64,000 nt of DNA from Flavobacterium micromati (lineage in GTDB: Bacteria; Bacteroidota; Bacteroidia; Flavobacteriales; Flavobacteriaceae), in assembly GCF_900129585.1 (NCBI RefSeq), contig NZ_FQWF01000005.1, positions 1 to 64,000 on the forward strand, in the 5' to 3' direction. Shown here piece by piece: positions 1 to 64,000 of this stretch. The first letter of the stretch is position 1; the number at the start of each line of letters is the position of its first letter. A program made the translations under genes and the position numbers. Under the pieces are notes generated by a model. It saw only the letters and a list, made by a program, of their open reading frames with translations, had not been told where the DNA came from and did no database searches.

Positions 1-94
1 CGGCGGGGCTCACCTCTTCCCATCCCGAACAGAGTAGTTAAGCCCGCCTGCGCAGATGGTACTGCAGTTATGTGGGAGAGTATGTCGTCGCCTT
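1..94 (+). rRNA. rrf: 5S ribosomal RNA, 3' part (5' end outside window)
   Basis: The first ~94 bases match the 3' two thirds of a Bacteroidota 5S rRNA. The loop with CCGAACAGAG, the stretch GTTAAGCC and the downstream GATGGTACTGC and TGGGAGAGTA segments are all recognisable and in order. The 5' quarter is cut off by the window edge. It is followed at once by a strong hairpin terminator, as expected at the end of an rRNA operon. The exact 3' end (about base 94) is estimated from where the closing helix should finish. Confidence 0.93.
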
Positions 95-99
95 TCTTT

Positions 100-134
100 G
101 AAAAACCCTTCATCTAACGATGAGGGGTTTTTTG
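100..134 (+). terminator. Rho-independent terminator of the rRNA operon
   Basis: An AAAAACCCTTCATC arm and a GATGAGGGGTTTTTT arm form a near-perfect hairpin with a short loop and a T-run, about 6 bases after the 5S rRNA end. Confidence 0.9.
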
Positions 135-596
135 TTTTATGCAGTGATATGGGAACCACGATAGCTATTTATCCAAAAGCTCTTCACTTGCGTGTGTTTA
201 CTGAAAAAGTTTTTTTAAAATTGTTGTCACTAAAAACGATGCTGAGCAATTATACTGTTTCTTCAAATCTTAGTAGATCAAAAAATACGGGATCGATCAT
301 TTATACAATATCTAAATCATTTTCCAATTTTTTTTAATCATGCCTTTGCGATCTACAAAGTTATTGACGAATTCAGATTTGTTTCCACATAGAATTAAGT
401 AACAGGAAATTATCTTTAACTATATTTCATAAAAGTATCCATGCGACTTATAATTCAACTTACACACTACTAGAAAATGGAAAGCCTTTTTTGCTAATTT
501 TTTTGATAGAATAAAATCTTGATGAATTAGGGAAAAATTCGTTTTTAAAAAGTACTTTAGTTGCAAGCTATTTTCCCAAAAAAAATTACTTTATTT
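135..596. other. Intergenic gap without a recognisable gene
   Basis: About 460 AT-rich bases between the rRNA terminator and the amidase gene. No tRNA-like fold, no reading frame with family features and no clear repeat were seen. It should hold the amidase promoter, but no convincing TAnnTTTG box was picked out. Confidence 0.55.
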
Positions 597-2222
597 ATGA
601 AAAGAAGATCTTTCTTAACCACTGCAACCTTAGCGTCTGCAGGTCTTACCACAATGTTAATTACAAGTTGCACCTCTAATTCTAAAAAAGACGAAGATGT
701 AGTGCCTGGTACAGATTCAAATACAGTCTTTGAACTAGATGAAGAAACAATCAGTAGTCTGCGGAAGAAATTAAACTCTGGAGAATATACTTCACAACAA
801 TTAGTGCAATTATATTTAAAACGCATTGAGTCTATTGATCAAAACGGAGCGAAATTAAACTCAATTATTGAAATCAATCCTGAAGCAATTGCAATTGCTG
901 TTGCAATGGATAAGGAATTAAAAGTAGGTACTAATCGAGGTCCTCTACACGGAATTCCAGTGCTAATAAAAGATAATATAGATACAGCCGATAAGATGCA
1001 AACTACTGCAGGATCTCTTGCTATGGTTGGTAATATTGCGTCAAAAGATGCATTTCTAGTCTCAAAACTTAGAGAGGCTGGAGCAATAATTATTGGAAAA
1101 ACAAATTTGAGTGAATGGGCTAATTTTAGATCCACGCAATCGTCGTCTGGATGGAGTAGCAGGGGCGGACAGTCAAAAAATCCATATATTTTAGATCACA
1201 ATCCATGTGGCTCTAGTGCAGGATCAGGTGTTGCAGTTTCGGCTAATCTTTGTGTAGTAGCTATTGGAACAGAAACAGATGGATCTATCGTTTGTCCGGC
1301 TTCAGTTAATGGAATAGTAGGCATAAAACCCACTGTAGGACTTGTCAGTCGGTCGGGAATCATTCCGATATCAAAAACACAAGATACCGCGGGGCCAATG
1401 GCAAGAACAGTTAGCGATGCGGCAATATTGCTAGGAATAATTGCTGGTGTTGATAAAGATGATGACGTCACTCTTGAAAGTGCGGATAAAGCAAAAAAAG
1501 ATTACACGGTATTTTTAGATTTAAATGCCTTAAAAGGCAAACGCATTGGAATTGAAAAAAAACTACAAGGCACCAATAAAAATATTAATTTACTATTAGA
1601 AGATGCTATAAATTTATTAAAAAAACAAGGGGCAACTATCGTTGAGATTGAATACATCGAAAAAATTAATGCCTTAGGTCAAGCAGAATTTGAAGTACTG
1701 CAATATGAATTTAAAGATGGATTGAATAACTATCTTGCAATTAGTAATGCCAAAGTTAAAAATCTGTCCGAAGTTATCAACTTTAATAACGCTAACGAAG
1801 ATAGTGCAATGCCATATTGTAAGCAAGAAACTTTAGAAAGTTCTAATGAGAAGAAAGGGCTTAATGATCCAAAATATGTGGAATCATTAATTGCTAGTTT
1901 TGAAGGTAGTAAAAGTATTCTAGACACTGTTTTTCAAGAGAATAAATTAGATGCTATCTGTGGAATCACGATGGGACCATCTTGCAGTATCGATGTAATT
2001 TATGGCGATAAATGGGGCAGTTATTCCTTAACATCGCCAGCAGCAATGAGCGGTTATCCGCACATTACTGTTCCATGCGGTCAAGTCTATGATTTACCTA
2101 TCGGATTATCTTTTTTTGGAACACCTTATTCTGAAGGTGAGCTGATAGGTCTTGGATATGCTTATGAACAGGCTTCTCAGAAAAGGACAAAACCTTCCTT
2201 TAAAGCTTCGTTTTTGTCTTAG
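597..2222 (+). CDS. Exported amidase (amidase signature family), lipoprotein
   Basis: Amidase-signature enzyme that should hydrolyse a C-N amide bond; substrate unknown. The Ser-cisSer-Lys apparatus is visible: Lys in IKDN, the cis-Ser in the CGSSAGSG loop (family consensus GGSSGGS) and the nucleophilic Ser in GTETDGS. The start at 597 is preferred over an in-frame ATG 36 bases upstream because it gives a clean signal peptide: MKRRSFL with a twin arginine, a hydrophobic stretch, then an LITSC lipobox with Cys25. The product is therefore probably a lipoprotein, perhaps exported folded by Tat. Length (541 aa) is normal for the family with a leader. It appears monocistronic and ends at a shared hairpin with the convergent msrB. 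Amidase family certain, substrate open. Confidence 0.9.
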   Translation: MKRRSFLTTATLASAGLTTMLITSCTSNSKKDEDVVPGTDSNTVFELDEETISSLRKKLNSGEYTSQQLVQLYLKRIESIDQNGAKLNSIIEINPEAIAIAVAMDKELKVGTNRGPLHGIPVLIKDNIDTADKMQTTAGSLAMVGNIASKDAFLVSKLREAGAIIIGKTNLSEWANFRSTQSSSGWSSRGGQSKNPYILDHNPCGSSAGSGVAVSANLCVVAIGTETDGSIVCPASVNGIVGIKPTVGLVSRSGIIPISKTQDTAGPMARTVSDAAILLGIIAGVDKDDDVTLESADKAKKDYTVFLDLNALKGKRIGIEKKLQGTNKNINLLLEDAINLLKKQGATIVEIEYIEKINALGQAEFEVLQYEFKDGLNNYLAISNAKVKNLSEVINFNNANEDSAMPYCKQETLESSNEKKGLNDPKYVESLIASFEGSKSILDTVFQENKLDAICGITMGPSCSIDVIYGDKWGSYSLTSPAAMSGYPHITVPCGQVYDLPIGLSFFGTPYSEGELIGLGYAYEQASQKRTKPSFKASFLS

Positions 2223-2242
2223 CTTCTATATAATTAAACTAG

Positions 2243-2278
2243 AATGGGTGAAAAGAATAATACTTTCACCCATTTTGA
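2243..2278. terminator. Hairpin terminator between convergent amidase and msrB
   Basis: AATGGGTGAAA and TTTCACCCATT arms around a short A-rich loop, with TTTTG after it. It sits 20 bases past the amidase stop and 60 bases past the msrB stop on the other strand, so it may serve both. Confidence 0.8.
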
Positions 2279-2340
2279 TATTGTAGAAATTTATTTAAAA
2301 TTTTTCAGCACTAAATGTCTGATAAACTTTTATTTTTAAA

Positions 2341-2736
2341 TTATTCCTCTTCTTTAAAATCAACTGACAAAGAATTTACGCAGTACCTTTGCCCCGTTTT
2401 TGTCGGACCATCATCAAACACATGTCCTAAATGGCTTCCGCAGTTTGCACATAAAATTTCAGTTCGTTTCATTCCAAGAGTGACATCCGAGATGTATTCT
2501 ACTTTTCCTGGAATTGAGTCATCAAATGAAGGCCAACCGCAGTGCGCATCAAATTTACTGTTACTTTCAAATAAATTTTCGCCACATGCTCCACAACAAT
2601 AAGTTCCTTTTTCAAAATTGAGATTATATTTACCAGTATGCGGATATTCAGTTCCTTTCTTTCTAAGAATTCGGTATCGCTCTTCCCCTAATTCTGTTTT
2701 CCATTGCTCATCGGTTTTTGTGACAGGATATTTCAT
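2341..2736 (-). CDS. msrB: Peptide-methionine (R)-S-oxide reductase MsrB
   Basis: Reduces the R epimer of methionine sulfoxide in proteins, repairing oxidative damage in the cytoplasm with thioredoxin as usual donor. At 131 aa it is a compact single-domain MsrB. Two zinc-binding CxxC pairs are present (Cys48/Cys51 and Cys96/Cys99). The catalytic Cys119 lies in the RYCVNS motif, and the conserved HCGWPSF motif carries Cys66, the usual resolving position. There is no signal peptide, so it should be cytoplasmic. It stands alone, convergent to the amidase and divergent in function from its neighbours. The identification rests on several invariant motifs and is firm. Confidence 0.96.
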   Translation of the reverse strand: MKYPVTKTDEQWKTELGEERYRILRKKGTEYPHTGKYNLNFEKGTYCCGACGENLFESNSKFDAHCGWPSFDDSIPGKVEYISDVTLGMKRTEILCANCGSHLGHVFDDGPTKTGQRYCVNSLSVDFKEEE

Positions 2737-2810
2737 TTTTATTTTATTTTTAAGTTATGCTTTTACAGATAAAAGTACGAGCAGTTGCATTTAAATCAAA
2801 GTTTTAATTG

Positions 2811-3674
2811 TTATTTATTTGTAAACTGAACTATTTTTTTAATTACTGCGTCATTTCCTAATATTTTTCGGTGTCCTAACGCCTCGGTAAGCATGAGTTC
2901 ACCATTTTTTAAATGCTTATGAATATTTATCCCAGCTTTTACCGGAACTTCAGGATCATTTTGATCGTGAATTACTAATACTGGAACAGTTGCTTGTGCA
3001 GCTGCTAAAAAAGCAGAATAATTGTTCATTTTTTCGTCATATTTTTTCTCGAAATGCAGACGCAAGAGAGTACCAATATTTGGATGTAATTCTAATTTTG
3101 CAACAAAATCATCAATTATATCTTCTACCACATCGCCACTTCCGATAACAATTGCTTTATTTACTTTTAAACCTTTTTTCATGGCGTTTAAAACCGACAT
3201 ACCTCCTAATGAATGACCAATCGCAACATCAAATGGCCCTGATTGTTTATTAATCTCTAAAATTATCGAAATAAAATCAGTCATAATACTCATTTTACCT
3301 GGTGACTTTCCATGGCCTGGAGCATCAAAGCTTATAGTTGAATATCCCATCTTGATCAGCTCATCGGCTATTTTATACAATTGCGTTCCTCGTCCTGACC
3401 AGCCATGCACTAGCAAAATTTTTTTTTCGCTAATTCCGTACTGATATATATTAATTTGTTTGTTTATTGCAGGAATATTGATCATTTTTTGAACGCTTTT
3501 GTGATCCATTCCCAATTCTCTTTTGGGAATTTTATGTCTTATGGGAGTAGTAAATAATTTTGCTGCAAAAAGAGTTACTAGCTTAGGCGAAATAAAAGAG
3601 ATTAATTTACTAGTAATTATAATAATTTTCGGAATCTTTAATGATTGGGTGTGTATAGAGGTTTTTTTTGTCAT
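2811..3674 (-). CDS. Alpha/beta hydrolase
   Basis: A 287-residue alpha/beta-hydrolase-fold protein. The oxyanion strand and turn LLVHGWSG are at about residues 87-93, the nucleophile elbow GHSLGG has Ser155, an Asp at 237 or 240 lies in the HDQNDPEVP segment, and His268 is in LGHRK, giving a complete catalytic triad. The first ~50 residues are hydrophobic and basic without a clear signal cleavage site, perhaps a membrane-associating N-terminus. Substrate cannot be told; esterase, lipase-like and thioesterase roles are all possible. It is a lone gene upstream of and divergent from glgA. Confidence 0.88.
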   Translation of the reverse strand: MTKKTSIHTQSLKIPKIIIITSKLISFISPKLVTLFAAKLFTTPIRHKIPKRELGMDHKSVQKMINIPAINKQINIYQYGISEKKILLVHGWSGRGTQLYKIADELIKMGYSTISFDAPGHGKSPGKMSIMTDFISIILEINKQSGPFDVAIGHSLGGMSVLNAMKKGLKVNKAIVIGSGDVVEDIIDDFVAKLELHPNIGTLLRLHFEKKYDEKMNNYSAFLAAAQATVPVLVIHDQNDPEVPVKAGINIHKHLKNGELMLTEALGHRKILGNDAVIKKIVQFTNK

Positions 3675-3847
3675 TTTGATAATTTTTTTAACATGTATTT
3701 AAGTTGGATTTTTTTTACTAAATTTAGAAAACATAAAAGTAGTATTTTTTCGTAAAGATTTTTGTGAGCACTTGTATAATGTGCAAAATTTTAAAATTGA
3801 AAGAAAGAATACAATTGGAATTAATGATAAATAATATACTTTAGAAA

Positions 3848-5269
3848 ATGGAAATATTTCATATTAGTGCCGAATGTTATCCAGTTGCTAAGGTAGGAGG
3901 TTTAGCAGATGTTGTAGGAGCCCTGCCTAAATATCAAAGCAATGCTGGACATCGAGTGCGGGTAATAATCCCTTGTTATGAAACGAAATTCAAAAAAGAA
4001 AATGAATTTGAATGTGTGCACTGGGGAGAAGTGAAATTAGGTAATTTTAATTTTCCTTTTAGCGTTTTAAAAGAGAAAACTGATAAATTAGGCTTTGAAC
4101 TATACTTAATTGCAATTTCAGATTTATTTGATCGAAATGAAGTTTACGGTTATCAAGATGATATTGAGCGGTTCGTATCCTTCCAAATCGCAGCATTAGA
4201 CTGGATCATTGGTCGAGAAGATAATCCAGATGTTATAAATTGTCATGATCATCATACAGGACTGATCCCTTTTATGATGTTGTACTGTAATAAATTTCGT
4301 AGATTAAAGAATGTACCATCCATGATTACAATTCACAATGGATTATATCAAGGACAATTTGGTTTTGATAAGTTGTATTATTTACCTGAATTTGATTTGG
4401 CTAATGTAAAAGTATTGGAGTGGGATAATTGCATTAATTCATTGGCTGTAGCTATCAAATGTGCTTGGGCAGTAACTACGGTTTCTCCTAGCTATTTAAA
4501 TGAAATTAATTATTCTTCTAACGGTTTGGAATCATTATTTAATATGGTGCGCTACAAATCTAAAGGAATTTTAAACGGTATTGACATCGAAGTTTGGGAT
4601 CCTGCAAATGACCAAATGCTGAAGAAGGGTTACTCAATTAAAAATTTTGAAAAGGGAAAACAAGAAAATAAAGAAAAATTGTGCAAGCTTTTTGATTTAG
4701 ATCCTACCAAACCTCTTTTTAGTTTTATTGGCAGATTGTTAGAAGAAAAGGGAGCTGATTTATTACCACAAGCAGCTGCTTTGGCACTATCCGAGAATTA
4801 TAAACAGATTAATATTTTAATTTTAGGTTCTGGTAATACTCCTATCGAAAATCAATTGAATAGTTTACTTCAAGATTATAAAGGCAATTACAATACGTTC
4901 ATTGGTTATAATGAAGAATTAGCGCATGTAATTTATGCCGGTTCTGATTTTTTATTAATGCCATCAAGAGTGGAACCTTGTGGCTTAAATCAAATGTATT
5001 CCTTGCGTTATGGAACTATTCCTATTGTAAGAAGGACAGGCGGATTAAAAGACACTGTATTTGATTTTGGTGATGATGGTAATGGGATTTGTCATGACCA
5101 GGCAAGCGTGGGAGATATTTGCTACTCTATTCAACGGGCCACGAAGTTGTATGACGATAAAAAACTGCTTAGTACAATAAGAATAAAAGGAATGAAAACT
5201 GACCATTCATGGGAGCATGTATGCCAGGAATATATAGAAATGTATAAACTAATAATCAACAAAAAATGA
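3848..5269 (+). CDS. glgA: Glycogen synthase GlgA
   Basis: Transfers glucose from ADP-glucose to the non-reducing end of a growing alpha-1,4-glucan (GT5 family). The N-terminal substrate motif KVGGL is at residues 15-19 within the typical ECYPVAKVGGLADVVG opening. The C-terminal Rossmann domain has GRLLEEKG and the SRVEPCGL motif with the conserved acidic Glu376. Length 473 aa is normal. The stop overlaps the glgC start by four bases (ATGA), so the two are very probably translationally coupled. First gene of glgA-glgC-glgB. Confidence 0.96.
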   Translation: MEIFHISAECYPVAKVGGLADVVGALPKYQSNAGHRVRVIIPCYETKFKKENEFECVHWGEVKLGNFNFPFSVLKEKTDKLGFELYLIAISDLFDRNEVYGYQDDIERFVSFQIAALDWIIGREDNPDVINCHDHHTGLIPFMMLYCNKFRRLKNVPSMITIHNGLYQGQFGFDKLYYLPEFDLANVKVLEWDNCINSLAVAIKCAWAVTTVSPSYLNEINYSSNGLESLFNMVRYKSKGILNGIDIEVWDPANDQMLKKGYSIKNFEKGKQENKEKLCKLFDLDPTKPLFSFIGRLLEEKGADLLPQAAALALSENYKQINILILGSGNTPIENQLNSLLQDYKGNYNTFIGYNEELAHVIYAGSDFLLMPSRVEPCGLNQMYSLRYGTIPIVRRTGGLKDTVFDFGDDGNGICHDQASVGDICYSIQRATKLYDDKKLLSTIRIKGMKTDHSWEHVCQEYIEMYKLIINKK

Positions 5270-6546
5270 AAGCTAAAAAGAAAAATGTAATTGCAATTAT
5301 CCTTGGTGGTGGACAAGGATCAAGATTATATCCTTTAACCCAAACAAGGTCGAAACCTGCGGTGCCAATAGGGGGAAAATATAGATTAGTAGACATTCCT
5401 ATTTCTAATTGCATGAATTCAGATATTTATAGGATGTTTGTTTTAACTCAGTTCAATTCAGCTTCTTTGAATGCTCATATAAAAAATACTTACAATTTCA
5501 GTATTTTTAGCCATGCTTTTGTTGATATTCTTGCTGCAGAACAAACTCCAGATGATCCAAGTTGGTTTCAGGGCACTGCCGACGCGGTAAGGCAATGCAT
5601 GCCACACTTCCTTAATCATGATTTTGATTATGCTTTGATTCTTTCTGGAGATCAATTGTATCAAATGGATTTTAACGACATGTTAGAAGAACACATTAAA
5701 AGAGAGGCCGATATTACTATTGCGACTTTGCCAGTTAATGCAAAAGATGCTCCTGAATTTGGGATTCTAAAAACAGACTCAGATAGCTGTGTTAAATCGT
5801 TTATTGAAAAACCCAAAAAAGAATTACTGCCAGATTGGGAATCAGATGTTAGCGAGCAGATGAAAAGTGAAGGGAAACACTATTTAGCTTCAATGGGAAT
5901 ATATATATTCAACAAAAAACTATTGATAGATATTATGTCCAATAAAGACACCAAAGATTTTGGTAAAGAAATTATTCCGCAAGCCGTTGGTCATAAAAAA
6001 ATCTTGAGCTATCAATATGAAGGATATTGGACCGATATCGGAAATATTGAATCCTTTTTTGAGGCAAATATTGGACTTACAGAGGATTTACCTAAATTCA
6101 ATTTATTTGATAACGACAATAAAATATTTACCAGACCACGATTATTACCCCCGTCCAAATTTCAAAAAACAATCATTGATAAATCGTTAATTTCTGAAGG
6201 TTGTATCCTAAATGCCAAAGAAATAAATAACTCTGTAATTGGGATTCGATCGAGAATAGGTGAGGGAACTATTATCCAGAATTGTTACATAATGGGTAAT
6301 GATTTGTATCAAAATATCGATGAAATGACCGAAGATATTAAAAATGGACGCTATTTAGTAGGTATTGGTGAACGTTGCTTTATAAATAATGCGTTGGTAG
6401 ATAAAAATTGCAGAATTGGTAATGATGTGTACATTGATGGAGGAAATCATTTGGAAGACTTTTCAAATGAATTGTATGCTATTAAAGATGGTATCGTGGT
6501 CATCAAAAAAGGAGCCATAATTCCAGATAATTACATGATAAAATAA
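5266..6546 (+). CDS. glgC: Glucose-1-phosphate adenylyltransferase GlgC
   Basis: Makes ADP-glucose from glucose-1-phosphate and ATP, the committed and usually allosterically controlled step of bacterial glycogen synthesis. The nucleotidyltransferase signature GGGQGSRLYPLT is at residues 14-25, followed by SGDQLYQMD near residue 126 and GTADAVRQ. The C-terminal part has hexapeptide-like repeats (GIRSRIGEGTII, CRIGNDVYIDGG), the left-handed beta-helix expected of GlgC. 426 aa is the usual length. It overlaps glgA by four bases and precedes glgB by 70 bases. Confidence 0.96.
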   Translation: MKAKKKNVIAIILGGGQGSRLYPLTQTRSKPAVPIGGKYRLVDIPISNCMNSDIYRMFVLTQFNSASLNAHIKNTYNFSIFSHAFVDILAAEQTPDDPSWFQGTADAVRQCMPHFLNHDFDYALILSGDQLYQMDFNDMLEEHIKREADITIATLPVNAKDAPEFGILKTDSDSCVKSFIEKPKKELLPDWESDVSEQMKSEGKHYLASMGIYIFNKKLLIDIMSNKDTKDFGKEIIPQAVGHKKILSYQYEGYWTDIGNIESFFEANIGLTEDLPKFNLFDNDNKIFTRPRLLPPSKFQKTIIDKSLISEGCILNAKEINNSVIGIRSRIGEGTIIQNCYIMGNDLYQNIDEMTEDIKNGRYLVGIGERCFINNALVDKNCRIGNDVYIDGGNHLEDFSNELYAIKDGIVVIKKGAIIPDNYMIK

Positions 6547-6616
6547 ATTTCTAAACTATTTTCTCATCAATTACTATTTTGTTTATTAAATAAGAATATA
6601 ATTATACGATTGTTAT

Positions 6617-8524
6617 ATGGCTACAGTTATCCCTCATTCCTTATTTACCAACTTTGATATTGATTTATTTAAGTCGGGAAAACATTTCCGACTATATGAA
6701 AAGCTGGGAGCGCATCTTATTACCGTTGATGGAGTAGAGGGCGTTTACTTTGCGGTTTGGGCTCCTACAGCACAGTCGGTTTCTGTGGTTGGAGATTTTA
6801 ATTTTTGGACTTTTGGCGATCATCAATTGGAAGTTCGATGGGATTCCTCAGGAATATGGGAAGGTTTTATTCCAAATATAAAAAAAGGAACTATCTACAA
6901 GTATAAAATTCAGTCAAATAACGACGGAATTATCACTGAAAAAGCAGATCCATTTGCTTTTTATTGCGAAAAGCCGCCGTATACGGCATCAGTGGTTTGG
7001 GATTTAGAGTACAAATGGAAAGATTCTAAATGGATGGAAAAGCGACAAGATCAAAACGGACTTGGTAAACCTTTTTCTGTTTACGAGATACATTTAGGGT
7101 CTTGGAAACGCCATGGGGAAGACAATCGGTTTTTAACGTATTTAGAATTTGCTGAAGATTTAGTAAATTATATTACGGAGACTGGTTTTACACATGTTGA
7201 GTTTATGCCTATTATGGAATATCCTTACGATCCTTCCTGGGGTTATCAACTAGTAGGTTATTTTGCACCCACATCACGTTTTGGCAATCCACAGGAATTT
7301 ATGTTTTTAGTAGATCAATTGCATAAGGCAGGAATTGGAGTAATTTTAGATTGGGTTCCTTCCCATTTTCCCGATGACGCACATGGTTTAGGATTTTTTG
7401 ATGGCTCTAATTTATATGAACATCCAGATAGAAGAAAGGGTTATCATCCTGATTGGAAAAGTTTAGTTTTTAATTATGGACGAAATGAAGTTCGGTCATT
7501 TTTGATTAGTAATGCTCTTTTTTGGTTGGATTATTACCATGCTGATGCATTGCGTGTAGATGCTGTTGCATCAATGCTATATTTAGATTATTCTCGAAAG
7601 GAAGGAGAATGGGAACCAAATATTTATGGCGGAAGAGAGAATCTAGAAACGATTAGTTTTTTGAAGGACTTTAATGAAGCTGTTTACTCTAATTATGAAG
7701 GGGTGCAAACTATTGCCGAAGAAAGTACTTCTTTCCCGATGGTTTCGCGGCCTACCTCTATTGGGGGTTTAGGTTTTGGAATGAAATGGATGATGGGCTG
7801 GATGCACGACACTTTAGAATATTTTCAGAAGGACACGGTTTACAGAAAGTATCATCAAAACGATCTAACCTTCTCGATGACCTACATGTTCTCAGAAAAT
7901 TTTATGTTACCACTTTCTCATGATGAAGTTGTTTATGGAAAAAAATCAATTGCTGGTAGAATGCCAGGCGACGAATGGCAGAAATTTGCCAATTTAAGAT
8001 TACTGTATGGCTATATGTTTATGCATCCTGGGACAAAATTATTGTTTATGGGAAGTGAATTTGGTCAAAGTAGCGAATGGAATTTTGAAGGTAGTTTGGA
8101 CTGGCATTTATTACAATACCCTATTCACGAAGGTGTTAAAAAATTAATTACTGATCTCAATTATTTGTATAAAAACCAGCCTGCGCTTTATGAAAAACAG
8201 TTTAGTCCCGAAGGTTTTGAATGGATCAATTATTCTGATCATCAAAATGCAGTAATTTCATTTATTAGAAAGGGAAATAATTCTAAAGAGGATATTATTG
8301 TAGTTTGCAACTTTACGCAAATTACTCGAGAAAATTATAGAATCGGAGTACCTAGAAACGGAAAACTGACTGAAATTTTAAATAGTGATGCAAAGGTTTA
8401 CGGCGGAAGCGGCGTTTTCAATGTTAATGAAATTTTGATCGAAGCATTGCCTTACGACGGAAGAGATTATTCAGCGGCATTGATTTTAGCACCTTTAAGT
8501 GTAAGCGTTTTTAGAATTAAATAA
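6617..8524 (+). CDS. glgB: 1,4-alpha-glucan branching enzyme GlgB
   Basis: Introduces alpha-1,6 branches into glycogen (GH13). The protein has an N-terminal CBM48 module (about residues 20-110), then the TIM-barrel catalytic domain with the nucleophile Asp315 in LRVDAVASM, the acid/base Glu368-Glu369 in IAEEST, and the LSHDEVVYGKKS motif, and a C-terminal all-beta domain. At 635 aa it lacks the extra N-terminal N1 domain of the longer E. coli type. It completes the glgACB synthesis set. Confidence 0.95.
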   Translation: MATVIPHSLFTNFDIDLFKSGKHFRLYEKLGAHLITVDGVEGVYFAVWAPTAQSVSVVGDFNFWTFGDHQLEVRWDSSGIWEGFIPNIKKGTIYKYKIQSNNDGIITEKADPFAFYCEKPPYTASVVWDLEYKWKDSKWMEKRQDQNGLGKPFSVYEIHLGSWKRHGEDNRFLTYLEFAEDLVNYITETGFTHVEFMPIMEYPYDPSWGYQLVGYFAPTSRFGNPQEFMFLVDQLHKAGIGVILDWVPSHFPDDAHGLGFFDGSNLYEHPDRRKGYHPDWKSLVFNYGRNEVRSFLISNALFWLDYYHADALRVDAVASMLYLDYSRKEGEWEPNIYGGRENLETISFLKDFNEAVYSNYEGVQTIAEESTSFPMVSRPTSIGGLGFGMKWMMGWMHDTLEYFQKDTVYRKYHQNDLTFSMTYMFSENFMLPLSHDEVVYGKKSIAGRMPGDEWQKFANLRLLYGYMFMHPGTKLLFMGSEFGQSSEWNFEGSLDWHLLQYPIHEGVKKLITDLNYLYKNQPALYEKQFSPEGFEWINYSDHQNAVISFIRKGNNSKEDIIVVCNFTQITRENYRIGVPRNGKLTEILNSDAKVYGGSGVFNVNEILIEALPYDGRDYSAALILAPLSVSVFRIK

Positions 8525-8899
8525 TTTCTTCAGGAAGATATTTTTTTTAAATAAAGAGATTCTAAGCTTAGAGATTTTTAGTAAATAAAAAGGTTTGGGT
8601 TTTTTGAGGATTGTTTCAATGCTATTAAAGTAAATGTAATCTCTTAAAATTGATATTAATTGCTCATATCATTTAAATCTCAATGTTATAAAAACAAAAC
8701 AATTTGTTACAAGGCTAAATCTTCTTCTTTCCAGATAACTACTATTGACAGTAATGACATAAATAAAACAATTTTATTATTGATTTTGTCTTATAAGCTG
8801 CTAAAACGTTTTCGTTAATTAAATACTGTTAAACCACTGTGCACGAAGTATTTTTGTATTTTTGACAACTTAAATTTAATAAAAATAACATCAATAATA
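8525..8899. other. Intergenic gap glgB to GH31 gene
   Basis: 375 AT-rich bases without a gene. A loopless palindrome TCTAAGCTTAGA lies at 8561-8572, and two adjacent promoter-like boxes lie near the 3' end (listed separately). No strong terminator for glgB was found, so readthrough into the GH31 gene is possible. Confidence 0.5.
8849..8864 (+). promoter_or_regulatory. Candidate promoter: two tandem TAnnTTTG boxes
   Basis: Two abutting copies of TATTTTTG (8849-8856 and 8857-8864) match the Bacteroidota -7 consensus TAnnTTTG and lie 36-51 bases upstream of the GH31 start. No clean -33 TTTG was seen at the ideal distance, so this is a pattern match only. Confidence 0.45.
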
Positions 8900-11299
8900 A
8901 TGATCACAAATACTGAATTAGAATATAAAGGTGATTTATATCCCTCAAAAATAGTTTCATTTGAGCATGACTCCGATTCCATTAGTTTTTACACCAATAA
9001 AAGCGTAATATTAAAAGTGACTGTACTAAGAGATAGTTTGATACGATTCAGGTTTACAACTAAAGGCTATTTCAGCAAAGATTTTTCTTATGCTATTGAT
9101 AAGGGCCACAGTCATGGTTACAATTTTTTAGAAGTAACAGAAGAGGACGATTATTATCAGATCCAAACAAGTAAAGTAAAGTGCAAAATTCAAAAGGCAG
9201 ATATGAGACTCTGTATTTATGATTTGGAGGAGAATATTATTTTAGAAGATGAACTGGGTTTTCACTGGGAAGAAAGTTACGAATATGGTGGGAATATTGT
9301 AAAAATGAGTAAAGCTTCAAAAGAAGGCGAGTGCTTTTACGGACTTGGTGATAAAGCAACTCAACTAAATCTAAAAGGAAAACGACTAGAAAATTTTGCG
9401 ACTGATCAATATGCGTATCAAAAGGATCAAGAACCGTTGTATAAAGTAGTTCCGTTTTATATTGGTCTGCGTAACAAAAAGTCTTATGGGATTTTCTTTG
9501 ATAACACCTTTAGAACCTATTTTGATTTTTGTCATGAAAGACGAAATGTAACAAGCTTCTGGGCTGAAGGTGGTGAAATGAATTACTATTTTATTTACGG
9601 TCCTCAAATGGAAGATGTTGTTACAACCTATACTCACCTTACTGGAAAACCAGAGCTACCGCCACTTTGGGCTTTAGGTTATCACCAATGTAAATGGAGC
9701 TACTATCCAGAAAGTAATTTAAAGGAAGTTGCAGCTAAATTTAGAGAACTAAAAATTCCTTGCGATGCACTGTATTTAGACATTGATTATATGGAAGGTT
9801 TTCGATGTTTTACATGGAACAAAGAATATTTTCCAGATCCAAAAAGAATGGTAACTGAATTAGCCGAGGATGGCTTTAAAACCGTGGTTATTATTGATCC
9901 AGGAATAAAAATTGACAAGGGATATTCAATTTATAAAGAAGCTTTAGAAAAAGATTACTTCTGTAAAAGAGCTGATGGACCTTACATGAAAGGAAAAGTA
10001 TGGCCTGGAGAATGTAATTTTCCTGATTACACAAATCCAGAGGTTAGAGAATGGTGGGCTGGATTATTTAAGGAATTAATTTCAGATATTGGTGTAAAAG
10101 GAGTTTGGAATGATATGAATGAACCAGCTGTAATGGAGGTTCCAAATAAAACATTCCCTATGGATGTGCGACATGATTATGATGGAAACCCTTGTAGTCA
10201 TAGAAAAGCGCATAACATTTATGGGACTCAAATGGCAAGAGCTACGTATCATGGTGTTAAAAGATTTGCTTATCCAAAAAGACCTTTTGTAATTACAAGA
10301 TCAGCGTATGCGGGTGCTCAACGTTACACATCCTCTTGGACAGGTGATAATGTGGCCACTTGGGAACATTTATGGATAGCAAATATTCAAGTGCAACGTC
10401 TGTCAATCTCAGGAATGGGTTTCACTGGCTCCGATATAGGTGGATTTGCGGAGCAGCCTTCCGGCGAATTATACGCGCGATGGATTCAATTAGGTGTTTT
10501 CCATCCCTTTTGTCGAACGCATTCTTCCGGCGATCATGGTGATCAAGAACCTTGGGCCTTTGATGAAGAAGTAATTGATATCACTAGAAAATTTGTCAAT
10601 TTGAGATATCAATTATTACCCTATTTATACACTATGTTTTGGCAATATATTGAAAAAGGAATTCCGATGCTAAAACCGTTGGTTTATTTTGACCAGGACG
10701 ACATACAAACTCATTATCGAAATGACGAGTTTATTTTTGGAAACCAAATTTTAGTTTGTCCTATTTTAGAACCTAACTCACTAGGACGTAGAATGTATAT
10801 TCCAAGGGGCGAATGGTATAACTATTGGACAAATGAAGCTGTAAAAGGTGGGAAAGAAATTTGGGTAGACACGAAATTTGATGAAATTCCAATTTTTATA
10901 AAAGCGGGAGCGATCATTCCAAAATATCCCGTTCAACAATATGTAGGCGAATTGGAATTTGAAGAATTAACATTAGATTTATATTACAAACACGGTCAAG
11001 AAAAGTCAGAGGTTTACGAAGATGCCCAAGATGGTTACGATTATAAAAAGGGACGATATAGTTTTTTATCATTTAAAACGACAGGGAAAGAAAACGAACT
11101 TTTTATCCAGTTGCATAAAGACGGAAAATTTGATACTAATTATTCGAAATATAAAATTAATCTGATTGGATTACCCTTTAAAATACAAACGATTGAAATT
11201 GATAATGTTGAAGTTGCTTTTGATAAAAATACTTTAGAAAATGAAAATTATTTGTTAGTTAATAAAGACTTTAATGCCTTACACTTCATGGGAGAATAA
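8900..11299 (+). CDS. GH31 family alpha-glucosidase
   Basis: Retaining alpha-glucosidase of glycoside hydrolase family 31, releasing glucose from the non-reducing ends of alpha-glucans or oligosaccharides. The nucleophile Asp405 lies in the signature WNDMNEPAV, and the acid/base Asp483 in GDNVATWEHL. An N-terminal beta-sandwich, central TIM barrel and C-terminal beta domains account for the 799 aa. No signal peptide is visible, so the enzyme should be cytoplasmic. With glgACB just upstream it probably helps mobilise internal glycogen or maltodextrin. It could also have alpha-xylosidase activity, which sequence alone does not exclude. Confidence 0.92.
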   Translation: MITNTELEYKGDLYPSKIVSFEHDSDSISFYTNKSVILKVTVLRDSLIRFRFTTKGYFSKDFSYAIDKGHSHGYNFLEVTEEDDYYQIQTSKVKCKIQKADMRLCIYDLEENIILEDELGFHWEESYEYGGNIVKMSKASKEGECFYGLGDKATQLNLKGKRLENFATDQYAYQKDQEPLYKVVPFYIGLRNKKSYGIFFDNTFRTYFDFCHERRNVTSFWAEGGEMNYYFIYGPQMEDVVTTYTHLTGKPELPPLWALGYHQCKWSYYPESNLKEVAAKFRELKIPCDALYLDIDYMEGFRCFTWNKEYFPDPKRMVTELAEDGFKTVVIIDPGIKIDKGYSIYKEALEKDYFCKRADGPYMKGKVWPGECNFPDYTNPEVREWWAGLFKELISDIGVKGVWNDMNEPAVMEVPNKTFPMDVRHDYDGNPCSHRKAHNIYGTQMARATYHGVKRFAYPKRPFVITRSAYAGAQRYTSSWTGDNVATWEHLWIANIQVQRLSISGMGFTGSDIGGFAEQPSGELYARWIQLGVFHPFCRTHSSGDHGDQEPWAFDEEVIDITRKFVNLRYQLLPYLYTMFWQYIEKGIPMLKPLVYFDQDDIQTHYRNDEFIFGNQILVCPILEPNSLGRRMYIPRGEWYNYWTNEAVKGGKEIWVDTKFDEIPIFIKAGAIIPKYPVQQYVGELEFEELTLDLYYKHGQEKSEVYEDAQDGYDYKKGRYSFLSFKTTGKENELFIQLHKDGKFDTNYSKYKINLIGLPFKIQTIEIDNVEVAFDKNTLENENYLLVNKDFNALHFMGE

Positions 11300-11356
11300 C
11301 AATAAAGTTTAAACATTTACTTGTAATTATGTAAAATGTTAGGTTTTTAAAACTTG

Positions 11357-11364
11357 TATATTTG
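11357..11364 (+). promoter_or_regulatory. Candidate -7 box of the M48 protease gene
   Basis: TATATTTG matches TAnnTTTG and lies 21 bases before the ATG. No matching -33 element at the usual distance was recognised. Confidence 0.4.
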
Positions 11365-11385
11365 TTCTTAATTTAAATTAAAATC

Positions 11386-12198
11386 ATGAAAAAACAGATA
11401 CTATTGGGAATAGTTACAATTAGTGTACTATTCTCTTGCGCAACAAATCCGATAACAGGTAAAAAAAGTTTGAATTTTGTTTCAAATAACGAATTGTTTC
11501 CATCAGCATTTCAGCAGTATGGTGCCTTCTTAAAAGAAAATAAAGTTGTTACAGGAACTGCCGATGCTAAGAAAGTTGAGATTATTGGTATAAAGATTAA
11601 GAACGCTGCTGAAAAATACTTAACTTATTTAGGACAGGCAGAATATTTAAAAGATTATCGCTGGGAATATAAATTAATTGATAGTAAAGAAGTAAACGCT
11701 TGGTGTATGCCAGGAGGAAAAATAGTAGTATATTCTGGTATTTTGCCTATCACTCAAAATGATGCAGGATTAGCAACTGTAATGGGACATGAAGTTTCTC
11801 ATGCATTGGCAAACCATGGAGCACAAAGAATGAGTGCCGCGCAATTACAGCAATTAGGTGCAGTGGGAGTTGCTGCTGCTACCGGAGGTAAAAGTGCGCA
11901 GACACAACAAATTTGGAATCAAGCTTACGGATTGACTTCGCAATATGGTGCGATGCTACCTTTTAGTAGAGGTCACGAGACAGAGGCTGATAAAATAGGT
12001 TTGACATTAATGGCAATTGCAGGATATAACGTAGATGAATCTATTAATTTTTGGTCAAGAATGTCTTCACAATCAGGTGGTCAAGCACCGCCAGAATTTA
12101 TGAGTACGCACCCATCTGATGCTACAAGAATTGCAAATTTAAAATCATTAATTCCAGAAGCTAAGGCAATGGCTGCTAAAGTTGGTATACTCAGATAA
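11386..12198 (+). CDS. M48 family metalloprotease, lipoprotein
   Basis: A 270-residue peptidase of the M48 (Ste24/BepA-like) family. A signal sequence ends in the lipobox LFSC with Cys18, so it is a periplasm-facing lipoprotein. The zinc motif is HEVSH (His135, Glu136, His139) and the third ligand is the Glu in RGHETEAD. The family has roles in envelope protein quality control; E. coli LoiP and BepA are the best known examples. Here the catalytic domain is present without the TPR domain of BepA, so LoiP is the closer analogue. It is a single gene followed by its own terminator. Confidence 0.93.
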   Translation: MKKQILLGIVTISVLFSCATNPITGKKSLNFVSNNELFPSAFQQYGAFLKENKVVTGTADAKKVEIIGIKIKNAAEKYLTYLGQAEYLKDYRWEYKLIDSKEVNAWCMPGGKIVVYSGILPITQNDAGLATVMGHEVSHALANHGAQRMSAAQLQQLGAVGVAAATGGKSAQTQQIWNQAYGLTSQYGAMLPFSRGHETEADKIGLTLMAIAGYNVDESINFWSRMSSQSGGQAPPEFMSTHPSDATRIANLKSLIPEAKAMAAKVGILR

Positions 12199-12221
12199 TA
12201 CTTTCCTGTTTTAAGATTTAC

Positions 12222-12255
12222 AAAGGACTATTTTCGAAAAGAAATAGTCCTTTTT
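12222..12255 (+). terminator. Rho-independent terminator after the M48 gene
   Basis: AAAGGACTATTT and AAATAGTCCTTT arms with a TCGAAAAG loop followed by a T-run; starts 24 bases after the stop codon. Confidence 0.88.
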
Positions 12256-12390
12256 CCGTAAACAGAATAAAATATAATTATTGTAATTCATAAAACGTAC
12301 AATTATTTATTATAACGTTGTCTTTTAGCTAACAAAAAGATCTAATTATTTAGATTAATTTAGATAAATTCGCACCATAAAAAATAACTT

Positions 12391-13716
12391 ATGGCTGATT
12401 TACCGAAAGGGAGTAAAAAATTATTAAATGCATGGGCCTTTTATGATTGGGCTAATTCTGTTTATACACTTACAATAGCATCAGCAATTTTCCCAATTTT
12501 TTATGAAGCATTATTTTCAGATAGAAGTCATTACATTGCTGTTTTTGGTTTTAATTTAAAAAACTCCGCATTAATCAGTTTTGTTACCGCAGCAGCATTC
12601 CTACTAGTTTCAATTTTATCTCCTTTACTATCAGGAATTGCCGATTATGTTGGTAACAAAAAATCATTCATGAAATTTTTCTGTTACATAGGTGCATTAT
12701 CATGTGTGGCTCTATACTGGTTTAATCTTGAAAATATATATGTTGGCTTGTCTTTCTATTTCTTTGGATTGATTGGATATTGGGGAAGTTTAGTATTTTA
12801 TAATTCCTATTTACCTGATATAGCTTTTGTAGAACAGCAAGATAAAATTAGTGCCAAAGGATATTCAATGGGATATATTGGAAGTGTTCTACTTTTGCTT
12901 ATTAACTTATCGATGATAATGAAACCAAAACTCTTTGGAATCACAGGTACAGACGGAGAAGCTGCCATGAAAGCCATGCGATATTCATTTATAATGGTAG
13001 GTGTCTGGTGGGTTCTTTTTAGTCAATATTCTTACTACTTTTTACCAAAAGGAAATAAAAAAACCGATAATAAAGTAACGCATCATGTCATTTTTAATGG
13101 ATTTAATGAATTAAAGAAAGTTTGGACTTTGCTTAAAGCAAATATTCCTCTTAAACGTTATTTAGGAAGTTTTTTTGTTTCAACCATGGCGGTACAAACT
13201 GCGATGCTCGTTGCGACCTACTTTGGAGCTCAAGAAATTTCATGGTCGTCAAAAGAGGAAAGCACAATTGGTCTAATCGTATGTATTTTATTAATACAAC
13301 TAGTTGCAGTTTTAGGAGCTTTTTTGACGTCTAGAGCTTCCGCAAAATTTGGAAATATACCAACCTTGATTTTCATAAATAGTTTTTGGATCATACTTTG
13401 TGCTGGATCATTTTTTATTACTAAACCTATTGAGTTTTACATTATGGCAAGTTTAGTAGGTCTTGTGATGGGAGGAATTCAATCGTTGTCTCGTTCCACT
13501 TATTCTAAACTTTTACCTGAAACTAACGATACTGCGTCCTTTTTTAGTTTTTATGACGTAGCCGAAAAAATAGGAATTGTTATAGGAATGATGGTTTACG
13601 GAATAATTGACCAAGTGACGGGCAGTCCTAGATTTGGAATCGCATCTTTAGCGTTATTTTTTATCGTAGCAGTGATCCTTTTAAATAGAATACCAAAAAA
13701 AGCTGTTTTAAATTAA
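12391..13716 (+). CDS. MFS transporter, UMF1 (Atg22-like) family
   Basis: A 441-residue membrane protein with about 12 hydrophobic segments. The N-terminal WAFYDWANSVYTLTI is characteristic of the UMF1 family of major facilitator transporters, related to yeast vacuolar Atg22. Sugar, amino acid or unknown small-molecule efflux have been proposed for the family; nothing here defines the substrate. A cytoplasmic loop follows TM6 (around residues 220-250), as in typical MFS proteins. It is transcribed alone, converging on the head-GIN gene across a terminator that overlaps its stop codon. Confidence 0.88.
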   Translation: MADLPKGSKKLLNAWAFYDWANSVYTLTIASAIFPIFYEALFSDRSHYIAVFGFNLKNSALISFVTAAAFLLVSILSPLLSGIADYVGNKKSFMKFFCYIGALSCVALYWFNLENIYVGLSFYFFGLIGYWGSLVFYNSYLPDIAFVEQQDKISAKGYSMGYIGSVLLLLINLSMIMKPKLFGITGTDGEAAMKAMRYSFIMVGVWWVLFSQYSYYFLPKGNKKTDNKVTHHVIFNGFNELKKVWTLLKANIPLKRYLGSFFVSTMAVQTAMLVATYFGAQEISWSSKEESTIGLIVCILLIQLVAVLGAFLTSRASAKFGNIPTLIFINSFWIILCAGSFFITKPIEFYIMASLVGLVMGGIQSLSRSTYSKLLPETNDTASFFSFYDVAEKIGIVIGMMVYGIIDQVTGSPRFGIASLALFFIVAVILLNRIPKKAVLN

Positions 13717-13729
13717 TAAAACAGCTTTT
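13696..13729. terminator. Hairpin terminator overlapping the MFS stop codon
   Basis: AAAAGCTGTTTTA and TAAAACAGCTTTT arms around a short loop; the TAA stop of the MFS gene lies in the loop. Its near symmetry suggests it works for both the MFS gene and the convergent head-GIN gene. Confidence 0.82.
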
Positions 13730-13752
13730 CTAAATTATAAATGTTTGAATAT

Positions 13753-14487
13753 TTACGATTTTGTAATACTACCTGAACCAGTGACTTTAGTGTCTTTTTT
13801 TTGTGGTTCCCCATTGTATTTAATTCCACCAGAACCAGTAACTCTAGCATAAAGACTTTCAGAGCACGAAACTGCATTATCTCCTGATCCAGACACACTC
13901 GCATTAGCATTTTTGGACATCAACTTTGAAGCATCTATATCTCCTGAACCGCCGACCTCACTTGAAATATTTTCTGTTTTTCCAGAAAGATTAATATCTC
14001 CAGATCCAGTCAAATTTGCATTCACATCAGTTGCTTCTATTTCTAAATCCATATTACCTGAGCCAGTTAATTTAGCAGTGAAGCTTTTAGACCTTATTGC
14101 GTTTTTTGTAATCACATCACCTGATCCGGTCAATGAAACTTGATTAATACTTTCAAACGGGACAACTATTACAATACCTTTTCCTATACTTGTGCTGATG
14201 GACTTGTTTTTTTCGGTGTAGATTTTTAGAATCTGATCAATAACTTCGATTTTGATAAAAGGTAATAAATTTTCTTCTCCTTTTACAGTTATTGATCCTT
14301 CAGTTCCAGCAATTAGCTCTACATCAAAAAAACCAGTAACAGCAATTTTTTCATAAGTTGCCGTAACTCTTTTTTCAGAAATAACATTTCCATTTCCCTT
14401 GATCTTTTGATTTGAAGACCATTGCGCCCGAGTAATATTTGATACCAATAAAGTACAAATAATAATTAATTGAATTGATTTTTTCAT
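13753..14487 (-). CDS. Head-GIN domain protein (DUF2807), exported
   Basis: A 244-residue exported protein with an N-terminal signal peptide ending near TRAQ, followed by a DUF2807 (putative autotransporter adhesin head GIN) domain. The body is a run of short beta-helical repeats, each carrying TGSG or SGSG followed by D, N or G, spaced roughly 18-20 residues (TGSGDV, TGSGNM, TGSGDI, GGSGDI, SGSGDN, TGSGGI, TGSGSI). It is the last of four co-directional genes headed by a sigma factor. In the family it is thought to be surface- or periplasm-located; no biochemical function is settled. Confidence 0.9.
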   Translation of the reverse strand: MKKSIQLIIICTLLVSNITRAQWSSNQKIKGNGNVISEKRVTATYEKIAVTGFFDVELIAGTEGSITVKGEENLLPFIKIEVIDQILKIYTEKNKSISTSIGKGIVIVVPFESINQVSLTGSGDVITKNAIRSKSFTAKLTGSGNMDLEIEATDVNANLTGSGDINLSGKTENISSEVGGSGDIDASKLMSKNANASVSGSGDNAVSCSESLYARVTGSGGIKYNGEPQKKDTKVTGSGSITKS

Positions 14488-14505
14488 GATGAAATTAATT
14501 AATGA

Positions 14506-15567
14506 TTAGTGATTTTTAGTTAATGTTACATTGCCGTAGTCTGAAACGATAGTAAGATTGTTAAGACCTTTCTTTTTATAAAATCCGTTGTATTTTTTAG
14601 AGTTTGAAACTTCTTCTTTTGAATAAAAGTCTAATTCATTATCAAATTTAAAATTCGCATATTTCAACGATATATTGAAATCAAAAGCGAAATTGGGAGC
14701 AAATCCTATAGTAATTCCTGTATATTCTGAAGTAATTGCTACTTTGTTTGCGCGCGTATTGATTGAATCAATTTTTAACGAACTGTATTTTGTATTTAGT
14801 TTTAAAGAATTAAAAATTTCTCCTAATCGAATGGTCAGATAATTTCCAGATGCATCTAAAGTTTTAATATTTTTAATATTAATTTTGCCATACTTGCTGT
14901 TATATTTAAGGAAATCACATTCCATTATTTCTACATCTGTATAATCGGAAATTAAATCAAGCTTATCGATTTCGATGATCTTTAAATTTGAATATTTGGC
15001 ATTGATTATTCCAGTTTTTATAAATGCAATGACCGAATTAGAACAATAATCCATTTGGATACTGCTACTATTCCATAATTTACCTAAAGTCACTTTTCCA
15101 TATTTACATTTTATATCGACATTTCCATAAAGATCAGTTGTAATTATATTGCCATATTTATTGCTGAGTTGAACACTCCCATTTTTTGGGATTTTAAGAA
15201 TATAATTGATCTCGAAGCTATTATTTCGACCTTGATTTTGATATCCCGAATTTCCTAAAATAGTGGTTGCAGAAATCATTGCTTTCAGTGCATTGATATC
15301 AACATCAATATCATCTAAACGTTGATTGACCCACTTTTCATTATTACCACTAACTTTAATAATAATGTCAAGCTCTATTTTATCTTCGTTCCATGTTGTA
15401 ACAGTAATGCTACCATAAGAATTGTTTACAGCAACGGTCGCATCCGAATTAACTATGTAAGCTTTATTGATACTTTTTTGCTTTGAATAATTAAAATCAT
15501 TTTCAACTGAAAATCCTAAAATTGGAATTAACAGAAACAAAATCAGGTCTTTATATTGTCTTTTCAT
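14506..15567 (-). CDS. Exported beta-rich protein, DUF4097-like
   Basis: About 353 residues beginning MKRQYKDLILFLLIP, a signal peptide. The start at 15567 is preferred over an ATG 33 bases upstream because it opens directly into the signal and shortens the overlap with the preceding gene to 17 bases. The body has repeated beta-strand-turn units with N/KYGN or KYGK motifs (NKYGNI, CKYGKV, SKYGKI, SDYGNV), pointing to a parallel beta-helix akin to DUF4097 and head-GIN proteins. No catalytic motif is seen. Lying between the anti-sigma-like gene and the head-GIN gene, it probably shares their envelope role. Family name tentative. Confidence 0.75.
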   Translation of the reverse strand: MKRQYKDLILFLLIPILGFSVENDFNYSKQKSINKAYIVNSDATVAVNNSYGSITVTTWNEDKIELDIIIKVSGNNEKWVNQRLDDIDVDINALKAMISATTILGNSGYQNQGRNNSFEINYILKIPKNGSVQLSNKYGNIITTDLYGNVDIKCKYGKVTLGKLWNSSSIQMDYCSNSVIAFIKTGIINAKYSNLKIIEIDKLDLISDYTDVEIMECDFLKYNSKYGKINIKNIKTLDASGNYLTIRLGEIFNSLKLNTKYSSLKIDSINTRANKVAITSEYTGITIGFAPNFAFDFNISLKYANFKFDNELDFYSKEEVSNSKKYNGFYKKKGLNNLTIVSDYGNVTLTKNH

Positions 15568-16087
15568 CAGGTAAATGCATTGATTGTTCATTTTTTTCAA
15601 TATGTTGCAGCACGGTTTGCAAGAAAGATATTCGAGTTTGAAGATTACTTAGCATTGCAAAAATGATTTGTTTGTTTTCCCCATTAGTTTCCAATTCTTT
15701 TATTATTTTTTCATAATCTTGATCCAAGACCTTCATTTGCTTTAAAGCGTCAACAATTATTCTTTTGTTTTCCGGACTTTTTTTACCGTTTAATTTTTCT
15801 AATTCTTTATTGATTATAACTGTAAAAATTGAATCGGTTTGCTTTGTTTCTTTGGAAGCAAATTGAAGTTCGCTTGATTTATCATCTTCATTGTAAATCA
15901 ATGAAATTCCTAACAAAAGTACTATTGAAGCCGCAATTGCCAATGGTAATAACTTTGAAATGGATCGCTTTTTAACTATTAATTTACTTTGAAAACGTTG
16001 CTTATGACCGGTACTAAGTTCTTCAATGTCCCACTGCTGGTTAAACTTTTCAAATAAAGTATCTAATTTTTCATTGTCTTTTTTCAT
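15551..16087 (-). CDS. Putative membrane-anchored anti-sigma factor
   Basis: About 178 residues. The start at 16087 (MKKDNEKLD) is chosen over an upstream ATG at 16150 because the extra 21 residues look unlike coding sequence (Pro-rich, out of character). There is a charged cytoplasmic N-terminal part, one transmembrane helix (LLPLAIAASIVLLLGISLIY) near residue 70, and a Lys/Glu-rich external part with predicted helices. Size, topology and position right after an ECF sigma gene fit an anti-sigma factor, but no conserved zinc (HxxxCxxC) motif is present, so the role is inferred from context. Confidence 0.7.
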   Translation of the reverse strand: MKKDNEKLDTLFEKFNQQWDIEELSTGHKQRFQSKLIVKKRSISKLLPLAIAASIVLLLGISLIYNEDDKSSELQFASKETKQTDSIFTVIINKELEKLNGKKSPENKRIIVDALKQMKVLDQDYEKIIKELETNGENKQIIFAMLSNLQTRISFLQTVLQHIEKNEQSMHLPDEKTI

Positions 16088-16184
16088 CTGTAAATAATAT
16101 TTGTTTTTTATTGGTCCCGGAGGATTCGGGAGGAATTCGCATATCTTCATCGGTGTTTGCGACCAAATTTAGGTGATACTCATT

Positions 16185-16739
16185 TCATAATTCCTCTAAT
16201 TTTTTTCGTAACGATTCTTTAGCTCTGCTCAATGTTGTTCGACAATTTGCATAGCTAATATTCAAAATTTCACTAATTTCTTGTGAGTCGTAGCCTTCGA
16301 TGTAAAACAATGTCAAAACCATTCGATAATTGTATTTTAGTGCATTTATGCTCTCTAAAATTTGTTTAATTTTTAATTCATTAAACGAATTACTTTCTGT
16401 TACATCAGCAGTCACTTCTTCAATTTTATAAACTGCAGATTCAAAGTCTTCTGACTTAAATCGGTTGTTTCTTTTGTAAAAATCAATACTACAGTTCACA
16501 ATAATTCGTTTTAACCATGCTCCAAAAACTACTTCTTGTTTGTAATCATTGATCTTAGTAAATGCTTTCAAAAAACCTTCCTGCATGACATCCTCAGCAA
16601 AATGGGCGTCTTTTACAATTCTAAATGAAACATTGTACATTGATTTTGCATAGCGATTGTAAATCTCGCCTTGCGCTTTTTGATTTTTCTGCTTGCAAAG
16701 CAAAATCAGTTCGTCGATATTATAATGGTTTGGATTCAA
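16185..16739 (-). CDS. ECF-type RNA polymerase sigma factor
   Basis: A 184-residue sigma-70-family factor with region 2 (FRIVKDAHFAEDVMQEGFLKAF, about residues 35-55) and region 4 with its helix-turn-helix (GYDSQEISEILNISYANC near residues 148-166, then the RAKESLRKKL tail). Region 3 is absent, as in ECF factors. It heads a four-gene minus-strand unit with the putative anti-sigma gene and two exported beta-rich proteins. Probably it directs transcription of its own operon or envelope genes in response to a surface signal; that part is inference. Confidence 0.92.
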   Translation of the reverse strand: MNPNHYNIDELILLCKQKNQKAQGEIYNRYAKSMYNVSFRIVKDAHFAEDVMQEGFLKAFTKINDYKQEVVFGAWLKRIIVNCSIDFYKRNNRFKSEDFESAVYKIEEVTADVTESNSFNELKIKQILESINALKYNYRMVLTLFYIEGYDSQEISEILNISYANCRTTLSRAKESLRKKLEEL

Positions 16740-16983
16740 GCAGTTATTACTAGTTTATTTTAAAGACTGGGTTTTATTTCTTTTGTTACAGTTTTTAAAA
16801 TTAAACTTTATTTTCTGCAATAAGTAAATCTTTAAATCTATTGTATTTGAAGTTAATACTGTACGATTTTCTTACTGCCAATTATTAAAGCTCGTATTTT
16901 GGCACAGTGATTGAATCTTTCACAAAACAGTAAATATTCAATTTTAATCAAAGAGTTTGTAGTCAACAATTACTTTGAAACCT

Positions 16984-16991
16984 TATATTTG
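16984..16991 (+). promoter_or_regulatory. Candidate lon promoter -7 box
   Basis: TATATTTG matches TAnnTTTG, 46 bases before the lon ATG. A TTTG at 16956-16959 is a possible -33 element with a spacer of 24 bases, slightly long. The 298-base gap 16740-17037 separates divergent sigma-factor and lon transcription and shows nothing else. Confidence 0.5.
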
Positions 16992-17037
16992 CTCCACTAT
17001 TTATAATTTTTAATGACAAAAAGACCTAATACAATAT

Positions 17038-19488
17038 ATGTCAAATCATAAAATACTTACCCTTGACAATCTGTCACTTCAAGAATTTGATTCAGAAGCA
17101 GATTTAATTCCACTTTTGACTCCTGAAGATGAAGAGGAAATGAATAATGAAGAATTACCTGAATTATTAGCAATTTTGCCTTTACGAAACATGGTTTTAT
17201 TTCCAGGTGTCGTAATTCCTATTACCGCGGGGCGTGATAAATCAATAAAACTGATCAATGATGCTAATGCTGCTGGTAAAAATATAGGTGTTGTAGCTCA
17301 AATCAATGAGGAAGAGGAAGATCCAACTAAAAAAGACATCCACAATATAGGAACTATTGCGCGAATTTTACGTGTTTTAAAAATGCCTGACGGAAATATT
17401 ACCGTAATTCTTCAAGGCAAAAAACGTTTTGAAATTGATGCTGTTATTGAAGAAACGCCCTATATCACTGCGAAGATCAAAGAAGTAGCTGAAAAAAGAC
17501 CAAAGAAAAATGATACTGAGTTTTTAGCAATTCTTGATTCAGTAAAAGAACTTGCAATCCAAATTATTAAGGAAAGTCCAAACATTCCTAGTGAAGCCAC
17601 TTTTGCTATAAAAAATATTGAAAGTCAGTCTTTCTTGATAAATTTTGTCACTTCAAATATGAATTTGTCGGTGAAAGAGAAACAAGATTTATTAGCAATC
17701 AATGAATTAAAAGTTAGAGCACTAGAAACACTGCGCTACATGAATATCGAGTTACAAAAACTCGAATTAAAAAATGACATTCAGTCAAAAGTTCGTTTTG
17801 ATCTCGATCAACAACAACGGGAATATTTCTTGCAACAGCAAATGAAAACGATCCAAGAAGAACTTGGTGGCGTTTCTCAGGAAGAGGAAATGGACGAAAT
17901 GTTGCAAAAGTCTTTAAAAAAGAAATGGGACGATAAAACCAAAAAGCATTTTGACAAAGAGCTTGCAAAAATGCGTCGCATGAATCCACAAGCTCCTGAT
18001 TTTGGTATTCAAAGAAATTACTTAGAACTTTTTTTAGAATTACCGTGGAACGAATATTCTAAAGATAATTTTGATTTAAAACGCGCTCAAAAAATTCTTG
18101 ACAAAGATCATTTTGGTCTGGAAGAGGTAAAGAAAAGAATGATAGAACATTTAGCAGTTTTAAAATTGCGGAATGATATGAAATCGCCAATTATTTGTTT
18201 GACAGGACCTCCAGGTGTTGGAAAAACTTCTATTGGTCGCTCTGTAGCGGAAGCATTAGGTCGAGAATATGTGCGCATTTCTCTTGGTGGTTTGCGTGAT
18301 GAGGCAGAAATTCGCGGACATAGAAAAACCTACATTGGAGCAATGCCAGGGAGAATTATTCAAAGTTTAAAAAAAGCTGGAACTTCAAATCCAGTTTTTG
18401 TATTGGACGAAATAGATAAATTATCAAGTAGCAATAGCGGTGATCCTTCATCAGCCTTGTTGGAAGTTTTAGATCCAGAGCAGAACAATGCTTTTTATGA
18501 TAATTTCCTGGAAATGGGATATGATTTGTCTAAAGTGATGTTTATTGCCACTTCTAATACGATGGCTTCGATCCAGCCAGCTTTGCAAGACCGAATGGAA
18601 ATTATCAGAATGTCTGGTTATACAATCGAAGAAAAAGTTGAGATTGCACGTCAACATTTATTTCCACGCCAATTGAAAGAGCACGGAATGACTTCCAAGC
18701 ATTTAATCATTGGAAAAAAACAATTAGAAAAAATTGTAGAAGGGTACACCCGGGAATCTGGAGTTCGTGGTTTAGAAGCTAAAATTGCTCAAGTGATTCG
18801 GCACGCAGCCAAATCAGTTGCAATGGAAGAAGAATATAATAAAAAAGTTACTGATGACGATATTATAAAAGTGCTTGGTGCTCCCAGATTAGGCAGAGAT
18901 AAATATGAAAGTAATGATGTTGCTGGTGTTGTAACAGGATTAGCTTGGACATCTGTAGGTGGCGATATACTTTTTATAGAATCGCTACTTTCTCCAGGTA
19001 AAGGAACTATGACTATTACTGGAAACTTGGGAACTGTGATGAAAGAATCGGCAACAATTGCATTAGAATACATAAAAGCTAATACCGTACTTTTAGGATT
19101 AAATCCTGAGATTATTTCAAAATACAACATTCATTTACACGTTCCAGAAGGTGCTACTCCTAAGGATGGTCCAAGTGCAGGAATAGCAATGTTGACTTCC
19201 TTAGTTTCTTTGTTTACTCAAAAACGAGTTAAAAATAACTTGGCCATGACTGGCGAAATCACTTTACGTGGAAAAGTTTTGCCTGTGGGCGGAATCAAAG
19301 AAAAAATTCTAGCAGCAAAAAGAGCTAATATCAAAGAAATTATTTTGTGCCAACAAAATAAAAGTGATATCGATGAAATAAAACCCGAATATTTAGAAGG
19401 TCTTGCTTTTCATTATGTAAAAGAGATGAGCGATGTATTAAAATTTGCATTAACAGATCAAAAAGTTAAAAACGCAAAAGATTTATAG
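17038..19488 (+). CDS. lon: ATP-dependent protease Lon
   Basis: Cytoplasmic AAA+ serine protease that degrades misfolded and regulatory proteins. The N-terminal LON substrate domain starts with [15 protein letters not shown] near residue 47. The AAA+ module has Walker [10 protein letters not shown] near residues 389-397 and Walker B VFVLDEID near 453-460. The C-terminal protease domain has the catalytic Ser713 in KDGPSAG and Lys756 in GGIKEK, at the same 43-residue spacing as in E. coli Lon. 816 aa is the normal length. Single gene with its own promoter and terminator. Confidence 0.97.
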
Positions 19489-19507
19489 ATAAATAGGTTT
19501 TCAATAT

Positions 19508-19561
19508 AAAAATCCGATTTCCAAAGCTTACTTTTTAAGACTTGGAATTTGGATTTTTTTT
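19508..19561 (+). terminator. Rho-independent terminator after lon
   Basis: AAATCCGATTTCCAA and TTGGAATTTGGATTT arms with a ~20-base loop and a long T-run; one mismatch in the stem. Confidence 0.78.
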
Positions 19562-19627
19562 GATTTATATTAAATTTATAATTTTATCTTCGCATCTTCG
19601 TTTTCCTTACAAACTTTCCTTTAAAAC

Positions 19628-20647
19628 ATGCTTAAAAAACTTTTATTTATCTTTCTGTTTTTTATTTGTGCTGTTTCTCACAGCCAAATAGGAGGAAGGT
19701 ACACTTATCAGTTTTTGAACTTAGTTACTTCCCCACGGCAGGCAGCACTTGGTGGAAAAGTAATTACAATCTATGACAATGATGTCAATCAGGCTCATTT
19801 TAATCCAGCAACTATAAACGCAGAAATGGATAATCAGTTAGCTCTCAATTATGGAAGTTATTTTGGAGAAGTGACTTATGGAACAGCTTCGTATGCTTAT
19901 ACCTATGATCGTCATCTTCAAACTTTTCAGGCTGGAGTCAATTATGTTAACTATGGCAATTTTGATGGATTTGATGAAAATGGTCAAGCAACAGCATCAT
20001 TTACTGGTAGCGAGATAGCAGTCAATCTAGGCTACTCTTATAATGTTCCTTTTACGGATCTTCATATTGGGGCTTCTGCAAAACTGATTTCTTCAACATT
20101 AGAATCGTATCAATCTTTTGGTGGAGCAGTAGATATTGGAGCATTATATATTGATGAACGAAATGATGTAAACTGGGCATTATCAATTCGAAATATTGGA
20201 ACTCAGTTTTCAACTTACAATGGAATTCGGGAAAAATTACCACTAGAAATCATTGCAGGTGTTTCTCAGGAATTAGAAAACGTACCTATTCGGTGGCATC
20301 TTACTCTCGAAAACTTGCAGCAATGGAATATTAGTTTTTCAAATCCTACAAGAGCACAATCTTCATTTAATGGAGAATCGACTGAGGAAAAAGTCTCATT
20401 TGTGAACAATGCTTTGCGACATGTAATCATGGGCGTGGAGCTTTTCCCTAAAAAAGCTATAAATTTGCGGGTTGGTTATAATTTTAGAAGAGCTGAGGAA
20501 TTGCGAATTGAAGAACAACGTAATTTTTCGGGAATTTCATTGGGTTTTGGGCTTAAAATGAATAAACTCAAATTTAACTATTCCTATTCAAGATACACCT
20601 TAGCAGCAAATACGAGTCTTTTTGGCTTGACGGTCAATCTACAATAA
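19628..20647 (+). CDS. porQ: Type IX secretion system protein PorQ
   Basis: A 339-residue outer-membrane beta-barrel protein with an N-terminal signal peptide (cut near SHSQ) and alternating aromatic strands to the C-terminus. The opening GGRYTYQFLNLVTSPRQAALGG and the DNDVNQAHFNPA segment match the PorQ family (PorV/PorP-like barrels). In Porphyromonas gingivalis PorQ, with PorU, PorV and PorZ, forms the surface attachment complex of the type IX system. Location directly upstream of cmk is the order seen in Flavobacterium genomes as I recall them. A TATCTTCG -7-like box is at 19585-19592, with TTG at 19560-19562. Confidence 0.87.
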   Translation: MLKKLLFIFLFFICAVSHSQIGGRYTYQFLNLVTSPRQAALGGKVITIYDNDVNQAHFNPATINAEMDNQLALNYGSYFGEVTYGTASYAYTYDRHLQTFQAGVNYVNYGNFDGFDENGQATASFTGSEIAVNLGYSYNVPFTDLHIGASAKLISSTLESYQSFGGAVDIGALYIDERNDVNWALSIRNIGTQFSTYNGIREKLPLEIIAGVSQELENVPIRWHLTLENLQQWNISFSNPTRAQSSFNGESTEEKVSFVNNALRHVIMGVELFPKKAINLRVGYNFRRAEELRIEEQRNFSGISLGFGLKMNKLKFNYSYSRYTLAANTSLFGLTVNLQ

Positions 20648-20666
20648 TAATAATAATAATAATAAT
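20643..20666 (+). repeat. (AAT)8 microsatellite between porQ and cmk
   Basis: Eight perfect AAT units starting in the porQ stop codon region and ending 28 bases before the cmk start. The repeat carries TAA stops in one frame. It is the only perfect microsatellite of this length noticed in the window. Confidence 0.95.
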
Positions 20667-20694
20667 ATTTTTAGACAAACTTTAACTTTACATT

Positions 20695-21390
20695 TTGAAC
20701 AAAAAAATCACTATCGCAATTGATGGATTTTCATCAACCGGAAAAAGCACTTTGGCAAAGCAACTAGCCAAACATTTAGGATATGTATTTGTAGATACGG
20801 GAGCAATGTACCGTGCAGTGACATTATTTGCTATGCAAAACGACTTTATTGCAATTGATTTTTTTGATAAACAAAAACTGATAAAAAGTATGTCATATAT
20901 TAAATTACAATTCCAATTTAATGCTGATTTAGGTTTTGCCGAAATGTATCTAAATGATATAAATGTTGAAAATGAAATTAGAAAAATAGAAGTCTCTAAT
21001 TTAGTCAGTAAAGTTGCAGAAATTTCTGAGGTTCGGGTCAAATTAGTTGAACAACAGCAAGCGATGGGAGAAGATAAAGGAATTGTAATGGACGGTAGAG
21101 ATATAGGTACAGTGGTTTTTCCTGATGCTGAACTCAAAATTTTTATGACTTCAAGTCTGCTTACAAGGGCGCAAAGACGATATGATGAACTGATTGCAAA
21201 GGGAGATAAGATCACATTCGAGGAAGTTCTTAAAAATGTGCAAGACCGCGATTTTATTGATTCGCACCGCGAAAATTCCCCGCTAAAAATGGCTGATGAT
21301 GCTATTGAAATTGATAATTCGGACTTGAATAGGGAAGAGCAATTTCAACTCGTTTTAGATTTAGTAAAAGAGCATACTAAATCGATGTAA
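20695..21390 (+). CDS. cmk: Cytidylate kinase
   Basis: Phosphorylates CMP and dCMP with ATP in pyrimidine salvage and nucleotide supply. The P-loop IDGFSSTGKSTLAK is at about residues 8-21, the substrate segment DTGAMYRAVT near residue 35, and the MDGRDIGTVVFPDAELK motif in the middle; 231 aa is the usual length. The start must be TTG at 20695: no ATG or GTG occurs in frame between the upstream stop and the P-loop. This non-standard start, just behind an (AAT)8 repeat, suggests weak or coupled translation from porQ. Confidence 0.94.
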   Translation: MNKKITIAIDGFSSTGKSTLAKQLAKHLGYVFVDTGAMYRAVTLFAMQNDFIAIDFFDKQKLIKSMSYIKLQFQFNADLGFAEMYLNDINVENEIRKIEVSNLVSKVAEISEVRVKLVEQQQAMGEDKGIVMDGRDIGTVVFPDAELKIFMTSSLLTRAQRRYDELIAKGDKITFEEVLKNVQDRDFIDSHRENSPLKMADDAIEIDNSDLNREEQFQLVLDLVKEHTKSM

Positions 21391-21459
21391 AAGGTTGCAG
21401 ATGTCATTTTAAATAGTAGTTTTACGCTTGTTATTTTTTAAAATAAAACAATTCATCAC

Positions 21460-22836
21460 ATGGGAATTAAGAATAGATTGATCATAATGAGTTTTCTTCA
21501 ATTTTTTGTTTGGGGAGCTTGGTTGATTACAATTGCAAATTACTGGTTTGGTACTAAAAATTGGGACGGAACTCAATTTGGATTGGTGTTTGGAACTATG
21601 GGAATTGCGTCATTATTTATGCCAACACTAACTGGAATAATGGCCGACAGATGGATTAACGCAGAGAAATTATATGGATTTCTTCATATTTTATATGCTG
21701 GAGTTTTGTTCTACATCCCACAAGTTACAACTCCTGAAAACTTTATTTACATTATGCTTTTAGCAATGTGTTTTTATATGCCAACGATTGCTTTGAGCAA
21801 TTCTATTTCTTTTTCGGCTTTAAAATTAAATAATAAAGACGTTGTAAAAAACTTTCCACCCATACGTGTTTGGGGAACTATAGGCTTTATTGTTGCCATG
21901 TGGATCACTAATTTGACTGGAAATAAAGCTACAGAATATCAATTTTATATTGCTGGCATAGCTGCATTGCTACTTGGAATCTACGCTTTTACATTACCAA
22001 AATGTGAACCACAACGTTTGTCAAAAAAGAACGCTTCCTTAATGGAAACCTTAGGTTTAGAATCTTTTAAGTTGTTTGCTGATTATAAAATGGCGTTGTT
22101 CTTTATATTTTCTATGTTTTTAGGTGGAGCTTTACAGCTGACAAACGCTTATGGCGATGTTTTCTTAGATGAATTTAAACATTTTCCCAAATATGCCGAT
22201 TCTTTTGTTGTTGAATATTCTACAATTATAATGTCTATTTCACAAGTTTCAGAGACTTTATTCATTCTCGCAATTCCCTTTTTCTTAAAGCGTTTCGGGA
22301 TTAAGCAAGTGATGTTGATTAGCATGCTTGCCTGGGTACTACGATTCGGATTATTTGCTTACGGAAATCCAACAACGGGTTTATGGATGATTATTATGTC
22401 TTGCGTTGTTTACGGAATGGCATTTGATTTCTTTAATATTTCAGGCTCTCTATTTGTAGAAACGAATACAGATCCTAAAAATAGATCCTCAGCGCAAGGA
22501 TTATTTATGATGATGACCAACGGTTTTGGAGCAGTCTTAGGAAGTTTTACCTCAGGATGGGCGATTGATAAGTACTTTACAAAATCATTTAGCAATACAT
22601 CAGAACTTGCAGGTTTTTTAGAAACAGAAACCACAAATCCTAAAATGTTAGAATTTATTACTAGCCAAGGAAATTCAATTGCTACTGACGGTCTATTTAG
22701 CAAAGCGGTTTTGATGAAAGACTGGCATACCATCTGGCTGGCTTTTGCGACTTACGCTTTAGTCATTGCAATAGCTTTTGCACTGTTGTTCAAACATAAA
22801 CATGATCCATTAGAGGTTGAAAAAATAAGTCATTAA
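21460..22836 (+). CDS. Nucleoside:H+ symporter-like MFS permease
   Basis: A 458-residue membrane protein with about 12 hydrophobic helices. The start IKNRLIIMSFLQFFVWGAWL, followed by FGTMGIASLFMPTLTGIMADRW, matches the NupG/XapB nucleoside symporter family. The position after cytidylate kinase fits nucleoside salvage, although no operon link is certain (69 bases, no terminator between). Assignment to the NupG family is fairly sure; actual substrate is not. Confidence 0.86.
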   Translation: MGIKNRLIIMSFLQFFVWGAWLITIANYWFGTKNWDGTQFGLVFGTMGIASLFMPTLTGIMADRWINAEKLYGFLHILYAGVLFYIPQVTTPENFIYIMLLAMCFYMPTIALSNSISFSALKLNNKDVVKNFPPIRVWGTIGFIVAMWITNLTGNKATEYQFYIAGIAALLLGIYAFTLPKCEPQRLSKKNASLMETLGLESFKLFADYKMALFFIFSMFLGGALQLTNAYGDVFLDEFKHFPKYADSFVVEYSTIIMSISQVSETLFILAIPFFLKRFGIKQVMLISMLAWVLRFGLFAYGNPTTGLWMIIMSCVVYGMAFDFFNISGSLFVETNTDPKNRSSAQGLFMMMTNGFGAVLGSFTSGWAIDKYFTKSFSNTSELAGFLETETTNPKMLEFITSQGNSIATDGLFSKAVLMKDWHTIWLAFATYALVIAIAFALLFKHKHDPLEVEKISH

Positions 22837-22852
22837 AATAATTTTTTAAATT

Positions 22853-22887
22853 AAGCCCGATAAATTTGTAATTCATCGGGCTTTTTT
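22853..22887 (+). terminator. Rho-independent terminator after the permease gene
   Basis: AAGCCCGAT and ATCGGGCTT arms followed by TTTTT, 17 bases past the stop. Confidence 0.92.
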
Positions 22888-23064
22888 ATGGGTTTTTATT
22901 ATTCGAATTAAGAATTCTAAAACCTTTTACAAGTTTTAGAATTTTATATATAATCCGATTTAAATGGCATCTTTATTGCCGAGTTTATTTTTTGACTACT
23001 GATTATTAATTTAAATAATTTTAAGAATAGCTTGAGATTTAATACTTTTATAAAAAAAATAATC

Positions 23065-24972
23065 ATGAGCTATTATAAAATTGAAAATTTAGAACAATAT
23101 TTCAAACACTACAATAAATCAGTTCGTGAACCTAGGAAGTTCTGGGGAAAAATTGCAGAAGAAAATTTCACTTGGTATCAACAATGGGACAAAGTTGTCG
23201 AGTTTGATATGGTTGAAGCCAATATAAAATGGTTTGCTGAAGCTAAAGTTAATATTGTTAAAAATTGTATCGATAGACATTTAGCGAAAAGAGGTGAAAA
23301 AACTGCAATAATTTTTGAGCCAAATAATCCATCTGAAACAGCATTACATATCACTTATAATGAGCTGCATCAACGTGTTTGCAAAATGGCAAATGTACTG
23401 CGAGAGCAAGGTATAAAAAAAGGGGACCGTGTTTGTATTTATTTACCAATGATTCCTGAGTTAGCGATTACAACTTTAGCTTGTGCCCGTATTGGTGTAA
23501 TCCATTCTGTTGTATTTGCTGGATTTTCCGCATCGGCGGTTGCTAGTCGAATAAATGATAGCGAATGTAAGATGGTCATCACATCCGATGGTGGATTTAG
23601 AGGGAGTAAAACGATAGATTTAAAAGGAATTATAGATGAAGCATTAGAAAAATGTTCCTGTGTAGAGAGCGTTCTCGTTGTTAAAAGAATTAATTCAGAG
23701 ATAACAATGAAAGAAGGTCGCGACCATTGGTTACAGCCACTTTTAGACGAAGTTTCAGATAATAACGTTGCTGAAATAATGGATGCCGAAGATCCTCTTT
23801 TTATATTGTATACTTCGGGCTCAACTGGAAAACCAAAAGGAATGGTTCATACCACTGCTGGATATATGGTTTACACAGCGTATACTTTTAAAAACGTATT
23901 CAATTATCAAGAGAATGACGTTTTCTGGTGCACCGCCGATATCGGTTGGATTACCGGTCATTCTTACATTTTATATGGTCCTTTATTGAACGGAGCCACA
24001 ACGGTTATCTTTGAAGGAGTTCCTTCTTACCCAGATTTTAGTCGTTTTTGGGAAATAATTGAAAAACACCATGTCACACAATTTTATACAGCACCTACCG
24101 CTATTCGGGCTTTGGCCAAAGAAAATATAGAATACGTCCAAAAATATGAATTAAAGTCTCTTAAAGTTATTGGCTCGGTGGGAGAGCCTATAAACGAAGA
24201 AGCTTGGCATTGGTACAATGATCATGTTGGAGCAAAAAAATGTCCGGTAGTTGATACTTGGTGGCAAACAGAAACTGGAGGAATTATGATTTCTCCAATT
24301 GCATTCGTAACTCCAACAAAACCCACTTACGCATCTTTACCCTTACCAGGAATTCAGCCCGTGCTTATGGATGAAAAGCGCAACGAAATTGAAGGGAATC
24401 AAGTTGCCGGAAATCTATGTATAAAGTTTCCATGGCCAGGAATTGCGAGAACTATTTGGGGTGATCATCAGCGCTATAAAGACACTTATTTCTCCGCATT
24501 TCCGGGTAAGTATTTTACTGGTGATGGAGCTTTAAGAGACGAAGTTGGCTATTATAGAATTACCGGCAGAGTTGATGATATTGTAATTGTGTCTGGTCAT
24601 AATTTAGGGACAGCTCCCATTGAAGACGCGATCAATGAACACCCTGCAGTTGCCGAGTCCGCTATTGTGGGATTCCCGCATGATGTAAAAGGAAATGCAT
24701 TATACGGTTTTGTTATTTTGAAGGAAGCTGGAGAATATCGTGACAGAGAAAATCTTATAAAAGAGATTAACCAACATATTTCTGATCACATTGGACCGAT
24801 AGCCAAATTAGACAAAATTCAGTTTGTTTCAGGTTTACCAAAAACACGTTCAGGAAAAATCATGCGCAGAATACTACGGAAAATTGCTGAAGGAGATTAT
24901 TCTAATTTTGGTGATATTTCAACGTTGCTCAATCCTGAAATTGTAGATGAAATAAAGGATCAAAAAGTATAG
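23065..24972 (+). CDS. acs: Acetyl-CoA synthetase
   Basis: AMP-forming ligase that activates acetate to acetyl-CoA through an acetyl-adenylate. The ATP-binding motif YTSGSTGKPKGMVH (about residues 256-269), the WWQTETGG motif and the C-terminal catalytic lysine in KTRSGKIMRR (target of acetylation control in well-studied homologues) are all present. An in-frame TTG at 23032 would add 11 residues; the ATG at 23065 (MSYYKIENLEQ) is preferred and gives 635 aa. The 228-base upstream gap contains the permease terminator and presumably the acs promoter. Confidence 0.96.
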   Translation: MSYYKIENLEQYFKHYNKSVREPRKFWGKIAEENFTWYQQWDKVVEFDMVEANIKWFAEAKVNIVKNCIDRHLAKRGEKTAIIFEPNNPSETALHITYNELHQRVCKMANVLREQGIKKGDRVCIYLPMIPELAITTLACARIGVIHSVVFAGFSASAVASRINDSECKMVITSDGGFRGSKTIDLKGIIDEALEKCSCVESVLVVKRINSEITMKEGRDHWLQPLLDEVSDNNVAEIMDAEDPLFILYTSGSTGKPKGMVHTTAGYMVYTAYTFKNVFNYQENDVFWCTADIGWITGHSYILYGPLLNGATTVIFEGVPSYPDFSRFWEIIEKHHVTQFYTAPTAIRALAKENIEYVQKYELKSLKVIGSVGEPINEEAWHWYNDHVGAKKCPVVDTWWQTETGGIMISPIAFVTPTKPTYASLPLPGIQPVLMDEKRNEIEGNQVAGNLCIKFPWPGIARTIWGDHQRYKDTYFSAFPGKYFTGDGALRDEVGYYRITGRVDDIVIVSGHNLGTAPIEDAINEHPAVAESAIVGFPHDVKGNALYGFVILKEAGEYRDRENLIKEINQHISDHIGPIAKLDKIQFVSGLPKTRSGKIMRRILRKIAEGDYSNFGDISTLLNPEIVDEIKDQKV

Positions 24973-24981
24973 TTAATCAGT

Positions 24982-25704
24982 TTAAATTTGAGTGATCACT
25001 ATAGTTTTATCCTCCTTCTTTCTTTTAGTAATGACAAACAGAAAAATAAGATAAAAACAAGCAAAATGCAGAACTCTATCTAAGGTGTTTAAGAAAATAT
25101 TCCCTACAAAGTAAGTTCCGATAGCAGCAAACACATCATTAAATATTAATGCAAAAGCACCAAAGAAGTAATAGTATGCTTTACTATCACCAAATTTACC
25201 AAGATAAAGAACTGCCGTAGCACCTAGGACAATAGTACTGATGGCATTAAAAATAATTATAATATTTATATAGTCATCGGTAATAACAGATGCTAAAAGA
25301 TAAATTATCGCAAATAAAAAAACACAATTTAGAGCTAAAATAAAAAGTGTATAACCGCTTGGTATTGTTTGAACATCTGCATTTTTAATAGACTTGTAAC
25401 CTAAAAACGCAAGTGTAAAGTAGCCGCAAAAAGAGGCTATCAATGCCGCTCTATAAAGTTGTAAGGAATGCTCCCAAAGCAAAAGAAGAGCCTCATTTAA
25501 ATAAAAGAAAAAAACAAACAGCAAATAATATTTAGATAATTTTTGACTGTTGCTTTTTATCGCATAAATCATAAATGATGGAATGATAAAAGGTTTTATA
25601 TAAACAACTAGAACCGGTTCGAAAAGAATTCCCGCACAAAAATAAACTGCCAGCAATATCCCAGGCAGAAACAATAGTGATTTTGTTTGATTAATTTTTT
25701 CCAT
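24982..25704 (-). CDS. Integral membrane protein, YhhN (lysoplasmalogenase-like) family, tentative
   Basis: A 240-residue protein with about eight hydrophobic helices and hardly any soluble domain. The segment VYIKPFIIPSFMIYAI and the late acidic ALIFNDVFAAI resemble the conserved Lys-Pro and Asp positions of YhhN/TMEM86 lysoplasmalogenase-like proteins. Similarity is by eye only. It is divergent from the polyketide cluster (105-base gap) and converges closely on acs (9 bases between stop codons). It may or may not belong functionally to the lipid cluster beside it. Confidence 0.55.
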   Translation of the reverse strand: MEKINQTKSLLFLPGILLAVYFCAGILFEPVLVVYIKPFIIPSFMIYAIKSNSQKLSKYYLLFVFFFYLNEALLLLWEHSLQLYRAALIASFCGYFTLAFLGYKSIKNADVQTIPSGYTLFILALNCVFLFAIIYLLASVITDDYINIIIIFNAISTIVLGATAVLYLGKFGDSKAYYYFFGAFALIFNDVFAAIGTYFVGNIFLNTLDRVLHFACFYLIFLFVITKRKKEDKTIVITQI

Positions 25705-25809
25705 ACGTTAAACAAAACTAGTTCTTTAAATTTTTTATTACAAAAATTTCGTAAAAAATTTATGAAATGTTGAAAGTGACTATTAAACTAAATTATTAAA
25801 TTTACATAA

Positions 25810-26940
25810 ATGATACAAAAACCTATAGTTATCGTTGGTGGAGGTTTAGCAGGTTTAACTGCCGCTATACATTTGTCAAAAGTTGGATTGAGAGTTATCG
25901 TAATCGAAAAAAATGAATATCCTAAACATAAAGTTTGTGGTGAGTACATATCTAATGAAGTTTTACCGTATTTTAATTATCTTGATATAAATATTTCAGA
26001 TTTGCTTCCGACAGCAATTACCGATCTCGAGTTTTCAACAGTTTCTGGGAAGCTCATTGAGAGTTCTTTACCGTTGGGTGGTTTTGGCGTAAGCCGCTAT
26101 ACTCTAGATGAATACTTGTATAAAAAAGCAATTGCAAATGGATGCGAAATAATTAAAAACAGTGTTGAGTCGATCGTTTTTAAAAATGATGAATTTATAA
26201 TAACTACGATAAATAATCTTGTATTTAATGCTAAAACCGTTATTGGTGCCTTTGGGAAACGCTCGAATATTGATCAGAAACTGAATCGGAATTTTATAGA
26301 AAAAAAATCACCCTGGTTAGCAATTAAAGCGCATTATTCTGGAAATTTTCCAAAAGATTTAGTCGGTTTGCATAATTTTAAGGGCGGTTATTGCGGCGTT
26401 TCTAAGGTAGAGAATAACAGCATTAATATTTGCTATTTAGCTGATTATAAAACATTTAAAAAATATAAGAACATTGATGAATATCAGCAAAATGTCCTTT
26501 ATAAAAATCCCTATCTAAAATCTCTCTTTCTAAATTCTAAACTTATTTTTGAAAAACATTTGACGATAAGCCAAATTTCATTCGAAAAGAAAGATGCTGT
26601 AGAAAATCATATTTTAATGATCGGTGATACTGCTGGATTGATTCATCCTTTATGTGGTAACGGAATGGCAATGGCTATTCACAGCGCAAAAATTGTATCC
26701 GAATTAATAGTAAAGTTTTACAACAAGGAAATTATTTCAAGAAATGAATTAGAAAATAAGTATATTGAGCAATGGAATTTTAATTTTAAAGACCGCCTCA
26801 AAATGGGCAGATTTTTATCTAATATTATGCAAAAGCAAAAATTGTCGGCTTTAATGATGCATATATTAATTACATTTCCATCTTTATTGCCATTAATAAT
26901 TAAAAAAACGCACGGCAAACCAATAACTATAAATTCATAA
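25810..26940 (+). CDS. FAD-dependent oxidoreductase of the type III PKS cluster
   Basis: A 376-residue flavoprotein of the geranylgeranyl-reductase/aromatic-hydroxylase superfamily. The N-terminal dinucleotide motif VGGGLAGLTAAIHLSKVG is at residues 8-25, and the second FAD motif GDTAGLIHPLCGNGM is near residue 275. It ends immediately before the methyltransferase ATG with no spacer. In Streptomyces griseus the srs operon pairs a type III PKS (SrsA) with a methyltransferase (SrsB) and a flavoprotein hydroxylase (SrsC). By analogy this gene may hydroxylate a resorcinol or pyrone product; reduction of an unsaturated lipid is the alternative. Confidence 0.85.
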   Translation: MIQKPIVIVGGGLAGLTAAIHLSKVGLRVIVIEKNEYPKHKVCGEYISNEVLPYFNYLDINISDLLPTAITDLEFSTVSGKLIESSLPLGGFGVSRYTLDEYLYKKAIANGCEIIKNSVESIVFKNDEFIITTINNLVFNAKTVIGAFGKRSNIDQKLNRNFIEKKSPWLAIKAHYSGNFPKDLVGLHNFKGGYCGVSKVENNSINICYLADYKTFKKYKNIDEYQQNVLYKNPYLKSLFLNSKLIFEKHLTISQISFEKKDAVENHILMIGDTAGLIHPLCGNGMAMAIHSAKIVSELIVKFYNKEIISRNELENKYIEQWNFNFKDRLKMGRFLSNIMQKQKLSALMMHILITFPSLLPLIIKKTHGKPITINS

Positions 26941-27654
26941 ATGGCATTAAATACCGATTATAGAACAGACAAGCCCGAAATAATGGACGATTTCGAAATG
27001 GAAGGTGAATTGTTGCGAAATGCATTAGATAAAATTGCCAAAATTAATCAGCTTTTAGGAGGAAATAAGCTTACGTTACAAGGTGTTCAATATTTGCTAA
27101 AATCATTTTCTAAAACGGATGAAATCGTGATTGTAGACGTAGGTTGCGGTAACGGCGACATGTTACGCAATTTAGCAGACTTTGCATTGGAAAATAAATT
27201 AAATTTTCGTTTGATAGGAATTGATGCAAATAATTTTACTGTTTCACATGCAAAAAATTTATCAAGTAATTATTCTAACATCAGTTATAATTGTCAAGAT
27301 ATTTTTAGTGAATCTTTTCGAGAACTAAATTACGATATTGTTCTTTGCACCTTGACTTTGCATCATTTTAAAGAGGAAGAAATTAATGAGTTATTGCAAA
27401 TTTTTTATTCGAATGCAGCAATTGGAATTGTTATAAATGATTTGCAAAGAAGCGCGCTTGCTTACCGTTTATTTCAAGGTTTATGTTTTGTTTTTCAATT
27501 GAATGAAATGTCAAGAGAAGACGGATTAACTTCTATATTAAGAGGTTTTAAAAGAAATGAATTAGAAAGCTTTTCCAAAAAATTAAAATTTAATAATTAT
27601 AAAATTCACTGGAAATGGGCTTTTCGATATCAGTGGATAATTTCAAAAATATGA
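26941..27654 (+). CDS. SAM-dependent methyltransferase of the type III PKS cluster
   Basis: A 237-residue class I methyltransferase: motif I is IVDVGCGNGDM (about residues 62-72), motif II DIVLCTLTLHHF (about 137-148). It begins on the base after the FAD oxidoreductase stop and its stop overlaps the PKS start by four bases (ATGA), so the three are translationally coupled. A likely task is methylating the polyketide product, as SrsB does in the srs pathway; O- versus C-methylation cannot be told. Confidence 0.87.
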   Translation: MALNTDYRTDKPEIMDDFEMEGELLRNALDKIAKINQLLGGNKLTLQGVQYLLKSFSKTDEIVIVDVGCGNGDMLRNLADFALENKLNFRLIGIDANNFTVSHAKNLSSNYSNISYNCQDIFSESFRELNYDIVLCTLTLHHFKEEEINELLQIFYSNAAIGIVINDLQRSALAYRLFQGLCFVFQLNEMSREDGLTSILRGFKRNELESFSKKLKFNNYKIHWKWAFRYQWIISKI

Positions 27655-28703
27655 GTGTAAAAATTAAAACGGTAACTAAACAGTTACCCAAATATTCCAG
27701 AGCGACTGACGAAATCATTCCTTTTTTAGATTCGTGGTTAGTCGGACAAGACGAGCGGTTCATAAGAAAAGTTAAAAAGATTTTTGAAGGTGCATTGGTT
27801 GATAAACGCTACTCGATAATGGATCCTATAGAGGTTTTTACAAAAACATCCTTTGAGGAACGAAACGATATTTATGTTCGTGAAGTCATCGATTTAGGCG
27901 AAAAAGTATTAGAGAAAGCACTGGAAAAAGCCAACTGGAATCCGCAAGACTTGGATTATATCATTACTGTGAGTTGTACCGGAATTATGATTCCATCTCT
28001 TGATGCTTATTTAATCAATAAATTGAAACTGCGTCAAGATATTGTCAGACTTCCAGTTACGGAAATGGGTTGTGCCGCAGGAATATCGGGTATTATTTAT
28101 GCTAAAAATTTCTTGCAAGCCAATCCTGGAAAACGTGCGGCTGTGATTGCTGTCGAAAGTCCAACTGCAACATTCCAATTAGATGATTTCTCGATGTCCA
28201 ATATCGTTAGCGCAGCAATTTTTGGCGATGGAGCGGCATGCGTATTACTTTCCTCCCATGAAGATGATGATGGACCAGAGATTGTAGCTGAAGAAATGTA
28301 TCATTTTTATGATAATATTCACATGATGGGTTTTAAGTTGACTAACTCAGGGTTACAAATGGTGTTGGATATTGAAGTTCCAGAGACTATTGCTTCCCAT
28401 TTTCCAGATATTATTCATCCTTTTTTAGAAAAAAATAATTTGAAAATGGAGGATATAGATCATTTGATTTTTCATCCTGGCGGCAAGAAAATAGTTCAAA
28501 CTGTAGAAAGTTTATTTTCTGATTTAGGAAAAAATATAAAAGATACAAAAGAGGTTTTGCGTCTTTATGGTAATATGTCGAGCGCAACAGTTTTATATGT
28601 TTTAGAGCGAATTATGGATGACAGTCCTAAAAAAGGAAGCAGAGGATTAATGCTAAGCTTTGGACCAGGATTTTCAGCTCAAAGGGTTTTATTGCAATTT
28701 TAG
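27651..28703 (+). CDS. Type III polyketide synthase (chalcone synthase family)
   Basis: Homodimeric ketosynthase that extends an acyl starter with malonyl units and cyclises it to a pyrone or resorcinol. The Cys-His-Asn triad is intact: Cys141 in EMGCAAG, His275 in HPGGKK, Asn308 in YGNMSSA. The C-terminal GFGPG-like loop appears as SFGPGFSAQ. The start at 27651 (MSVKIKT) overlaps the methyltransferase stop; an in-frame ATG 36 bases upstream is within that gene and unlikely. 350 aa is typical. This is a chalcone-synthase-type enzyme, unlike the KAS III-type DarB of flexirubin pathways. An acyl-ACP or long-chain acyl-CoA starter is likely, given the genes that follow. Confidence 0.94.
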   Translation: MSVKIKTVTKQLPKYSRATDEIIPFLDSWLVGQDERFIRKVKKIFEGALVDKRYSIMDPIEVFTKTSFEERNDIYVREVIDLGEKVLEKALEKANWNPQDLDYIITVSCTGIMIPSLDAYLINKLKLRQDIVRLPVTEMGCAAGISGIIYAKNFLQANPGKRAAVIAVESPTATFQLDDFSMSNIVSAAIFGDGAACVLLSSHEDDDGPEIVAEEMYHFYDNIHMMGFKLTNSGLQMVLDIEVPETIASHFPDIIHPFLEKNNLKMEDIDHLIFHPGGKKIVQTVESLFSDLGKNIKDTKEVLRLYGNMSSATVLYVLERIMDDSPKKGSRGLMLSFGPGFSAQRVLLQF

Positions 28704-28746
28704 AACAAAAAATTATTGACCGGTGCTTAATCATAATATTTCATGA

Positions 28747-29175
28747 ATGAAGTTTGAAGAAATTATATCAAAATTACCGTATTTGAAACCATTTTTATTT
28801 GTGGATGAAATCATTCATATTGATGAAAATGGAGTAGAAGGAATTTTTACTTTCGATGAAAATCTAGAGTTTTACAAAGGACATTTTAAAGATAATCCAG
28901 TAACTCCAGGTGTTATTTTAACAGAAACGATGGCGCAAATTGGTTTAGTTTGTCTGGGTATTTTTTTATTAGATACTACATATAAAAACGAAACGGTAAT
29001 AGCTTTAACATCAAATGAAATAGAATTTTTAAAACCTGTTTTTCCGACGGAAAAAGTAACTGTTGTATCAGAAAAAATGTATTTTAGATTTGGAAAATTG
29101 AAGTGTAAAGTTTTAATGAAAAATCAAAAAGGCGAGGTAGTTTGTTCCGGTACAATTGCGGGAATGATAGTGTAA
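28747..29175 (+). CDS. FabZ-like 3-hydroxyacyl-ACP dehydratase
   Basis: A 142-residue hot-dog-fold protein of the FabA/FabZ type. The central motif GHFKDNPVTPGVILTETMAQ contains the catalytic His46 and Glu60 at the expected positions, so it should be active. It would dehydrate a 3-hydroxyacyl-ACP intermediate. It lies 43 bases after the PKS and precedes a ketosynthase and ACP, and is not with the normal fab genes, so it probably serves acyl-chain assembly for this cluster. The 276-base gap after it contains a TAAATTTG box (29316-29323), possibly a second promoter. Confidence 0.87.
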   Translation: MKFEEIISKLPYLKPFLFVDEIIHIDENGVEGIFTFDENLEFYKGHFKDNPVTPGVILTETMAQIGLVCLGIFLLDTTYKNETVIALTSNEIEFLKPVFPTEKVTVVSEKMYFRFGKLKCKVLMKNQKGEVVCSGTIAGMIV

Positions 29176-29451
29176 TAATTTATTGAAAGTGTAAAGTTTG
29201 TGAATCAATTTTTAATTTTAACGGCAAATTTTTCAACTTAATAGATTGAATTACAGATAATTGAAGGGCAAATAATATTTTAGAAAAAAGTTTACAAAAT
29301 AAATAGTTACTATTATAAATTTGATTGTTTATTCATCAGTCGTCCCTTTGAATGTTTTTGGCCTTCTTTGGTTGTAATTGTGAAAAGATTAGCCCGATGC
29401 TAAAAATTTAATGAAAATTTTTAATTTATCTCAATGCTTTAAAGAGTTTAA

Positions 29452-30726
29452 ATGAATAAAAGAGTAGTAATAACGGGTCTTGGCGTAGTTGCACCAAATG
29501 GAGTAGGGCTCAATGCATTTACTCATGCCATTAAAAATGGAATCTCAGGAATAAAGCATGATGCCGAATTAGAACGACTGCAATTCTCTTGTCAAATTGC
29601 AGGGAAACCGGAAATTTCAAATGAATTATCGTTAAATTATTTTTCCGAATTAGAACTTCGAAATTTCAATTCATCTGGAATTTTATACGGTGTTATTGCG
29701 GGAATGGATGCTTGGAAAGATGCGGGTTTAACTGTGGAACAAAACAAAAATCCAGATTGGGACAGCGGAACTATTTTTGGTTCGGGAACTTCTGGAATTG
29801 ACAAGTTTCGTGAAAGCATTTATAAAATTGATGATTTTCAAACGCGTCGTTTGGGAAGCAGTGCTGTAGCGCAAACAATGAATAGTGGTGTTAGCGCATA
29901 TCTTGGTGGAAAATTAGGATTAGGCAATCAGGTTAGCACAAATTCTTCCGCATGTACCACAGGTACCGAAAGCATTATGATGGCTTTTGAACGAATCAAA
30001 TCGGGGCATGCCAATCGAATTTTAGCTGGAAGCACAAGCGATTCCGGTCCTTATATTTGGGGTGGATTTGATGCTATGCGAGTTTGTACTTTCAAACACA
30101 ATAACTCGCCTGAACAAGGTTCAAGACCTATGAGTGCAACAGCATCAGGTTTTGTTCCTGGAAGTGGAGCGGGAGCGCTGGTAATTGAAGAATTAGAAAC
30201 GGCTTTGGCCCGAGGAGCAAGGATTTATGCTGAAATTTTGGGAGGAAATATTAATTCTGGTGGACAAAGGGGATTAGGAACAATGACAGCTCCAAATCCA
30301 GTTGCTGTTCAAAAATGCATAATTGATGCTGTAGCAAGTTCGGGAATTCACTCAAACGATATTGACGTCATTAATGGACATTTGACCGCTACATCCAAAG
30401 ATAGTTTAGAAATTCAAAATTGGAGTGAAGCTTTAAAGCGAAAAGGCGATAATTTTCCATATATAAATTCACTTAAATCAATGGTTGGGCATTGTTTATC
30501 AGGAGCCGGAAGCATTGAAAGTGTCGCATCAGTTTTGCAGGTGCATCATGGATTTATTTTTCCAAATATTAATTGTACTGATGTGCATCCAGAAATAAGT
30601 AGTATCATTGATGAAGCTAGAATTCCACAAAAATTAGTTGCAAATGACATTCAAATCTTGGCGAAAGCCAGTTTTGGCTTTGGAGATGTAAACGGTTGCG
30701 TGATTTTTAGGAAATTTAACCAATAA
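29452..30726 (+). CDS. Beta-ketoacyl-ACP synthase (KAS I/II type)
   Basis: A 424-residue decarboxylating ketosynthase that elongates ACP-bound chains. The nucleophile is Cys168 in SSACTTG, and the two histidines are His310 and His347 (KSMVGHCLSGAG). The segment around the first histidine reads GHLTATSKD rather than the usual AHGTGT, an unusual replacement discussed in the findings. It sits between the dehydratase and the ACP of the same cluster and very likely builds the starter chain for the type III PKS. Confidence 0.9.
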   Translation: MNKRVVITGLGVVAPNGVGLNAFTHAIKNGISGIKHDAELERLQFSCQIAGKPEISNELSLNYFSELELRNFNSSGILYGVIAGMDAWKDAGLTVEQNKNPDWDSGTIFGSGTSGIDKFRESIYKIDDFQTRRLGSSAVAQTMNSGVSAYLGGKLGLGNQVSTNSSACTTGTESIMMAFERIKSGHANRILAGSTSDSGPYIWGGFDAMRVCTFKHNNSPEQGSRPMSATASGFVPGSGAGALVIEELETALARGARIYAEILGGNINSGGQRGLGTMTAPNPVAVQKCIIDAVASSGIHSNDIDVINGHLTATSKDSLEIQNWSEALKRKGDNFPYINSLKSMVGHCLSGAGSIESVASVLQVHHGFIFPNINCTDVHPEISSIIDEARIPQKLVANDIQILAKASFGFGDVNGCVIFRKFNQ

Positions 30727-30848
30727 AAAAATATGATTAAAGTGATTTATTAAAATAAATTTTATCTCTAGAAATTAAAATCCTTAATTTAAAAATCAAA
30801 ATTTGTCAAAAAATTTCTAAAAAATAAGTTACAATAAAATAAAATTAA

Positions 30849-31109
30849 ATGATACAAAAACAAGAAATAATTGAGCAGTTAAAAGAAATTATTAAACCGT
30901 ATGTAAATGATAAGTTAGCGCTAAATTCGCTGACAGAAACAACAGATTTTATTAATGATTTGAAAATAAATTCGGCTAATTTAGTTGACGTTGTTTTAGA
31001 TATTGAGGAAAAATATAATATTGTAATTGATAATGAATCGATGGAACGCATGGTTAATGTTCAAGCTGCTATCGAAATTATTGAAACTAAAGTAGGCGAA
31101 AAAAACTAA
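30849..31109 (+). CDS. Acyl carrier protein of the type III PKS cluster
   Basis: An 86-residue acidic, helical protein of ACP size. The phosphopantetheine-attachment serine is most likely Ser42 in the segment DLKINSANLVDVVLDIEEKY, where the usual DSLD is replaced by NSAN. The gene lies directly upstream of a phosphopantetheinyl transferase (17 bases), the enzyme needed to activate it. It is separate from the housekeeping acpP expected elsewhere and probably carries the acyl starter for this cluster. Confidence 0.85.
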   Translation: MIQKQEIIEQLKEIIKPYVNDKLALNSLTETTDFINDLKINSANLVDVVLDIEEKYNIVIDNESMERMVNVQAAIEIIETKVGEKN

Positions 31110-31126
31110 CTTTTTTGTAACAGAAG

Positions 31127-31621
31127 ATGATTGGGAATGACATTGTGGATTTAGCCCTAGCAAAAAAAGAAAGCAATTGGCAACGTAAAGGTTTTTTAGA
31201 AAAAATTTTTACGCAAAAAGAGCAATTGCTAATTAAAAATGCCAAAAACTCAGAGGAGATGGTTTGGAATTTATGGACTCGAAAGGAAGCAGCGTACAAA
31301 ATTTACAATAGAGAAACGGGTTTTCGGGGATTCAATCCAGTTAAATTAGTTTGCTTTTATGAAGATCAAAGTAAAGGCACCGTAAGTTGTGAGGGTTTTT
31401 TGTATTACACGCAAACCTTTGTTTCGAAGGAATTTATATATACGATCGCAGTTCTTGAAAAAGAGTATTTTAAGTATTTAGAAAAGATAGACGTAGCCAC
31501 TAAAATCAGTAAAATAAACGGAATTCCTTCTATTTTTGATAATGTATCATTAGTTGTAAAACCTGTTTCTATTTCGCACCATGGACGATTTTGGGAGGCT
31601 GTGACAATGTTGCCCTTTTAA
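31127..31621 (+). CDS. 4'-phosphopantetheinyl transferase
   Basis: Transfers the phosphopantetheine arm of CoA to an ACP serine. It opens with the family signature IGNDIVDL at residues 2-9 and carries the second motif WTRKEAAYKI near residues 50-60, whose Glu and Lys are catalytic or CoA-binding in the family. At 164 aa it is a small AcpS/Sfp-like enzyme. Position 17 bases after the ACP gene marks that ACP as its likely substrate. Its TAA stop directly abuts the stop of the convergent exonuclease gene. Confidence 0.88.
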   Translation: MIGNDIVDLALAKKESNWQRKGFLEKIFTQKEQLLIKNAKNSEEMVWNLWTRKEAAYKIYNRETGFRGFNPVKLVCFYEDQSKGTVSCEGFLYYTQTFVSKEFIYTIAVLEKEYFKYLEKIDVATKISKINGIPSIFDNVSLVVKPVSISHHGRFWEAVTMLPF

Positions 31622-32218
31622 TTATCTAAGATTTAATTTCGACTTTAATTTCAAGAATAAGATCGCAGTTTTGTACGCATCAGTCGCCGCAGAATTTCGG
31701 TCGCTTACTGGAACATTATAAATTTTGCAAAGTTCATCTAGCGAAAATTGTTTCTCGCTGATATCATGCAGTTTACGGTGCATAACGTCAATATCTAAAG
31801 CTTCATTTTTTAACCGACCGCAATTTAATCTTTCTAATGCGGCGTTAATGATTTCTACGTCAAAGTTTACATGATGTCCAACCAAAGTGGAACTACCTAT
31901 AAACTCAATAAAAGATTTAATTGCTTCTGGCTCGCTTTGTTTTTTCAACTTACTTTCAACCATAAATTCATTGGTTAATCCATTATCATGAAAATATTTA
32001 TATTGCAGTAAATTAGCTTCAAAACTATCGCCTATTAAAATACTATTGTTTACCACGGCAAAAGAGCCAACAGATAAAATAACATCCTTTAATGGACTCA
32101 AACCTGATGTTTCTGTTGATATAATTACATATCGCGAAGATTTATTTTCAAATGTAGAAATGTAATTTTTCCAAAATTCAGGATAATCTTTATTAATATA
32201 TTTTAACCAGTCCATCAT
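31622..32218 (-). CDS. DnaQ-like 3'-5' exonuclease-fold protein, catalytic residues altered
   Basis: A 198-residue RNase H-fold protein of the DEDDh exonuclease family (DNA polymerase III epsilon-like). The first motif reads IISTETSGL, so the first metal-binding Asp is Ser34 while Glu36 is kept. Motif II Asp120 is present in GHHVNFD. In motif III the general-base His is Asn175 five residues before the retained Asp180. With two of five catalytic residues changed, activity is doubtful. It follows the DUF294/CBS gene by two bases, a pairing that is common in bacteria, and is probably co-transcribed with it. Confidence 0.85.
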   Translation of the reverse strand: MMDWLKYINKDYPEFWKNYISTFENKSSRYVIISTETSGLSPLKDVILSVGSFAVVNNSILIGDSFEANLLQYKYFHDNGLTNEFMVESKLKKQSEPEAIKSFIEFIGSSTLVGHHVNFDVEIINAALERLNCGRLKNEALDIDVMHRKLHDISEKQFSLDELCKIYNVPVSDRNSAATDAYKTAILFLKLKSKLNLR

Positions 32219-32220
32219 AT

Positions 32221-34137
32221 TTATGAAAATTGAGTTAGTTGAAATTTGCTTTTAATTAAATCTTCTAGTTCTTTCATAGGTAAAAGCGCATTTTTTAGCT
32301 TTTCACGATCAGTTTTAGTAAGTTCTTCTAAATTAATATATTGACCTGAATTATCATTTTTTAAGCCTTCTAAAGTTCTAAATTTTGATAAAGTTAAAAA
32401 GGCTTCAGCACATTTCAGGTACACCTCAGAATGTTTAGGATCGGTGATGGCAAATTGTTTAAACCGCTGGAAAGTATTGTTAATTCCTCTTATTTCGAAA
32501 TATAAAGCAAACAATCTCGCACCGTCAATTAGTGGTAACAATGCTCGGGTTTTTATATCGAATTTATTTTTATTGGGTTCATCATCTTCCACATTAAAAT
32601 TTTTGAAAAAACTCAGTGGTGAATTTTTTCTAAGGGCGTCATTTCCCAGAAAATCAAACAACAGTGTATTGTTTTTAGCATTTTTAAAAATAATGTTTGT
32701 AATGGCATCTTCAATTTTTTGTTCACCAAAAGCAATCTCATAGTCAAAGAAAATACTACTAATTTCGTTACTGTTTTCACCTGGGGTATTCATCCAACTA
32801 TCGTATTGCTTAGTCCAATCAGTTAGTGATTTACACCAAATTAGATTGCTTCCCATGTGACCATTTGGACAAAATTCATATCCAATTTTCTCTAAAATGG
32901 AAGTTGTTTTTTTTGCTAATTTTAGAAAATAGTCTTTTACATCACGATATTTATCTGCAGCTACATCTTCAAAAATCAAAATACTGTCTTGATCTGTCAA
33001 AAGCAATTGTTCCTTTCTACCTTGACTTCCTATACTGAGCCATGCAAAACGAGCGGGAGGAGAGCCTAATTCAAAAATTGACAGCTCAACAGAGCGCTTG
33101 ATAATTGCTAAATTAATTTCGCTGGCAATATTAAAAATATGAGAAATAGGAATGTTTTTGGTAATCGATGTTTGAATCAAATCGGTTAGTCGATCCCGAA
33201 TTAGTTTTATTTCCTTAGATGTTTGACAACGTTTAATTTCTTTAATTAAAACGCCTGGATTATTGGCTTGAGCGATAATCAAATCGTGCTCATTAATAAC
33301 TCCCTTAATGGCCGATTTATCTGTTCCATCAAGGGTAACACATAAATGAGTAACATTGTGCTTCAACATTAGCAATTGAGCCTCTGCAAGAGAGATGTTT
33401 TCCATAACGGTGATAACCGGTGAAGACATTATTTTATCTACTAAAACAGTTAGTGGATAACGACCGGTGGCGATTTTTGAGCGCATATCAGTGTCAGTAA
33501 TTATGCCAACAGGTAAATCATTTTCGATGATAAGAATGTTGTTTTTTAAGCTTTCGGTCATTAACAAAGAAGCTTCTTGAGCAGTAGTACTTTTTTTAGT
33601 TATTAAAGGACTAACGGTATATGACAAGGATTGAAAATATTGCATTTCTGACTGCTGATCAGAATAATAAACGGTGTCAGATATTAGTTTTCCAAATAAA
33701 TTCGCTTTGTCTTTTGGATTTCTGGTGTTTATTGCAAAGCTCTCTAACAAATAATTTAATACTTGTGAATTGTTTGCAACAAATGGACGAAACGTAACAA
33801 TTGGAATCGCGTAAATGATAGTTTCCTCTCGAGCCTTAGCCGTCATCATGTAATTGTTTTTGGCAAAAAACGGACGTAAACCAAAAATATCACCTGCATT
33901 ACATTTATTAAGCAACGTTTCTTCGGCATCAGCAATAACAGATAAATTAATAACTCCCGAAGCAACCACATAAAAACTGTCATGTAAAATATCATTTACC
34001 TGAAATAGCTCCTTATTTTTATCAAGATTAATAACGCGAATGCTATTAGCAATTTCTGACAATTCTTCAAATGTCAAATGATTGAAAGGTGAATATTCCT
34101 TTAAGAAATCAGCGATTTGTTCGGCAATTGTATTCAT
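32221..34137 (-). CDS. cNMP-binding, CBS and DUF294 nucleotidyltransferase-like protein
   Basis: A 638-residue multidomain cytoplasmic protein. Order: an N-terminal cyclic-nucleotide-binding-like beta barrel (about residues 10-130), two CBS domains (about 170-290), then a DUF294 nucleotidyltransferase-like domain with the signature GSQGRKEQLLLTDQDS (around residues 368-383) and a C-terminal helical DUF294 part. This architecture is widespread and often annotated as a signal-transduction protein; GlnD-type nucleotidyl transfer is the proposed chemistry. It is the upstream partner of the exonuclease-fold gene. The regulated target is unknown. Confidence 0.9.
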   Translation of the reverse strand: MNTIAEQIADFLKEYSPFNHLTFEELSEIANSIRVINLDKNKELFQVNDILHDSFYVVASGVINLSVIADAEETLLNKCNAGDIFGLRPFFAKNNYMMTAKAREETIIYAIPIVTFRPFVANNSQVLNYLLESFAINTRNPKDKANLFGKLISDTVYYSDQQSEMQYFQSLSYTVSPLITKKSTTAQEASLLMTESLKNNILIIENDLPVGIITDTDMRSKIATGRYPLTVLVDKIMSSPVITVMENISLAEAQLLMLKHNVTHLCVTLDGTDKSAIKGVINEHDLIIAQANNPGVLIKEIKRCQTSKEIKLIRDRLTDLIQTSITKNIPISHIFNIASEINLAIIKRSVELSIFELGSPPARFAWLSIGSQGRKEQLLLTDQDSILIFEDVAADKYRDVKDYFLKLAKKTTSILEKIGYEFCPNGHMGSNLIWCKSLTDWTKQYDSWMNTPGENSNEISSIFFDYEIAFGEQKIEDAITNIIFKNAKNNTLLFDFLGNDALRKNSPLSFFKNFNVEDDEPNKNKFDIKTRALLPLIDGARLFALYFEIRGINNTFQRFKQFAITDPKHSEVYLKCAEAFLTLSKFRTLEGLKNDNSGQYINLEELTKTDREKLKNALLPMKELEDLIKSKFQLTQFS

Positions 34138-34319
34138 AATTTATTACAAAATAAGTATAGTCTGTAAAAATAAGAATTTTAAAAATATTATTGTCACCAA
34201 TGTGATTTCAAAATTATGAAATTACAAAATACTTAATTTATTCATAAAATAAGTGCGATATTCAGTTGATTTTGTACAAGTTGTGTTACTTTTATTAGAT
34301 AACTTAAAATATTTTAATC

Positions 34320-34826
34320 ATGAATTTAAGAAAAAAAATACTTTTATCATTTATCACGTTATTTATCGTAGCTATCTCAACAGCTCAAGAAAAGCCTAAA
34401 AGCACAAAAGAAGTTGCTACAGGTAAAATTAATGATGCAACAATTACCATTAATTATGGCAGTCCATCTGTGAATGGAAGAGAAATTTGGGGAGGATTGG
34501 TCCCTTTTAACCAAGTTTGGCGTGCTGGTGCAAATGAAGCGACAACATTTCAAACAAATAAGGATTTAATGATTGAAGGTTCGAAATTACCTGCAGGAAC
34601 ATATTCATTTTTTGTGATTCCATCTGAAAAAGAATGTACAATCATTTTTAATAAAGAAACCAAATTATGGGGTTCTGGAAAATACAAAGAAAAAGAGGAT
34701 CAACTAAGGGTAACTGTAAAACCAGAAGCTACTAAGACGATTACTGAAAAATTAGTTTATAAGGTAGAGAAAAGTAAAGTTGTTCTAGATTGGGCAAACT
34801 GGAATATTCCAATGTCAGTAAAATAA
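34320..34826 (+). CDS. DUF2911 family exported protein
   Basis: A 168-residue protein with an N-terminal signal peptide (MNLRKKILLSFITLFIVAIS, cut near TAQ) and a DUF2911 domain beginning at INYGSPSVNGREIWGG, including the conserved VWRAGANEATTF segment. It should be periplasmic or outer-membrane associated. DUF2911 proteins are common in Bacteroidota and have no established function. The gene is monocistronic and followed by a terminator. Confidence 0.9.
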   Translation: MNLRKKILLSFITLFIVAISTAQEKPKSTKEVATGKINDATITINYGSPSVNGREIWGGLVPFNQVWRAGANEATTFQTNKDLMIEGSKLPAGTYSFFVIPSEKECTIIFNKETKLWGSGKYKEKEDQLRVTVKPEATKTITEKLVYKVEKSKVVLDWANWNIPMSVK

Positions 34827-34849
34827 AAGAGAATATAATTTTTTACTTA

Positions 34850-34879
34850 TAAGCATTGCCAGTAGGTAATGCTTTTTTT
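34850..34879 (+). terminator. Rho-independent terminator after DUF2911 gene
   Basis: AAGCATTGCC and GGTAATGCTT arms with an AGTA loop followed by seven Ts, 24 bases past the stop. Confidence 0.88.
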
Positions 34880-34977
34880 ATGTTTAAATTTCTAGGTGTT
34901 ACAAAAACTCTATTTTACATAATATAAATTATAGTTCAAAATGATAATAGCATATTCATGTACTTTTTATTAGCGTC

Positions 34978-35415
34978 CTAACGATTTCCATTTAGTTTAT
35001 CATCTTTTAGATTCGATAGTATTAAGTGCGTTGTTGGTTCACCATAAATTAAGAGCTGGTCTATAAATTGTTGCAAATGCAATTGATCTGTCAAAATTAC
35101 TTTCATAAAAATATTATGTGCCCCAGTAATGCGATAAATTTCAAGTATTTCTGGAAAATCTTGTAGTACATCACAAAACAAGTTTAACTTTCCACTATAT
35201 AGTTTAAAGAGTATTACAACTTCTAGCCCGTAACCCAATTTTTTACTATTGAGTTCAATACTGTAGCCTGTTATCACTTCTAAATCTTCCAACTTTTGTA
35301 CACGTTCTCTAACACTTGATGGCGAAAGTCCAATATGTTTACCGAGTTCTACAAACGAAATTCTAGAATTTATTTTCAATTTTTCAATAATCTTCAAATC
35401 AATTGTATCAGCCAT
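34978..35415 (-). CDS. Lrp/AsnC family transcriptional regulator
   Basis: A 145-residue regulator with an N-terminal winged helix-turn-helix (ISFVELGKHIGLSPSSVRERVQKLE, about residues 18-42) and a C-terminal RAM ligand-binding domain. The family senses amino acids or related small molecules. It is transcribed divergently from the TauE-like exporter with about 106 bases between them, an arrangement that often means the regulator controls the transporter. Confidence 0.93.
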   Translation of the reverse strand: MADTIDLKIIEKLKINSRISFVELGKHIGLSPSSVRERVQKLEDLEVITGYSIELNSKKLGYGLEVVILFKLYSGKLNLFCDVLQDFPEILEIYRITGAHNIFMKVILTDQLHLQQFIDQLLIYGEPTTHLILSNLKDDKLNGNR

Positions 35416-35521
35416 GAATAAAGTTTTAATATGGCCAAATTTACTTTTTTAATTTGGTAAATAACACATTACACCGCTATATAAATTTTAGTTTTACTTG
35501 ATGCAACATTACTTTTGCATT

Positions 35522-36241
35522 ATGGATTTAATGCTTGTTTTGCTAATTTTAGGAATATTTTTTGGATTTTTTGTTCAAACTATCACCGGTTTTGCTGGAG
35601 CCCTAGTCGCGTTGCCCTTTCTACTTTTCGTAATGCCTTTAGTTGAGGCAGTTTGTTATATTTCAATATTTTATTCGATTTCCACGCCAGTGTATTTTTA
35701 TCGAGAATGGAAAAATATGGATAAATTATTGTTACGAAAACTTTTAGTAACTTCAGTTATAGGATTAATTATTGGCTCAATTATTCTGGTGTTTGGTCAA
35801 CCAACAATTTTAAAAAAAGCACTTGGTTTATTTATAATTTTTTTTGTTTTAAATACGTTGATAAATAAAAATCCAAAACAATTAAGCTCAAATATTCAAT
35901 TTGTTTTAGGCATTTTTGGCGGTTTTTTCTCTGGAGTTTTTTCAACTGGCGGTCCGCTGTATGCCATTATTATTAGAAACGAAACAAATGACGTTAAGGT
36001 ATTTCGCGCCACCATGTTTGGAATTTTAGGCGTCGTATCTATAATGAGAATTTCAGTATTGATTGCTGAAGGCGCTCTAACAACTATTGAATTGCACAAT
36101 TCATTATATGTATTGCCCTTCTTTGTCGCGGCACTGTATTTAGGAAAAAAGGCTTATTTAAAATTAGACGAAAAAATTTTAAGAAAATTAATTTTATCGC
36201 TTTTATTTATCTCTGGTATCATTTTGATCGTTAAAAATTAA
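35522..36241 (+). CDS. TauE/SafE family (TSUP) anion exporter
   Basis: About 240 residues with seven to eight hydrophobic helices. The N-terminal GFFVQTITGFAGALVALP and mid-protein GGFFSGVFSTGGPLYAI segments match the two repeats of TauE/SafE sulfite or organosulfur exporters. In-frame TTG and ATG codons lie upstream at 35498 and 35501. The ATG at 35522 is preferred because a TAnnTTTG-like box (TACTTTTG, 35510-35517) would overlap any longer reading; this is an argument, not proof. It is probably regulated by the divergent Lrp gene. Confidence 0.85.
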   Translation: MDLMLVLLILGIFFGFFVQTITGFAGALVALPFLLFVMPLVEAVCYISIFYSISTPVYFYREWKNMDKLLLRKLLVTSVIGLIIGSIILVFGQPTILKKALGLFIIFFVLNTLINKNPKQLSSNIQFVLGIFGGFFSGVFSTGGPLYAIIIRNETNDVKVFRATMFGILGVVSIMRISVLIAEGALTTIELHNSLYVLPFFVAALYLGKKAYLKLDEKILRKLILSLLFISGIILIVKN

Positions 36242-36258
36242 TTCATTACAATACTATT

Positions 36259-37266
36259 TTACAAATGCTTCATTACTTCCCTCTCTGATGCTGTGAGTTT
36301 GTATTGCGAAATTCCAGAGTCTATATATGTTGTATTAGGTAAGCTTTTTGATTCTATTTTTTGTAGTATGTTAGGATGCACGTAATAAGATCGGCAAACC
36401 ATTGGTGTGTTGCCAAGTTCGTCAGCAACCATCCGGATAAGAGCATTACTAAATTTTCCTTTTTTGGACTTTCCTATGGCTTCAATGGCAAACGGATATA
36501 GTTCGACCGCTAATCTGCTTGCGACCCAAGTCCTGAAATCTTTACTACTAAATTTTTTGCCCATAAAAGCATGAATATATTGATTTACGTCTTCGCTATC
36601 AACAGCTTGAAACTGCCCATTGCTATCTTTATATCTAAAAATTTCAAATCCTGGCAGTTCAGCTGACTTCTTAATTAATTTGGCCAACTGAGAATCATCA
36701 ATTTCTACATGGAGCATTTTACTACTTTTACCTTTATATTCAAGTACAACTTGATTATTCTCAAAAGTCAAATGTTTTCGCCTTAGTGTGGTCAAGCCAA
36801 AAGTTCCATTTTGATTCGCATATTGCTTATTTCCAATTCGGATTCCAGTTTCATCTAAAAGGAGAATGATCAATGCTAATATTTTATTTTTACTCCATTC
36901 TTTTAATGCAATATCTTCAGCGACTTTTTTTCTAAATTTAGGTAATGCTTTTCCAAAATCTTTCATTTTTGCAAACTTCTCCTCCTGCCTAGCCTTCTCA
37001 AATATAGAATGATAAATATATTGTTTTCTACCCTTCGCATCCCTACCAATAGCTTGTATGTGACCATCGTCCCATTTGCAAATATAAACATCACTCCACA
37101 TTGGCGGAATAACTATTCTTCGGAATCTACGCAAGATTAATTTATCATTAATTTTATTACCTTCCTCATCAAAATATTGATAGCCTTTGCCTCTCTTCCG
37201 CTTATGAATTGACATAGCTTCATCATCGACATGCTTAATTTCAGTGGAAGTTTTGGTATCTTTCAT
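36259..37266 (-). CDS. Type IB DNA topoisomerase
   Basis: A 335-residue poxvirus-type topoisomerase IB, which relaxes supercoils by transient 3'-phosphotyrosyl cleavage. The N-terminal domain holds RRIVIPPMWSDV (residues 48-59) and the catalytic domain has LLDETGIRIGN, the KGKSSKMLHV segment and FRTWVASRLA, with the active-site Tyr in VCRSYYVHPNI near residue 293. Bacteria with such enzymes usually carry them as accessory genes. It stands alone between the exporter and a DinB-like gene. Confidence 0.92.
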   Translation of the reverse strand: MKDTKTSTEIKHVDDEAMSIHKRKRGKGYQYFDEEGNKINDKLILRRFRRIVIPPMWSDVYICKWDDGHIQAIGRDAKGRKQYIYHSIFEKARQEEKFAKMKDFGKALPKFRKKVAEDIALKEWSKNKILALIILLLDETGIRIGNKQYANQNGTFGLTTLRRKHLTFENNQVVLEYKGKSSKMLHVEIDDSQLAKLIKKSAELPGFEIFRYKDSNGQFQAVDSEDVNQYIHAFMGKKFSSKDFRTWVASRLAVELYPFAIEAIGKSKKGKFSNALIRMVADELGNTPMVCRSYYVHPNILQKIESKSLPNTTYIDSGISQYKLTASEREVMKHL

Positions 37267-37347
37267 ATCGCTTTAAATATACTGAATAAAAGTAAAGTAA
37301 ATATCAATTTTTGTATTTTAGAATTTTCGAAGAGCGTTATATATTCA

Positions 37348-37905
37348 TTATGTGTTGACGTTTTTCATTTCAAACTCAATTTTTTCAATTTGATTAATAT
37401 GCCTAATAATATGGTTACAGTAGAATTGTAGTGTATCGCCCAATTTTAATCGTATAAATCTGGAAATTGAAATTTTAACTTTCGTTTTATTTAAACTTAC
37501 ATATCGTGCTTGATTTAACAACTCTAAAAAAATAATTTGCTGGTTGATAAAGTTATCAATAACTATTTTATCAAGCTTCAAATCAATTGGATTCTTGCCC
37601 TTGAAAGTCTTCATTTTATTAATTTTGCCTTTCGGTAACATAGTGATAGAAAAATAATTACCTAGATATCCACTTTTAAAATATTCATCATTTTTATTTT
37701 TAGAATTTTTTATGCAATATCCAAATTCAGGTAGATAATATTCACCATATAAATTCAAATGTTCTAAACATTCGAGAATAGTCCATGAATCACGATTTTC
37801 TCTCCACGTCAAAGTTTGTAAATCATATTCTTTAAGCGGTTCAACTTTTGTAATGATTTGTTTTGTCTTCTCCATCAAGGATTCTAAAATTTTTTCTGAT
37901 TGCAT
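37348..37905 (-). CDS. DinB/YfiT-like putative metal-dependent protein
   Basis: A 185-residue protein of the DinB superfamily four-helix fold. The segment WTILECLEHLNLYGEYYLP near residues 41-59 carries the first metal-ligand His, and later helices contain HIIRHINQIE with the other likely histidines. DinB-like proteins include thiol-dependent transferases (mycothiol, bacillithiol) and proteins of unknown role. Nothing in the neighbourhood assigns it. Cytoplasmic, single gene. Confidence 0.82.
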   Translation of the reverse strand: MQSEKILESLMEKTKQIITKVEPLKEYDLQTLTWRENRDSWTILECLEHLNLYGEYYLPEFGYCIKNSKNKNDEYFKSGYLGNYFSITMLPKGKINKMKTFKGKNPIDLKLDKIVIDNFINQQIIFLELLNQARYVSLNKTKVKISISRFIRLKLGDTLQFYCNHIIRHINQIEKIEFEMKNVNT

Positions 37906-37931
37906 TTTTTTTTTTTCTATTTAAGCTAAAT

Positions 37932-38480
37932 TCAGTAAAATTTAATTTCTAAACATTGATTTAAATCAAGAATTTTTTCAACGTGATAAAGTTTCTGGAC
38001 TCATTCGCAAATAATTAGCTATGTGTCGATCTGGAATTTCTTGAAAAGTTGCGGACTACGTTTTAGTACTCTGTGGAATCTATCTTTAGGTGAACGTGTC
38101 AATATATCTATTTCTCGTTCCATTTGTTCAATAACTAATTTTTCTAAAATAGCAGTCCACAAAAATACATTAGATCACGTATTTATGAGTATATCAATTT
38201 GTGTTTTAGGTATTACTTTAATAACAGTTTTTTTAAGCGCCTGAATAAAAAGATTTGAAGGTTTTCCTGTAAAAAAGGAATCTAATGAAACAATTAAATT
38301 TTCTTTGTAACCAAATCGAATAATTTGTTCCTCTTCACCGTCTAAAGCAAAAACTCTCAAACTACCACTTACTACGTAATACAAGTTAGTATCAATGCTT
38401 TCTTTGGTTTTTAGAATCTGATTTCTATTTACAGTTATTGTATTACCAGAAAGTTTTATCAGTTCTATCAATTCTTCCAT
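37932..38480 (-). pseudogene. Broken Crp/Fnr family regulator
   Basis: An intact-looking cyclic-nucleotide-binding-like domain of 101 residues (MEELIELIKL to DILINT) is closed by a TGA at 38175-38177. Reading on in the same frame gives recognisable family sequence (WTAILEKLVIEQMEREID, then SPKDRFHRVLKRSPQLF). The DNA-binding part then continues only in another frame (QEIPDRHIANYLRMSPETLSR), and the C-terminal EKILDLNQ in yet another. So the gene has one nonsense codon and at least two frameshifts, and the helix-turn-helix is lost. The 3' limit at 37932 is where the last frame stops. It may still make a truncated sensor domain. Confidence 0.88.
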
Positions 38481-38839
38481 TATTTTGTTTATTTAATATT
38501 ACAGTATAAATGTACTTGGAAAAATTTATTTTCATCGCATTTTATGTCATTCTGATCCTATAATTTATTTCTAAAGATAAAAGCATGATGATTAGCGACC
38601 AGATAATTCTAAAAAAAAGATTTGTAATCTCTTTTTATCCTCTAAATATTATTTTAATTCATTTAGATTTATAAAATGCAGTTGTTTTAAAAATATGTAC
38701 CGCTGGAAATACTAATCTTCTATTCAAAATAAAAAATAAAGACCTCAATCATTTTATTGATTGAGGTCTTTTGCTGACAGAAGTTTTTTAAAGGAAACAA
38801 AAATTTATTAAAACTATGAATTGATTTTTATAATTCTGT
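38481..38839. other. Intergenic gap beside the copper island
   Basis: 359 bases between the Crp/Fnr pseudogene and the multicopper oxidase. It holds the island terminator (listed separately) and no gene that I can support. No att-like direct repeat or tRNA was seen here. Confidence 0.5.
38738..38772 (-). terminator. Rho-independent terminator ending the copper island
   Basis: AAGACCTCAATCA and TGATTGAGGTCTT arms with a short loop. On the minus strand it is followed by TTTATTTTTTATTTT, and it lies about 70 bases past the multicopper oxidase stop. Confidence 0.88.
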
Positions 38840-41197
38840 TTAATAATTCACATTCACACCAAAACCAATTCCCATATCACTATCATAATGAGTTGTCACC
38901 CCAATGTTTTTTCCTAAAATATATTTAAAACCAGCCATGTATTCCTTATCAGTATTGACCATAAATGCTCCTCTTAATCTAGGAGTTAGTGGAATATCTT
39001 CGCGCATCAATTGCAATCTTAAATTCCCATCATGGTACATTTCTGCTTGAAAAATAACCAACATTGGCAGCGTATAAGCAAATCCTAAACTGGCTTGAAT
39101 TCGTTTATCTTTTGTACTTTTTTGACCAAACAAATTTTGTTCTATTTCTCCGCTTTTTAATTTTCTATACCTCACATCAAAACCTACAAATGGCATAAAC
39201 CATTGATTTTTGCCAATGTATCTCCCAATATGTGTTTCTGATTCGTAACCATTTGCATCATTATATCCCAATCGCCATTCGGTTCCAAAACTCCATCTTG
39301 CATTTTGAAACATAGCTTGACCATCGTTTCCATTGGTAGCAAAATCGTTTTCGGCCATAAAATGTAGTTGATTGCTTTCGGCTTGTAGTTTTTTATAAGC
39401 CTTTTCTTTGTTGGGCAAATATGGATTAGGTTTTGAATCTTCATAACTAAAAACACGGTTCATTCCAGCCATCATGTGGTACAAAACATGACAATGAAAA
39501 AACCAATCGCCATCTGCATTGGCTTCAAATTCGATCACGTTCGTTTCCATTGGCATAATATCAATAACATTTTTTAAAGGCGAATATTCACCTTGCCCAT
39601 TCAAAACTCTAAAATCATGACCATGCAAATGCATTGGGTGACGCATCATTGAATTATTGTAAAGCGTGATACGAATAACTTCCCCTTTTTTAATTAAAAT
39701 TTTATCGACTTCTGAAAGCACTTTATTATCCATGCTCCAGACATAACGGTTCATATTTCCGTTCAATTCAAAACGTATTTCGCGAAGCCCCGGAACCCCC
39801 AAAGGAGAAGCTGGAAGCGTAGTTACAGTTGGCGATTTCAACATCGAATAATTTAAGGTTACAATATCAGAATTCATGGAATGTTTTGAATGATCCATAC
39901 CTTCCATTTTCATATCTTCTTTTTTAGGGTCTATTTTTGAATGATCCATACCTTCCATTTTCATGTCACGTTCTTTCATGTCCATGCCATTTCCTTCCAT
40001 TTTCATGTTATCATCTTTCATATCCATTTTTCCTTTCTTCATGTCCATGGATTTCCCTGATATTTCTGGATACATAACCGTATTCATATCCATTTTTTGC
40101 ATGGACATATCCATTCCCATATCGTTCATAGAACCGTCCATATTCATCATGCCGTTCATCATTTTCATGCCTTCAAAATACTTTAATTTTGGCATCGGGC
40201 TTATCAATTGTTTAATGCCTTGGCCAATATAAATTGAAGCGGATTTAGATCTGTCTTCAGGTGTAACTAAAAACTCATAAGCAGTGTTTTTAGACGAAAT
40301 AGTAACAATAACATCGTAAGTTTCGGATACACCTATAATTAATCGATCTACTTCTACAGGTTCTACATCATTACCGTCATTAGCAATTACAGTGATTTTT
40401 CCACCCGCATAGTTTAGCCAGAAATAAGAAGATGCGCCAGCATTTGAAATTCGCAAACGAACCTTGTCCCCTGCTTTAAATTGCGACAGTTGGCTCTCAC
40501 TTTGTCCATTAATTAAAAATTTTTCATAATAAATATCACTCACATCCATCGCTAACATTCGTTTCCATTCGTTAGTTATTTTAGTTTTGAAATGACCAGC
40601 TTTTATCGCTTCTGCATAACTTTGGGTTGTTCCTTTTTTGATGGCAAACCAATCGGAAGCGTTGTGCAGCATTCGATGTACGTTTTTGGGATTTAAGTCT
40701 GTCCATTCGCTTAAAATAATTGGAATTTGAGGAATATCATCAACCCCTTTTCTGAAATTTGGATCATCTGATTTTTTCTTGAGAATCATCGAGCCATACA
40801 TTCCAATTTGTTCTTGTAAACCGGAATGCGAATGATACCAATGTGTACCGTTCTGAACAATTGGAAATCGATAAGTGAAGGTCTCACCAGGTTTAATTGG
40901 CATTTGAGTCAGATAGGGAACACCATCATATTGATTGGGTAATATTAACCCGTGCCAGTGCAAAGATGTACTTTCTTTAAGTTTATTATGTACAACAATT
41001 TCGGCAATATCGCCTTCTGTAAAAGTTAAAGTGGGCATTGGAATTTGTCCGTTCGCTGCAATAGCTCTTTTATCTTTGCCCGAAAAATTTACAATTGTGT
41101 CGGTTATGGTTAAGTCATATTTTACAACGTTTTGAGCGTTTATATTAAAAAAAATAAATTGGACGGCAATAACAAGTATTATTTTATTATTTTTCAT
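38840..41197 (-). CDS. CopA-type multicopper oxidase fused to a C-terminal beta-barrel-like domain
   Basis: A 785-residue exported protein with an N-terminal signal peptide ending near NINAQ. Residues ~25-590 are a three-cupredoxin multicopper oxidase like plasmid-borne CopA/PcoA. The copper ligands are all present: HWHG (80-83), HWYHSH (119-124), HPMHLHGH (520-527) and HCHVLYHMMAGM (568-579, axial Met579). A Met/Asp/His-rich insertion at 343-441, with MDMK, MEGMDHSK and similar repeats, probably binds Cu(I). Residues ~600-785 have the alternating pattern of outer-membrane strands (EWRLGYN, PFVGFDVRYRK, LGFAYTLPM), ending in Tyr like CopB barrels. It probably oxidises or sequesters periplasmic copper. 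Confidence 0.9.
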   Translation of the reverse strand: MKNNKIILVIAVQFIFFNINAQNVVKYDLTITDTIVNFSGKDKRAIAANGQIPMPTLTFTEGDIAEIVVHNKLKESTSLHWHGLILPNQYDGVPYLTQMPIKPGETFTYRFPIVQNGTHWYHSHSGLQEQIGMYGSMILKKKSDDPNFRKGVDDIPQIPIILSEWTDLNPKNVHRMLHNASDWFAIKKGTTQSYAEAIKAGHFKTKITNEWKRMLAMDVSDIYYEKFLINGQSESQLSQFKAGDKVRLRISNAGASSYFWLNYAGGKITVIANDGNDVEPVEVDRLIIGVSETYDVIVTISSKNTAYEFLVTPEDRSKSASIYIGQGIKQLISPMPKLKYFEGMKMMNGMMNMDGSMNDMGMDMSMQKMDMNTVMYPEISGKSMDMKKGKMDMKDDNMKMEGNGMDMKERDMKMEGMDHSKIDPKKEDMKMEGMDHSKHSMNSDIVTLNYSMLKSPTVTTLPASPLGVPGLREIRFELNGNMNRYVWSMDNKVLSEVDKILIKKGEVIRITLYNNSMMRHPMHLHGHDFRVLNGQGEYSPLKNVIDIMPMETNVIEFEANADGDWFFHCHVLYHMMAGMNRVFSYEDSKPNPYLPNKEKAYKKLQAESNQLHFMAENDFATNGNDGQAMFQNARWSFGTEWRLGYNDANGYESETHIGRYIGKNQWFMPFVGFDVRYRKLKSGEIEQNLFGQKSTKDKRIQASLGFAYTLPMLVIFQAEMYHDGNLRLQLMREDIPLTPRLRGAFMVNTDKEYMAGFKYILGKNIGVTTHYDSDMGIGFGVNVNY
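39884..39964 (-). repeat. Two 30-base direct repeats inside the Met-rich region
   Basis: A 30-base unit at 39884-39913 recurs at 39935-39964, offset 51 bases (17 codons), encoding the repeated KMEGMDHSK segment. This points to recent tandem expansion of the Met/His-rich copper-binding linker. Confidence 0.9.
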
Positions 41198-41669
41198 TTT
41201 CTAATCGTTTAATCATTACTTTCATTTGTTCTATTTCTTTTCTTTGTGCTTCAATAATGGCCTCTGCTAATTTTCTAACTTCGGCATCTTTAATATCGGC
41301 TCGTTCACTGGTTAATATTGCAATAGAGTGATGCGGTATCATTCCTTTTAACCACAAAACATCACCAATAATAGGTCTTTGCATACGAACAAGAAATAAA
41401 GCCGAACTAAATAAAACAAGACTTCCGAGTAAAATTGCCGTATTTTTTTTCTTGTTTTTATACATTCCCAACATAAACAATAGCATGATTACCGCCATTG
41501 TTGAAATTCCCAAAGAGACCATATAGAAACGAGTCATACTGAAATAAACGTGGTCGATTGCATACGTATTTAAATACATCGTGATGTACATCGCAGCAAA
41601 CGACAATCCTATCATCAAGAAAAAAGTAGTGTACGGATTGGTTTTTTTATGTGAATTTGAATGTTCCAT
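41187..41669 (-). CDS. DUF305 family membrane protein
   Basis: A 160-residue protein with about three N-terminal transmembrane helices followed by a DUF305-like helical part with LKGMIPHHSIAILTSERA, where the paired His and nearby acidic residues are the family hallmark. The gene overlaps the multicopper oxidase start by 11 bases and lies 18 bases after the P-type ATPase, so it is in the same operon. DUF305 proteins are often found in copper clusters and may bind metal; function is not settled. Confidence 0.87.
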   Translation of the reverse strand: MEHSNSHKKTNPYTTFFLMIGLSFAAMYITMYLNTYAIDHVYFSMTRFYMVSLGISTMAVIMLLFMLGMYKNKKKNTAILLGSLVLFSSALFLVRMQRPIIGDVLWLKGMIPHHSIAILTSERADIKDAEVRKLAEAIIEAQRKEIEQMKVMIKRLENEK

Positions 41670-41687
41670 TTTGTATAATTTTCAGGG

Positions 41688-44213
41688 TTAAATTTTAATT
41701 GTTCTTAATCGCAATGCATTTGCAATCACTGAAACTGAACTAAAACTCATCGCCAAAGCTGCAATCATGGGCGATAACAAAATTCCTAAAATAGGAAATA
41801 AAACTCCTGCTGCAATTGGAATTCCAACGACATTATAAATAAATGCAAAAAACAAGTTTTGCTTGATGTTTCTCATAACAGCATGACTCAAATTTTTAGC
41901 TTTCACAATTCCTTGTAAATCGCCTTTAACTAATGTGATTTTAGCACTTTCAATAGCCACATCGGTTCCAGTTCCCATGGCAATTCCAATATCAGCTTGA
42001 GCCAAAGCCGGAGCATCGTTTATTCCGTCTCCTGCCATTGCGACCACTTTACCTTGTGCCTGTAAATCTTTGATGTATTGTAATTTATCTTGCGGCAAAA
42101 ATCCAGCTTTGAAGTCGGTTAAATTCAATTCAGCGGCAACTGCTTTTGCCGTATTTTCATTGTCACCAGTTATCATAATAACTTCAACACCTTGTTTTTT
42201 TAATTCGGTTATGGCTTCAACACTTGTTTTCTTTATCGCATCAGTAATGGTTATAAACCCAACGACCTTATTATTACTGGCAATGTAAGAAACTGTTTTT
42301 CCCAATTGTTGTTCGGCAATGACTTCTTTTTCAATAGCCGAAAAATCAGCAACGCCTTCTTGTTCCATTAAACTTTTATTTCCCAACAGAATCAATTCTT
42401 GATTGATACTGCCTTTTACTCCTTTGCCAGTTACAGAATCAAAGTCAGCCACATTAGAAAATGCAACTTCTTTTGTTTTGGCAAAATTAACTACGGCTGT
42501 AGCCAAAGGATGTTCGCTACTTTGATTGAGCGATGCTATTTTTCCTAAAACGTCTTTTTCATCGCCGTCTTTCACTACAATTTTTTCTACAGAAGGTTTT
42601 CCTTCCGTGATGGTTCCTGTTTTATCCGTAATTAAAACGTCAATCTTGTCCATTTTTTCAATGGCTTCGGCATTTTTGATTAATACGCCCAATTTAGCTC
42701 CTTTTCCAACACCAACCATAACAGACATTGGTGTAGCCAAACCTAAAGCACACGGACAAGCGATAATCAAAACCGCAATAGCATTAACAAATCCATAAAC
42801 CAATTTCGGTTCAGGTCCAAATTGCCACCAAACTATAAATGTGATAACCGAAATTACAACTACAATGGGAACAAAATATTTAGCTACTTTATCAACCAGA
42901 TTTTGAATGGGTGCTCGAGAACGACTCGCATCGCTAACCATTTGTACAATTTGTGATAGTAAAGTTTCGGACCCCACTTTTTCGGCAATCATCAAAAAAG
43001 ATTTTGTACCGTTGATTGTTCCGGCACTTACTTTATCTTCTTCTTTTTTATCTACAGGAATCGGTTCTCCCGTAATCATAGATTCATCAATCGTACTGGT
43101 TCCTTCCGTGATTTTTCCATCAACTGGAATTTTCTCTCCCGGTTTTACACGTAAAATGTCGTCTTTTTTAATATTGTGAATTGAAATTACTTTTTCAACA
43201 CCATCAACAACTACAGTAGCTTCTTTTGGTGCTAATTTCAGTAATTCTTTAATAGCGCCACTGGTTCTACTGTGTGCTTTTGCTTCTAACAGTTGTCCCA
43301 ATAAAACCAATGTTAAGACAACTGCCGTAGCTTCAAAATATAAATGAACTGTTCCGTTTTCTGTTTTAAATTGAGCGGGAAATACCTCTGGAAAAAGCAT
43401 GCCGACAATACTAAATAGAAAAGCAACTCCGGTCCCAATCCCAATTAAGGTAAACATATTCAAATTCCAATTCACTATGGATTTCCACGCTCTTTCAAAA
43501 AACATCCAACACGCATAAAAAACAACAGGCAGCGTAAAGGCAAACTGAATCCAATTCCAATACTCCAATTCCATTATCTGATATAACGGATTATTGGGAA
43601 TCATATCCGACATGGAAATAATGAAAATCGGAATAGTAAACAGCATCGCAATTTTCATTTTGTGCCAAAGCCTTTCGTAAGTTTTGTTGTCTTCAGAATC
43701 CGAGGGTTCCATAGGTACTAAATCCATTCCGCAAATCGGACAACTTCCGGGCTCATCCTCCACAATTTCAGGATGCATCGGGCACGTATATTGCGTTATT
43801 TGATTAGAAGTTGGTTCTTTGACCAAATCCATTCCGCAAACCGGACAATCTCCTGCTTTATCATACGTTTTGTCGCCTTCGCAACGCATGGGGCAGTAGT
43901 ATTTACCTGCTTCGTTTGAATGATTATGTTGATGCGTTGTACTTTCTCCTTTATCTGAAGAACAACAACTTTCTGCTTTTATTTCTGATGTGGGTTTAGA
44001 GTTGGGAAGCGAAATTTGATACTTACTATTTTTTCCTCCAAGAGCTTTTTGTAAAGTTTCTAATTTTACGTGTTGTGACATTATGATTACAGCTTGATTA
44101 TTTTCTTTTGAAATATCAACTTTTGTGATGTGTTCAACTTTGGACAAATCGTCTTTCACTTTAGCTTCGCAACCCGAACAAGTTATTCCTTCAACAGTGT
44201 ATGTATAATTCAT
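41688..44213 (-). CDS. copA: Copper-translocating P-type ATPase CopA
   Basis: An 841-residue P1B-type ATPase that pumps Cu(I) out of the cytoplasm. The N-terminal HMA domain has CSGC (Cys12 and Cys15 in GITCSGCEAK). Two YHS-like heavy-metal-binding modules follow, about residues 107-135 (YYCPMRCEG...CPVCGMDLV) and 142-170 (YTCPMHPEI...CPICGMDL). The membrane metal site is CPCALG, the phosphorylation motif DKTGT, and HP (SSEHPLA) and GDGINDAPAL motifs complete the catalytic core. Second-to-last pump position in a copper operon with DUF305 and the oxidase downstream. Silver may also be exported. Confidence 0.95.
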   Translation of the reverse strand: MNYTYTVEGITCSGCEAKVKDDLSKVEHITKVDISKENNQAVIIMSQHVKLETLQKALGGKNSKYQISLPNSKPTSEIKAESCCSSDKGESTTHQHNHSNEAGKYYCPMRCEGDKTYDKAGDCPVCGMDLVKEPTSNQITQYTCPMHPEIVEDEPGSCPICGMDLVPMEPSDSEDNKTYERLWHKMKIAMLFTIPIFIISMSDMIPNNPLYQIMELEYWNWIQFAFTLPVVFYACWMFFERAWKSIVNWNLNMFTLIGIGTGVAFLFSIVGMLFPEVFPAQFKTENGTVHLYFEATAVVLTLVLLGQLLEAKAHSRTSGAIKELLKLAPKEATVVVDGVEKVISIHNIKKDDILRVKPGEKIPVDGKITEGTSTIDESMITGEPIPVDKKEEDKVSAGTINGTKSFLMIAEKVGSETLLSQIVQMVSDASRSRAPIQNLVDKVAKYFVPIVVVISVITFIVWWQFGPEPKLVYGFVNAIAVLIIACPCALGLATPMSVMVGVGKGAKLGVLIKNAEAIEKMDKIDVLITDKTGTITEGKPSVEKIVVKDGDEKDVLGKIASLNQSSEHPLATAVVNFAKTKEVAFSNVADFDSVTGKGVKGSINQELILLGNKSLMEQEGVADFSAIEKEVIAEQQLGKTVSYIASNNKVVGFITITDAIKKTSVEAITELKKQGVEVIMITGDNENTAKAVAAELNLTDFKAGFLPQDKLQYIKDLQAQGKVVAMAGDGINDAPALAQADIGIAMGTGTDVAIESAKITLVKGDLQGIVKAKNLSHAVMRNIKQNLFFAFIYNVVGIPIAAGVLFPILGILLSPMIAALAMSFSSVSVIANALRLRTIKI

Positions 44214-44363
44214 TTTTAAGTTTTTTTGCGTAATAAATGATGATAGAGCTCATTTTTTATTTAGCTCATAGTACTTAGATGGATAATTTATCAATTTAAA
44301 AAAAGTAAATTAAATGCGTCAATATTCACCACAGCAAATACTCCCAAATTGAAATATTAAAAC

Positions 44364-44390
44364 CAACTTCACATAAATACTGTGAAGTTG
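44364..44390 (-). terminator. Hairpin, probable terminator after the Met/His-rich lipoprotein gene
   Basis: A perfect 10-base stem CAACTTCACA/TGTGAAGTTG with a 7-base loop. On the minus strand it follows the lipoprotein gene by about 40 bases and is trailed by a T-rich but interrupted run, so it may be a terminator or an attenuator upstream of copA. Confidence 0.65.
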
Positions 44391-44431
44391 ATTTGTTATT
44401 TAGGAATGAAAGATACTTATTTAGTATGTTT

Positions 44432-44734
44432 TTATGCAACAGGTACAGTCAACTTCATGCCACATTTAGAACATTTCTCGTTTAATTTTCCGTGAATATC
44501 AGGATGCATTGAGCACGAATACATTTTGCTATTGTTCATCATTTTATCATTATGATTCGCCATTGTAGAGTCAGTGTGCATCATTGTGGAGTCATTTTCC
44601 ATCATTGTGGAATCATTCAGCATAGAATTTGTATCGTTTAACATTTGAGAATCATTTGTAGTTTCTTGATTCTTTTGGTTGCAAGAAACGATTATCAGTA
44701 CCATTATTATGGTTACAAAAATTGTTTTTTTCAT
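44432..44734 (-). CDS. Met/His-rich heavy-metal-binding lipoprotein
   Basis: About 100 residues, start at 44734 (MKKTIFVTII) preferred to an ATG 30 bases upstream because it gives a clean lipoprotein signal with lipobox IVSC. The middle is a tandem array of DSTMM/NDS units rich in Met, His and Asp, a typical Cu(I)-binding composition. The C-terminal 30 residues form a heavy-metal-binding module with YSCSMHPDI and CSKCGMKL, closely like the modules in the adjacent CopA ATPase. It is probably a periplasmic copper buffer. Confidence 0.85.
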   Translation of the reverse strand: MKKTIFVTIIMVLIIVSCNQKNQETTNDSQMLNDTNSMLNDSTMMENDSTMMHTDSTMANHNDKMMNNSKMYSCSMHPDIHGKLNEKCSKCGMKLTVPVA

Positions 44735-44793
44735 TTTATTATTATTTAAAAATTTGAAATACACGATAAATCAAACGATTTATCCTGCTTTTT

Positions 44794-45111
44794 TTACATT
44801 TTTGAGCAAGTATCTGCACATTTTCTGCACGCGGCAGCACATTTTTTACAATGATCTAGATCGGTAAATTTTTCACATTCAGTGGCGCAGGCGGTACAGA
44901 TTTCAGCACACAATTTGCAAAGTGCAGCTGCAAAAGTCGAACCTCTTTCTTGGAATTTTGCGCACAATTTACAAATGTCTGCACAATCCGTACAAAGTCC
45001 AATACATTTTTGGTGTTCATCATTATTAGATTTTTTGCATTCTTCCGCACAATTTTCACATACGGTTGCACATTCTAAACATGCATCAATACAATCTTCA
45101 GCATTTTCCAT
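44794..45111 (-). CDS. Cys-rich four-helix copper-storage-like protein (Csp/DUF326)
   Basis: A 105-residue protein with 21 cysteines, spaced mostly as CxxxC and CxxC repeats along four predicted helices, with few other motifs. This is the pattern of the bacterial copper-storage (Csp, DUF326, four-helix bundle copper-binding) proteins, whose Cys-lined core can bind many Cu(I) ions. No signal peptide or Tat motif is visible, so it looks like a cytosolic (Csp3-like) form. It lies in the copper island between the lipoprotein and the outer-membrane-like gene. Confidence 0.9.
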   Translation of the reverse strand: MENAEDCIDACLECATVCENCAEECKKSNNDEHQKCIGLCTDCADICKLCAKFQERGSTFAAALCKLCAEICTACATECEKFTDLDHCKKCAAACRKCADTCSKM

Positions 45112-45128
45112 AATAAGAATTATTTAAC

Positions 45129-45146
45129 ATGAATATAGTTATTCAT
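45129..45146 (-). promoter_or_regulatory. Inverted repeat upstream of the copper-storage gene
   Basis: ATGAATA-TAGT-TATTCAT, a perfect 7-base arm palindrome 18-35 bases before the start; another ATGAAT half-site lies at about 45160. It could be a regulator site or simply an mRNA hairpin. Confidence 0.35.
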
Positions 45147-45216
45147 ATTATAAATTTAATATGAATTTAAAAACGCAGTGTTGTAAAATTAAGTTTTGGA
45201 TTTGTAAAATTTTTGT

Positions 45217-46026
45217 TTAATTTTTTAAATTAAAAAAAGTATAATATAAATTCAAATAAACCCCGTTTGGAGCGGTGCGTATCATTGAGCTCATTAATTC
45301 TCTTCGATAAGCCAAATCTAAACGGGCTTGACTATTAAAAATAAATTGAATAACAGGAACTATGTCTAAATAAGATTTTCCGTTTTCGTTAATCGTTTGA
45401 CCTATAAACTCTACCATCAGATTTATATTTGTCTGTTTTAAACTCGTATATTTTTTAGGGTACATCAATTTCCCAAACGATAAAGTATAGTTTGTTGCAT
45501 TGTCTCCTAAAGTAGCTGGGAAAGAATTATTTGGCTTATTATCAAAAGCTTTTTCAAAACTAACGGTCGAACTTATTGCTAGTTTTTTAATTAATTTAGT
45601 CGCCACGATTCCAGTTTCAAAACCACTATTTTGTCCCATAATTTCAATTTGCTCTTGATGAATATTCGCATTATTAGAGCTATATCTTCCAAAAGCAGCT
45701 AAACGAAAATGGCTATTTAAATCATCCTCAGAGTAGAAACGATATTTAGCTAAAAAATTTCCACCTTCAGCAACCAATTGACTATTTCTATTACTTAAAA
45801 AAGCCGATGCCCTCACCATTAGATTTTTATTGATTCCATAAGTTACTTCGGGCATAATGCTATACATATAGCCCGATGTCATTTCTCTTTCAAAAGCCGA
45901 TTGTAATATATTTACTCCTAGAGAATTAGCAGGCACATTACTTGCTGGATCCGTTAATAGAAATAATTCCTGCGAAGAACCTATTTGAAAAATAAATACT
46001 ACAATTATTAATACCAAATTTCTCAT
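45217..46026 (-). CDS. Outer-membrane-like beta-strand protein of the copper island
   Basis: A 269-residue exported protein with a signal peptide (cut near GSSQ) and a body of alternating hydrophobic strands ending in Phe-rich LNLYYTFFNLKN, consistent with a beta-barrel. No named family was recognised with certainty. It begins one base inside the stop of the upstream HMA gene (TAATG), so the two are tightly coupled, and thereby probably acts in periplasmic or outer-membrane copper handling. Confidence 0.7.
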   Translation of the reverse strand: MRNLVLIIVVFIFQIGSSQELFLLTDPASNVPANSLGVNILQSAFEREMTSGYMYSIMPEVTYGINKNLMVRASAFLSNRNSQLVAEGGNFLAKYRFYSEDDLNSHFRLAAFGRYSSNNANIHQEQIEIMGQNSGFETGIVATKLIKKLAISSTVSFEKAFDNKPNNSFPATLGDNATNYTLSFGKLMYPKKYTSLKQTNINLMVEFIGQTINENGKSYLDIVPVIQFIFNSQARLDLAYRRELMSSMIRTAPNGVYLNLYYTFFNLKN

Positions 46027-46523
46027 TAATTTAATATTTGAATATGAAAATCATTTTCATTACTATTGTTATAAGTCAAACTATTTTTATATGACTTTGA
46101 CAATTTTTTAAACTCTTTATCGGTTACATATCCCTTATCTAAAATTTGTATTTGAACTTCTTTACTATTGTTTTCTTTACCATTTACAATAATGTAGGAG
46201 CTTTCTTTTATCGTTTTAGAGTTTGTGGTTAAAACTAGAGACCCAATAAAGAACCCTGCATTTTCTACTTTTTCTTTAAATACCGATGGTTTTAAAGAAT
46301 TGTTTTCTGATAATGAAACGACAAATGTATTTGTGTTTAAATCAATGTCGACATTTTTAACCTCTGGCATTGATTTTAATTGCTTATTAATCGCATTCGA
46401 GCACATCGAGCAAGTCAAACCGGTCGCTCTTATTTCTGCTTTTGAAATCTGTGCGTTACTTGCTGTTGTAAATAATGTTATTAGTATTACTATTAGGACT
46501 GATTTTTTATATAATGTTTTCAT
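46026..46523 (-). CDS. Exported heavy-metal-associated (HMA) domain protein
   Basis: A 165-residue protein with a signal peptide ending near SNAQ and an HMA ferredoxin-like domain with the metal motif GLTCSMC, at about residues 34-40, and the beta-alpha-beta pattern around VKNVDIDL. The remaining C-terminal part is beta-rich without a known motif. An exported HMA domain points to copper delivery or capture in the periplasm. It overlaps the next gene by one base and follows a TlpA-like thioredoxin by three bases. Confidence 0.85.
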   Translation of the reverse strand: MKTLYKKSVLIVILITLFTTASNAQISKAEIRATGLTCSMCSNAINKQLKSMPEVKNVDIDLNTNTFVVSLSENNSLKPSVFKEKVENAGFFIGSLVLTTNSKTIKESSYIIVNGKENNSKEVQIQILDKGYVTDKEFKKLSKSYKNSLTYNNSNENDFHIQILN

Positions 46524-46526
46524 ATC

Positions 46527-47000
46527 TTACTTTATTAAATTAATTATTTCTTCTTCTGTTGGGTTTTTCTTTATCAGAATACCTTTTTCATTAAAAAGGT
46601 ACTGCGATGGTAACTCTTCAACTCCAAAAAGAAGTGCTGCTTTTGCATCAAATCCTTTTGAATCTATCAATTTTAAAAAGCTAATTTTGTCTTTTTCAAT
46701 TGCCTTCATCCATTTATTTGGATCAGTATCGATCGAAATTCCAATGATTTCAATTTTATCGGGATCCAGTTCTGCGTGAAGTTTTACCAACTTTTTATTG
46801 CCTAATCTGCAAGGTGCGCACCACGAAGCCCAAAAATCGATTAAGACATATTTATCTTTAAATTGATTGATATTTGTTTTTTCATTCGAACTATTCTGTA
46901 ATTCTAGCGATGGAAGTCTATCTCCCACTTTGACTTGTGCATTTGCATTGATGCTAAAAATTAACAGCAAAAATGCAAGTAGATTTATTTTGATATTCAT
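46527..47000 (-). CDS. TlpA-like periplasmic thioredoxin
   Basis: A 157-residue thioredoxin-fold protein with a signal peptide (MNIKINLLAFLLLIFSINANA) and an active site CAPC in DFWASWCAPCRLG, plus the AhpC/TSA-like opening VGDRLPSLELQ. It should reduce disulfides or metal-bound thiols in the periplasm. Three bases before the HMA gene, it may keep copper-binding cysteines reduced; TlpA proteins with such roles are known in cytochrome oxidase copper delivery. Confidence 0.88.
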   Translation of the reverse strand: MNIKINLLAFLLLIFSINANAQVKVGDRLPSLELQNSSNEKTNINQFKDKYVLIDFWASWCAPCRLGNKKLVKLHAELDPDKIEIIGISIDTDPNKWMKAIEKDKISFLKLIDSKGFDAKAALLFGVEELPSQYLFNEKGILIKKNPTEEEIINLIK

Positions 47001-47021
47001 TTTTTCGATGAGTTAATTTTA

Positions 47022-47058
47022 AAAGCAAAATCCTTTACTTGTAAAAGGATTTCGCTTT
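47022..47058 (-). terminator. Hairpin between HMA-DUF3347 and TlpA genes
   Basis: AAGCAAAATCCTTTAC and an opposite AAAAGGATTTCGCTT arm form a stem on the minus strand just past the HMA-DUF3347 stop. It could be a terminator or an attenuator that lowers expression of the downstream genes. Confidence 0.6.
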
Positions 47059-47063
47059 AATAA

Positions 47064-47924
47064 TTATTTAATAGTTTCAACGGTTTTACCACAACTCAAC
47101 ATTTGAGCTCCGTAATAAGGATTTTTAATAGAGCTATCTTTACTCAACCAATTAGCACCTTTACCTTTGTTAGCCATTGGACAAAACTGGTAATAAGTTG
47201 GTGTTGCGTCTTTTGACACTTTTATTAAATCATACATATTTTTTGACAACGTCATAAAATGATCTCTTTGATGAGTAACATCCTTAGTATCTGCAATATG
47301 CTCCGCATCTTCTTTTAACTCTTTGGTAACTTCCATCCAAACCATGTGAACATCCATTTCTAATTGATCCATTTTTACGGCATTAATCGCAGTCAGTAAT
47401 GTTGCTGATTTTTTAGAAGCTTCTACTCCATCGGTTTGGACTAATGCCTCTTTTACTTCAAAATAGGTATCAAAAACAGTATTTAATACGTTGTTTTCTT
47501 TTGACATTGTCTTATTGTCTTCCATTTCAGTACTTGTAGTTCCCTCATTAATGGCTGGGGTGCTTTCATTTGACGCTAGTGGGCTTCTATCATATTGACA
47601 ACAACCGTGTAGATTAGCATAAACATCGTTTGGTGCAAGAAATTTATCGCTATCATAACCAACTAATGCTACTCTCTTTAAGATCTCATCCTGATTTGTC
47701 TTTGTAGCATCGTATTTTAGTGTTGCCATTTTAGTGTCTTTGTTCCAATCTACGGCTGCTATATTTTTTAGATTGGCTGCTTTTTCGATAGTTGTTTTAC
47801 ACATACCGCAGTTTCCGTAGATTTTTACAGTTTCAGTTTTTGCATTTTTTATTTGTGCACTAGTGAATGTAATAGTTAGCAACATAGTTATTGCCAATCC
47901 TATTTTTGATATTGAATTTTTCAT
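47064..47924 (-). CDS. Exported HMA and DUF3347 domain protein
   Basis: A 286-residue exported protein with a signal peptide ending near TSAQ. The first domain is HMA with the metal motif YGNCGMC (about residues 35-41). A linker rich in Ser/Thr/Glu leads to a C-terminal DUF3347 domain (about residues 150-280) with a four-helix pattern and the FCPMANKGKGANWLS segment. DUF3347 occurs in Bacteroidota copper and CusAB clusters and may bind metal. It is preceded by two palindromes at 47942-47961 and 48019-48033. Confidence 0.9.
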   Translation of the reverse strand: MKNSISKIGLAITMLLTITFTSAQIKNAKTETVKIYGNCGMCKTTIEKAANLKNIAAVDWNKDTKMATLKYDATKTNQDEILKRVALVGYDSDKFLAPNDVYANLHGCCQYDRSPLASNESTPAINEGTTSTEMEDNKTMSKENNVLNTVFDTYFEVKEALVQTDGVEASKKSATLLTAINAVKMDQLEMDVHMVWMEVTKELKEDAEHIADTKDVTHQRDHFMTLSKNMYDLIKVSKDATPTYYQFCPMANKGKGANWLSKDSSIKNPYYGAQMLSCGKTVETIK

Positions 47925-47941
47925 TTAATAAAGATTTGTTC

Positions 47942-48033
47942 CAAAAGAATTGTTTCTTTTGAATTTGTTTTAGGAATATTTTTTAGAGAAATAACAACTT
48001 ATAAATATCAAATAGGTTAATCCAAATTGGATT
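47942..48033 (-). promoter_or_regulatory. Two palindromes in the promoter region of the HMA-DUF3347 gene
   Basis: CAAAAGAA-TTGT-TTCTTTTG (47942-47961) and AATCCAA-A-TTGGATT (48019-48033) are both perfect. The first lies about 18 bases upstream of the start, the second about 95 bases. They may be operator sites; function not shown by sequence alone. Confidence 0.35.
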
Positions 48034-48073
48034 CTATTTATTTTATAGTTGTAATAAATTTAGCGAATGCTAT

Positions 48074-48094
48074 AAAAAAGCCACAACTGTGGCT
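48074..48094 (-). terminator. Rho-independent terminator after the small Cys-rich gene
   Basis: AGCCACA/TGTGGCT arms with a 2-base loop followed by TTTTTT on the minus strand, starting 15 bases past the stop. Confidence 0.75.
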
Positions 48095-48108
48095 ACAAAA
48101 AATTGAAT

Positions 48109-48477
48109 TTAGCTTATTTTAGGAATAAGCCATATTGAGGTATAACCTGATGAAACAAAGGTTGTGGTATTATAAAAATTTTGTTTAATTGTCGGAAAAT
48201 CAAAATTATTGTGAGTGAAATCAAAGTCGTTAAACACAACTGAGCTATAATTAGCATTTACAGAGGTACAATTTGCATGCCCACATTTACCGTTGCAATT
48301 ATCGTTTTGATTTTTAGAATGACTTTCTTCAGAGCATTCTTTATGTTCCGATTTAGATGTCACTTCTTTTTTGCAACATTCTTTTGTTGATTGAGTTCCA
48401 CACGCATAAGTCAAACTTGGCAATAGTAATAAGCCAAGAGTTAGAATTATGATATATGCATGTAACTTTTTATTCAT
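48109..48477 (-). CDS. Small exported Cys/His-rich protein of the copper island
   Basis: A 122-residue protein with a signal peptide (cleavage near LTYA) followed by a stretch rich in Cys, Lys, Glu and His (ECCKKEVTSKSEHKECSEESH, CNGKCGHANC), and a C-terminal part rich in Phe/Asn/Thr that may form strands. It resembles no family that I recognise with confidence; composition and position suggest metal binding in the periplasm. It is the first gene of the copper island and has its own promoter-like box (TAAATTTG on the minus strand, 48482-48489). Confidence 0.7.
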   Translation of the reverse strand: MNKKLHAYIIILTLGLLLLPSLTYACGTQSTKECCKKEVTSKSEHKECSEESHSKNQNDNCNGKCGHANCTSVNANYSSVVFNDFDFTHNNFDFPTIKQNFYNTTTFVSSGYTSIWLIPKIS

Positions 48478-48481
48478 AGTG

Positions 48482-48547
48482 CAAATTTAGGAAATGTTTT
48501 TTTTAACATTTTAGTTTTTAACTTTTTGTTTGGTTTAAAAAGTTAAA
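48482..48547 (-). promoter_or_regulatory. Copper island promoter with two inverted repeats
   Basis: On the minus strand a -7-like TAAATTTG (48482-48489) precedes the small Cys-rich gene. Immediately upstream are AAATGTT-N6-AACATTT (48492-48511) and an 11-base-arm inverted repeat TTTAACTTTTT...AAAAAGTTAAA with a 9-base loop (48517-48547). The first would overlap the -33/-7 spacer, a classical operator position. Confidence 0.5.
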
Positions 48548-48565
48548 AAAAATACTATCAAAAAA

Positions 48566-48602
48566 AATCTATTACAGAAAGCCTTGGTTTCTGTAATAGA
48601 TT
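48566..48602 (-). terminator. Rho-independent terminator after the DEAD-box gene
   Basis: A perfect 15-base stem AATCTATTACAGAAA / TTTCTGTAATAGATT with a 7-base loop and T-run on the minus strand, 24 bases past the DEAD-box stop. Confidence 0.92.
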
Positions 48603-48625
48603 AATGAATCTATAAAAATGAATCA

Positions 48626-49963
48626 CTACTTCATTTTCTGTCTTTTAACCGGTTTTTCGGTTGGTTCATTTTTATTTTGCAGTAAATAATTAGCCAACAG
48701 TTTTTCGATCAATTCGTCTTTAGTTAAGTGATGAAAAACAGTTTTTATTTTTGTTTTCAACTCCGCATCCACTTCGTGGTTGGGTTTGGTTTTAAATATT
48801 TGCTTTGCCCATAAAAGGGTATTATTTTCTTCGATGCTTAATGCCGTTGGTTTATTAAATAGTGTAAATTTAATTCCCAACTCTTTTTCGAAATCAGCAA
48901 TTTCAGTTACTTCTTCCGGTTGTAAAACCGTTAAAGAAAGGCCCTTTGCTCCTGCTCTTGCCGTTCTTCCGCTACGGTGAACATAGGCTTCATAGGCATC
49001 TGGCAAATGGTAATTGACAACATACGAAATTTCTTTTACATCTATTCCTCTTGCAGCAAGATCAGTTGCGACTAATATATTGATATGTCCTTCACGAAAT
49101 TGCTCCATAATTCTATCTCGTATTCCTTGTGACAAACTACCATGCAACGCTCCTGATGAAAAACGATTGATCGCTAAATTTTTAGCCAATTTATTGACAG
49201 CAGCTTTAGTTTTGCAAAAAATAATTCCGCGTTCTCCTTCTTTCGAATTTAGGAAATGCATTAAAACATCTAGTTTTTCAATAGGATCAACAACAATATA
49301 TTGATGATCGATTCCTTGATTTCCTACTGTTTCCATGTTAGCACTAACTTGAACTACATTTTTGTTCAAATAGTTCTGAATCAGTTGTTTTATTGCTCCA
49401 GGCATCGTTGCCGAGAATAAAAAGGTTTTATGCTCTTTAGGTAATTCAGCTATTATTTCATCTAAGCCTTCTTTTAATATCGTAACCATTTCATCGGCTT
49501 CGTCGAGCACAAGGAATTTAGTTTCTTTTAAATTGATCGCTTTGCGCTGAATCAAATCAATCAAACGACCTGGAGTAGCTACAACAATGTGCGTAGGTAA
49601 AGCAAGGCGTTCTATTTGTGGTTTTATAGGAATTCCTCCACAGGTTACTGCTATAGAAACTTCTGGTAAAAAAGCCGCAAAAGATTCTAAATTTTTGAAT
49701 ATTTGCTGGCCAAGTTCTCTGGTTGGCGCTAGAATTACGGCTTGTACAACTGCAGAATTAGTATCAATTAATTGTAAAATAGGCAATCCAAAAGCAGCTG
49801 TTTTTCCAGTTCCAGTCTTAGCAAGTCCCACTAAATCGGTTTTGTTTGCTAACAATAACGGAATGGTTTTTTGTTGAATTTCTGTTGGTACTACAATTTT
49901 CAATTCGGTAATTGCTTTTACTAGAGGTGCTGAAATTCCTAAATCAGAGAATTGTTTTGACAT
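48626..49963 (-). CDS. DEAD-box RNA helicase
   Basis: A 445-residue ATP-dependent RNA helicase of the RhlE/CsdA type. In order: the Q motif (FSDLGISAPLVKAITELKIV... PTEIQ), Walker A AKTGTGKTAAFG (about residues 48-59), motif Ib/Ia region TPGRLID, DEAD at VLDEADEMV, the SAT motif LFSATMP and the C-terminal HRSGRTARAG. It would remodel RNA, for example in ribosome assembly or cold adaptation. Single gene with its own terminator. Confidence 0.95.
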   Translation of the reverse strand: MSKQFSDLGISAPLVKAITELKIVVPTEIQQKTIPLLLANKTDLVGLAKTGTGKTAAFGLPILQLIDTNSAVVQAVILAPTRELGQQIFKNLESFAAFLPEVSIAVTCGGIPIKPQIERLALPTHIVVATPGRLIDLIQRKAINLKETKFLVLDEADEMVTILKEGLDEIIAELPKEHKTFLFSATMPGAIKQLIQNYLNKNVVQVSANMETVGNQGIDHQYIVVDPIEKLDVLMHFLNSKEGERGIIFCKTKAAVNKLAKNLAINRFSSGALHGSLSQGIRDRIMEQFREGHINILVATDLAARGIDVKEISYVVNYHLPDAYEAYVHRSGRTARAGAKGLSLTVLQPEEVTEIADFEKELGIKFTLFNKPTALSIEENNTLLWAKQIFKTKPNHEVDAELKTKIKTVFHHLTKDELIEKLLANYLLQNKNEPTEKPVKRQKMK

Positions 49964-50009
49964 TGGTATTGGATTTTGTATTATAATAATGTTTTTTGAT
50001 TACCGTGAT

Positions 50010-50088
50010 CCATAGCCTCGATAGTAGCGACATCCTATTGTGGCGGGGTTCGCCGCAATAGATATAGCGAATAGCGGGATTAGCTCCT
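50010..50088 (+). ncRNA. Structured intergenic element, Flavo-1-like RNA motif
   Basis: Between two minus-strand helicase genes lies CATAGCCTCGATAGTAGCGA..., a GC-rich hairpin CTATTG-GGCGG-GTTC-CCGC-CAATAG (50035-50061), then GATATAGCGAATAGCGGGATTAGCTCC. The flanking half-sequences are conserved in a recurrent intergenic element of Flavobacterium and relatives that I recall as an RNA motif named Flavo-1. Strand follows that usual reading. The name is from memory and unverified; the structured, unusually GC-rich character is visible directly. Confidence 0.55.
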
Positions 50089-50096
50089 AATAAAAA

Positions 50097-51641
50097 TTAA
50101 TCTTCATCAGGTTCGTTCATGATTTTCTCACGATATTTTTTACCTGTCAACAAAATTAATTTTAATTTATAATCTTCAACAAGCCATTCGCGGTAGTTTT
50201 TACTGCACTGGCTCAAGCATTTAGAATAGCGCTTGATTCGGCAATCAATATCGTCTTCAAGCATTTTTCCTAATGTTTTTGCTTCTTGCAAAGTTTCAGA
50301 ATTGTCAACACACATCGCAGCATGTTGATCGAGTGATTTATCTAAAACTTCCTTAGAGCGCAAATTTTGTTTGATGATCAATTTGTGTTCTTCATCTACA
50401 TCAAAAGTAACAACAGCAGTTTTACTAAATTTTTCACGCAATTCTGGCGGCATGCTGTATTTAAAATATAGCTCAATTTCAGTATCGTCACGTAAATTTT
50501 CTAAATAAAATTCAGGTGATTTGAAAATATGTTGCCAATTTACGGGTTCACTCCACAAACCAAAACGTGCGGCGTTATTCCCTAAATCGATAACGTTGAA
50601 GCTATTTTTATTGGGTAATTTTCGAGAGCCGCGACCAATCATTTGGTAATACAGAGTCAACGATTTAGTTGCTCGATTTAAAATAATGGTTTCTACTGTA
50701 GGTTCATCAAAACCTGTTGTAAGAATTCCTACTGAGGTCAAAATAGCATCTGGAGTATGTTTGAACCAAAATAAAATCTCTTTTCGTTCTTCGGTGCTGC
50801 TGGTGTTGTCCAAATGGCGAATTTCATAACCTGCTTCTTTGAACGTTTCGTACACATACAAAGAAGTGTTGATTCCGTTATTAAAAATCAAGGTTTTTTT
50901 ACCAATAGATTTCTCGGTGTAGGCATGCAGTAACTTTTCTTGCATGGCCATATTGGTATATAGATCATCAGATGATTTCACCGTGTAATCTCCGTTAATT
51001 CCAACTTTCAGCGACGTTAGACCTACATCGTAACTGTAAGTTATTGCTTTCGCCAAAAAACCTTTGTCAATCAAAGAACTAATGGTGTCTCCCACAATTA
51101 GTTCATCATAGCTTTCGTGCATTGGCAACTTTATGTTTGAACTCAAAGGGGTTGCAGTAACTCCAAGAATAAAAGCATTTTTGAAAGAACTCAGTAATTT
51201 TCTAAAAGAATTATAATGCGCCTCATCGATAATTACGAGACCAATGTTGTCCAAATGTAATTTTTCATCATTGATACGGTTTTTCAACGTTTCTACCATG
51301 GCTACAAAACAAGAATAATCGTTTTGATCCGGGAGTTCTTTTACTTTGCTATTGATGATTTTGTTTTTGACATCAAAACCTTTCAACATTTTTGAAGTTT
51401 GCTTACAAAGTTCAATCCGGTGTGTTAACACCACTACTTTTTTATCGTGTTTTGATAAGTAGCGACGAACGATTTCTGAGAAAACAACTGTTTTTCCGCC
51501 ACCGGTGGGCAATTGATATAATAAATGATGTTGACGAGGGCCATTATCGATACGTTCAAAGATGGCATCTATGTCTCCTTTTTGGTAGGCATAAAGTTCT
51601 TTTTTGTCTTCGATTTCAATTTCTATACTGTTTTGCGACAT
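50097..51641 (-). CDS. DEAD/DEAH-box superfamily 2 helicase
   Basis: A 514-residue helicase of the SSL2/RAD25-like (XPB-related) or ERCC3-type branch. The N-terminal start YQKGDIDAIFERI leads to Walker A LPTGGGKTVVFSEI (about residues 44-57), DEAH motif IIDEAHYNS, the GVTATP motif, and C-terminal helicase motif VI QMIGRGSRKLP. The C-terminal ~150 residues are a further helical part. Probable role in DNA repair or restart; no nuclease partner is adjacent. Confidence 0.9.
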   Translation of the reverse strand: MSQNSIEIEIEDKKELYAYQKGDIDAIFERIDNGPRQHHLLYQLPTGGGKTVVFSEIVRRYLSKHDKKVVVLTHRIELCKQTSKMLKGFDVKNKIINSKVKELPDQNDYSCFVAMVETLKNRINDEKLHLDNIGLVIIDEAHYNSFRKLLSSFKNAFILGVTATPLSSNIKLPMHESYDELIVGDTISSLIDKGFLAKAITYSYDVGLTSLKVGINGDYTVKSSDDLYTNMAMQEKLLHAYTEKSIGKKTLIFNNGINTSLYVYETFKEAGYEIRHLDNTSSTEERKEILFWFKHTPDAILTSVGILTTGFDEPTVETIILNRATKSLTLYYQMIGRGSRKLPNKNSFNVIDLGNNAARFGLWSEPVNWQHIFKSPEFYLENLRDDTEIELYFKYSMPPELREKFSKTAVVTFDVDEEHKLIIKQNLRSKEVLDKSLDQHAAMCVDNSETLQEAKTLGKMLEDDIDCRIKRYSKCLSQCSKNYREWLVEDYKLKLILLTGKKYREKIMNEPDED

Positions 51642-52015
51642 TGCTTCTTATTGGATTTTTGCAAAAATACGCCTAAAAAACAGTTTAAGTCTAATTTTTA
51701 ATTAAAAATATAGTGGAATCATTAAATAATTTTAATTTATGCAGCTACATGCTATTCGATAAAAGTAAATAAATTTTGTTTTTTTGTCTAATCTAAAAAA
51801 TCTGTTTTGCTGTGTATCATAATTTTAAATTATTTTATGAAATAGTTGATACCATTTATGTTTTGAATTTACTGTTAAAAAGAATTGAAATTTGTCAGGT
51901 TGTACACATCATCATGATTATAGTAAAACACGAAACGTTGTTTGTAAGTCGTTCGTAATCTCGACTGCGCTCGATTTGAAAAAAACATGACAGTAATTTC
52001 AAAGACTATTTAGTA
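51642..52015. other. Intergenic gap with a dispersed-repeat-like element
   Basis: 374 bases with no gene. Position 51958-51976 carries ATCTCGA-CTGCGC-TCGAT, an inverted repeat resembling the TCGAGCGCAGTCGA element scattered in Bacteroidota genomes. No tRNA or other gene was found. Confidence 0.5.
51958..51976. repeat. TCGA...CTGCGC...TCGA inverted repeat, dispersed element remnant
   Basis: A short palindromic unit in an otherwise AT-rich gap; its likeness to a repeat seen widely in flavobacterial genomes is from memory. Only one copy is visible in this window. Confidence 0.45.
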
Positions 52016-52543
52016 TTAGTATTCAAATCGCTCTATAACCGCATTAAATTCAGATTCATTAGACCATTTTTGAGAGATAGTTTGATTGTGAATTTCAATA
52101 ATTCTTGGTTTAAATTCTGCAAGTATTCCATTAGCAATTAAATAGATTACAGCTTGTTCAAAGGAATTAAACATGCTTTTGTAAAATAGTTCGTGCTTGA
52201 TTATATTTTCTGAGGCAAAGGTTTGTGCAATTTCAATATTATACAACATTACATCAGCGATTAAAAAAGGATCCACACCAAGAACAATAAAATGTTTGAT
52301 ATATTTTTGAGCAACTGAACGTCTCATCTTTGGTTTACTCCTTCTTCCTAATTTTTTAAAAGGAAAATATTCCTGTGAAATTTTTAATTTGCATTGCTGC
52401 AAAAGCGTTTCTTCCTTTGGATTAAAAACAAAATCATAATAGACTTTCACTGGACTAAATTTCTCGTACAATTCGACGATCTGTTCTTCGAGTTGTTCTT
52501 TATTTAATTCTGCTAAATATTTTTTTAAATCGCGTTTGCTCAT
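52016..52543 (-). CDS. DUF6155-like conserved protein
   Basis: About 175 residues starting at 52543 (MSKRDLKKYLAEL); a TTG two codons upstream is not needed. The N-terminus with KRDLKKYLAELNKEQLEEQIVELYEKF and the mid motif PKMRRSVAQKYIKHFIVLGVDP resemble DUF6155 proteins. No catalytic motif or membrane segment is evident; it appears a soluble helical protein. Function unknown. Confidence 0.75.
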   Translation of the reverse strand: MSKRDLKKYLAELNKEQLEEQIVELYEKFSPVKVYYDFVFNPKEETLLQQCKLKISQEYFPFKKLGRRSKPKMRRSVAQKYIKHFIVLGVDPFLIADVMLYNIEIAQTFASENIIKHELFYKSMFNSFEQAVIYLIANGILAEFKPRIIEIHNQTISQKWSNESEFNAVIERFEY

Positions 52544-52645
52544 TATCAAAGTTTAAGAATACAAAAGTAAATTACTTTAGTAATCCGTGCACTTAAAATC
52601 AATGTTAATACTTATTTTTGCAGATTAAAATTAAAAATAATTAAA

Positions 52646-52924
52646 ATGCTTAAGATTTTTAAAGTTACCGCAATTGTAGAAGGAATCTCTGCCATTCTAT
52701 TATTTTTCTTTGCTATGCCAATGAAATATATTTTTAATGATCCTTATTATGTTAAACATATTGGAATGGCCCACGGAGTATTATTTACTTTATATATTGT
52801 TCTAGCAACAATCCTTTATTTTAAAGAAAAGTGGGATTTTAAGAAATATTTTATCATTTGTATTGCGTCAATTCCTCCTTTTGGTACTTTTTACATAGAA
52901 CGAAAATATCTTAAAAATGTATAG
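52646..52924 (+). CDS. DUF3817 family membrane protein
   Basis: A 92-residue protein with three hydrophobic helices and the opening FKVTAIVEGISAILLFFFAMPMKY, typical of DUF3817. Such small proteins are widespread in Bacteria and of unknown function. Its stop overlaps the start of the MscS gene by eight bases, so the two are likely translated from one message. Confidence 0.85.
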   Translation: MLKIFKVTAIVEGISAILLFFFAMPMKYIFNDPYYVKHIGMAHGVLFTLYIVLATILYFKEKWDFKKYFIICIASIPPFGTFYIERKYLKNV

Positions 52925-54176
52925 TTATGTGGAGAAGTTATTTCATCTTCTATATCCTATTTTTAGAAAATGGGGATTAGGAAGTAGCTCTGCTTCGTAC
53001 TTAAGTTTGCTGTTAAATATTGTATTACTATGCTTCTTAGCGTACGGTATTTATATAATTTTCAGGCTCACTCTAGTTACCATAATGGTTTTAATTGCTC
53101 AAAAAACTAAAACAAAATTTGATGATTTACTAGTAACTAATAAGACTGCAAAATATATTGCACATTTAATTCCGTTGCTATTTATTTATAAATCAGTACC
53201 AATAATTTTAGATCGATATCAATACTGGGAGGATATATTTGGAAAATTTGTTGGTATCTATATCGTCGTATTGCTTTTATGGATCGTCCGAACTATTTTC
53301 AATGCGTTACGTGACTATTTAAAACTAATGCCGCGCTATAGCGACAAACCTATTGACAGTTTCATTCAGGTTATTATGATTGTGTTATGGGCTTTTGGGA
53401 TTGCAGTAATTATTTCCAAATTATTTAATATCAATCAAAAAGAACTTTTAACTATTTTAGGAGCTGTTTCGGCAGTAATTATTTTAATATTCAGAGACAC
53501 TATTTTAGGATTTGTTTCAAGCGTTCAAGTTTCTATCAACGACATGGTTCGCATAGGTGATTGGATTACAATGGATCGCTTTGGTGCTGATGGTGATGTA
53601 ATTGAAATAAATCTAGCTACCGTAAAAGTTCGAAATTTTGATAATACAACTACTACTATTCCTACTTATAGTTTGAGTTCTGATTCCTTTCAAAACTGGC
53701 GAGGAATGCTTAATTCTGATGGAAGACGAATTAAAAGACATATTCTTATAAAAACAAGTAGCATTCGATTTTTAGAAGAAGCGGAATTAGAAAACTTAAA
53801 AAAAATTCAACTGTTATCGACTTTTATCGACACTAGAAAAGTAGAAATTAACAATTATAATTCAATCCATAACATTGACAAGTCTTTGCCTATCAATGGT
53901 CGGAATATGACTAATTTGGGTTTATTTAGAAAATATATCACCGAGTATTTACACCAGCATCCATCATTGAATAAAGATATGTTAATGCTGTGTCGTCAGT
54001 TACAATCAACCTCGCATGGAGTTCCGCTTGAAGTTTACGCATTTTCGAGCGATAAACGATTTGAAAATTACGAATATATTATGTCAGATATTTTTGATCA
54101 TGTTATTGCTTCGGTGCGTTATTTTGACCTAGAAATTTTTGAAACTTTAACAGAAAACCACGATTTAACAACTTAG
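52917..54176 (+). CDS. MscS family mechanosensitive channel (YbdG-like)
   Basis: A 419-residue membrane protein of the small-conductance mechanosensitive channel family. About five transmembrane helices precede the pore helix and MscS beta domain with the segment DMVRIGDWITMDRFGADGDVIEINLATVKVRNFDNTTTTIP. The size matches E. coli YbdG/MscM (415 aa). It should open on membrane tension during hypoosmotic shock. Co-translated with the DUF3817 gene. Its 3' end is antisense to a decayed thioesterase. Confidence 0.88.
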   Translation: MYSYVEKLFHLLYPIFRKWGLGSSSASYLSLLLNIVLLCFLAYGIYIIFRLTLVTIMVLIAQKTKTKFDDLLVTNKTAKYIAHLIPLLFIYKSVPIILDRYQYWEDIFGKFVGIYIVVLLLWIVRTIFNALRDYLKLMPRYSDKPIDSFIQVIMIVLWAFGIAVIISKLFNINQKELLTILGAVSAVIILIFRDTILGFVSSVQVSINDMVRIGDWITMDRFGADGDVIEINLATVKVRNFDNTTTTIPTYSLSSDSFQNWRGMLNSDGRRIKRHILIKTSSIRFLEEAELENLKKIQLLSTFIDTRKVEINNYNSIHNIDKSLPINGRNMTNLGLFRKYITEYLHQHPSLNKDMLMLCRQLQSTSHGVPLEVYAFSSDKRFENYEYIMSDIFDHVIASVRYFDLEIFETLTENHDLTT

Positions 54177-54177
54177 T

Positions 54178-54567
54178 TGAGTTTGAAAGGTGTCTTATTT
54201 TTTTTATAATCGATCTTTTTACAAAGTCGATACTTAATTTTCCTTGAGCTTTTGGTTTTCCATTTTCATCTAAATTTACTATTGTAGTTTGTGCATTCAT
54301 CATATTTCTAGCCGCACTTTTTAAAGTTATTGAGGTATTTCCAAATTTTATAATATCAATCCCAATTTCTATAATTTTTACTTGTTGTTCGGAACTTACA
54401 AAATTAATTTCCGTCAACTACTTTGCGAGAGCTTTAGTATTTTAAAGTTGGATTATGTTATGCCCATTGAGTTCTTGATCAATCCGAGCTGATAACTTAT
54501 CCTAATTTAAAGTTCCATTGGAATTCAAATCGTCGAGTTTAATCGATTTTCGGATTTGAAATCTCAT
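54178..54567 (-). pseudogene. Decayed acyl-CoA thioesterase (4HBT/hot-dog family)
   Basis: Reading the minus strand from an ATG at 54567 gives RKSIKLDDLNSNGTL, then IDQELNGHNIIQL, EINFVSSEQQVKIIEIGID, KFGNTSITLKSAARN and VNLDENGKPK, which follow the YciA-type thioesterase order (KPEDLNANGTLFGG, WIDEEA, VTKFM, INFVSSAKQGDIIEIG, GTTSITL, DENGKP). Three in-frame stops (codons 22, 42 and 50) and missing residues, including most of the GG loop, break it. The reading frame itself is not shifted. The 3' end is approximate, near the converging MscS stop. Confidence 0.85.
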
Positions 54568-54636
54568 AATTTTTTTTTCAAAGTCATAATTTTAATCTTT
54601 TTCTATTGCATTTTTTTTTACTTTTAAAGAAAAAAA

Positions 54637-55023
54637 ATGAACACACGCGATACTTTTATTTCACAACTCCGAGGACAGGCAATTGGTACAATATCTTTAG
54701 AATCCACAATGGAAGAATCGTTCCAAAATGAAACTCTTAGACCGATTTTAAAATTACAAAATGATCTTTTTACCGCCGCCTTTGCAAGTTATATTGAAAA
54801 AAATAAAATTGATTTTGAGACTAAAACTGTTGAGGCTAAATTAGTAGTTATTGATAATGCAATACAAAAAGATATCAAATTCAGTAATACAATGAGAGGT
54901 ATTATTATTGGCTTATTCACAGCAGAAGAGTATGCTATCTATTCAAAAAACACTTCAAGTATCAATAAAAGAATGATGAGTATGTTAATGGAACGATTAA
55001 AAAGCCAAGTGCAACTTTTTTAA
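54637..55023 (+). CDS. Conserved small protein, function unknown
   Basis: A 128-residue soluble helical protein (MNTRDTFISQLRGQ...KSQVQLF). It has a regular amphipathic pattern, no signal peptide, no transmembrane helix and no motif that I can name. I recall similar flavobacterial proteins annotated as glyoxalase, but none of the metal-ligand positions of the glyoxalase fold are visible, so I do not use that name. Downstream, a 301-base gap with no gene leads to the amidoligase operon. Confidence 0.75.
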   Translation: MNTRDTFISQLRGQAIGTISLESTMEESFQNETLRPILKLQNDLFTAAFASYIEKNKIDFETKTVEAKLVVIDNAIQKDIKFSNTMRGIIIGLFTAEEYAIYSKNTSSINKRMMSMLMERLKSQVQLF

Positions 55024-55324
55024 AAATTAGCAAAATTTGAGAAATAGCATTTCGAGCTAAAATATTATTTTTTAAACTTAACTATTCATTTCTTAACAAA
55101 CAGATCGTTTTTAAGCAATATTATCTTCTTATTTTGCAGTATCAAATCGCTTACGATAGATTTTGCTTTATTGATAATATTAAAATTAATAAATTCCATA
55201 GAACTATTTTATCAATTTTTTATATTTTAAGATTGTTTGTCTTTTATCTAATAATTATCAATGTAAAGTTTAAAATTATCATTTTATCATATTTATTTTC
55301 ATTACACTTGTTAAAACTAGATAT
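55024..55324. other. Intergenic gap upstream of the amidoligase operon
   Basis: 301 very AT-rich bases. A short hydrophobic reading frame exists but has no support. The operon promoter is expected here; no clear TAnnTTTG box with a -33 element was found. Confidence 0.45.
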
Positions 55325-56038
55325 ATGAAGGAAGAGTATTTTAAGTGGCATTCACCATATTTAAATCGAGAAATTGAAATGCTTGTTTTTGGACATGCTG
55401 GATATCCTGTTGTATTATTTCCAACTTCGATGGGATCGTACCATGAAAACAAAGATATGGGATTGATCGAGTCGGCAAAATGGTATATTGAGCAAGGGCT
55501 TATCCAAATTTTTTGTCCGGATAGTGTCGATAAAGATAGTTTCTATAACAAACAAGTTCATCCCCTTCATCGTATCAAGAATCATGTTCAATATGACAAA
55601 ATGATTTGTCATGAAATTGTTGAAAGAGTAAAAAATAATACCCCTTCAGGAAAAGTTGCTGTTGCAGGGTGCAGTTTTGGCGGTTATCACGCTGTTAATT
55701 TTGCGTTTCGACACCCTGGTTATATAAGCCATGTTTTTTCTATGAGTGGCGCATTTACAATAAAAAATTTCATGGATGGTTTTCATAATGATGATGTATT
55801 TTACAATAGTCCAGAAGATTATTTATATGGATTAAACGATCATGAAATATGGAAAATGGATATTGTTCTAGGAACTTCAAACTGGGATATTTGTTTTGAT
55901 GCGAATCTAAAAATGAGTAAAGTATTAAACGAAAAAAATCTAGATCACTGGCTGGATATTTGGCAAGATCAAAAACACGATTGGCCGGTATGGAAGGAAA
56001 TGTTTCCTCATTATTTATCAAGAATTAATTTTTTTTAA
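55325..56038 (+). CDS. Putative esterase (alpha/beta-hydrolase fold), first gene of the amidoligase operon
   Basis: A 237-residue alpha/beta-hydrolase of the esterase-D/putative-esterase type. The nucleophile elbow is AGCSFGG with Ser117, and the C-terminal KHDWPVW holds the catalytic His218. There is no signal peptide. Followed by the ATP-grasp gene after 18 bases. In such clusters an esterase or peptidase may process the amide-linked product or its precursor. Substrate unknown. Confidence 0.85.
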   Translation: MKEEYFKWHSPYLNREIEMLVFGHAGYPVVLFPTSMGSYHENKDMGLIESAKWYIEQGLIQIFCPDSVDKDSFYNKQVHPLHRIKNHVQYDKMICHEIVERVKNNTPSGKVAVAGCSFGGYHAVNFAFRHPGYISHVFSMSGAFTIKNFMDGFHNDDVFYNSPEDYLYGLNDHEIWKMDIVLGTSNWDICFDANLKMSKVLNEKNLDHWLDIWQDQKHDWPVWKEMFPHYLSRINFF

Positions 56039-56056
56039 AAATATAAACTAACAAAG

Positions 56057-57004
56057 ATGAAAAAAATAGGAATTTTATTTGGAATGGAAGATACTTTCCC
56101 ACAAGCATTTATAGATAGAGTTAACTCAAAAAATGAAAAAGGAATTATTGCTGAAGCCGTTTCTATTGATAAGGTTGTGCAGAACCAAGGTGGCGAATAT
56201 GCCGTTATTATTGATAGAATTTCGCAAGATGTTCCGTTTTACCGTGCTTATTTGAAAAACGCAGCTTTGACGGGCACAAATGTGATCAATAATCCTTTTT
56301 GGTGGAGTGCTGACGATAAGTTTTTTAATAATGCACTTGCGGATACTTTAGGAGTCCCACTTCCTCATACCGTGATTTTACCTTCGGCTGAACATCCTAC
56401 AGATACGACTGGAAAATCTTTTAGAAATTTAAAATACCCAATGGACTGGGAAGGAATATTTGATTACATCGGATTTCCTGCATATATGAAACCGTATGCT
56501 GGAGGTGGCTGGAAAAATGTGTACCGCCTAGAAAACAAAGAAGAATTTTGGGAAAAGCATCAAGAAACGGGACAGTTGGTTATGATGTTACAAGAAGAAA
56601 TTGTTTTTACTGAATATTTTAGAGTGTATTGTTTAGGTGGAAAAGCAGTCCGAATTATGCAATATGAACCCAGAAATCCACATCACTTGCGTTATGTTAT
56701 TGATGGCGCAGCTACTGATAAAAAATTACTTGCAACGGTAAAAGATTATACGTTACGTCTTTGCAAAGGATTGGGATATGATTTTAATACCGTAGAATTT
56801 GCAGTACGTGATGGAATTCCTTACGCTATTGATTTTGGAAATCCAGCTCCGGATGCAGAATTAACTTCGGTGGGTGCTGAAAATTTTGAATGGGTTGTTG
56901 AAGAAGCGGCTAAAATGGCTATCGCTGCTGCAAAAAAGCAAAAAGCTGGAAAAATGAATTTAACTTGGGGAACATTTATAAAAGATGCTGCCGCTGGAAA
57001 ATGA
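56057..57004 (+). CDS. ATP-grasp ligase, RimK-like
   Basis: A 315-residue ATP-grasp enzyme, which forms an acyl phosphate and joins it to an amine or thiol. The ATP-binding Lys145 lies in GFPAYMKPYAGGGWKN, a glycine-rich loop follows, the adenine hinge is LQEEI (residues 178-182), and the Mg-binding residues Glu247, Asp259 and Asn262 sit in VEFAVRDGIPYAIDFGNP. It lies between an esterase and a GCS2 ligase. Substrates cannot be told from the sequence. Confidence 0.9.
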   Translation: MKKIGILFGMEDTFPQAFIDRVNSKNEKGIIAEAVSIDKVVQNQGGEYAVIIDRISQDVPFYRAYLKNAALTGTNVINNPFWWSADDKFFNNALADTLGVPLPHTVILPSAEHPTDTTGKSFRNLKYPMDWEGIFDYIGFPAYMKPYAGGGWKNVYRLENKEEFWEKHQETGQLVMMLQEEIVFTEYFRVYCLGGKAVRIMQYEPRNPHHLRYVIDGAATDKKLLATVKDYTLRLCKGLGYDFNTVEFAVRDGIPYAIDFGNPAPDAELTSVGAENFEWVVEEAAKMAIAAAKKQKAGKMNLTWGTFIKDAAAGK

Positions 57005-57044
57005 TGTGGATTTATTATCCTATTTCCTTTAGCCCAAATAGTTT

Positions 57045-57054
57045 CGATGCATCG
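57045..57054. repeat. Short palindrome in the ATP-grasp to GCS2 gap
   Basis: CGATGCATCG, a 10-base perfect palindrome within the 103-base gap. Its meaning is unknown; it could be a decayed hairpin or a chance palindrome. Confidence 0.35.
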
Positions 57055-57107
57055 GGAGAATAGCGACGCGAACTGACCAAGTATAAAGCGCCTAAAAAAA
57101 TATACTA

Positions 57108-58214
57108 ATGAAAAAGCTACCAATATTTACACTTGGTGTAGAAGAAGAATATCAAATTATAGATCCAGAAACTAGAGATTTGCGCTCGCATTTGTCTAAG
57201 ATTGTTGATGGTGCAAAGATAATTTTGAATGAGCAGGTAAAAGCTGAAATGCACCAGTCGGTGGTGGAAGTGGGTACTAATATTTGCAATAATGTAAACG
57301 ATGCTCGAAATGAAATTCGGTTTTTGCGCTCTAAAATAGTTGAATTAGCTGATAAGCAAGATTTAATTGTTGGTGGCGCGGGAACGCATCCTTTTTCAAA
57401 ATGGCAAGATCAGCCTATTACTGATGATCCGCGTTATCACGATATTGTCAATGAACTGCAAGATGCTGCTCGTTCTAACCTAATTTTTGGAATGCATTGC
57501 CATGTGGGAATTGAAAATAGGGAAATAGGTTTGCAATTAATGAACCAAGCTACTTATTTCTTGCCTCATATTTTTGCTCTTTCTACTAATTCGCCTTTTT
57601 GGGAAGGTAGACAAACCGGGTATAAATCATTTAGAACCAAGGTTTTTGATAAATTTCCTAGAACCGGTTTACCAGAGTATTTTGACTCCGTTGAAGCATA
57701 TCAAAACTTTCTTGATACATTAGTAAAAACAAAATGTATTGATAACCCGAAGAAGATATGGTGGGATTTGCGTTTGCATCCATTTTTTAACACGATTGAA
57801 TTTAGGATATGTGATATGTGCTTAACGGTTGATGAAACCATTTGTATTGTCGCCATTATCCAAGCAATTGTAGCTAAACTCTACAAATTAAATATCAACA
57901 ATACTAGTTTCAATATATACAGATTAGCGCTTATTAAAGAAAATAAATTTCGCGCTGCTCGCTACGGAATTGAAAATAATATGATCGATTTTGGTTTGCA
58001 GCAAGAGGTTGAGACTAAAATGCTGATTCTTGAATTACTTGATTTTGTTGATGATGTAGTTGATGAATTAGGGAGTCGTGATGAAATTAATTTTGTTCAC
58101 GAAATTTTAAAAAATGGAACTGGAGCTGATAAGCAATTAGCAGTATTTAATGAAACTAGTGATCTTTCACGTGTTGTCGATTTTATAACGGGAGAATTTA
58201 CAAAGGGATTGTAA
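57108..58214 (+). CDS. GCS2-type carboxylate-amine ligase (YbdK-like)
   Basis: A 368-residue enzyme of the glutamate-cysteine ligase type 2 family (YbdK/GCS2). The opening TLGVEEEYQIIDPE has the catalytic/metal-binding acidic cluster, and later FGMHCHVGIENREIG and DLRLHPFFNTIEFRICD are family landmarks. YbdK has weak glutamate-cysteine ligase activity; many homologues instead ligate other amines. Between an ATP-grasp and a glutamine amidotransferase gene, it is one of three candidate amide-bond formers in the operon. Confidence 0.93.
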   Translation: MKKLPIFTLGVEEEYQIIDPETRDLRSHLSKIVDGAKIILNEQVKAEMHQSVVEVGTNICNNVNDARNEIRFLRSKIVELADKQDLIVGGAGTHPFSKWQDQPITDDPRYHDIVNELQDAARSNLIFGMHCHVGIENREIGLQLMNQATYFLPHIFALSTNSPFWEGRQTGYKSFRTKVFDKFPRTGLPEYFDSVEAYQNFLDTLVKTKCIDNPKKIWWDLRLHPFFNTIEFRICDMCLTVDETICIVAIIQAIVAKLYKLNINNTSFNIYRLALIKENKFRAARYGIENNMIDFGLQQEVETKMLILELLDFVDDVVDELGSRDEINFVHEILKNGTGADKQLAVFNETSDLSRVVDFITGEFTKGL

Positions 58215-58250
58215 AATAATAAATTATCTTTGCATCTCTCTAATTAATAA

Positions 58251-59087
58251 ATGATTATGCTTAACGAAATAATTAAAATTGCCCTTTTAGATATGTACAA
58301 TGGAGAACCTAATCAGGGCATGCGTTGTATTATAGATGTGGTAAATCGATTTAGTCCAGTGATAAGTTTTCAAATATTTGATGTTCGTGGCAAATGTGAA
58401 TTACCCGAAATTAATAAATTTGATATTTATATATCTACTGGCGGCCCAGGAAATCCCTTGATAGGAGACGGAAATTGGGATGTGAAATATTATCAATTTA
58501 TCGATTCACTGACAAAATGGAATAACGAAAATACAGTTAAAAAGCACGTACTATTTATTTGTCATTCGTTCCAGATGGCATGTTTGCATTTTGGACTAGC
58601 CACGGTTACAAAAAGGAATGATACTTCTTTTGGAGTAATGACTATTCATAAAACTAAAGAAGGCGTTAATGATTCGCTTTTTGAAGGATTAGCAGATCCC
58701 TTTTACGGAATCGATTCTCGCGATTATCAAGTTGTTCAACCCAAATTAAGTGTTTTTGCTAAAAAAGGAGCAAAAATTATATCACTTGAAAAAATTAGAG
58801 ATCATGTGCAATATGAACGTGCGATAATGGCAGTGCGTTTTACCGACTATTTTGTTGGTACACAATTTCATCCAGAAGCCGATCCTATAAGTTTTGTGAT
58901 GCATTTACGAAATAAAGTAGCAAAAGAAAAAATGAAAAAAATGAAAGGTGAAAAAAAATTTCGAGAAATGCTGGAAGATTTAATGGATGATGATAAAATC
59001 TATAAAACAAATGAAACTTTGATTCCCAATTTCCTTCGTACTGCAATTAATGATTTATTGAAAACAAAGAAAATGTTATCTAATTAG
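58251..59087 (+). CDS. Class I glutamine amidotransferase-like protein
   Basis: A 278-residue class I (GMP-synthase-like) glutamine amidotransferase fold. The triad is Cys104, His207 and Glu209 (FHPEA), and STGGPGNP (residues 62-69) is the typical early motif. The nucleophile loop is unusual: FICHSFQ instead of the GxCxGxQ consensus, losing both glycines around the Cys. It probably supplies ammonia to one of the adjacent ligases, or has become a peptidase-like hydrolase. A C-terminal ~55-residue Lys/Met-rich tail is extra. Confidence 0.87.
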   Translation: MIMLNEIIKIALLDMYNGEPNQGMRCIIDVVNRFSPVISFQIFDVRGKCELPEINKFDIYISTGGPGNPLIGDGNWDVKYYQFIDSLTKWNNENTVKKHVLFICHSFQMACLHFGLATVTKRNDTSFGVMTIHKTKEGVNDSLFEGLADPFYGIDSRDYQVVQPKLSVFAKKGAKIISLEKIRDHVQYERAIMAVRFTDYFVGTQFHPEADPISFVMHLRNKVAKEKMKKMKGEKKFREMLEDLMDDDKIYKTNETLIPNFLRTAINDLLKTKKMLSN

Positions 59088-59102
59088 TAAATTTCTAAGT
59101 TT

Positions 59103-60293
59103 ATGATTTCAAAATATCGGGAGTTGTTTAATGCTCAGTTTACAGATCAAAAATATCAAGATTTTAAAAGTGATATCTCTTCCGATTTTAATTATTTGCC
59201 CACTTTTAGAGTGGCCGAAACTCCATTTTTTATTCCGAAAACCTTAAAAGCGCAATTAATTGACGGATGTAGTGAAGTTATATCTTTTATTAAACAAAAA
59301 AACTTTAAAATTCTTACAGACAAATCTTTAGAGCTTAATCATAAAGTTCCCAATGAAGACGAACACACTACTTTCTTGGCTGTAGATTTTGGTATTTGTG
59401 AAGAAAATGGAGAAGTTGTACCTAAACTAATTGAAGTACAAGGTTTTCCTTCGTTATACAATTATCAAGCTAACCTTTACGAAAAATTTAAAAATCAATA
59501 TCCGTTTTTAGAAGAATTTACTCCTTTTTTTGATGGGATTGAAAGCCAGCGCTATCAGGATATTTTAGAGGAAGCAATTTGTAATTACCATCCTAAAGAA
59601 AATGTAATTCTGCTCGAAATTGAACCCGAAAAGCAAAACACAAAAATCGATTTCTATTACTGCAATAGAGATATTGGAATTCCAATAGTTTGTGTTACCG
59701 AATTGATAAAAAGAGCAAAGCAGCTTTTTTATAAAAATGAAAAAGGAGATGAAATCCTCGTTAAGCGAATTTACAATCGGGTTATTTTTGACGAACTTGA
59801 TTTGCGAACTGATTTAAAATTGAATTTTCACTTCTCCGATGATTTAGATGTTGAATGGGCAGGTCATCCCAATTGGTTTTTTAGAATCAGTAAGTTCATT
59901 TTGCCTCATCTAAAAGGGAAGTATTTTATAGAAACTACGTTGTTAAGTGAATTAAAAGAAATTCCAGAAGATTTAGAAAACTATGTTTTAAAACCATTGT
60001 TTTCATTTTCGGGAACGGGCGTAATTTTTCATGTAAAAAAGGAAGATATTGAGTCAGTTGTCGAGAAAGAACTTTACATACTCCAGAAAAAAGTAAATTA
60101 CAAGCCGATAGTCCAATCTCCAGATGGAAAAGTAAAAGCGGAGGTTCGTGTACTATGCGTTTGGAAAAAAGGCGACGAAGCTCCTACTCTTCTTTGTAAT
60201 TTAGTTAGATTAAGTCGTGGTGAAATGATAGGAGTGAAATTTAATAAAGACAAGGACTGGGTCGGAGGAACTTTAGGACTTTTTGAGAGGTAA
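59103..60293 (+). CDS. Second ATP-grasp-like ligase, possibly circularly permuted type
   Basis: A 396-residue protein with two ATP-grasp-like segments: an early IEVQGFPSLYNYQ (residues 110-122), recalling the EVNGFPS of circularly permuted ATP-grasp enzymes, and a later YVLKPLFSFSGTGV (294-307) like the nucleotide loop with its lysine. The C-terminal half has KAEVRVLCVW and a KFNKDKDWVGGTLGLFE end. Together these suggest a peptide-bond or amide ligase of the glutathionylspermidine-synthase-like type. Family name tentative; last gene of the operon. Confidence 0.7.
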   Translation: MISKYRELFNAQFTDQKYQDFKSDISSDFNYLPTFRVAETPFFIPKTLKAQLIDGCSEVISFIKQKNFKILTDKSLELNHKVPNEDEHTTFLAVDFGICEENGEVVPKLIEVQGFPSLYNYQANLYEKFKNQYPFLEEFTPFFDGIESQRYQDILEEAICNYHPKENVILLEIEPEKQNTKIDFYYCNRDIGIPIVCVTELIKRAKQLFYKNEKGDEILVKRIYNRVIFDELDLRTDLKLNFHFSDDLDVEWAGHPNWFFRISKFILPHLKGKYFIETTLLSELKEIPEDLENYVLKPLFSFSGTGVIFHVKKEDIESVVEKELYILQKKVNYKPIVQSPDGKVKAEVRVLCVWKKGDEAPTLLCNLVRLSRGEMIGVKFNKDKDWVGGTLGLFER

Positions 60294-60637
60294 TTTAGAT
60301 TTGCCTAAGTTCTTGAAAATAAATAATACCCAGCAGTATCGTAAGTTGTAAAAAATAAAATAATATTTCGAATTTTGTATTTTTTTACGATTTCATCAGT
60401 TATTACCTTGCTAAAATTAGAGAAATACAATTTTAAATACTCTCACAAAATTTTACTATTGTAAAATATTAGACCCTTTTATGACCCTTTTTTGAATTTA
60501 GTAAAGTGATTGTCGTAAATGACTGTTAAAAATTGAAATGTGCAATAATTTAACATTAAAAAAATTAACATAGTTTTTTTTTCGTTATTATTGTATTGTA
60601 AATAGTGTTTGCTAATCAATTTTTAATCTTGGTCACA
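60294..60637. other. Intergenic gap after the amidoligase operon
   Basis: 344 AT-rich bases with no gene and no clear terminator. It should contain the end of the amidoligase transcript and the promoter of the oxidoreductase genes. Confidence 0.45.
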
Positions 60638-61201
60638 ATGAATAGAAGAGAAGCATTAAAGAGTGTTGCGTTTTTGATGGGAAGCGCAATTTCAGCCACA
60701 ACAATGGGCGTTTTATTCGAAAATTTTGTTTTGCCTGAGAAGGAGAAAAACTTCGTGTCGTTTTCTGCCACTGATGAGCAAATTCTCTCTGAATTTGCCG
60801 AAACAATTATCCCAACTACAGCCTCTTCTGCAGGAGCTAAAGCTGCTGGACTCGGTACTTTTATTCCAATGATTATAAGAGATTGTTATCCAGCTAATTT
60901 TCAGAAACTTTTTGCAGATGGATTGAAAGAAATGCAAATCAAATGTTCAGAAGAGTTTAATAAAGACTTTATCGCAATGTCTAACGAGGAGCGTAATCAA
61001 TTGATGTCTTCTTTACGAGATGATGCCATTGCAACAAATAAAGCACCTTCCTTTTTTCTAATTGCAAGAGATTTGACTATTTTAGGATATTATACCTCTG
61101 AAATTGGATGTACGCAAGCTCGTGAATATCTTCCTATTCCCGGTCGATATGACGGAAATGTTCCTTACATAAAGGATCAGAAGGCTTGGGCGACAAACTA
61201 G
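60638..61201 (+). CDS. Gluconate 2-dehydrogenase subunit 3-like protein
   Basis: A 187-residue protein of the gluconate 2-dehydrogenase subunit 3 family. It starts MNRREALKSVAFLMGSAI, a twin-arginine signal that can carry a folded partner across the membrane, followed by FSATDEQILSEFAETIIPTTASSAGAKAAGLGTFIP, a family landmark. The ATG at 60638 is preferred to a GTG 33 bases upstream. In characterised systems this subunit accompanies a GMC-type catalytic subunit, and the GMC gene indeed follows after 49 bases. Confidence 0.9.
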   Translation: MNRREALKSVAFLMGSAISATTMGVLFENFVLPEKEKNFVSFSATDEQILSEFAETIIPTTASSAGAKAAGLGTFIPMIIRDCYPANFQKLFADGLKEMQIKCSEEFNKDFIAMSNEERNQLMSSLRDDAIATNKAPSFFLIARDLTILGYYTSEIGCTQAREYLPIPGRYDGNVPYIKDQKAWATN

Positions 61202-61250
61202 AAATAATTAGAAATAGTGATTATATCAATCTTATTAAAAAATACTTCAC

Positions 61251-62954
61251 GTGAATATAAATACTAATTTAAAAGCGGAAAATACGTATGATGCTATTGT
61301 CATAGGTTCAGGAATTAGTGGTGGTTGGGCAGCAAAGGAGCTTACCGAGAAAGGTTTAAAAGTGCTTATGCTAGAACGAGGAATGAATATTGAGCATATC
61401 AAAGATTATGACTCGGCAATGAAAGCGCCTTGGGAATTTGAACGAGCTGGAAAGCTTACCGCGGAGCAAAAAAGAACGCATCCTGTGCAAACACGAGATT
61501 ATCCGTACAATGAAGCAACCGAAAAATGGTGGGTTAATGATTTAGATTGTCCCTACACTGAGGATAAGCGCTTTGATTGGTATAGAGGTTTTCACGTAGG
61601 TGGAAAATCGCTGATGTGGGGAAGACAAAGTTATCGTTTTAGTGACCATAATTTTGAAGATAATGCCAAGGATGGCTATGGAAATGATTGGCCTATTCGT
61701 TATAAAGATATTGCCAAGTGGTATGATCACGTGGAAAAATTTGCCGGAATAAGTGGTCAGGCCGAAAATTGGCCTCTGTTACCTGATGGAAAATTTTTAC
61801 CACCAATGGATTTAAATTGTGTAGAAAAATCGGTTAAAGAAAGATTAGAAAAACATTATAATAAAACAAGAATACTTACAATTGGTCGTACTGCAAATTT
61901 AACCGTTCCGCACAAAGGACGAGGGAGTTGTCAATATAGAAACTTGTGCAGTCGCGGTTGTCCTTTTGGAGCTTATTTTAGTACGCAGTCCTCTACATTA
62001 CCAGCAGCAATGGCTACCAACCGTTTAACCGTCAGACCCTACTCGATTGTAAATCATATTATATATGATAAAGAAACGAAAAAAGCCAAAGGCGTGATGG
62101 TTATTGATGCAGAGACAAATGAAACAATGGAATTTTATGCTAAAATCGTTTTTGTAAATGGATCTACTTTAGGTTCAACTTTTATATTATTAAATTCTAC
62201 TTCGGAGGCACATCCTAACGGTATGGGAAATGCCAGCGGACAATTAGGTCATAATCTTATGGATCACCCTTTTCGGGTGGGGGCTGAAGGTTCCGCCGAA
62301 GGTTTTGAAGATAAATATACGTACGGACGAAGAGCAAATGGAATTTACATTCCTAGGTATCAGAACATGGGTAATGATAAAAGAGATTATTTACGAGGTT
62401 TTGGTTATCAAGGTGGCGCAAGTCGCGGTTCATGGCATAAAGAAGTTGCTGAATTAGCTTTTGGCGAAAATTTTAAAAATACGATGTCTTTACCAGCTGA
62501 TTCTTGGAGTATGGGATTAGGTGGGTTTGGAGAAATGTTACCTTATTACGAAAATAAAGTGTACATCGACCATAATAAAAAAGATAAGTGGGGACAATCT
62601 GTGCTAGCAATTGATTGCGAATACAAAGAGAATGAAGCAAAAATGCGCGAAGATATGATGAATGATGCTGCCGAAATGTTAGAAGCGTCTGGTATCAAAA
62701 ATGTGCAACCTTATGATAACGATTGTTATCCTGGAATGGCGATACACGAGATGGGTACAGCAAGAATGGGTAACGACCCGAAGGAATCGGTGTTAAATAG
62801 ATGGAACCAAATGCATGAAGTCAATAATGTATTTGTTACTGACGGCGCTTGTATGCCTTCGTCAGCTTGTCAAAATCCATCATTAACTTATATGGCTTTA
62901 ACAGCTCGTGCTTGCGATTATGCGGTAAAAGAACTAAAAAAAGGAAACATTTAG
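61251..62954 (+). CDS. GMC family FAD oxidoreductase
   Basis: A 567-residue GMC oxidoreductase. FAD motif VIGSGISGGWAAKELTEKG is near residues 17-35, the RGFHVGGKSLMWGRQ segment follows, and the catalytic HEMGTARMG with His is near residue 500. A GTG start at 61251 is used because no ATG occurs in frame before the FAD motif. It lacks its own signal; export would rely on the Tat-signalled subunit 3-like protein. Likely periplasmic oxidation of a sugar or sugar acid, with electrons to the respiratory chain; the natural substrate is unknown. Confidence 0.92.
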   Translation: MNINTNLKAENTYDAIVIGSGISGGWAAKELTEKGLKVLMLERGMNIEHIKDYDSAMKAPWEFERAGKLTAEQKRTHPVQTRDYPYNEATEKWWVNDLDCPYTEDKRFDWYRGFHVGGKSLMWGRQSYRFSDHNFEDNAKDGYGNDWPIRYKDIAKWYDHVEKFAGISGQAENWPLLPDGKFLPPMDLNCVEKSVKERLEKHYNKTRILTIGRTANLTVPHKGRGSCQYRNLCSRGCPFGAYFSTQSSTLPAAMATNRLTVRPYSIVNHIIYDKETKKAKGVMVIDAETNETMEFYAKIVFVNGSTLGSTFILLNSTSEAHPNGMGNASGQLGHNLMDHPFRVGAEGSAEGFEDKYTYGRRANGIYIPRYQNMGNDKRDYLRGFGYQGGASRGSWHKEVAELAFGENFKNTMSLPADSWSMGLGGFGEMLPYYENKVYIDHNKKDKWGQSVLAIDCEYKENEAKMREDMMNDAAEMLEASGIKNVQPYDNDCYPGMAIHEMGTARMGNDPKESVLNRWNQMHEVNNVFVTDGACMPSSACQNPSLTYMALTARACDYAVKELKKGNI

Positions 62955-62965
62955 TTTTAAACAGT

Positions 62966-64000
62966 ATGAGAAAATTAAGAATGGGAATGATAGGCGGTGG
63001 TCGTAATGCTTTTATTGGAGCAATCCATCGTCTAGCTGCAAATATGGACGGACTGATAGAATTATCTTGCGGTGCTCTAAGTTCTATACCTGAAATTGCA
63101 TTACTGTCAGCTCAAGATTTATTTCTTCCAGAATCGCGGTCGTACACAAATTATGAAGAAATGATCGTCGCCGAAGCCGCATTGCCATCTGATGTTAGAA
63201 TCGATTTTATTACTATTGTTACACCAAATTTTGCTCACTTTGCGCCAGCGATGATGGCTTTAGAATATGGCTTTCATGTAGTAATTGAAAAACCAATGAC
63301 CTTTTCACTGGAAGAAGCAAAACTGTTACAACAAAAAGTTTTAGAAACAGGACTGATACTTTGTTTGACACACACCTATTCTGGTTATCCAATGGTAAAG
63401 CAAGCAAAAGCAATGATAAATGACGGGAAATTAGGGAAAGTCAGAAAAATTTGGGTTGAATATCCTCAAGGTTGGCTAAGTACGCTTTCTGAAAAAGAAG
63501 GTAATGCACAAGCTGCTTGGAGAACAGATCCTTCAAAATCAGGAAAAAGTTCAGTTATGGGAGATATTGGCACTCATGCTGCACATTTAGCCGAATATAT
63601 TACAGCTTTGAAAATTACTGATGTTTGTGCAGAATTAAATACAATTGTTGAAGGACGTATAATGGATGATGATGGAGCGGTTTTATTGAAATTTGATAAT
63701 GGCGCAAAAGGTGTTCTGATTGCATCACAGGTTGCTACTGGTGAAGAAAACGCATTAAAAATAAGAATTTACGGAGAAAAAGGCGGAATTGAATGGTTGC
63801 AACACGAACCAAATACTTTAATTGTAAAATGGTTGAATGAGCCAACACAGATCTTGCGAGCAGGAACTAATTATGGTTATTTATCTTCTTTTGCAACTCA
63901 TAACTGTAGAACACCAGGCGGACATCCAGAAGGTTATATTGAGGCATTTGCTAATATTTATAGAAATTTTGCACTAACACTCAACTGTAAATTAGAGGGA
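62966..64000 (+). CDS. Gfo/Idh/MocA family oxidoreductase, 3' end beyond window
   Basis: From the ATG at 62966 an open frame of 345 codons runs to the window end without a stop. The N-terminal NAD(P)-binding motif MGMIGGGRNAFIGAIH is followed by the family EKP motif (VVIEKPMTF) and the segment DIGTHAAHLAEYI with the conserved His. The 12-base gap after the GMC gene makes co-transcription likely. The set GMC, subunit 3 and Gfo/Idh/MocA resembles sugar oxidation and keto-sugar pathways. Partial: the C-terminus lies outside. Confidence 0.93.
   Translation, partial: MRKLRMGMIGGGRNAFIGAIHRLAANMDGLIELSCGALSSIPEIALLSAQDLFLPESRSYTNYEEMIVAEAALPSDVRIDFITIVTPNFAHFAPAMMALEYGFHVVIEKPMTFSLEEAKLLQQKVLETGLILCLTHTYSGYPMVKQAKAMINDGKLGKVRKIWVEYPQGWLSTLSEKEGNAQAAWRTDPSKSGKSSVMGDIGTHAAHLAEYITALKITDVCAELNTIVEGRIMDDDGAVLLKFDNGAKGVLIASQVATGEENALKIRIYGEKGGIEWLQHEPNTLIVKWLNEPTQILRAGTNYGYLSSFATHNCRTPGGHPEGYIEAFANIYRNFALTLNCKLEG

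Follow-up and report, generated by a model that had tools for sequence, protein, structure and literature searches.

Family assignments, predicted folds, invariant catalytic residues, co-conservation and exclusive replacement, all computed in this analysis, suggest that five genes of Flavobacterium micromati probably make up one pathway for a small non-ribosomal peptide-like compound or gamma-glutamyl amide, which would be built by successive ATP-dependent amide bonds and without an NRPS. The genes lie in the window, that is, the whole stretch of 64,000 nucleotides that was analysed (contig NZ_FQWF01000005.1, positions 1 to 64,000), and are arranged as follows:

55325..56038, forward strand: esterase (gene 1), 237 aa, assigned by PF00756
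56057..57004, forward strand: RimK-like ATP-grasp ligase (gene 2, grasp2), 315 aa, assigned by predicted fold
57108..58214, forward strand: GCS2/YbdK-type carboxylate-amine ligase (gene 3), 368 aa, assigned by PF04107 and NF010039
58251..59087, forward strand: class I GATase-fold protein (gene 4), 278 aa, assigned by PF00117
59103..60293, forward strand: GSS/GspS/YgiC fold-type ATP-grasp (gene 5, g5), 396 aa, assigned by predicted fold

A sequence-only reading of this DNA had claimed five co-directional genes, and the open reading frame coordinates agree with it exactly, with intergenic gaps of 18, 103, 36 and 15 bases in order along the set. All five genes are found in 74 of 80 named loci, mostly from Flavobacterium, and five of the six incomplete loci are on contigs shorter than 12 kb. 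The genes form a single ordered run in 65 of the 67 loci of the Flavobacterium set, the window included. Across 296 Bacteroidota genomes, 26 have all five in the same order and strand, with successive starts less than 8 kb apart, and others have partial runs. Promoter-like sites exceed those in shuffled sequence (41 versus 26.1, sd 5.3), whereas terminator-like sites do not (3 versus 3.1), and therefore no operon boundary is drawn from such sites. Rfam gave nothing at the gathering threshold over positions 52000-64000, nor did PADLOC give any family at E 0.01 for any of the five proteins. The plasmid collection searched holds no match of g5, grasp2 or the GATase, and viral contigs gave pattern matches only, with no confirmed relative of grasp2 or g5.

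The esterase, GCS2 ligase and class I GATase had been named correctly from the letters alone, since all three score above curated cut-offs. PF00756 is found in the esterase at 30.9 bits against a cut-off of 22, and Ser117, Asp188 and His218, invariant in 14 of 14 aligned rows, likely form its triad, a catalytic role that we assume from the alpha/beta-hydrolase fold. The GCS2 ligase is a full-length member of its family (PF04107, 202 bits, cut-off 21; NF010039, 519 bits, cut-off 371) and matches the YbdK structures 1tt4 (E 9e-50) and 1r8g (E 6e-49). It carries GhExE, the metal/ATP motif of GCS2/YbdK-type ligases (PMC2588565), as GVEEE at residues 10-14, and all 16 rows share G10, E12 and E14. 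Gene 4 contains PF00117 at 36.4 bits against a cut-off of 22.8; its Cys-His-Glu triad of Cys104, His207 and Glu209 is invariant in 18 of 18 rows, and its closest solved relatives are 3l7n (E 1.6e-6) and, weakly, homoserine O-succinyltransferase 2vdj (E 0.002). The two ATP-grasp assignments of the sequence-only reading fared differently, since they fail under curated sequence cut-offs while the predicted folds match those of RimK for gene 2 and YgiC/GspS/GSS for g5; both assignments thus appear sound at the level of predicted fold, from models of moderate confidence.

Gene 2 scores 31.4 bits with the RimK family model TIGR00768, below the curated cut-off of 143.4, and so we term it RimK-like and do not class it as RimK. 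Its predicted model (pLDDT 71.3) has, for most of its length, a RimK/LysX/Ddl fold and matches RimK 5zct with Z 17.9 at 4.2 A over 261 of 315 residues, and LysX/ArgX with Z 16-17; identity to the RimK, LysX and ArgX fold rows is 12-15%. K145, E247, D259 and N262 are invariant in 23 of 23 rows. As the nearest fold to gene 2 is that of RimK, which attaches glutamate to S6, protein tagging comes to mind: the RimK-like enzyme and its partners would add amino acids or a short tag that the GATase-fold enzyme, peptidases or esterase would remove. Several gene 2 relatives have Lys/Ala-rich tails that could be acceptors, and protein-tagging roles of linked ligases are treated in PMC4431377. Tagging is nevertheless rather unlikely, given how far gene 2 falls below the RimK family cut-off and that the gaps and short flanks yielded no gene for a small tag. 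Neither does it agree with the GCS2 and GSS/GspS-type enzymes of known function, which act on small molecules. Among the gene 2 fold matches are also the macrocyclases PsnB and AMdnB (Z 15.3-15.4), as would fit a graspetide RiPP, whose ribosomally made precursor would be cyclised by the RimK-like enzyme, and one 46-codon frame, on the opposite strand behind g5, is matched in 5 of 80 loci. Such a product is scarcely credible to us, because RimK, LysX and ArgX outscore the macrocyclases, the nine other small frames in two gaps and flanks of about 300 bp are matched in 0 of 80 loci, and GCS2 and g5-type enzymes are not known as graspetide parts.

The last gene, g5, has no curated sequence family above its cut-off. 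Pfam GSP_synth PF03738 gives 14.1 bits against a cut-off of 29.3, and for this reason we describe g5 as being of the GSS/GspS/YgiC fold type and do not class it as GspS. Its model (pLDDT 79.7) matches YgiC 7uk8 with Z 22.3 at 3.8 A over 337 residues, followed by YjfC (Z 21.6), GspS (21.2), yeast GSS (21.1) and Cp1B (19.8), with RimK at just 6.0; the first 23 fold entries have Z about 19-22 over 322-362 residues, which is a match of the whole protein fold. The best Foldseek match is 3n6x (E 7e-13). A GCS2 enzyme combined with a GSS-fold ligase resembles the logic of glutathione, and a glutathione-like thiol could be made if the GCS2 ligase produced gamma-Glu-Cys and g5 added glycine in the manner of eukaryotic glutathione synthetase. 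However, BshC of bacillithiol synthesis is present in the host genome and is matched in 291 of 296 genomes, 285 of them above cut-off. This indicates that the host probably makes one basic thiol already, with which a second thiol is still compatible. Moreover, GspS, YgiC and Cp1B score like GSS against g5, so that the fold does not fix the substrate, and we regard the thiol as very unlikely.

One sign that g5 belongs to the pathway is what takes its place: another permuted ATP-grasp is present in 15 of 15 clusters that have grasp2 and the GATase without g5, while the remaining 65 of the 80 genomes examined show it only as weak rows, in 3 of them. The profile of this replacement finds 3n6x, which is also the top Foldseek match of g5, while the direct profile comparison of the two is weak (6.7% probability, E 0.0054). 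Four genomes (G007, G087, G160 and G287), which have only a distant gene 2 match (33-44%), have neither g5 nor its replacement.

Co-occurrence extends the link beyond gene order. Grasp2, GCS2 and g5 are together in 84 of the 296 Bacteroidota genomes, in 24 families, while 14 genomes have two of the three ligases, 13 have one and 185 have none; in 23 genomes all three are kept though scattered. Among 115 genomes of families mixed for both g5 and GCS2, these two are discordant in only 5. BshC, matched so widely, is unusable as a co-occurrence control, and within-family shuffles served as the control in place of an unrelated gene of middling frequency: in 0 of 5000 shuffles was the observed overlap reached, for each of 10 pairs. 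The gene 2 counts cover 108 of 109 genomes, with G227 (E 6e-4) excluded, and the GCS2 counts exclude 10 genomes whose rows have 32-40% identity. The esterase counts cover 64 of 136 matching genomes, taken where the best row reached about 37% identity or, in three cases, where an adjacent row had 34-36%; by these author-chosen rows an orthologue-like esterase is present in just 42 of the 84 three-ligase genomes, and this choice biases its adjacency upward. The 14 two-ligase genomes comprise five with g5 and grasp2 without GCS2, three with g5 and GCS2 without grasp2, and six with grasp2 and GCS2 without g5; none of the three ligases is strictly obligatory. These partial sets are what one would expect if independent peptide-metabolism genes merely travelled together with no joint pathway, but that explanation is highly improbable in view of the co-occurrence of scattered genes, the within-family shuffles and the way in which g5 and its replacement cleanly exclude each other. 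The sequence-only reading had proposed a joint pathway with three amide ligases and had let this idea depend on co-conservation in relatives and on the two ATP-grasp assignments. The genes are co-conserved and both assignments hold by predicted fold, though below curated sequence cut-offs, so the idea stands, and order conservation, co-occurrence when dispersed, the shuffles and the exclusive g5 replacement all support it. The set occurs commonly among the sampled Bacteroidota but is patchy within genera.

The same cannot be said of the GATase, which had been read as a needed ammonia donor. Of the 84 genomes carrying all three ligases, 34 lack it, so none of the ligases seems to depend on it, and in 5 of these 34 its slot is occupied by an M29-type peptidase, which makes the ammonia-donor requirement doubtful. 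The M29 check covered 20 genomes that lack the core and 60 of the 84 that have it, namely every one of the 34 lacking the GATase and 26 of the 50 carrying it. Besides six close matches, it gave distant M29 rows (26-38% identity) in 13 of these 80, among them 8 core genomes with a GATase, and we treat these rows as paralogues. An optional or hydrolytic role of the GATase is at least as likely as ammonia donation. A hydrolase also acts in the Puu pathway, in which amines are gamma-glutamylated and PuuD frees the product. If the present ligases gamma-glutamylated an incoming amine for amine or amino acid catabolism, gene 4 would be a PuuD-like hydrolase, in agreement with its intact Cys-His-Glu set, with the peptidase in its slot, as expected of a hydrolase, and with the hydrolases near the cluster. 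Against this, three to four ligases are many for a single gamma-glutamylation, the sole repeated oxidoreductase neighbours among the families inspected form a sugar-type island, present in 20 of the 67 loci scanned, and the GATase is so often missing; we therefore consider catabolism unlikely.

Further candidate members of the pathway lie outside the window, 13.7 kb further on, where a partner set consists of an L-amino-acid-ligase-like ATP-grasp, an M17 aminopeptidase and an esterase; in the host the ligase-like gene stands beside M17 and M1 peptidase genes and this second esterase. In a survey of 58 genomes, the L-amino-acid-ligase-like enzyme, whose profile matches 4wd3 (E 4e-25), is present in 26 of the 40 that have the cluster and in none of the 18 that lack it (Fisher 1.3e-6). 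This fourth ligase is missing in the other 14 cluster genomes and in the 26 is mostly distant from the five-gene set. Flanks were scanned in 66 of the 80 loci (at least 17 kb) and the window, 67 in all, and the 25 commonest neighbour families were inspected. Peptidases repeatedly adjoin the ligase genes; no regulator is among these 25 families, and the sole transport-like neighbour is an MscS-type channel in 46 of 67 loci. In one genome, G012, cphA, cyanophycinase and an Asparaginase_2 gene adjoin the cluster. A cyanophycin link was dropped, as PF18921 (CphA), which G012 and G226 carry, has no match in the host genome.

From these data, with which a protein acceptor would also be compatible, we infer a single pathway with a free small product, and its substrates and step order from enzyme type. 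The GCS2 enzyme may couple an amine to a carboxylate that it activates, probably the gamma-carboxylate of glutamate; g5 may then attach an amino acid or (poly)amine at the free carboxyl end, and the RimK-like ligase would add another amino acid. In the host and the 26 of 40 cluster genomes that have it, the L-amino-acid-ligase-like enzyme could supply or extend a dipeptide. The GATase-fold Cys enzyme would play an accessory part, capping the product with ammonia or else cleaving a gamma-glutamyl amide by hydrolysis; the gene 1 esterase, which the sequence-only reading had cast as finishing or recycling the product, may be a hydrolytic accessory, and in the host genome the M17 and M1 peptidases and second esterase might trim or recycle the product. 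We speculate, tentatively and at somewhat short of an even chance, that the product is an undescribed, phylum-wide peptide-like metabolite or cofactor of Bacteroidota, made by up to four ligase types (L-amino-acid-ligase-like, RimK-like, GCS2, and GSS/GspS-type or its exclusive substitute), with peptidases and esterases dedicated to its turnover, as a second, perhaps non-thiol, "glutathione-like" chemistry. Patchiness within genera allows a natural comparison of strains with and without the cluster, and because the ligases form a defined group, the metabolite should be directly findable by such comparison or by expression of the set. To our knowledge, GSS/YgiC-type and PRK13515-type ligases have no known role in such bacteria, and the product would show what that role is.

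Linked amidoligase neighbourhoods, bacterial operons in which ATP-grasp and GCS2-like ligases are paired with peptidases, have reportedly been catalogued by Iyer and colleagues in 2009; in our literature text searches, with that catalogue outside the comparison, no paper was recognised as treating this operon. The closest known logic is the pathway of GCL and eukaryotic-type glutathione synthetase, in which a member of a glutamate-amine ligase family is likewise followed by a GSS-fold ATP-grasp. The present operon differs in adding a RimK-like ligase, a GATase-fold enzyme and hydrolases, and in a host that has BshC. GspS and E. coli YgiC/YjfC are the best fold matches of g5, yet identity in the aligned pairs is 12-14%, g5 is below the PF03738 cut-off and no amidase domain was matched in it. 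The RimK and LysX/ArgX peptide ligases stand in a similar relation to gene 2, as its best fold matches at low identity and far from RimK family membership. By contrast, gene 3 belongs above the family cut-off to the E. coli YbdK/PRK13515-type carboxylate-amine ligases, of which two plasmid members, from Paracoccus and Spirosoma (about 36-37% identity), lie in surroundings without such an operon. Finally, Cp1B (PDB 9cjn), presumably the ligase that acts in the fungal E-64 pathway, is a GSS-fold ATP-grasp like g5, although its system is fungal and has other partner enzymes. E-64 is described in PMC12568646 as made without an NRPS.

The sequence-only reading described five co-directional genes mostly 15-36 bases apart, with one gap of 103, and our analysis places all five exactly, with gaps of 18, 103, 36 and 15 bases:

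Before the 128-aa protein, on the upstream side of the five: MscS-type channel gene
54637-55023, upstream of the five: 128-aa protein with no Pfam match at E 0.1, retained at this place in 61 of 67 loci
55325-56038, plus: esterase
56057-57004, plus: RimK-like ATP-grasp (gene 2)
57108-58214, plus: GCS2 ligase
58251-59087, plus: glutamine amidotransferase (GATase)
59103-60293, plus: ATP-grasp of the GSS/GspS/YgiC fold (gene 5)
Downstream of gene 5: Gluconate_2-dh3 gene and GMC oxidoreductase gene

The window is assigned to a Flavobacterium by the closest relatives of gene 5, which are 88% identical and lie in named Flavobacterium genomes; many close matches (titles of loci L002-L081) come from what we take to be cold-habitat species of this genus. 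An 83% identical gene 5 occurs in a MAG record titled Klebsiella pneumoniae (L027), a bin that is probably misnamed or mixed. Downstream of the five, a sugar-metabolism-like run, with names given partly by eye (Gluconate_2-dh3, GMC oxidoreductase, more oxidoreductase-like genes, a xylose-isomerase-like barrel and a nucleoside-symporter-family MFS), covers 60605-62954 and continues to about 70980 of the same contig (C18); it may be an insertion.

The joint pathway proposed earlier had been made to depend on co-conservation of the five genes in relatives, and both ordered runs and co-occurrence among 296 Bacteroidota genomes, all of one phylum, bear this out. Each protein was searched in these same genomes at E 1e-3, and matches were found in 92 for gene 5, 70 for the GATase, 103 for GCS2, 109 for gene 2 and 136 for the esterase. 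In the comparisons that follow, the esterase counts hinge on rows that we chose by hand. All five form one ordered same-strand run in 26 of the 296 genomes (successive starts less than 8 kb apart), partial runs occur in others, and in 23 genomes gene 2, GCS2 and gene 5 lie at three separate places. Because kinship alone can produce overlap, we shuffled presence within families 5000 times as a control for relatedness, and the observed overlap was never reached for any of the ten gene pairs. The three ligases (the core) occur together in 84 of the 296 genomes, from 24 families, while two are found in 14, one in 13 and none in 185. Of 115 genomes from families with mixed presence of gene 5 and GCS2, 5 carry one without the other. 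Among cores with two of the three ligases, GCS2 is the missing one in five genomes (G212 and four that share a family), gene 2 in three (G144, G154 and G220) and gene 5 in six. Among the named loci, 74 of 80 hold all five genes and 5 of the remaining 6 are on contigs shorter than 12 kb; gene order is intact in 65 of 67 (the longer loci and the window). Within the genus itself, gene 5, GATase, GCS2 and gene 2 are all absent from 14 of 18 sampled genomes.

The esterase, GCS2 and GATase assignments all exceed curated cut-offs in Pfam/NCBIfam profile searches. The two ATP-grasp assignments fail at this level, gene 2 scoring 31.4 bits against TIGR00768 (cut-off 143.4) and gene 5 14.1 bits against GSP_synth (cut-off 29.3), but they agree with the folds, which we predicted from close-relative alignments because both proteins fell below the sequence cut-offs. 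The gene 2 model (pLDDT 71.3, pTM 0.72) best matches RimK 5zct (Z 17.9, 4.2 A, 261 residues), followed by LysX/ArgX. The gene 5 model (pLDDT 79.7, pTM 0.84) matches YgiC (Z 22.3), YjfC (21.6), GspS (21.2), yeast glutathione synthetase (21.1) and Cp1B (19.8), whereas RimK reaches only 6.0. Compared with bacterial GshB, the YgiC/GspS/glutathione synthetase group shows a circular permutation. Confidence in both models is moderate, and fold similarity does not tell which substrate is used. In alignments of divergent relatives, S117/D188/H218 of the esterase (14 rows), C104/H207/E209 of the GATase (18 rows) and K145/E247/D259/N262 of gene 2 (23 rows) are invariant, and these residues are likely catalytic. 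The GCS2 motif GhExE, likely catalytic too by the role described in PMC2588565, is likewise invariant (16 rows). Lys/Ala-rich low-complexity tails end gene 2 in L134, L135, L138, L150, L124 and L133; the window copy has none.

Gene 2 and the GATase occur without gene 5 in fifteen genomes, and all fifteen carry another permuted ATP-grasp of 451-462 aa, 52-100% identical to the copy in locus L113. It lies between gene 2 and the GATase in 14 of the fifteen; in G290 it adjoins gene 2, with the GATase on another contig. Elsewhere it gave three weak rows (22-31% identity) in 65 other genomes examined, and a weak second row in G219. Its profile matches 3n6x (E 1.7e-8), also the first Foldseek hit of gene 5; direct profile comparison of the two is weak. 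Given the constant presence of this replacement and the common match to 3n6x, a ligase of the gene 5-type fold seems to be required in this slot.

In the sequence-only reading the GATase was the ammonia donor, yet 34 of the 84 core genomes lack it and in some of these an M29-type peptidase takes its slot; both observations argue against an essential ammonia donor, whatever role the GATase may play. The L139 copy of this peptidase exceeds the PF02073 cut-off, and close relatives (61% or more identity to that copy) are present in 6 of the 34 GATase-less core genomes, in five of them between GCS2 and gene 5; none of the 26 GATase-bearing core genomes examined has one, nor do any of 20 genomes without the core (Fisher 0.03, relatedness ignored). 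Distant M29 matches, at 26-38% identity, turned up in another 13 genomes, including 8 with a GATase.

A convergent trio of ATP-grasp, M17 aminopeptidase and PF00756 esterase lies within a few kilobases past gene 5 in 36 of 67 loci; the GMC oxidoreductase gene of the sugar-metabolism-like run takes its place in 20, including the window, both never occur together, and 11 have neither. In the window's own genome (G000) the trio is intact farther along C18, outside the window:

C18:73953-75167, minus: L-amino-acid-ligase-like ATP-grasp, partner trio
C18:75171-76604, minus: M17 aminopeptidase, partner trio
C18:76657-77877, minus: PF00756 esterase, partner trio
C18:71053-73811, minus: PhoD-like phosphatase and M1-like peptidase genes, after the partner ATP-grasp in transcription direction
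C18:71053-77877 (L157:11054-17878), minus: whole partner set

The partner ATP-grasp, whose profile matches L-amino acid ligases (4wd3, E 4e-25), occurs in 26 of 40 cluster genomes versus 0 of 18 others examined (Fisher 1.3e-6). In 8 of the 26 (G000, G142, G218, G012, G226, G064, G037 and G013) it is no more than about 25 kb away from the five or from some of them, and in the others it lies elsewhere; G012 has the trio and the five in a single run. Cyanophycin synthetase, cyanophycinase and Asparaginase_2 genes directly adjoin the G012 cluster (L132:11785-16465). PF18921, the profile used for cyanophycin synthetase, has no match in the window's own genome.

As BshC is present in this genome and in 291 of the 296, the set probably does not serve to make a housekeeping thiol; a second thiol is an improbable but conceivable product. 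Tagging of proteins we consider improbable, catabolism of amines slightly more so, and a RiPP is unlikely. We lean towards the set making a small non-ribosomal peptide or gamma-glutamyl amide through successive ATP-dependent amide bonds. In making such a product, carboxylates would be phosphorylated in succession and attacked by amines. GCS2 would probably act first, gene 5 would lengthen the chain at its carboxyl end and the RimK-like ligase would contribute a residue; where present, the L-amino-acid-ligase-like enzyme would make or extend a dipeptide, and the hydrolases would trim or recycle the product. The ligase order and all substrates are as we infer them.

Our text search of the open literature, whose coverage excludes the most relevant work, Iyer et al. 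2009, found no paper naming the set or its product. Each enzyme type is already known, and operons that pair amidoligases are an established theme, as in PMC4431377 and PMC2588565.
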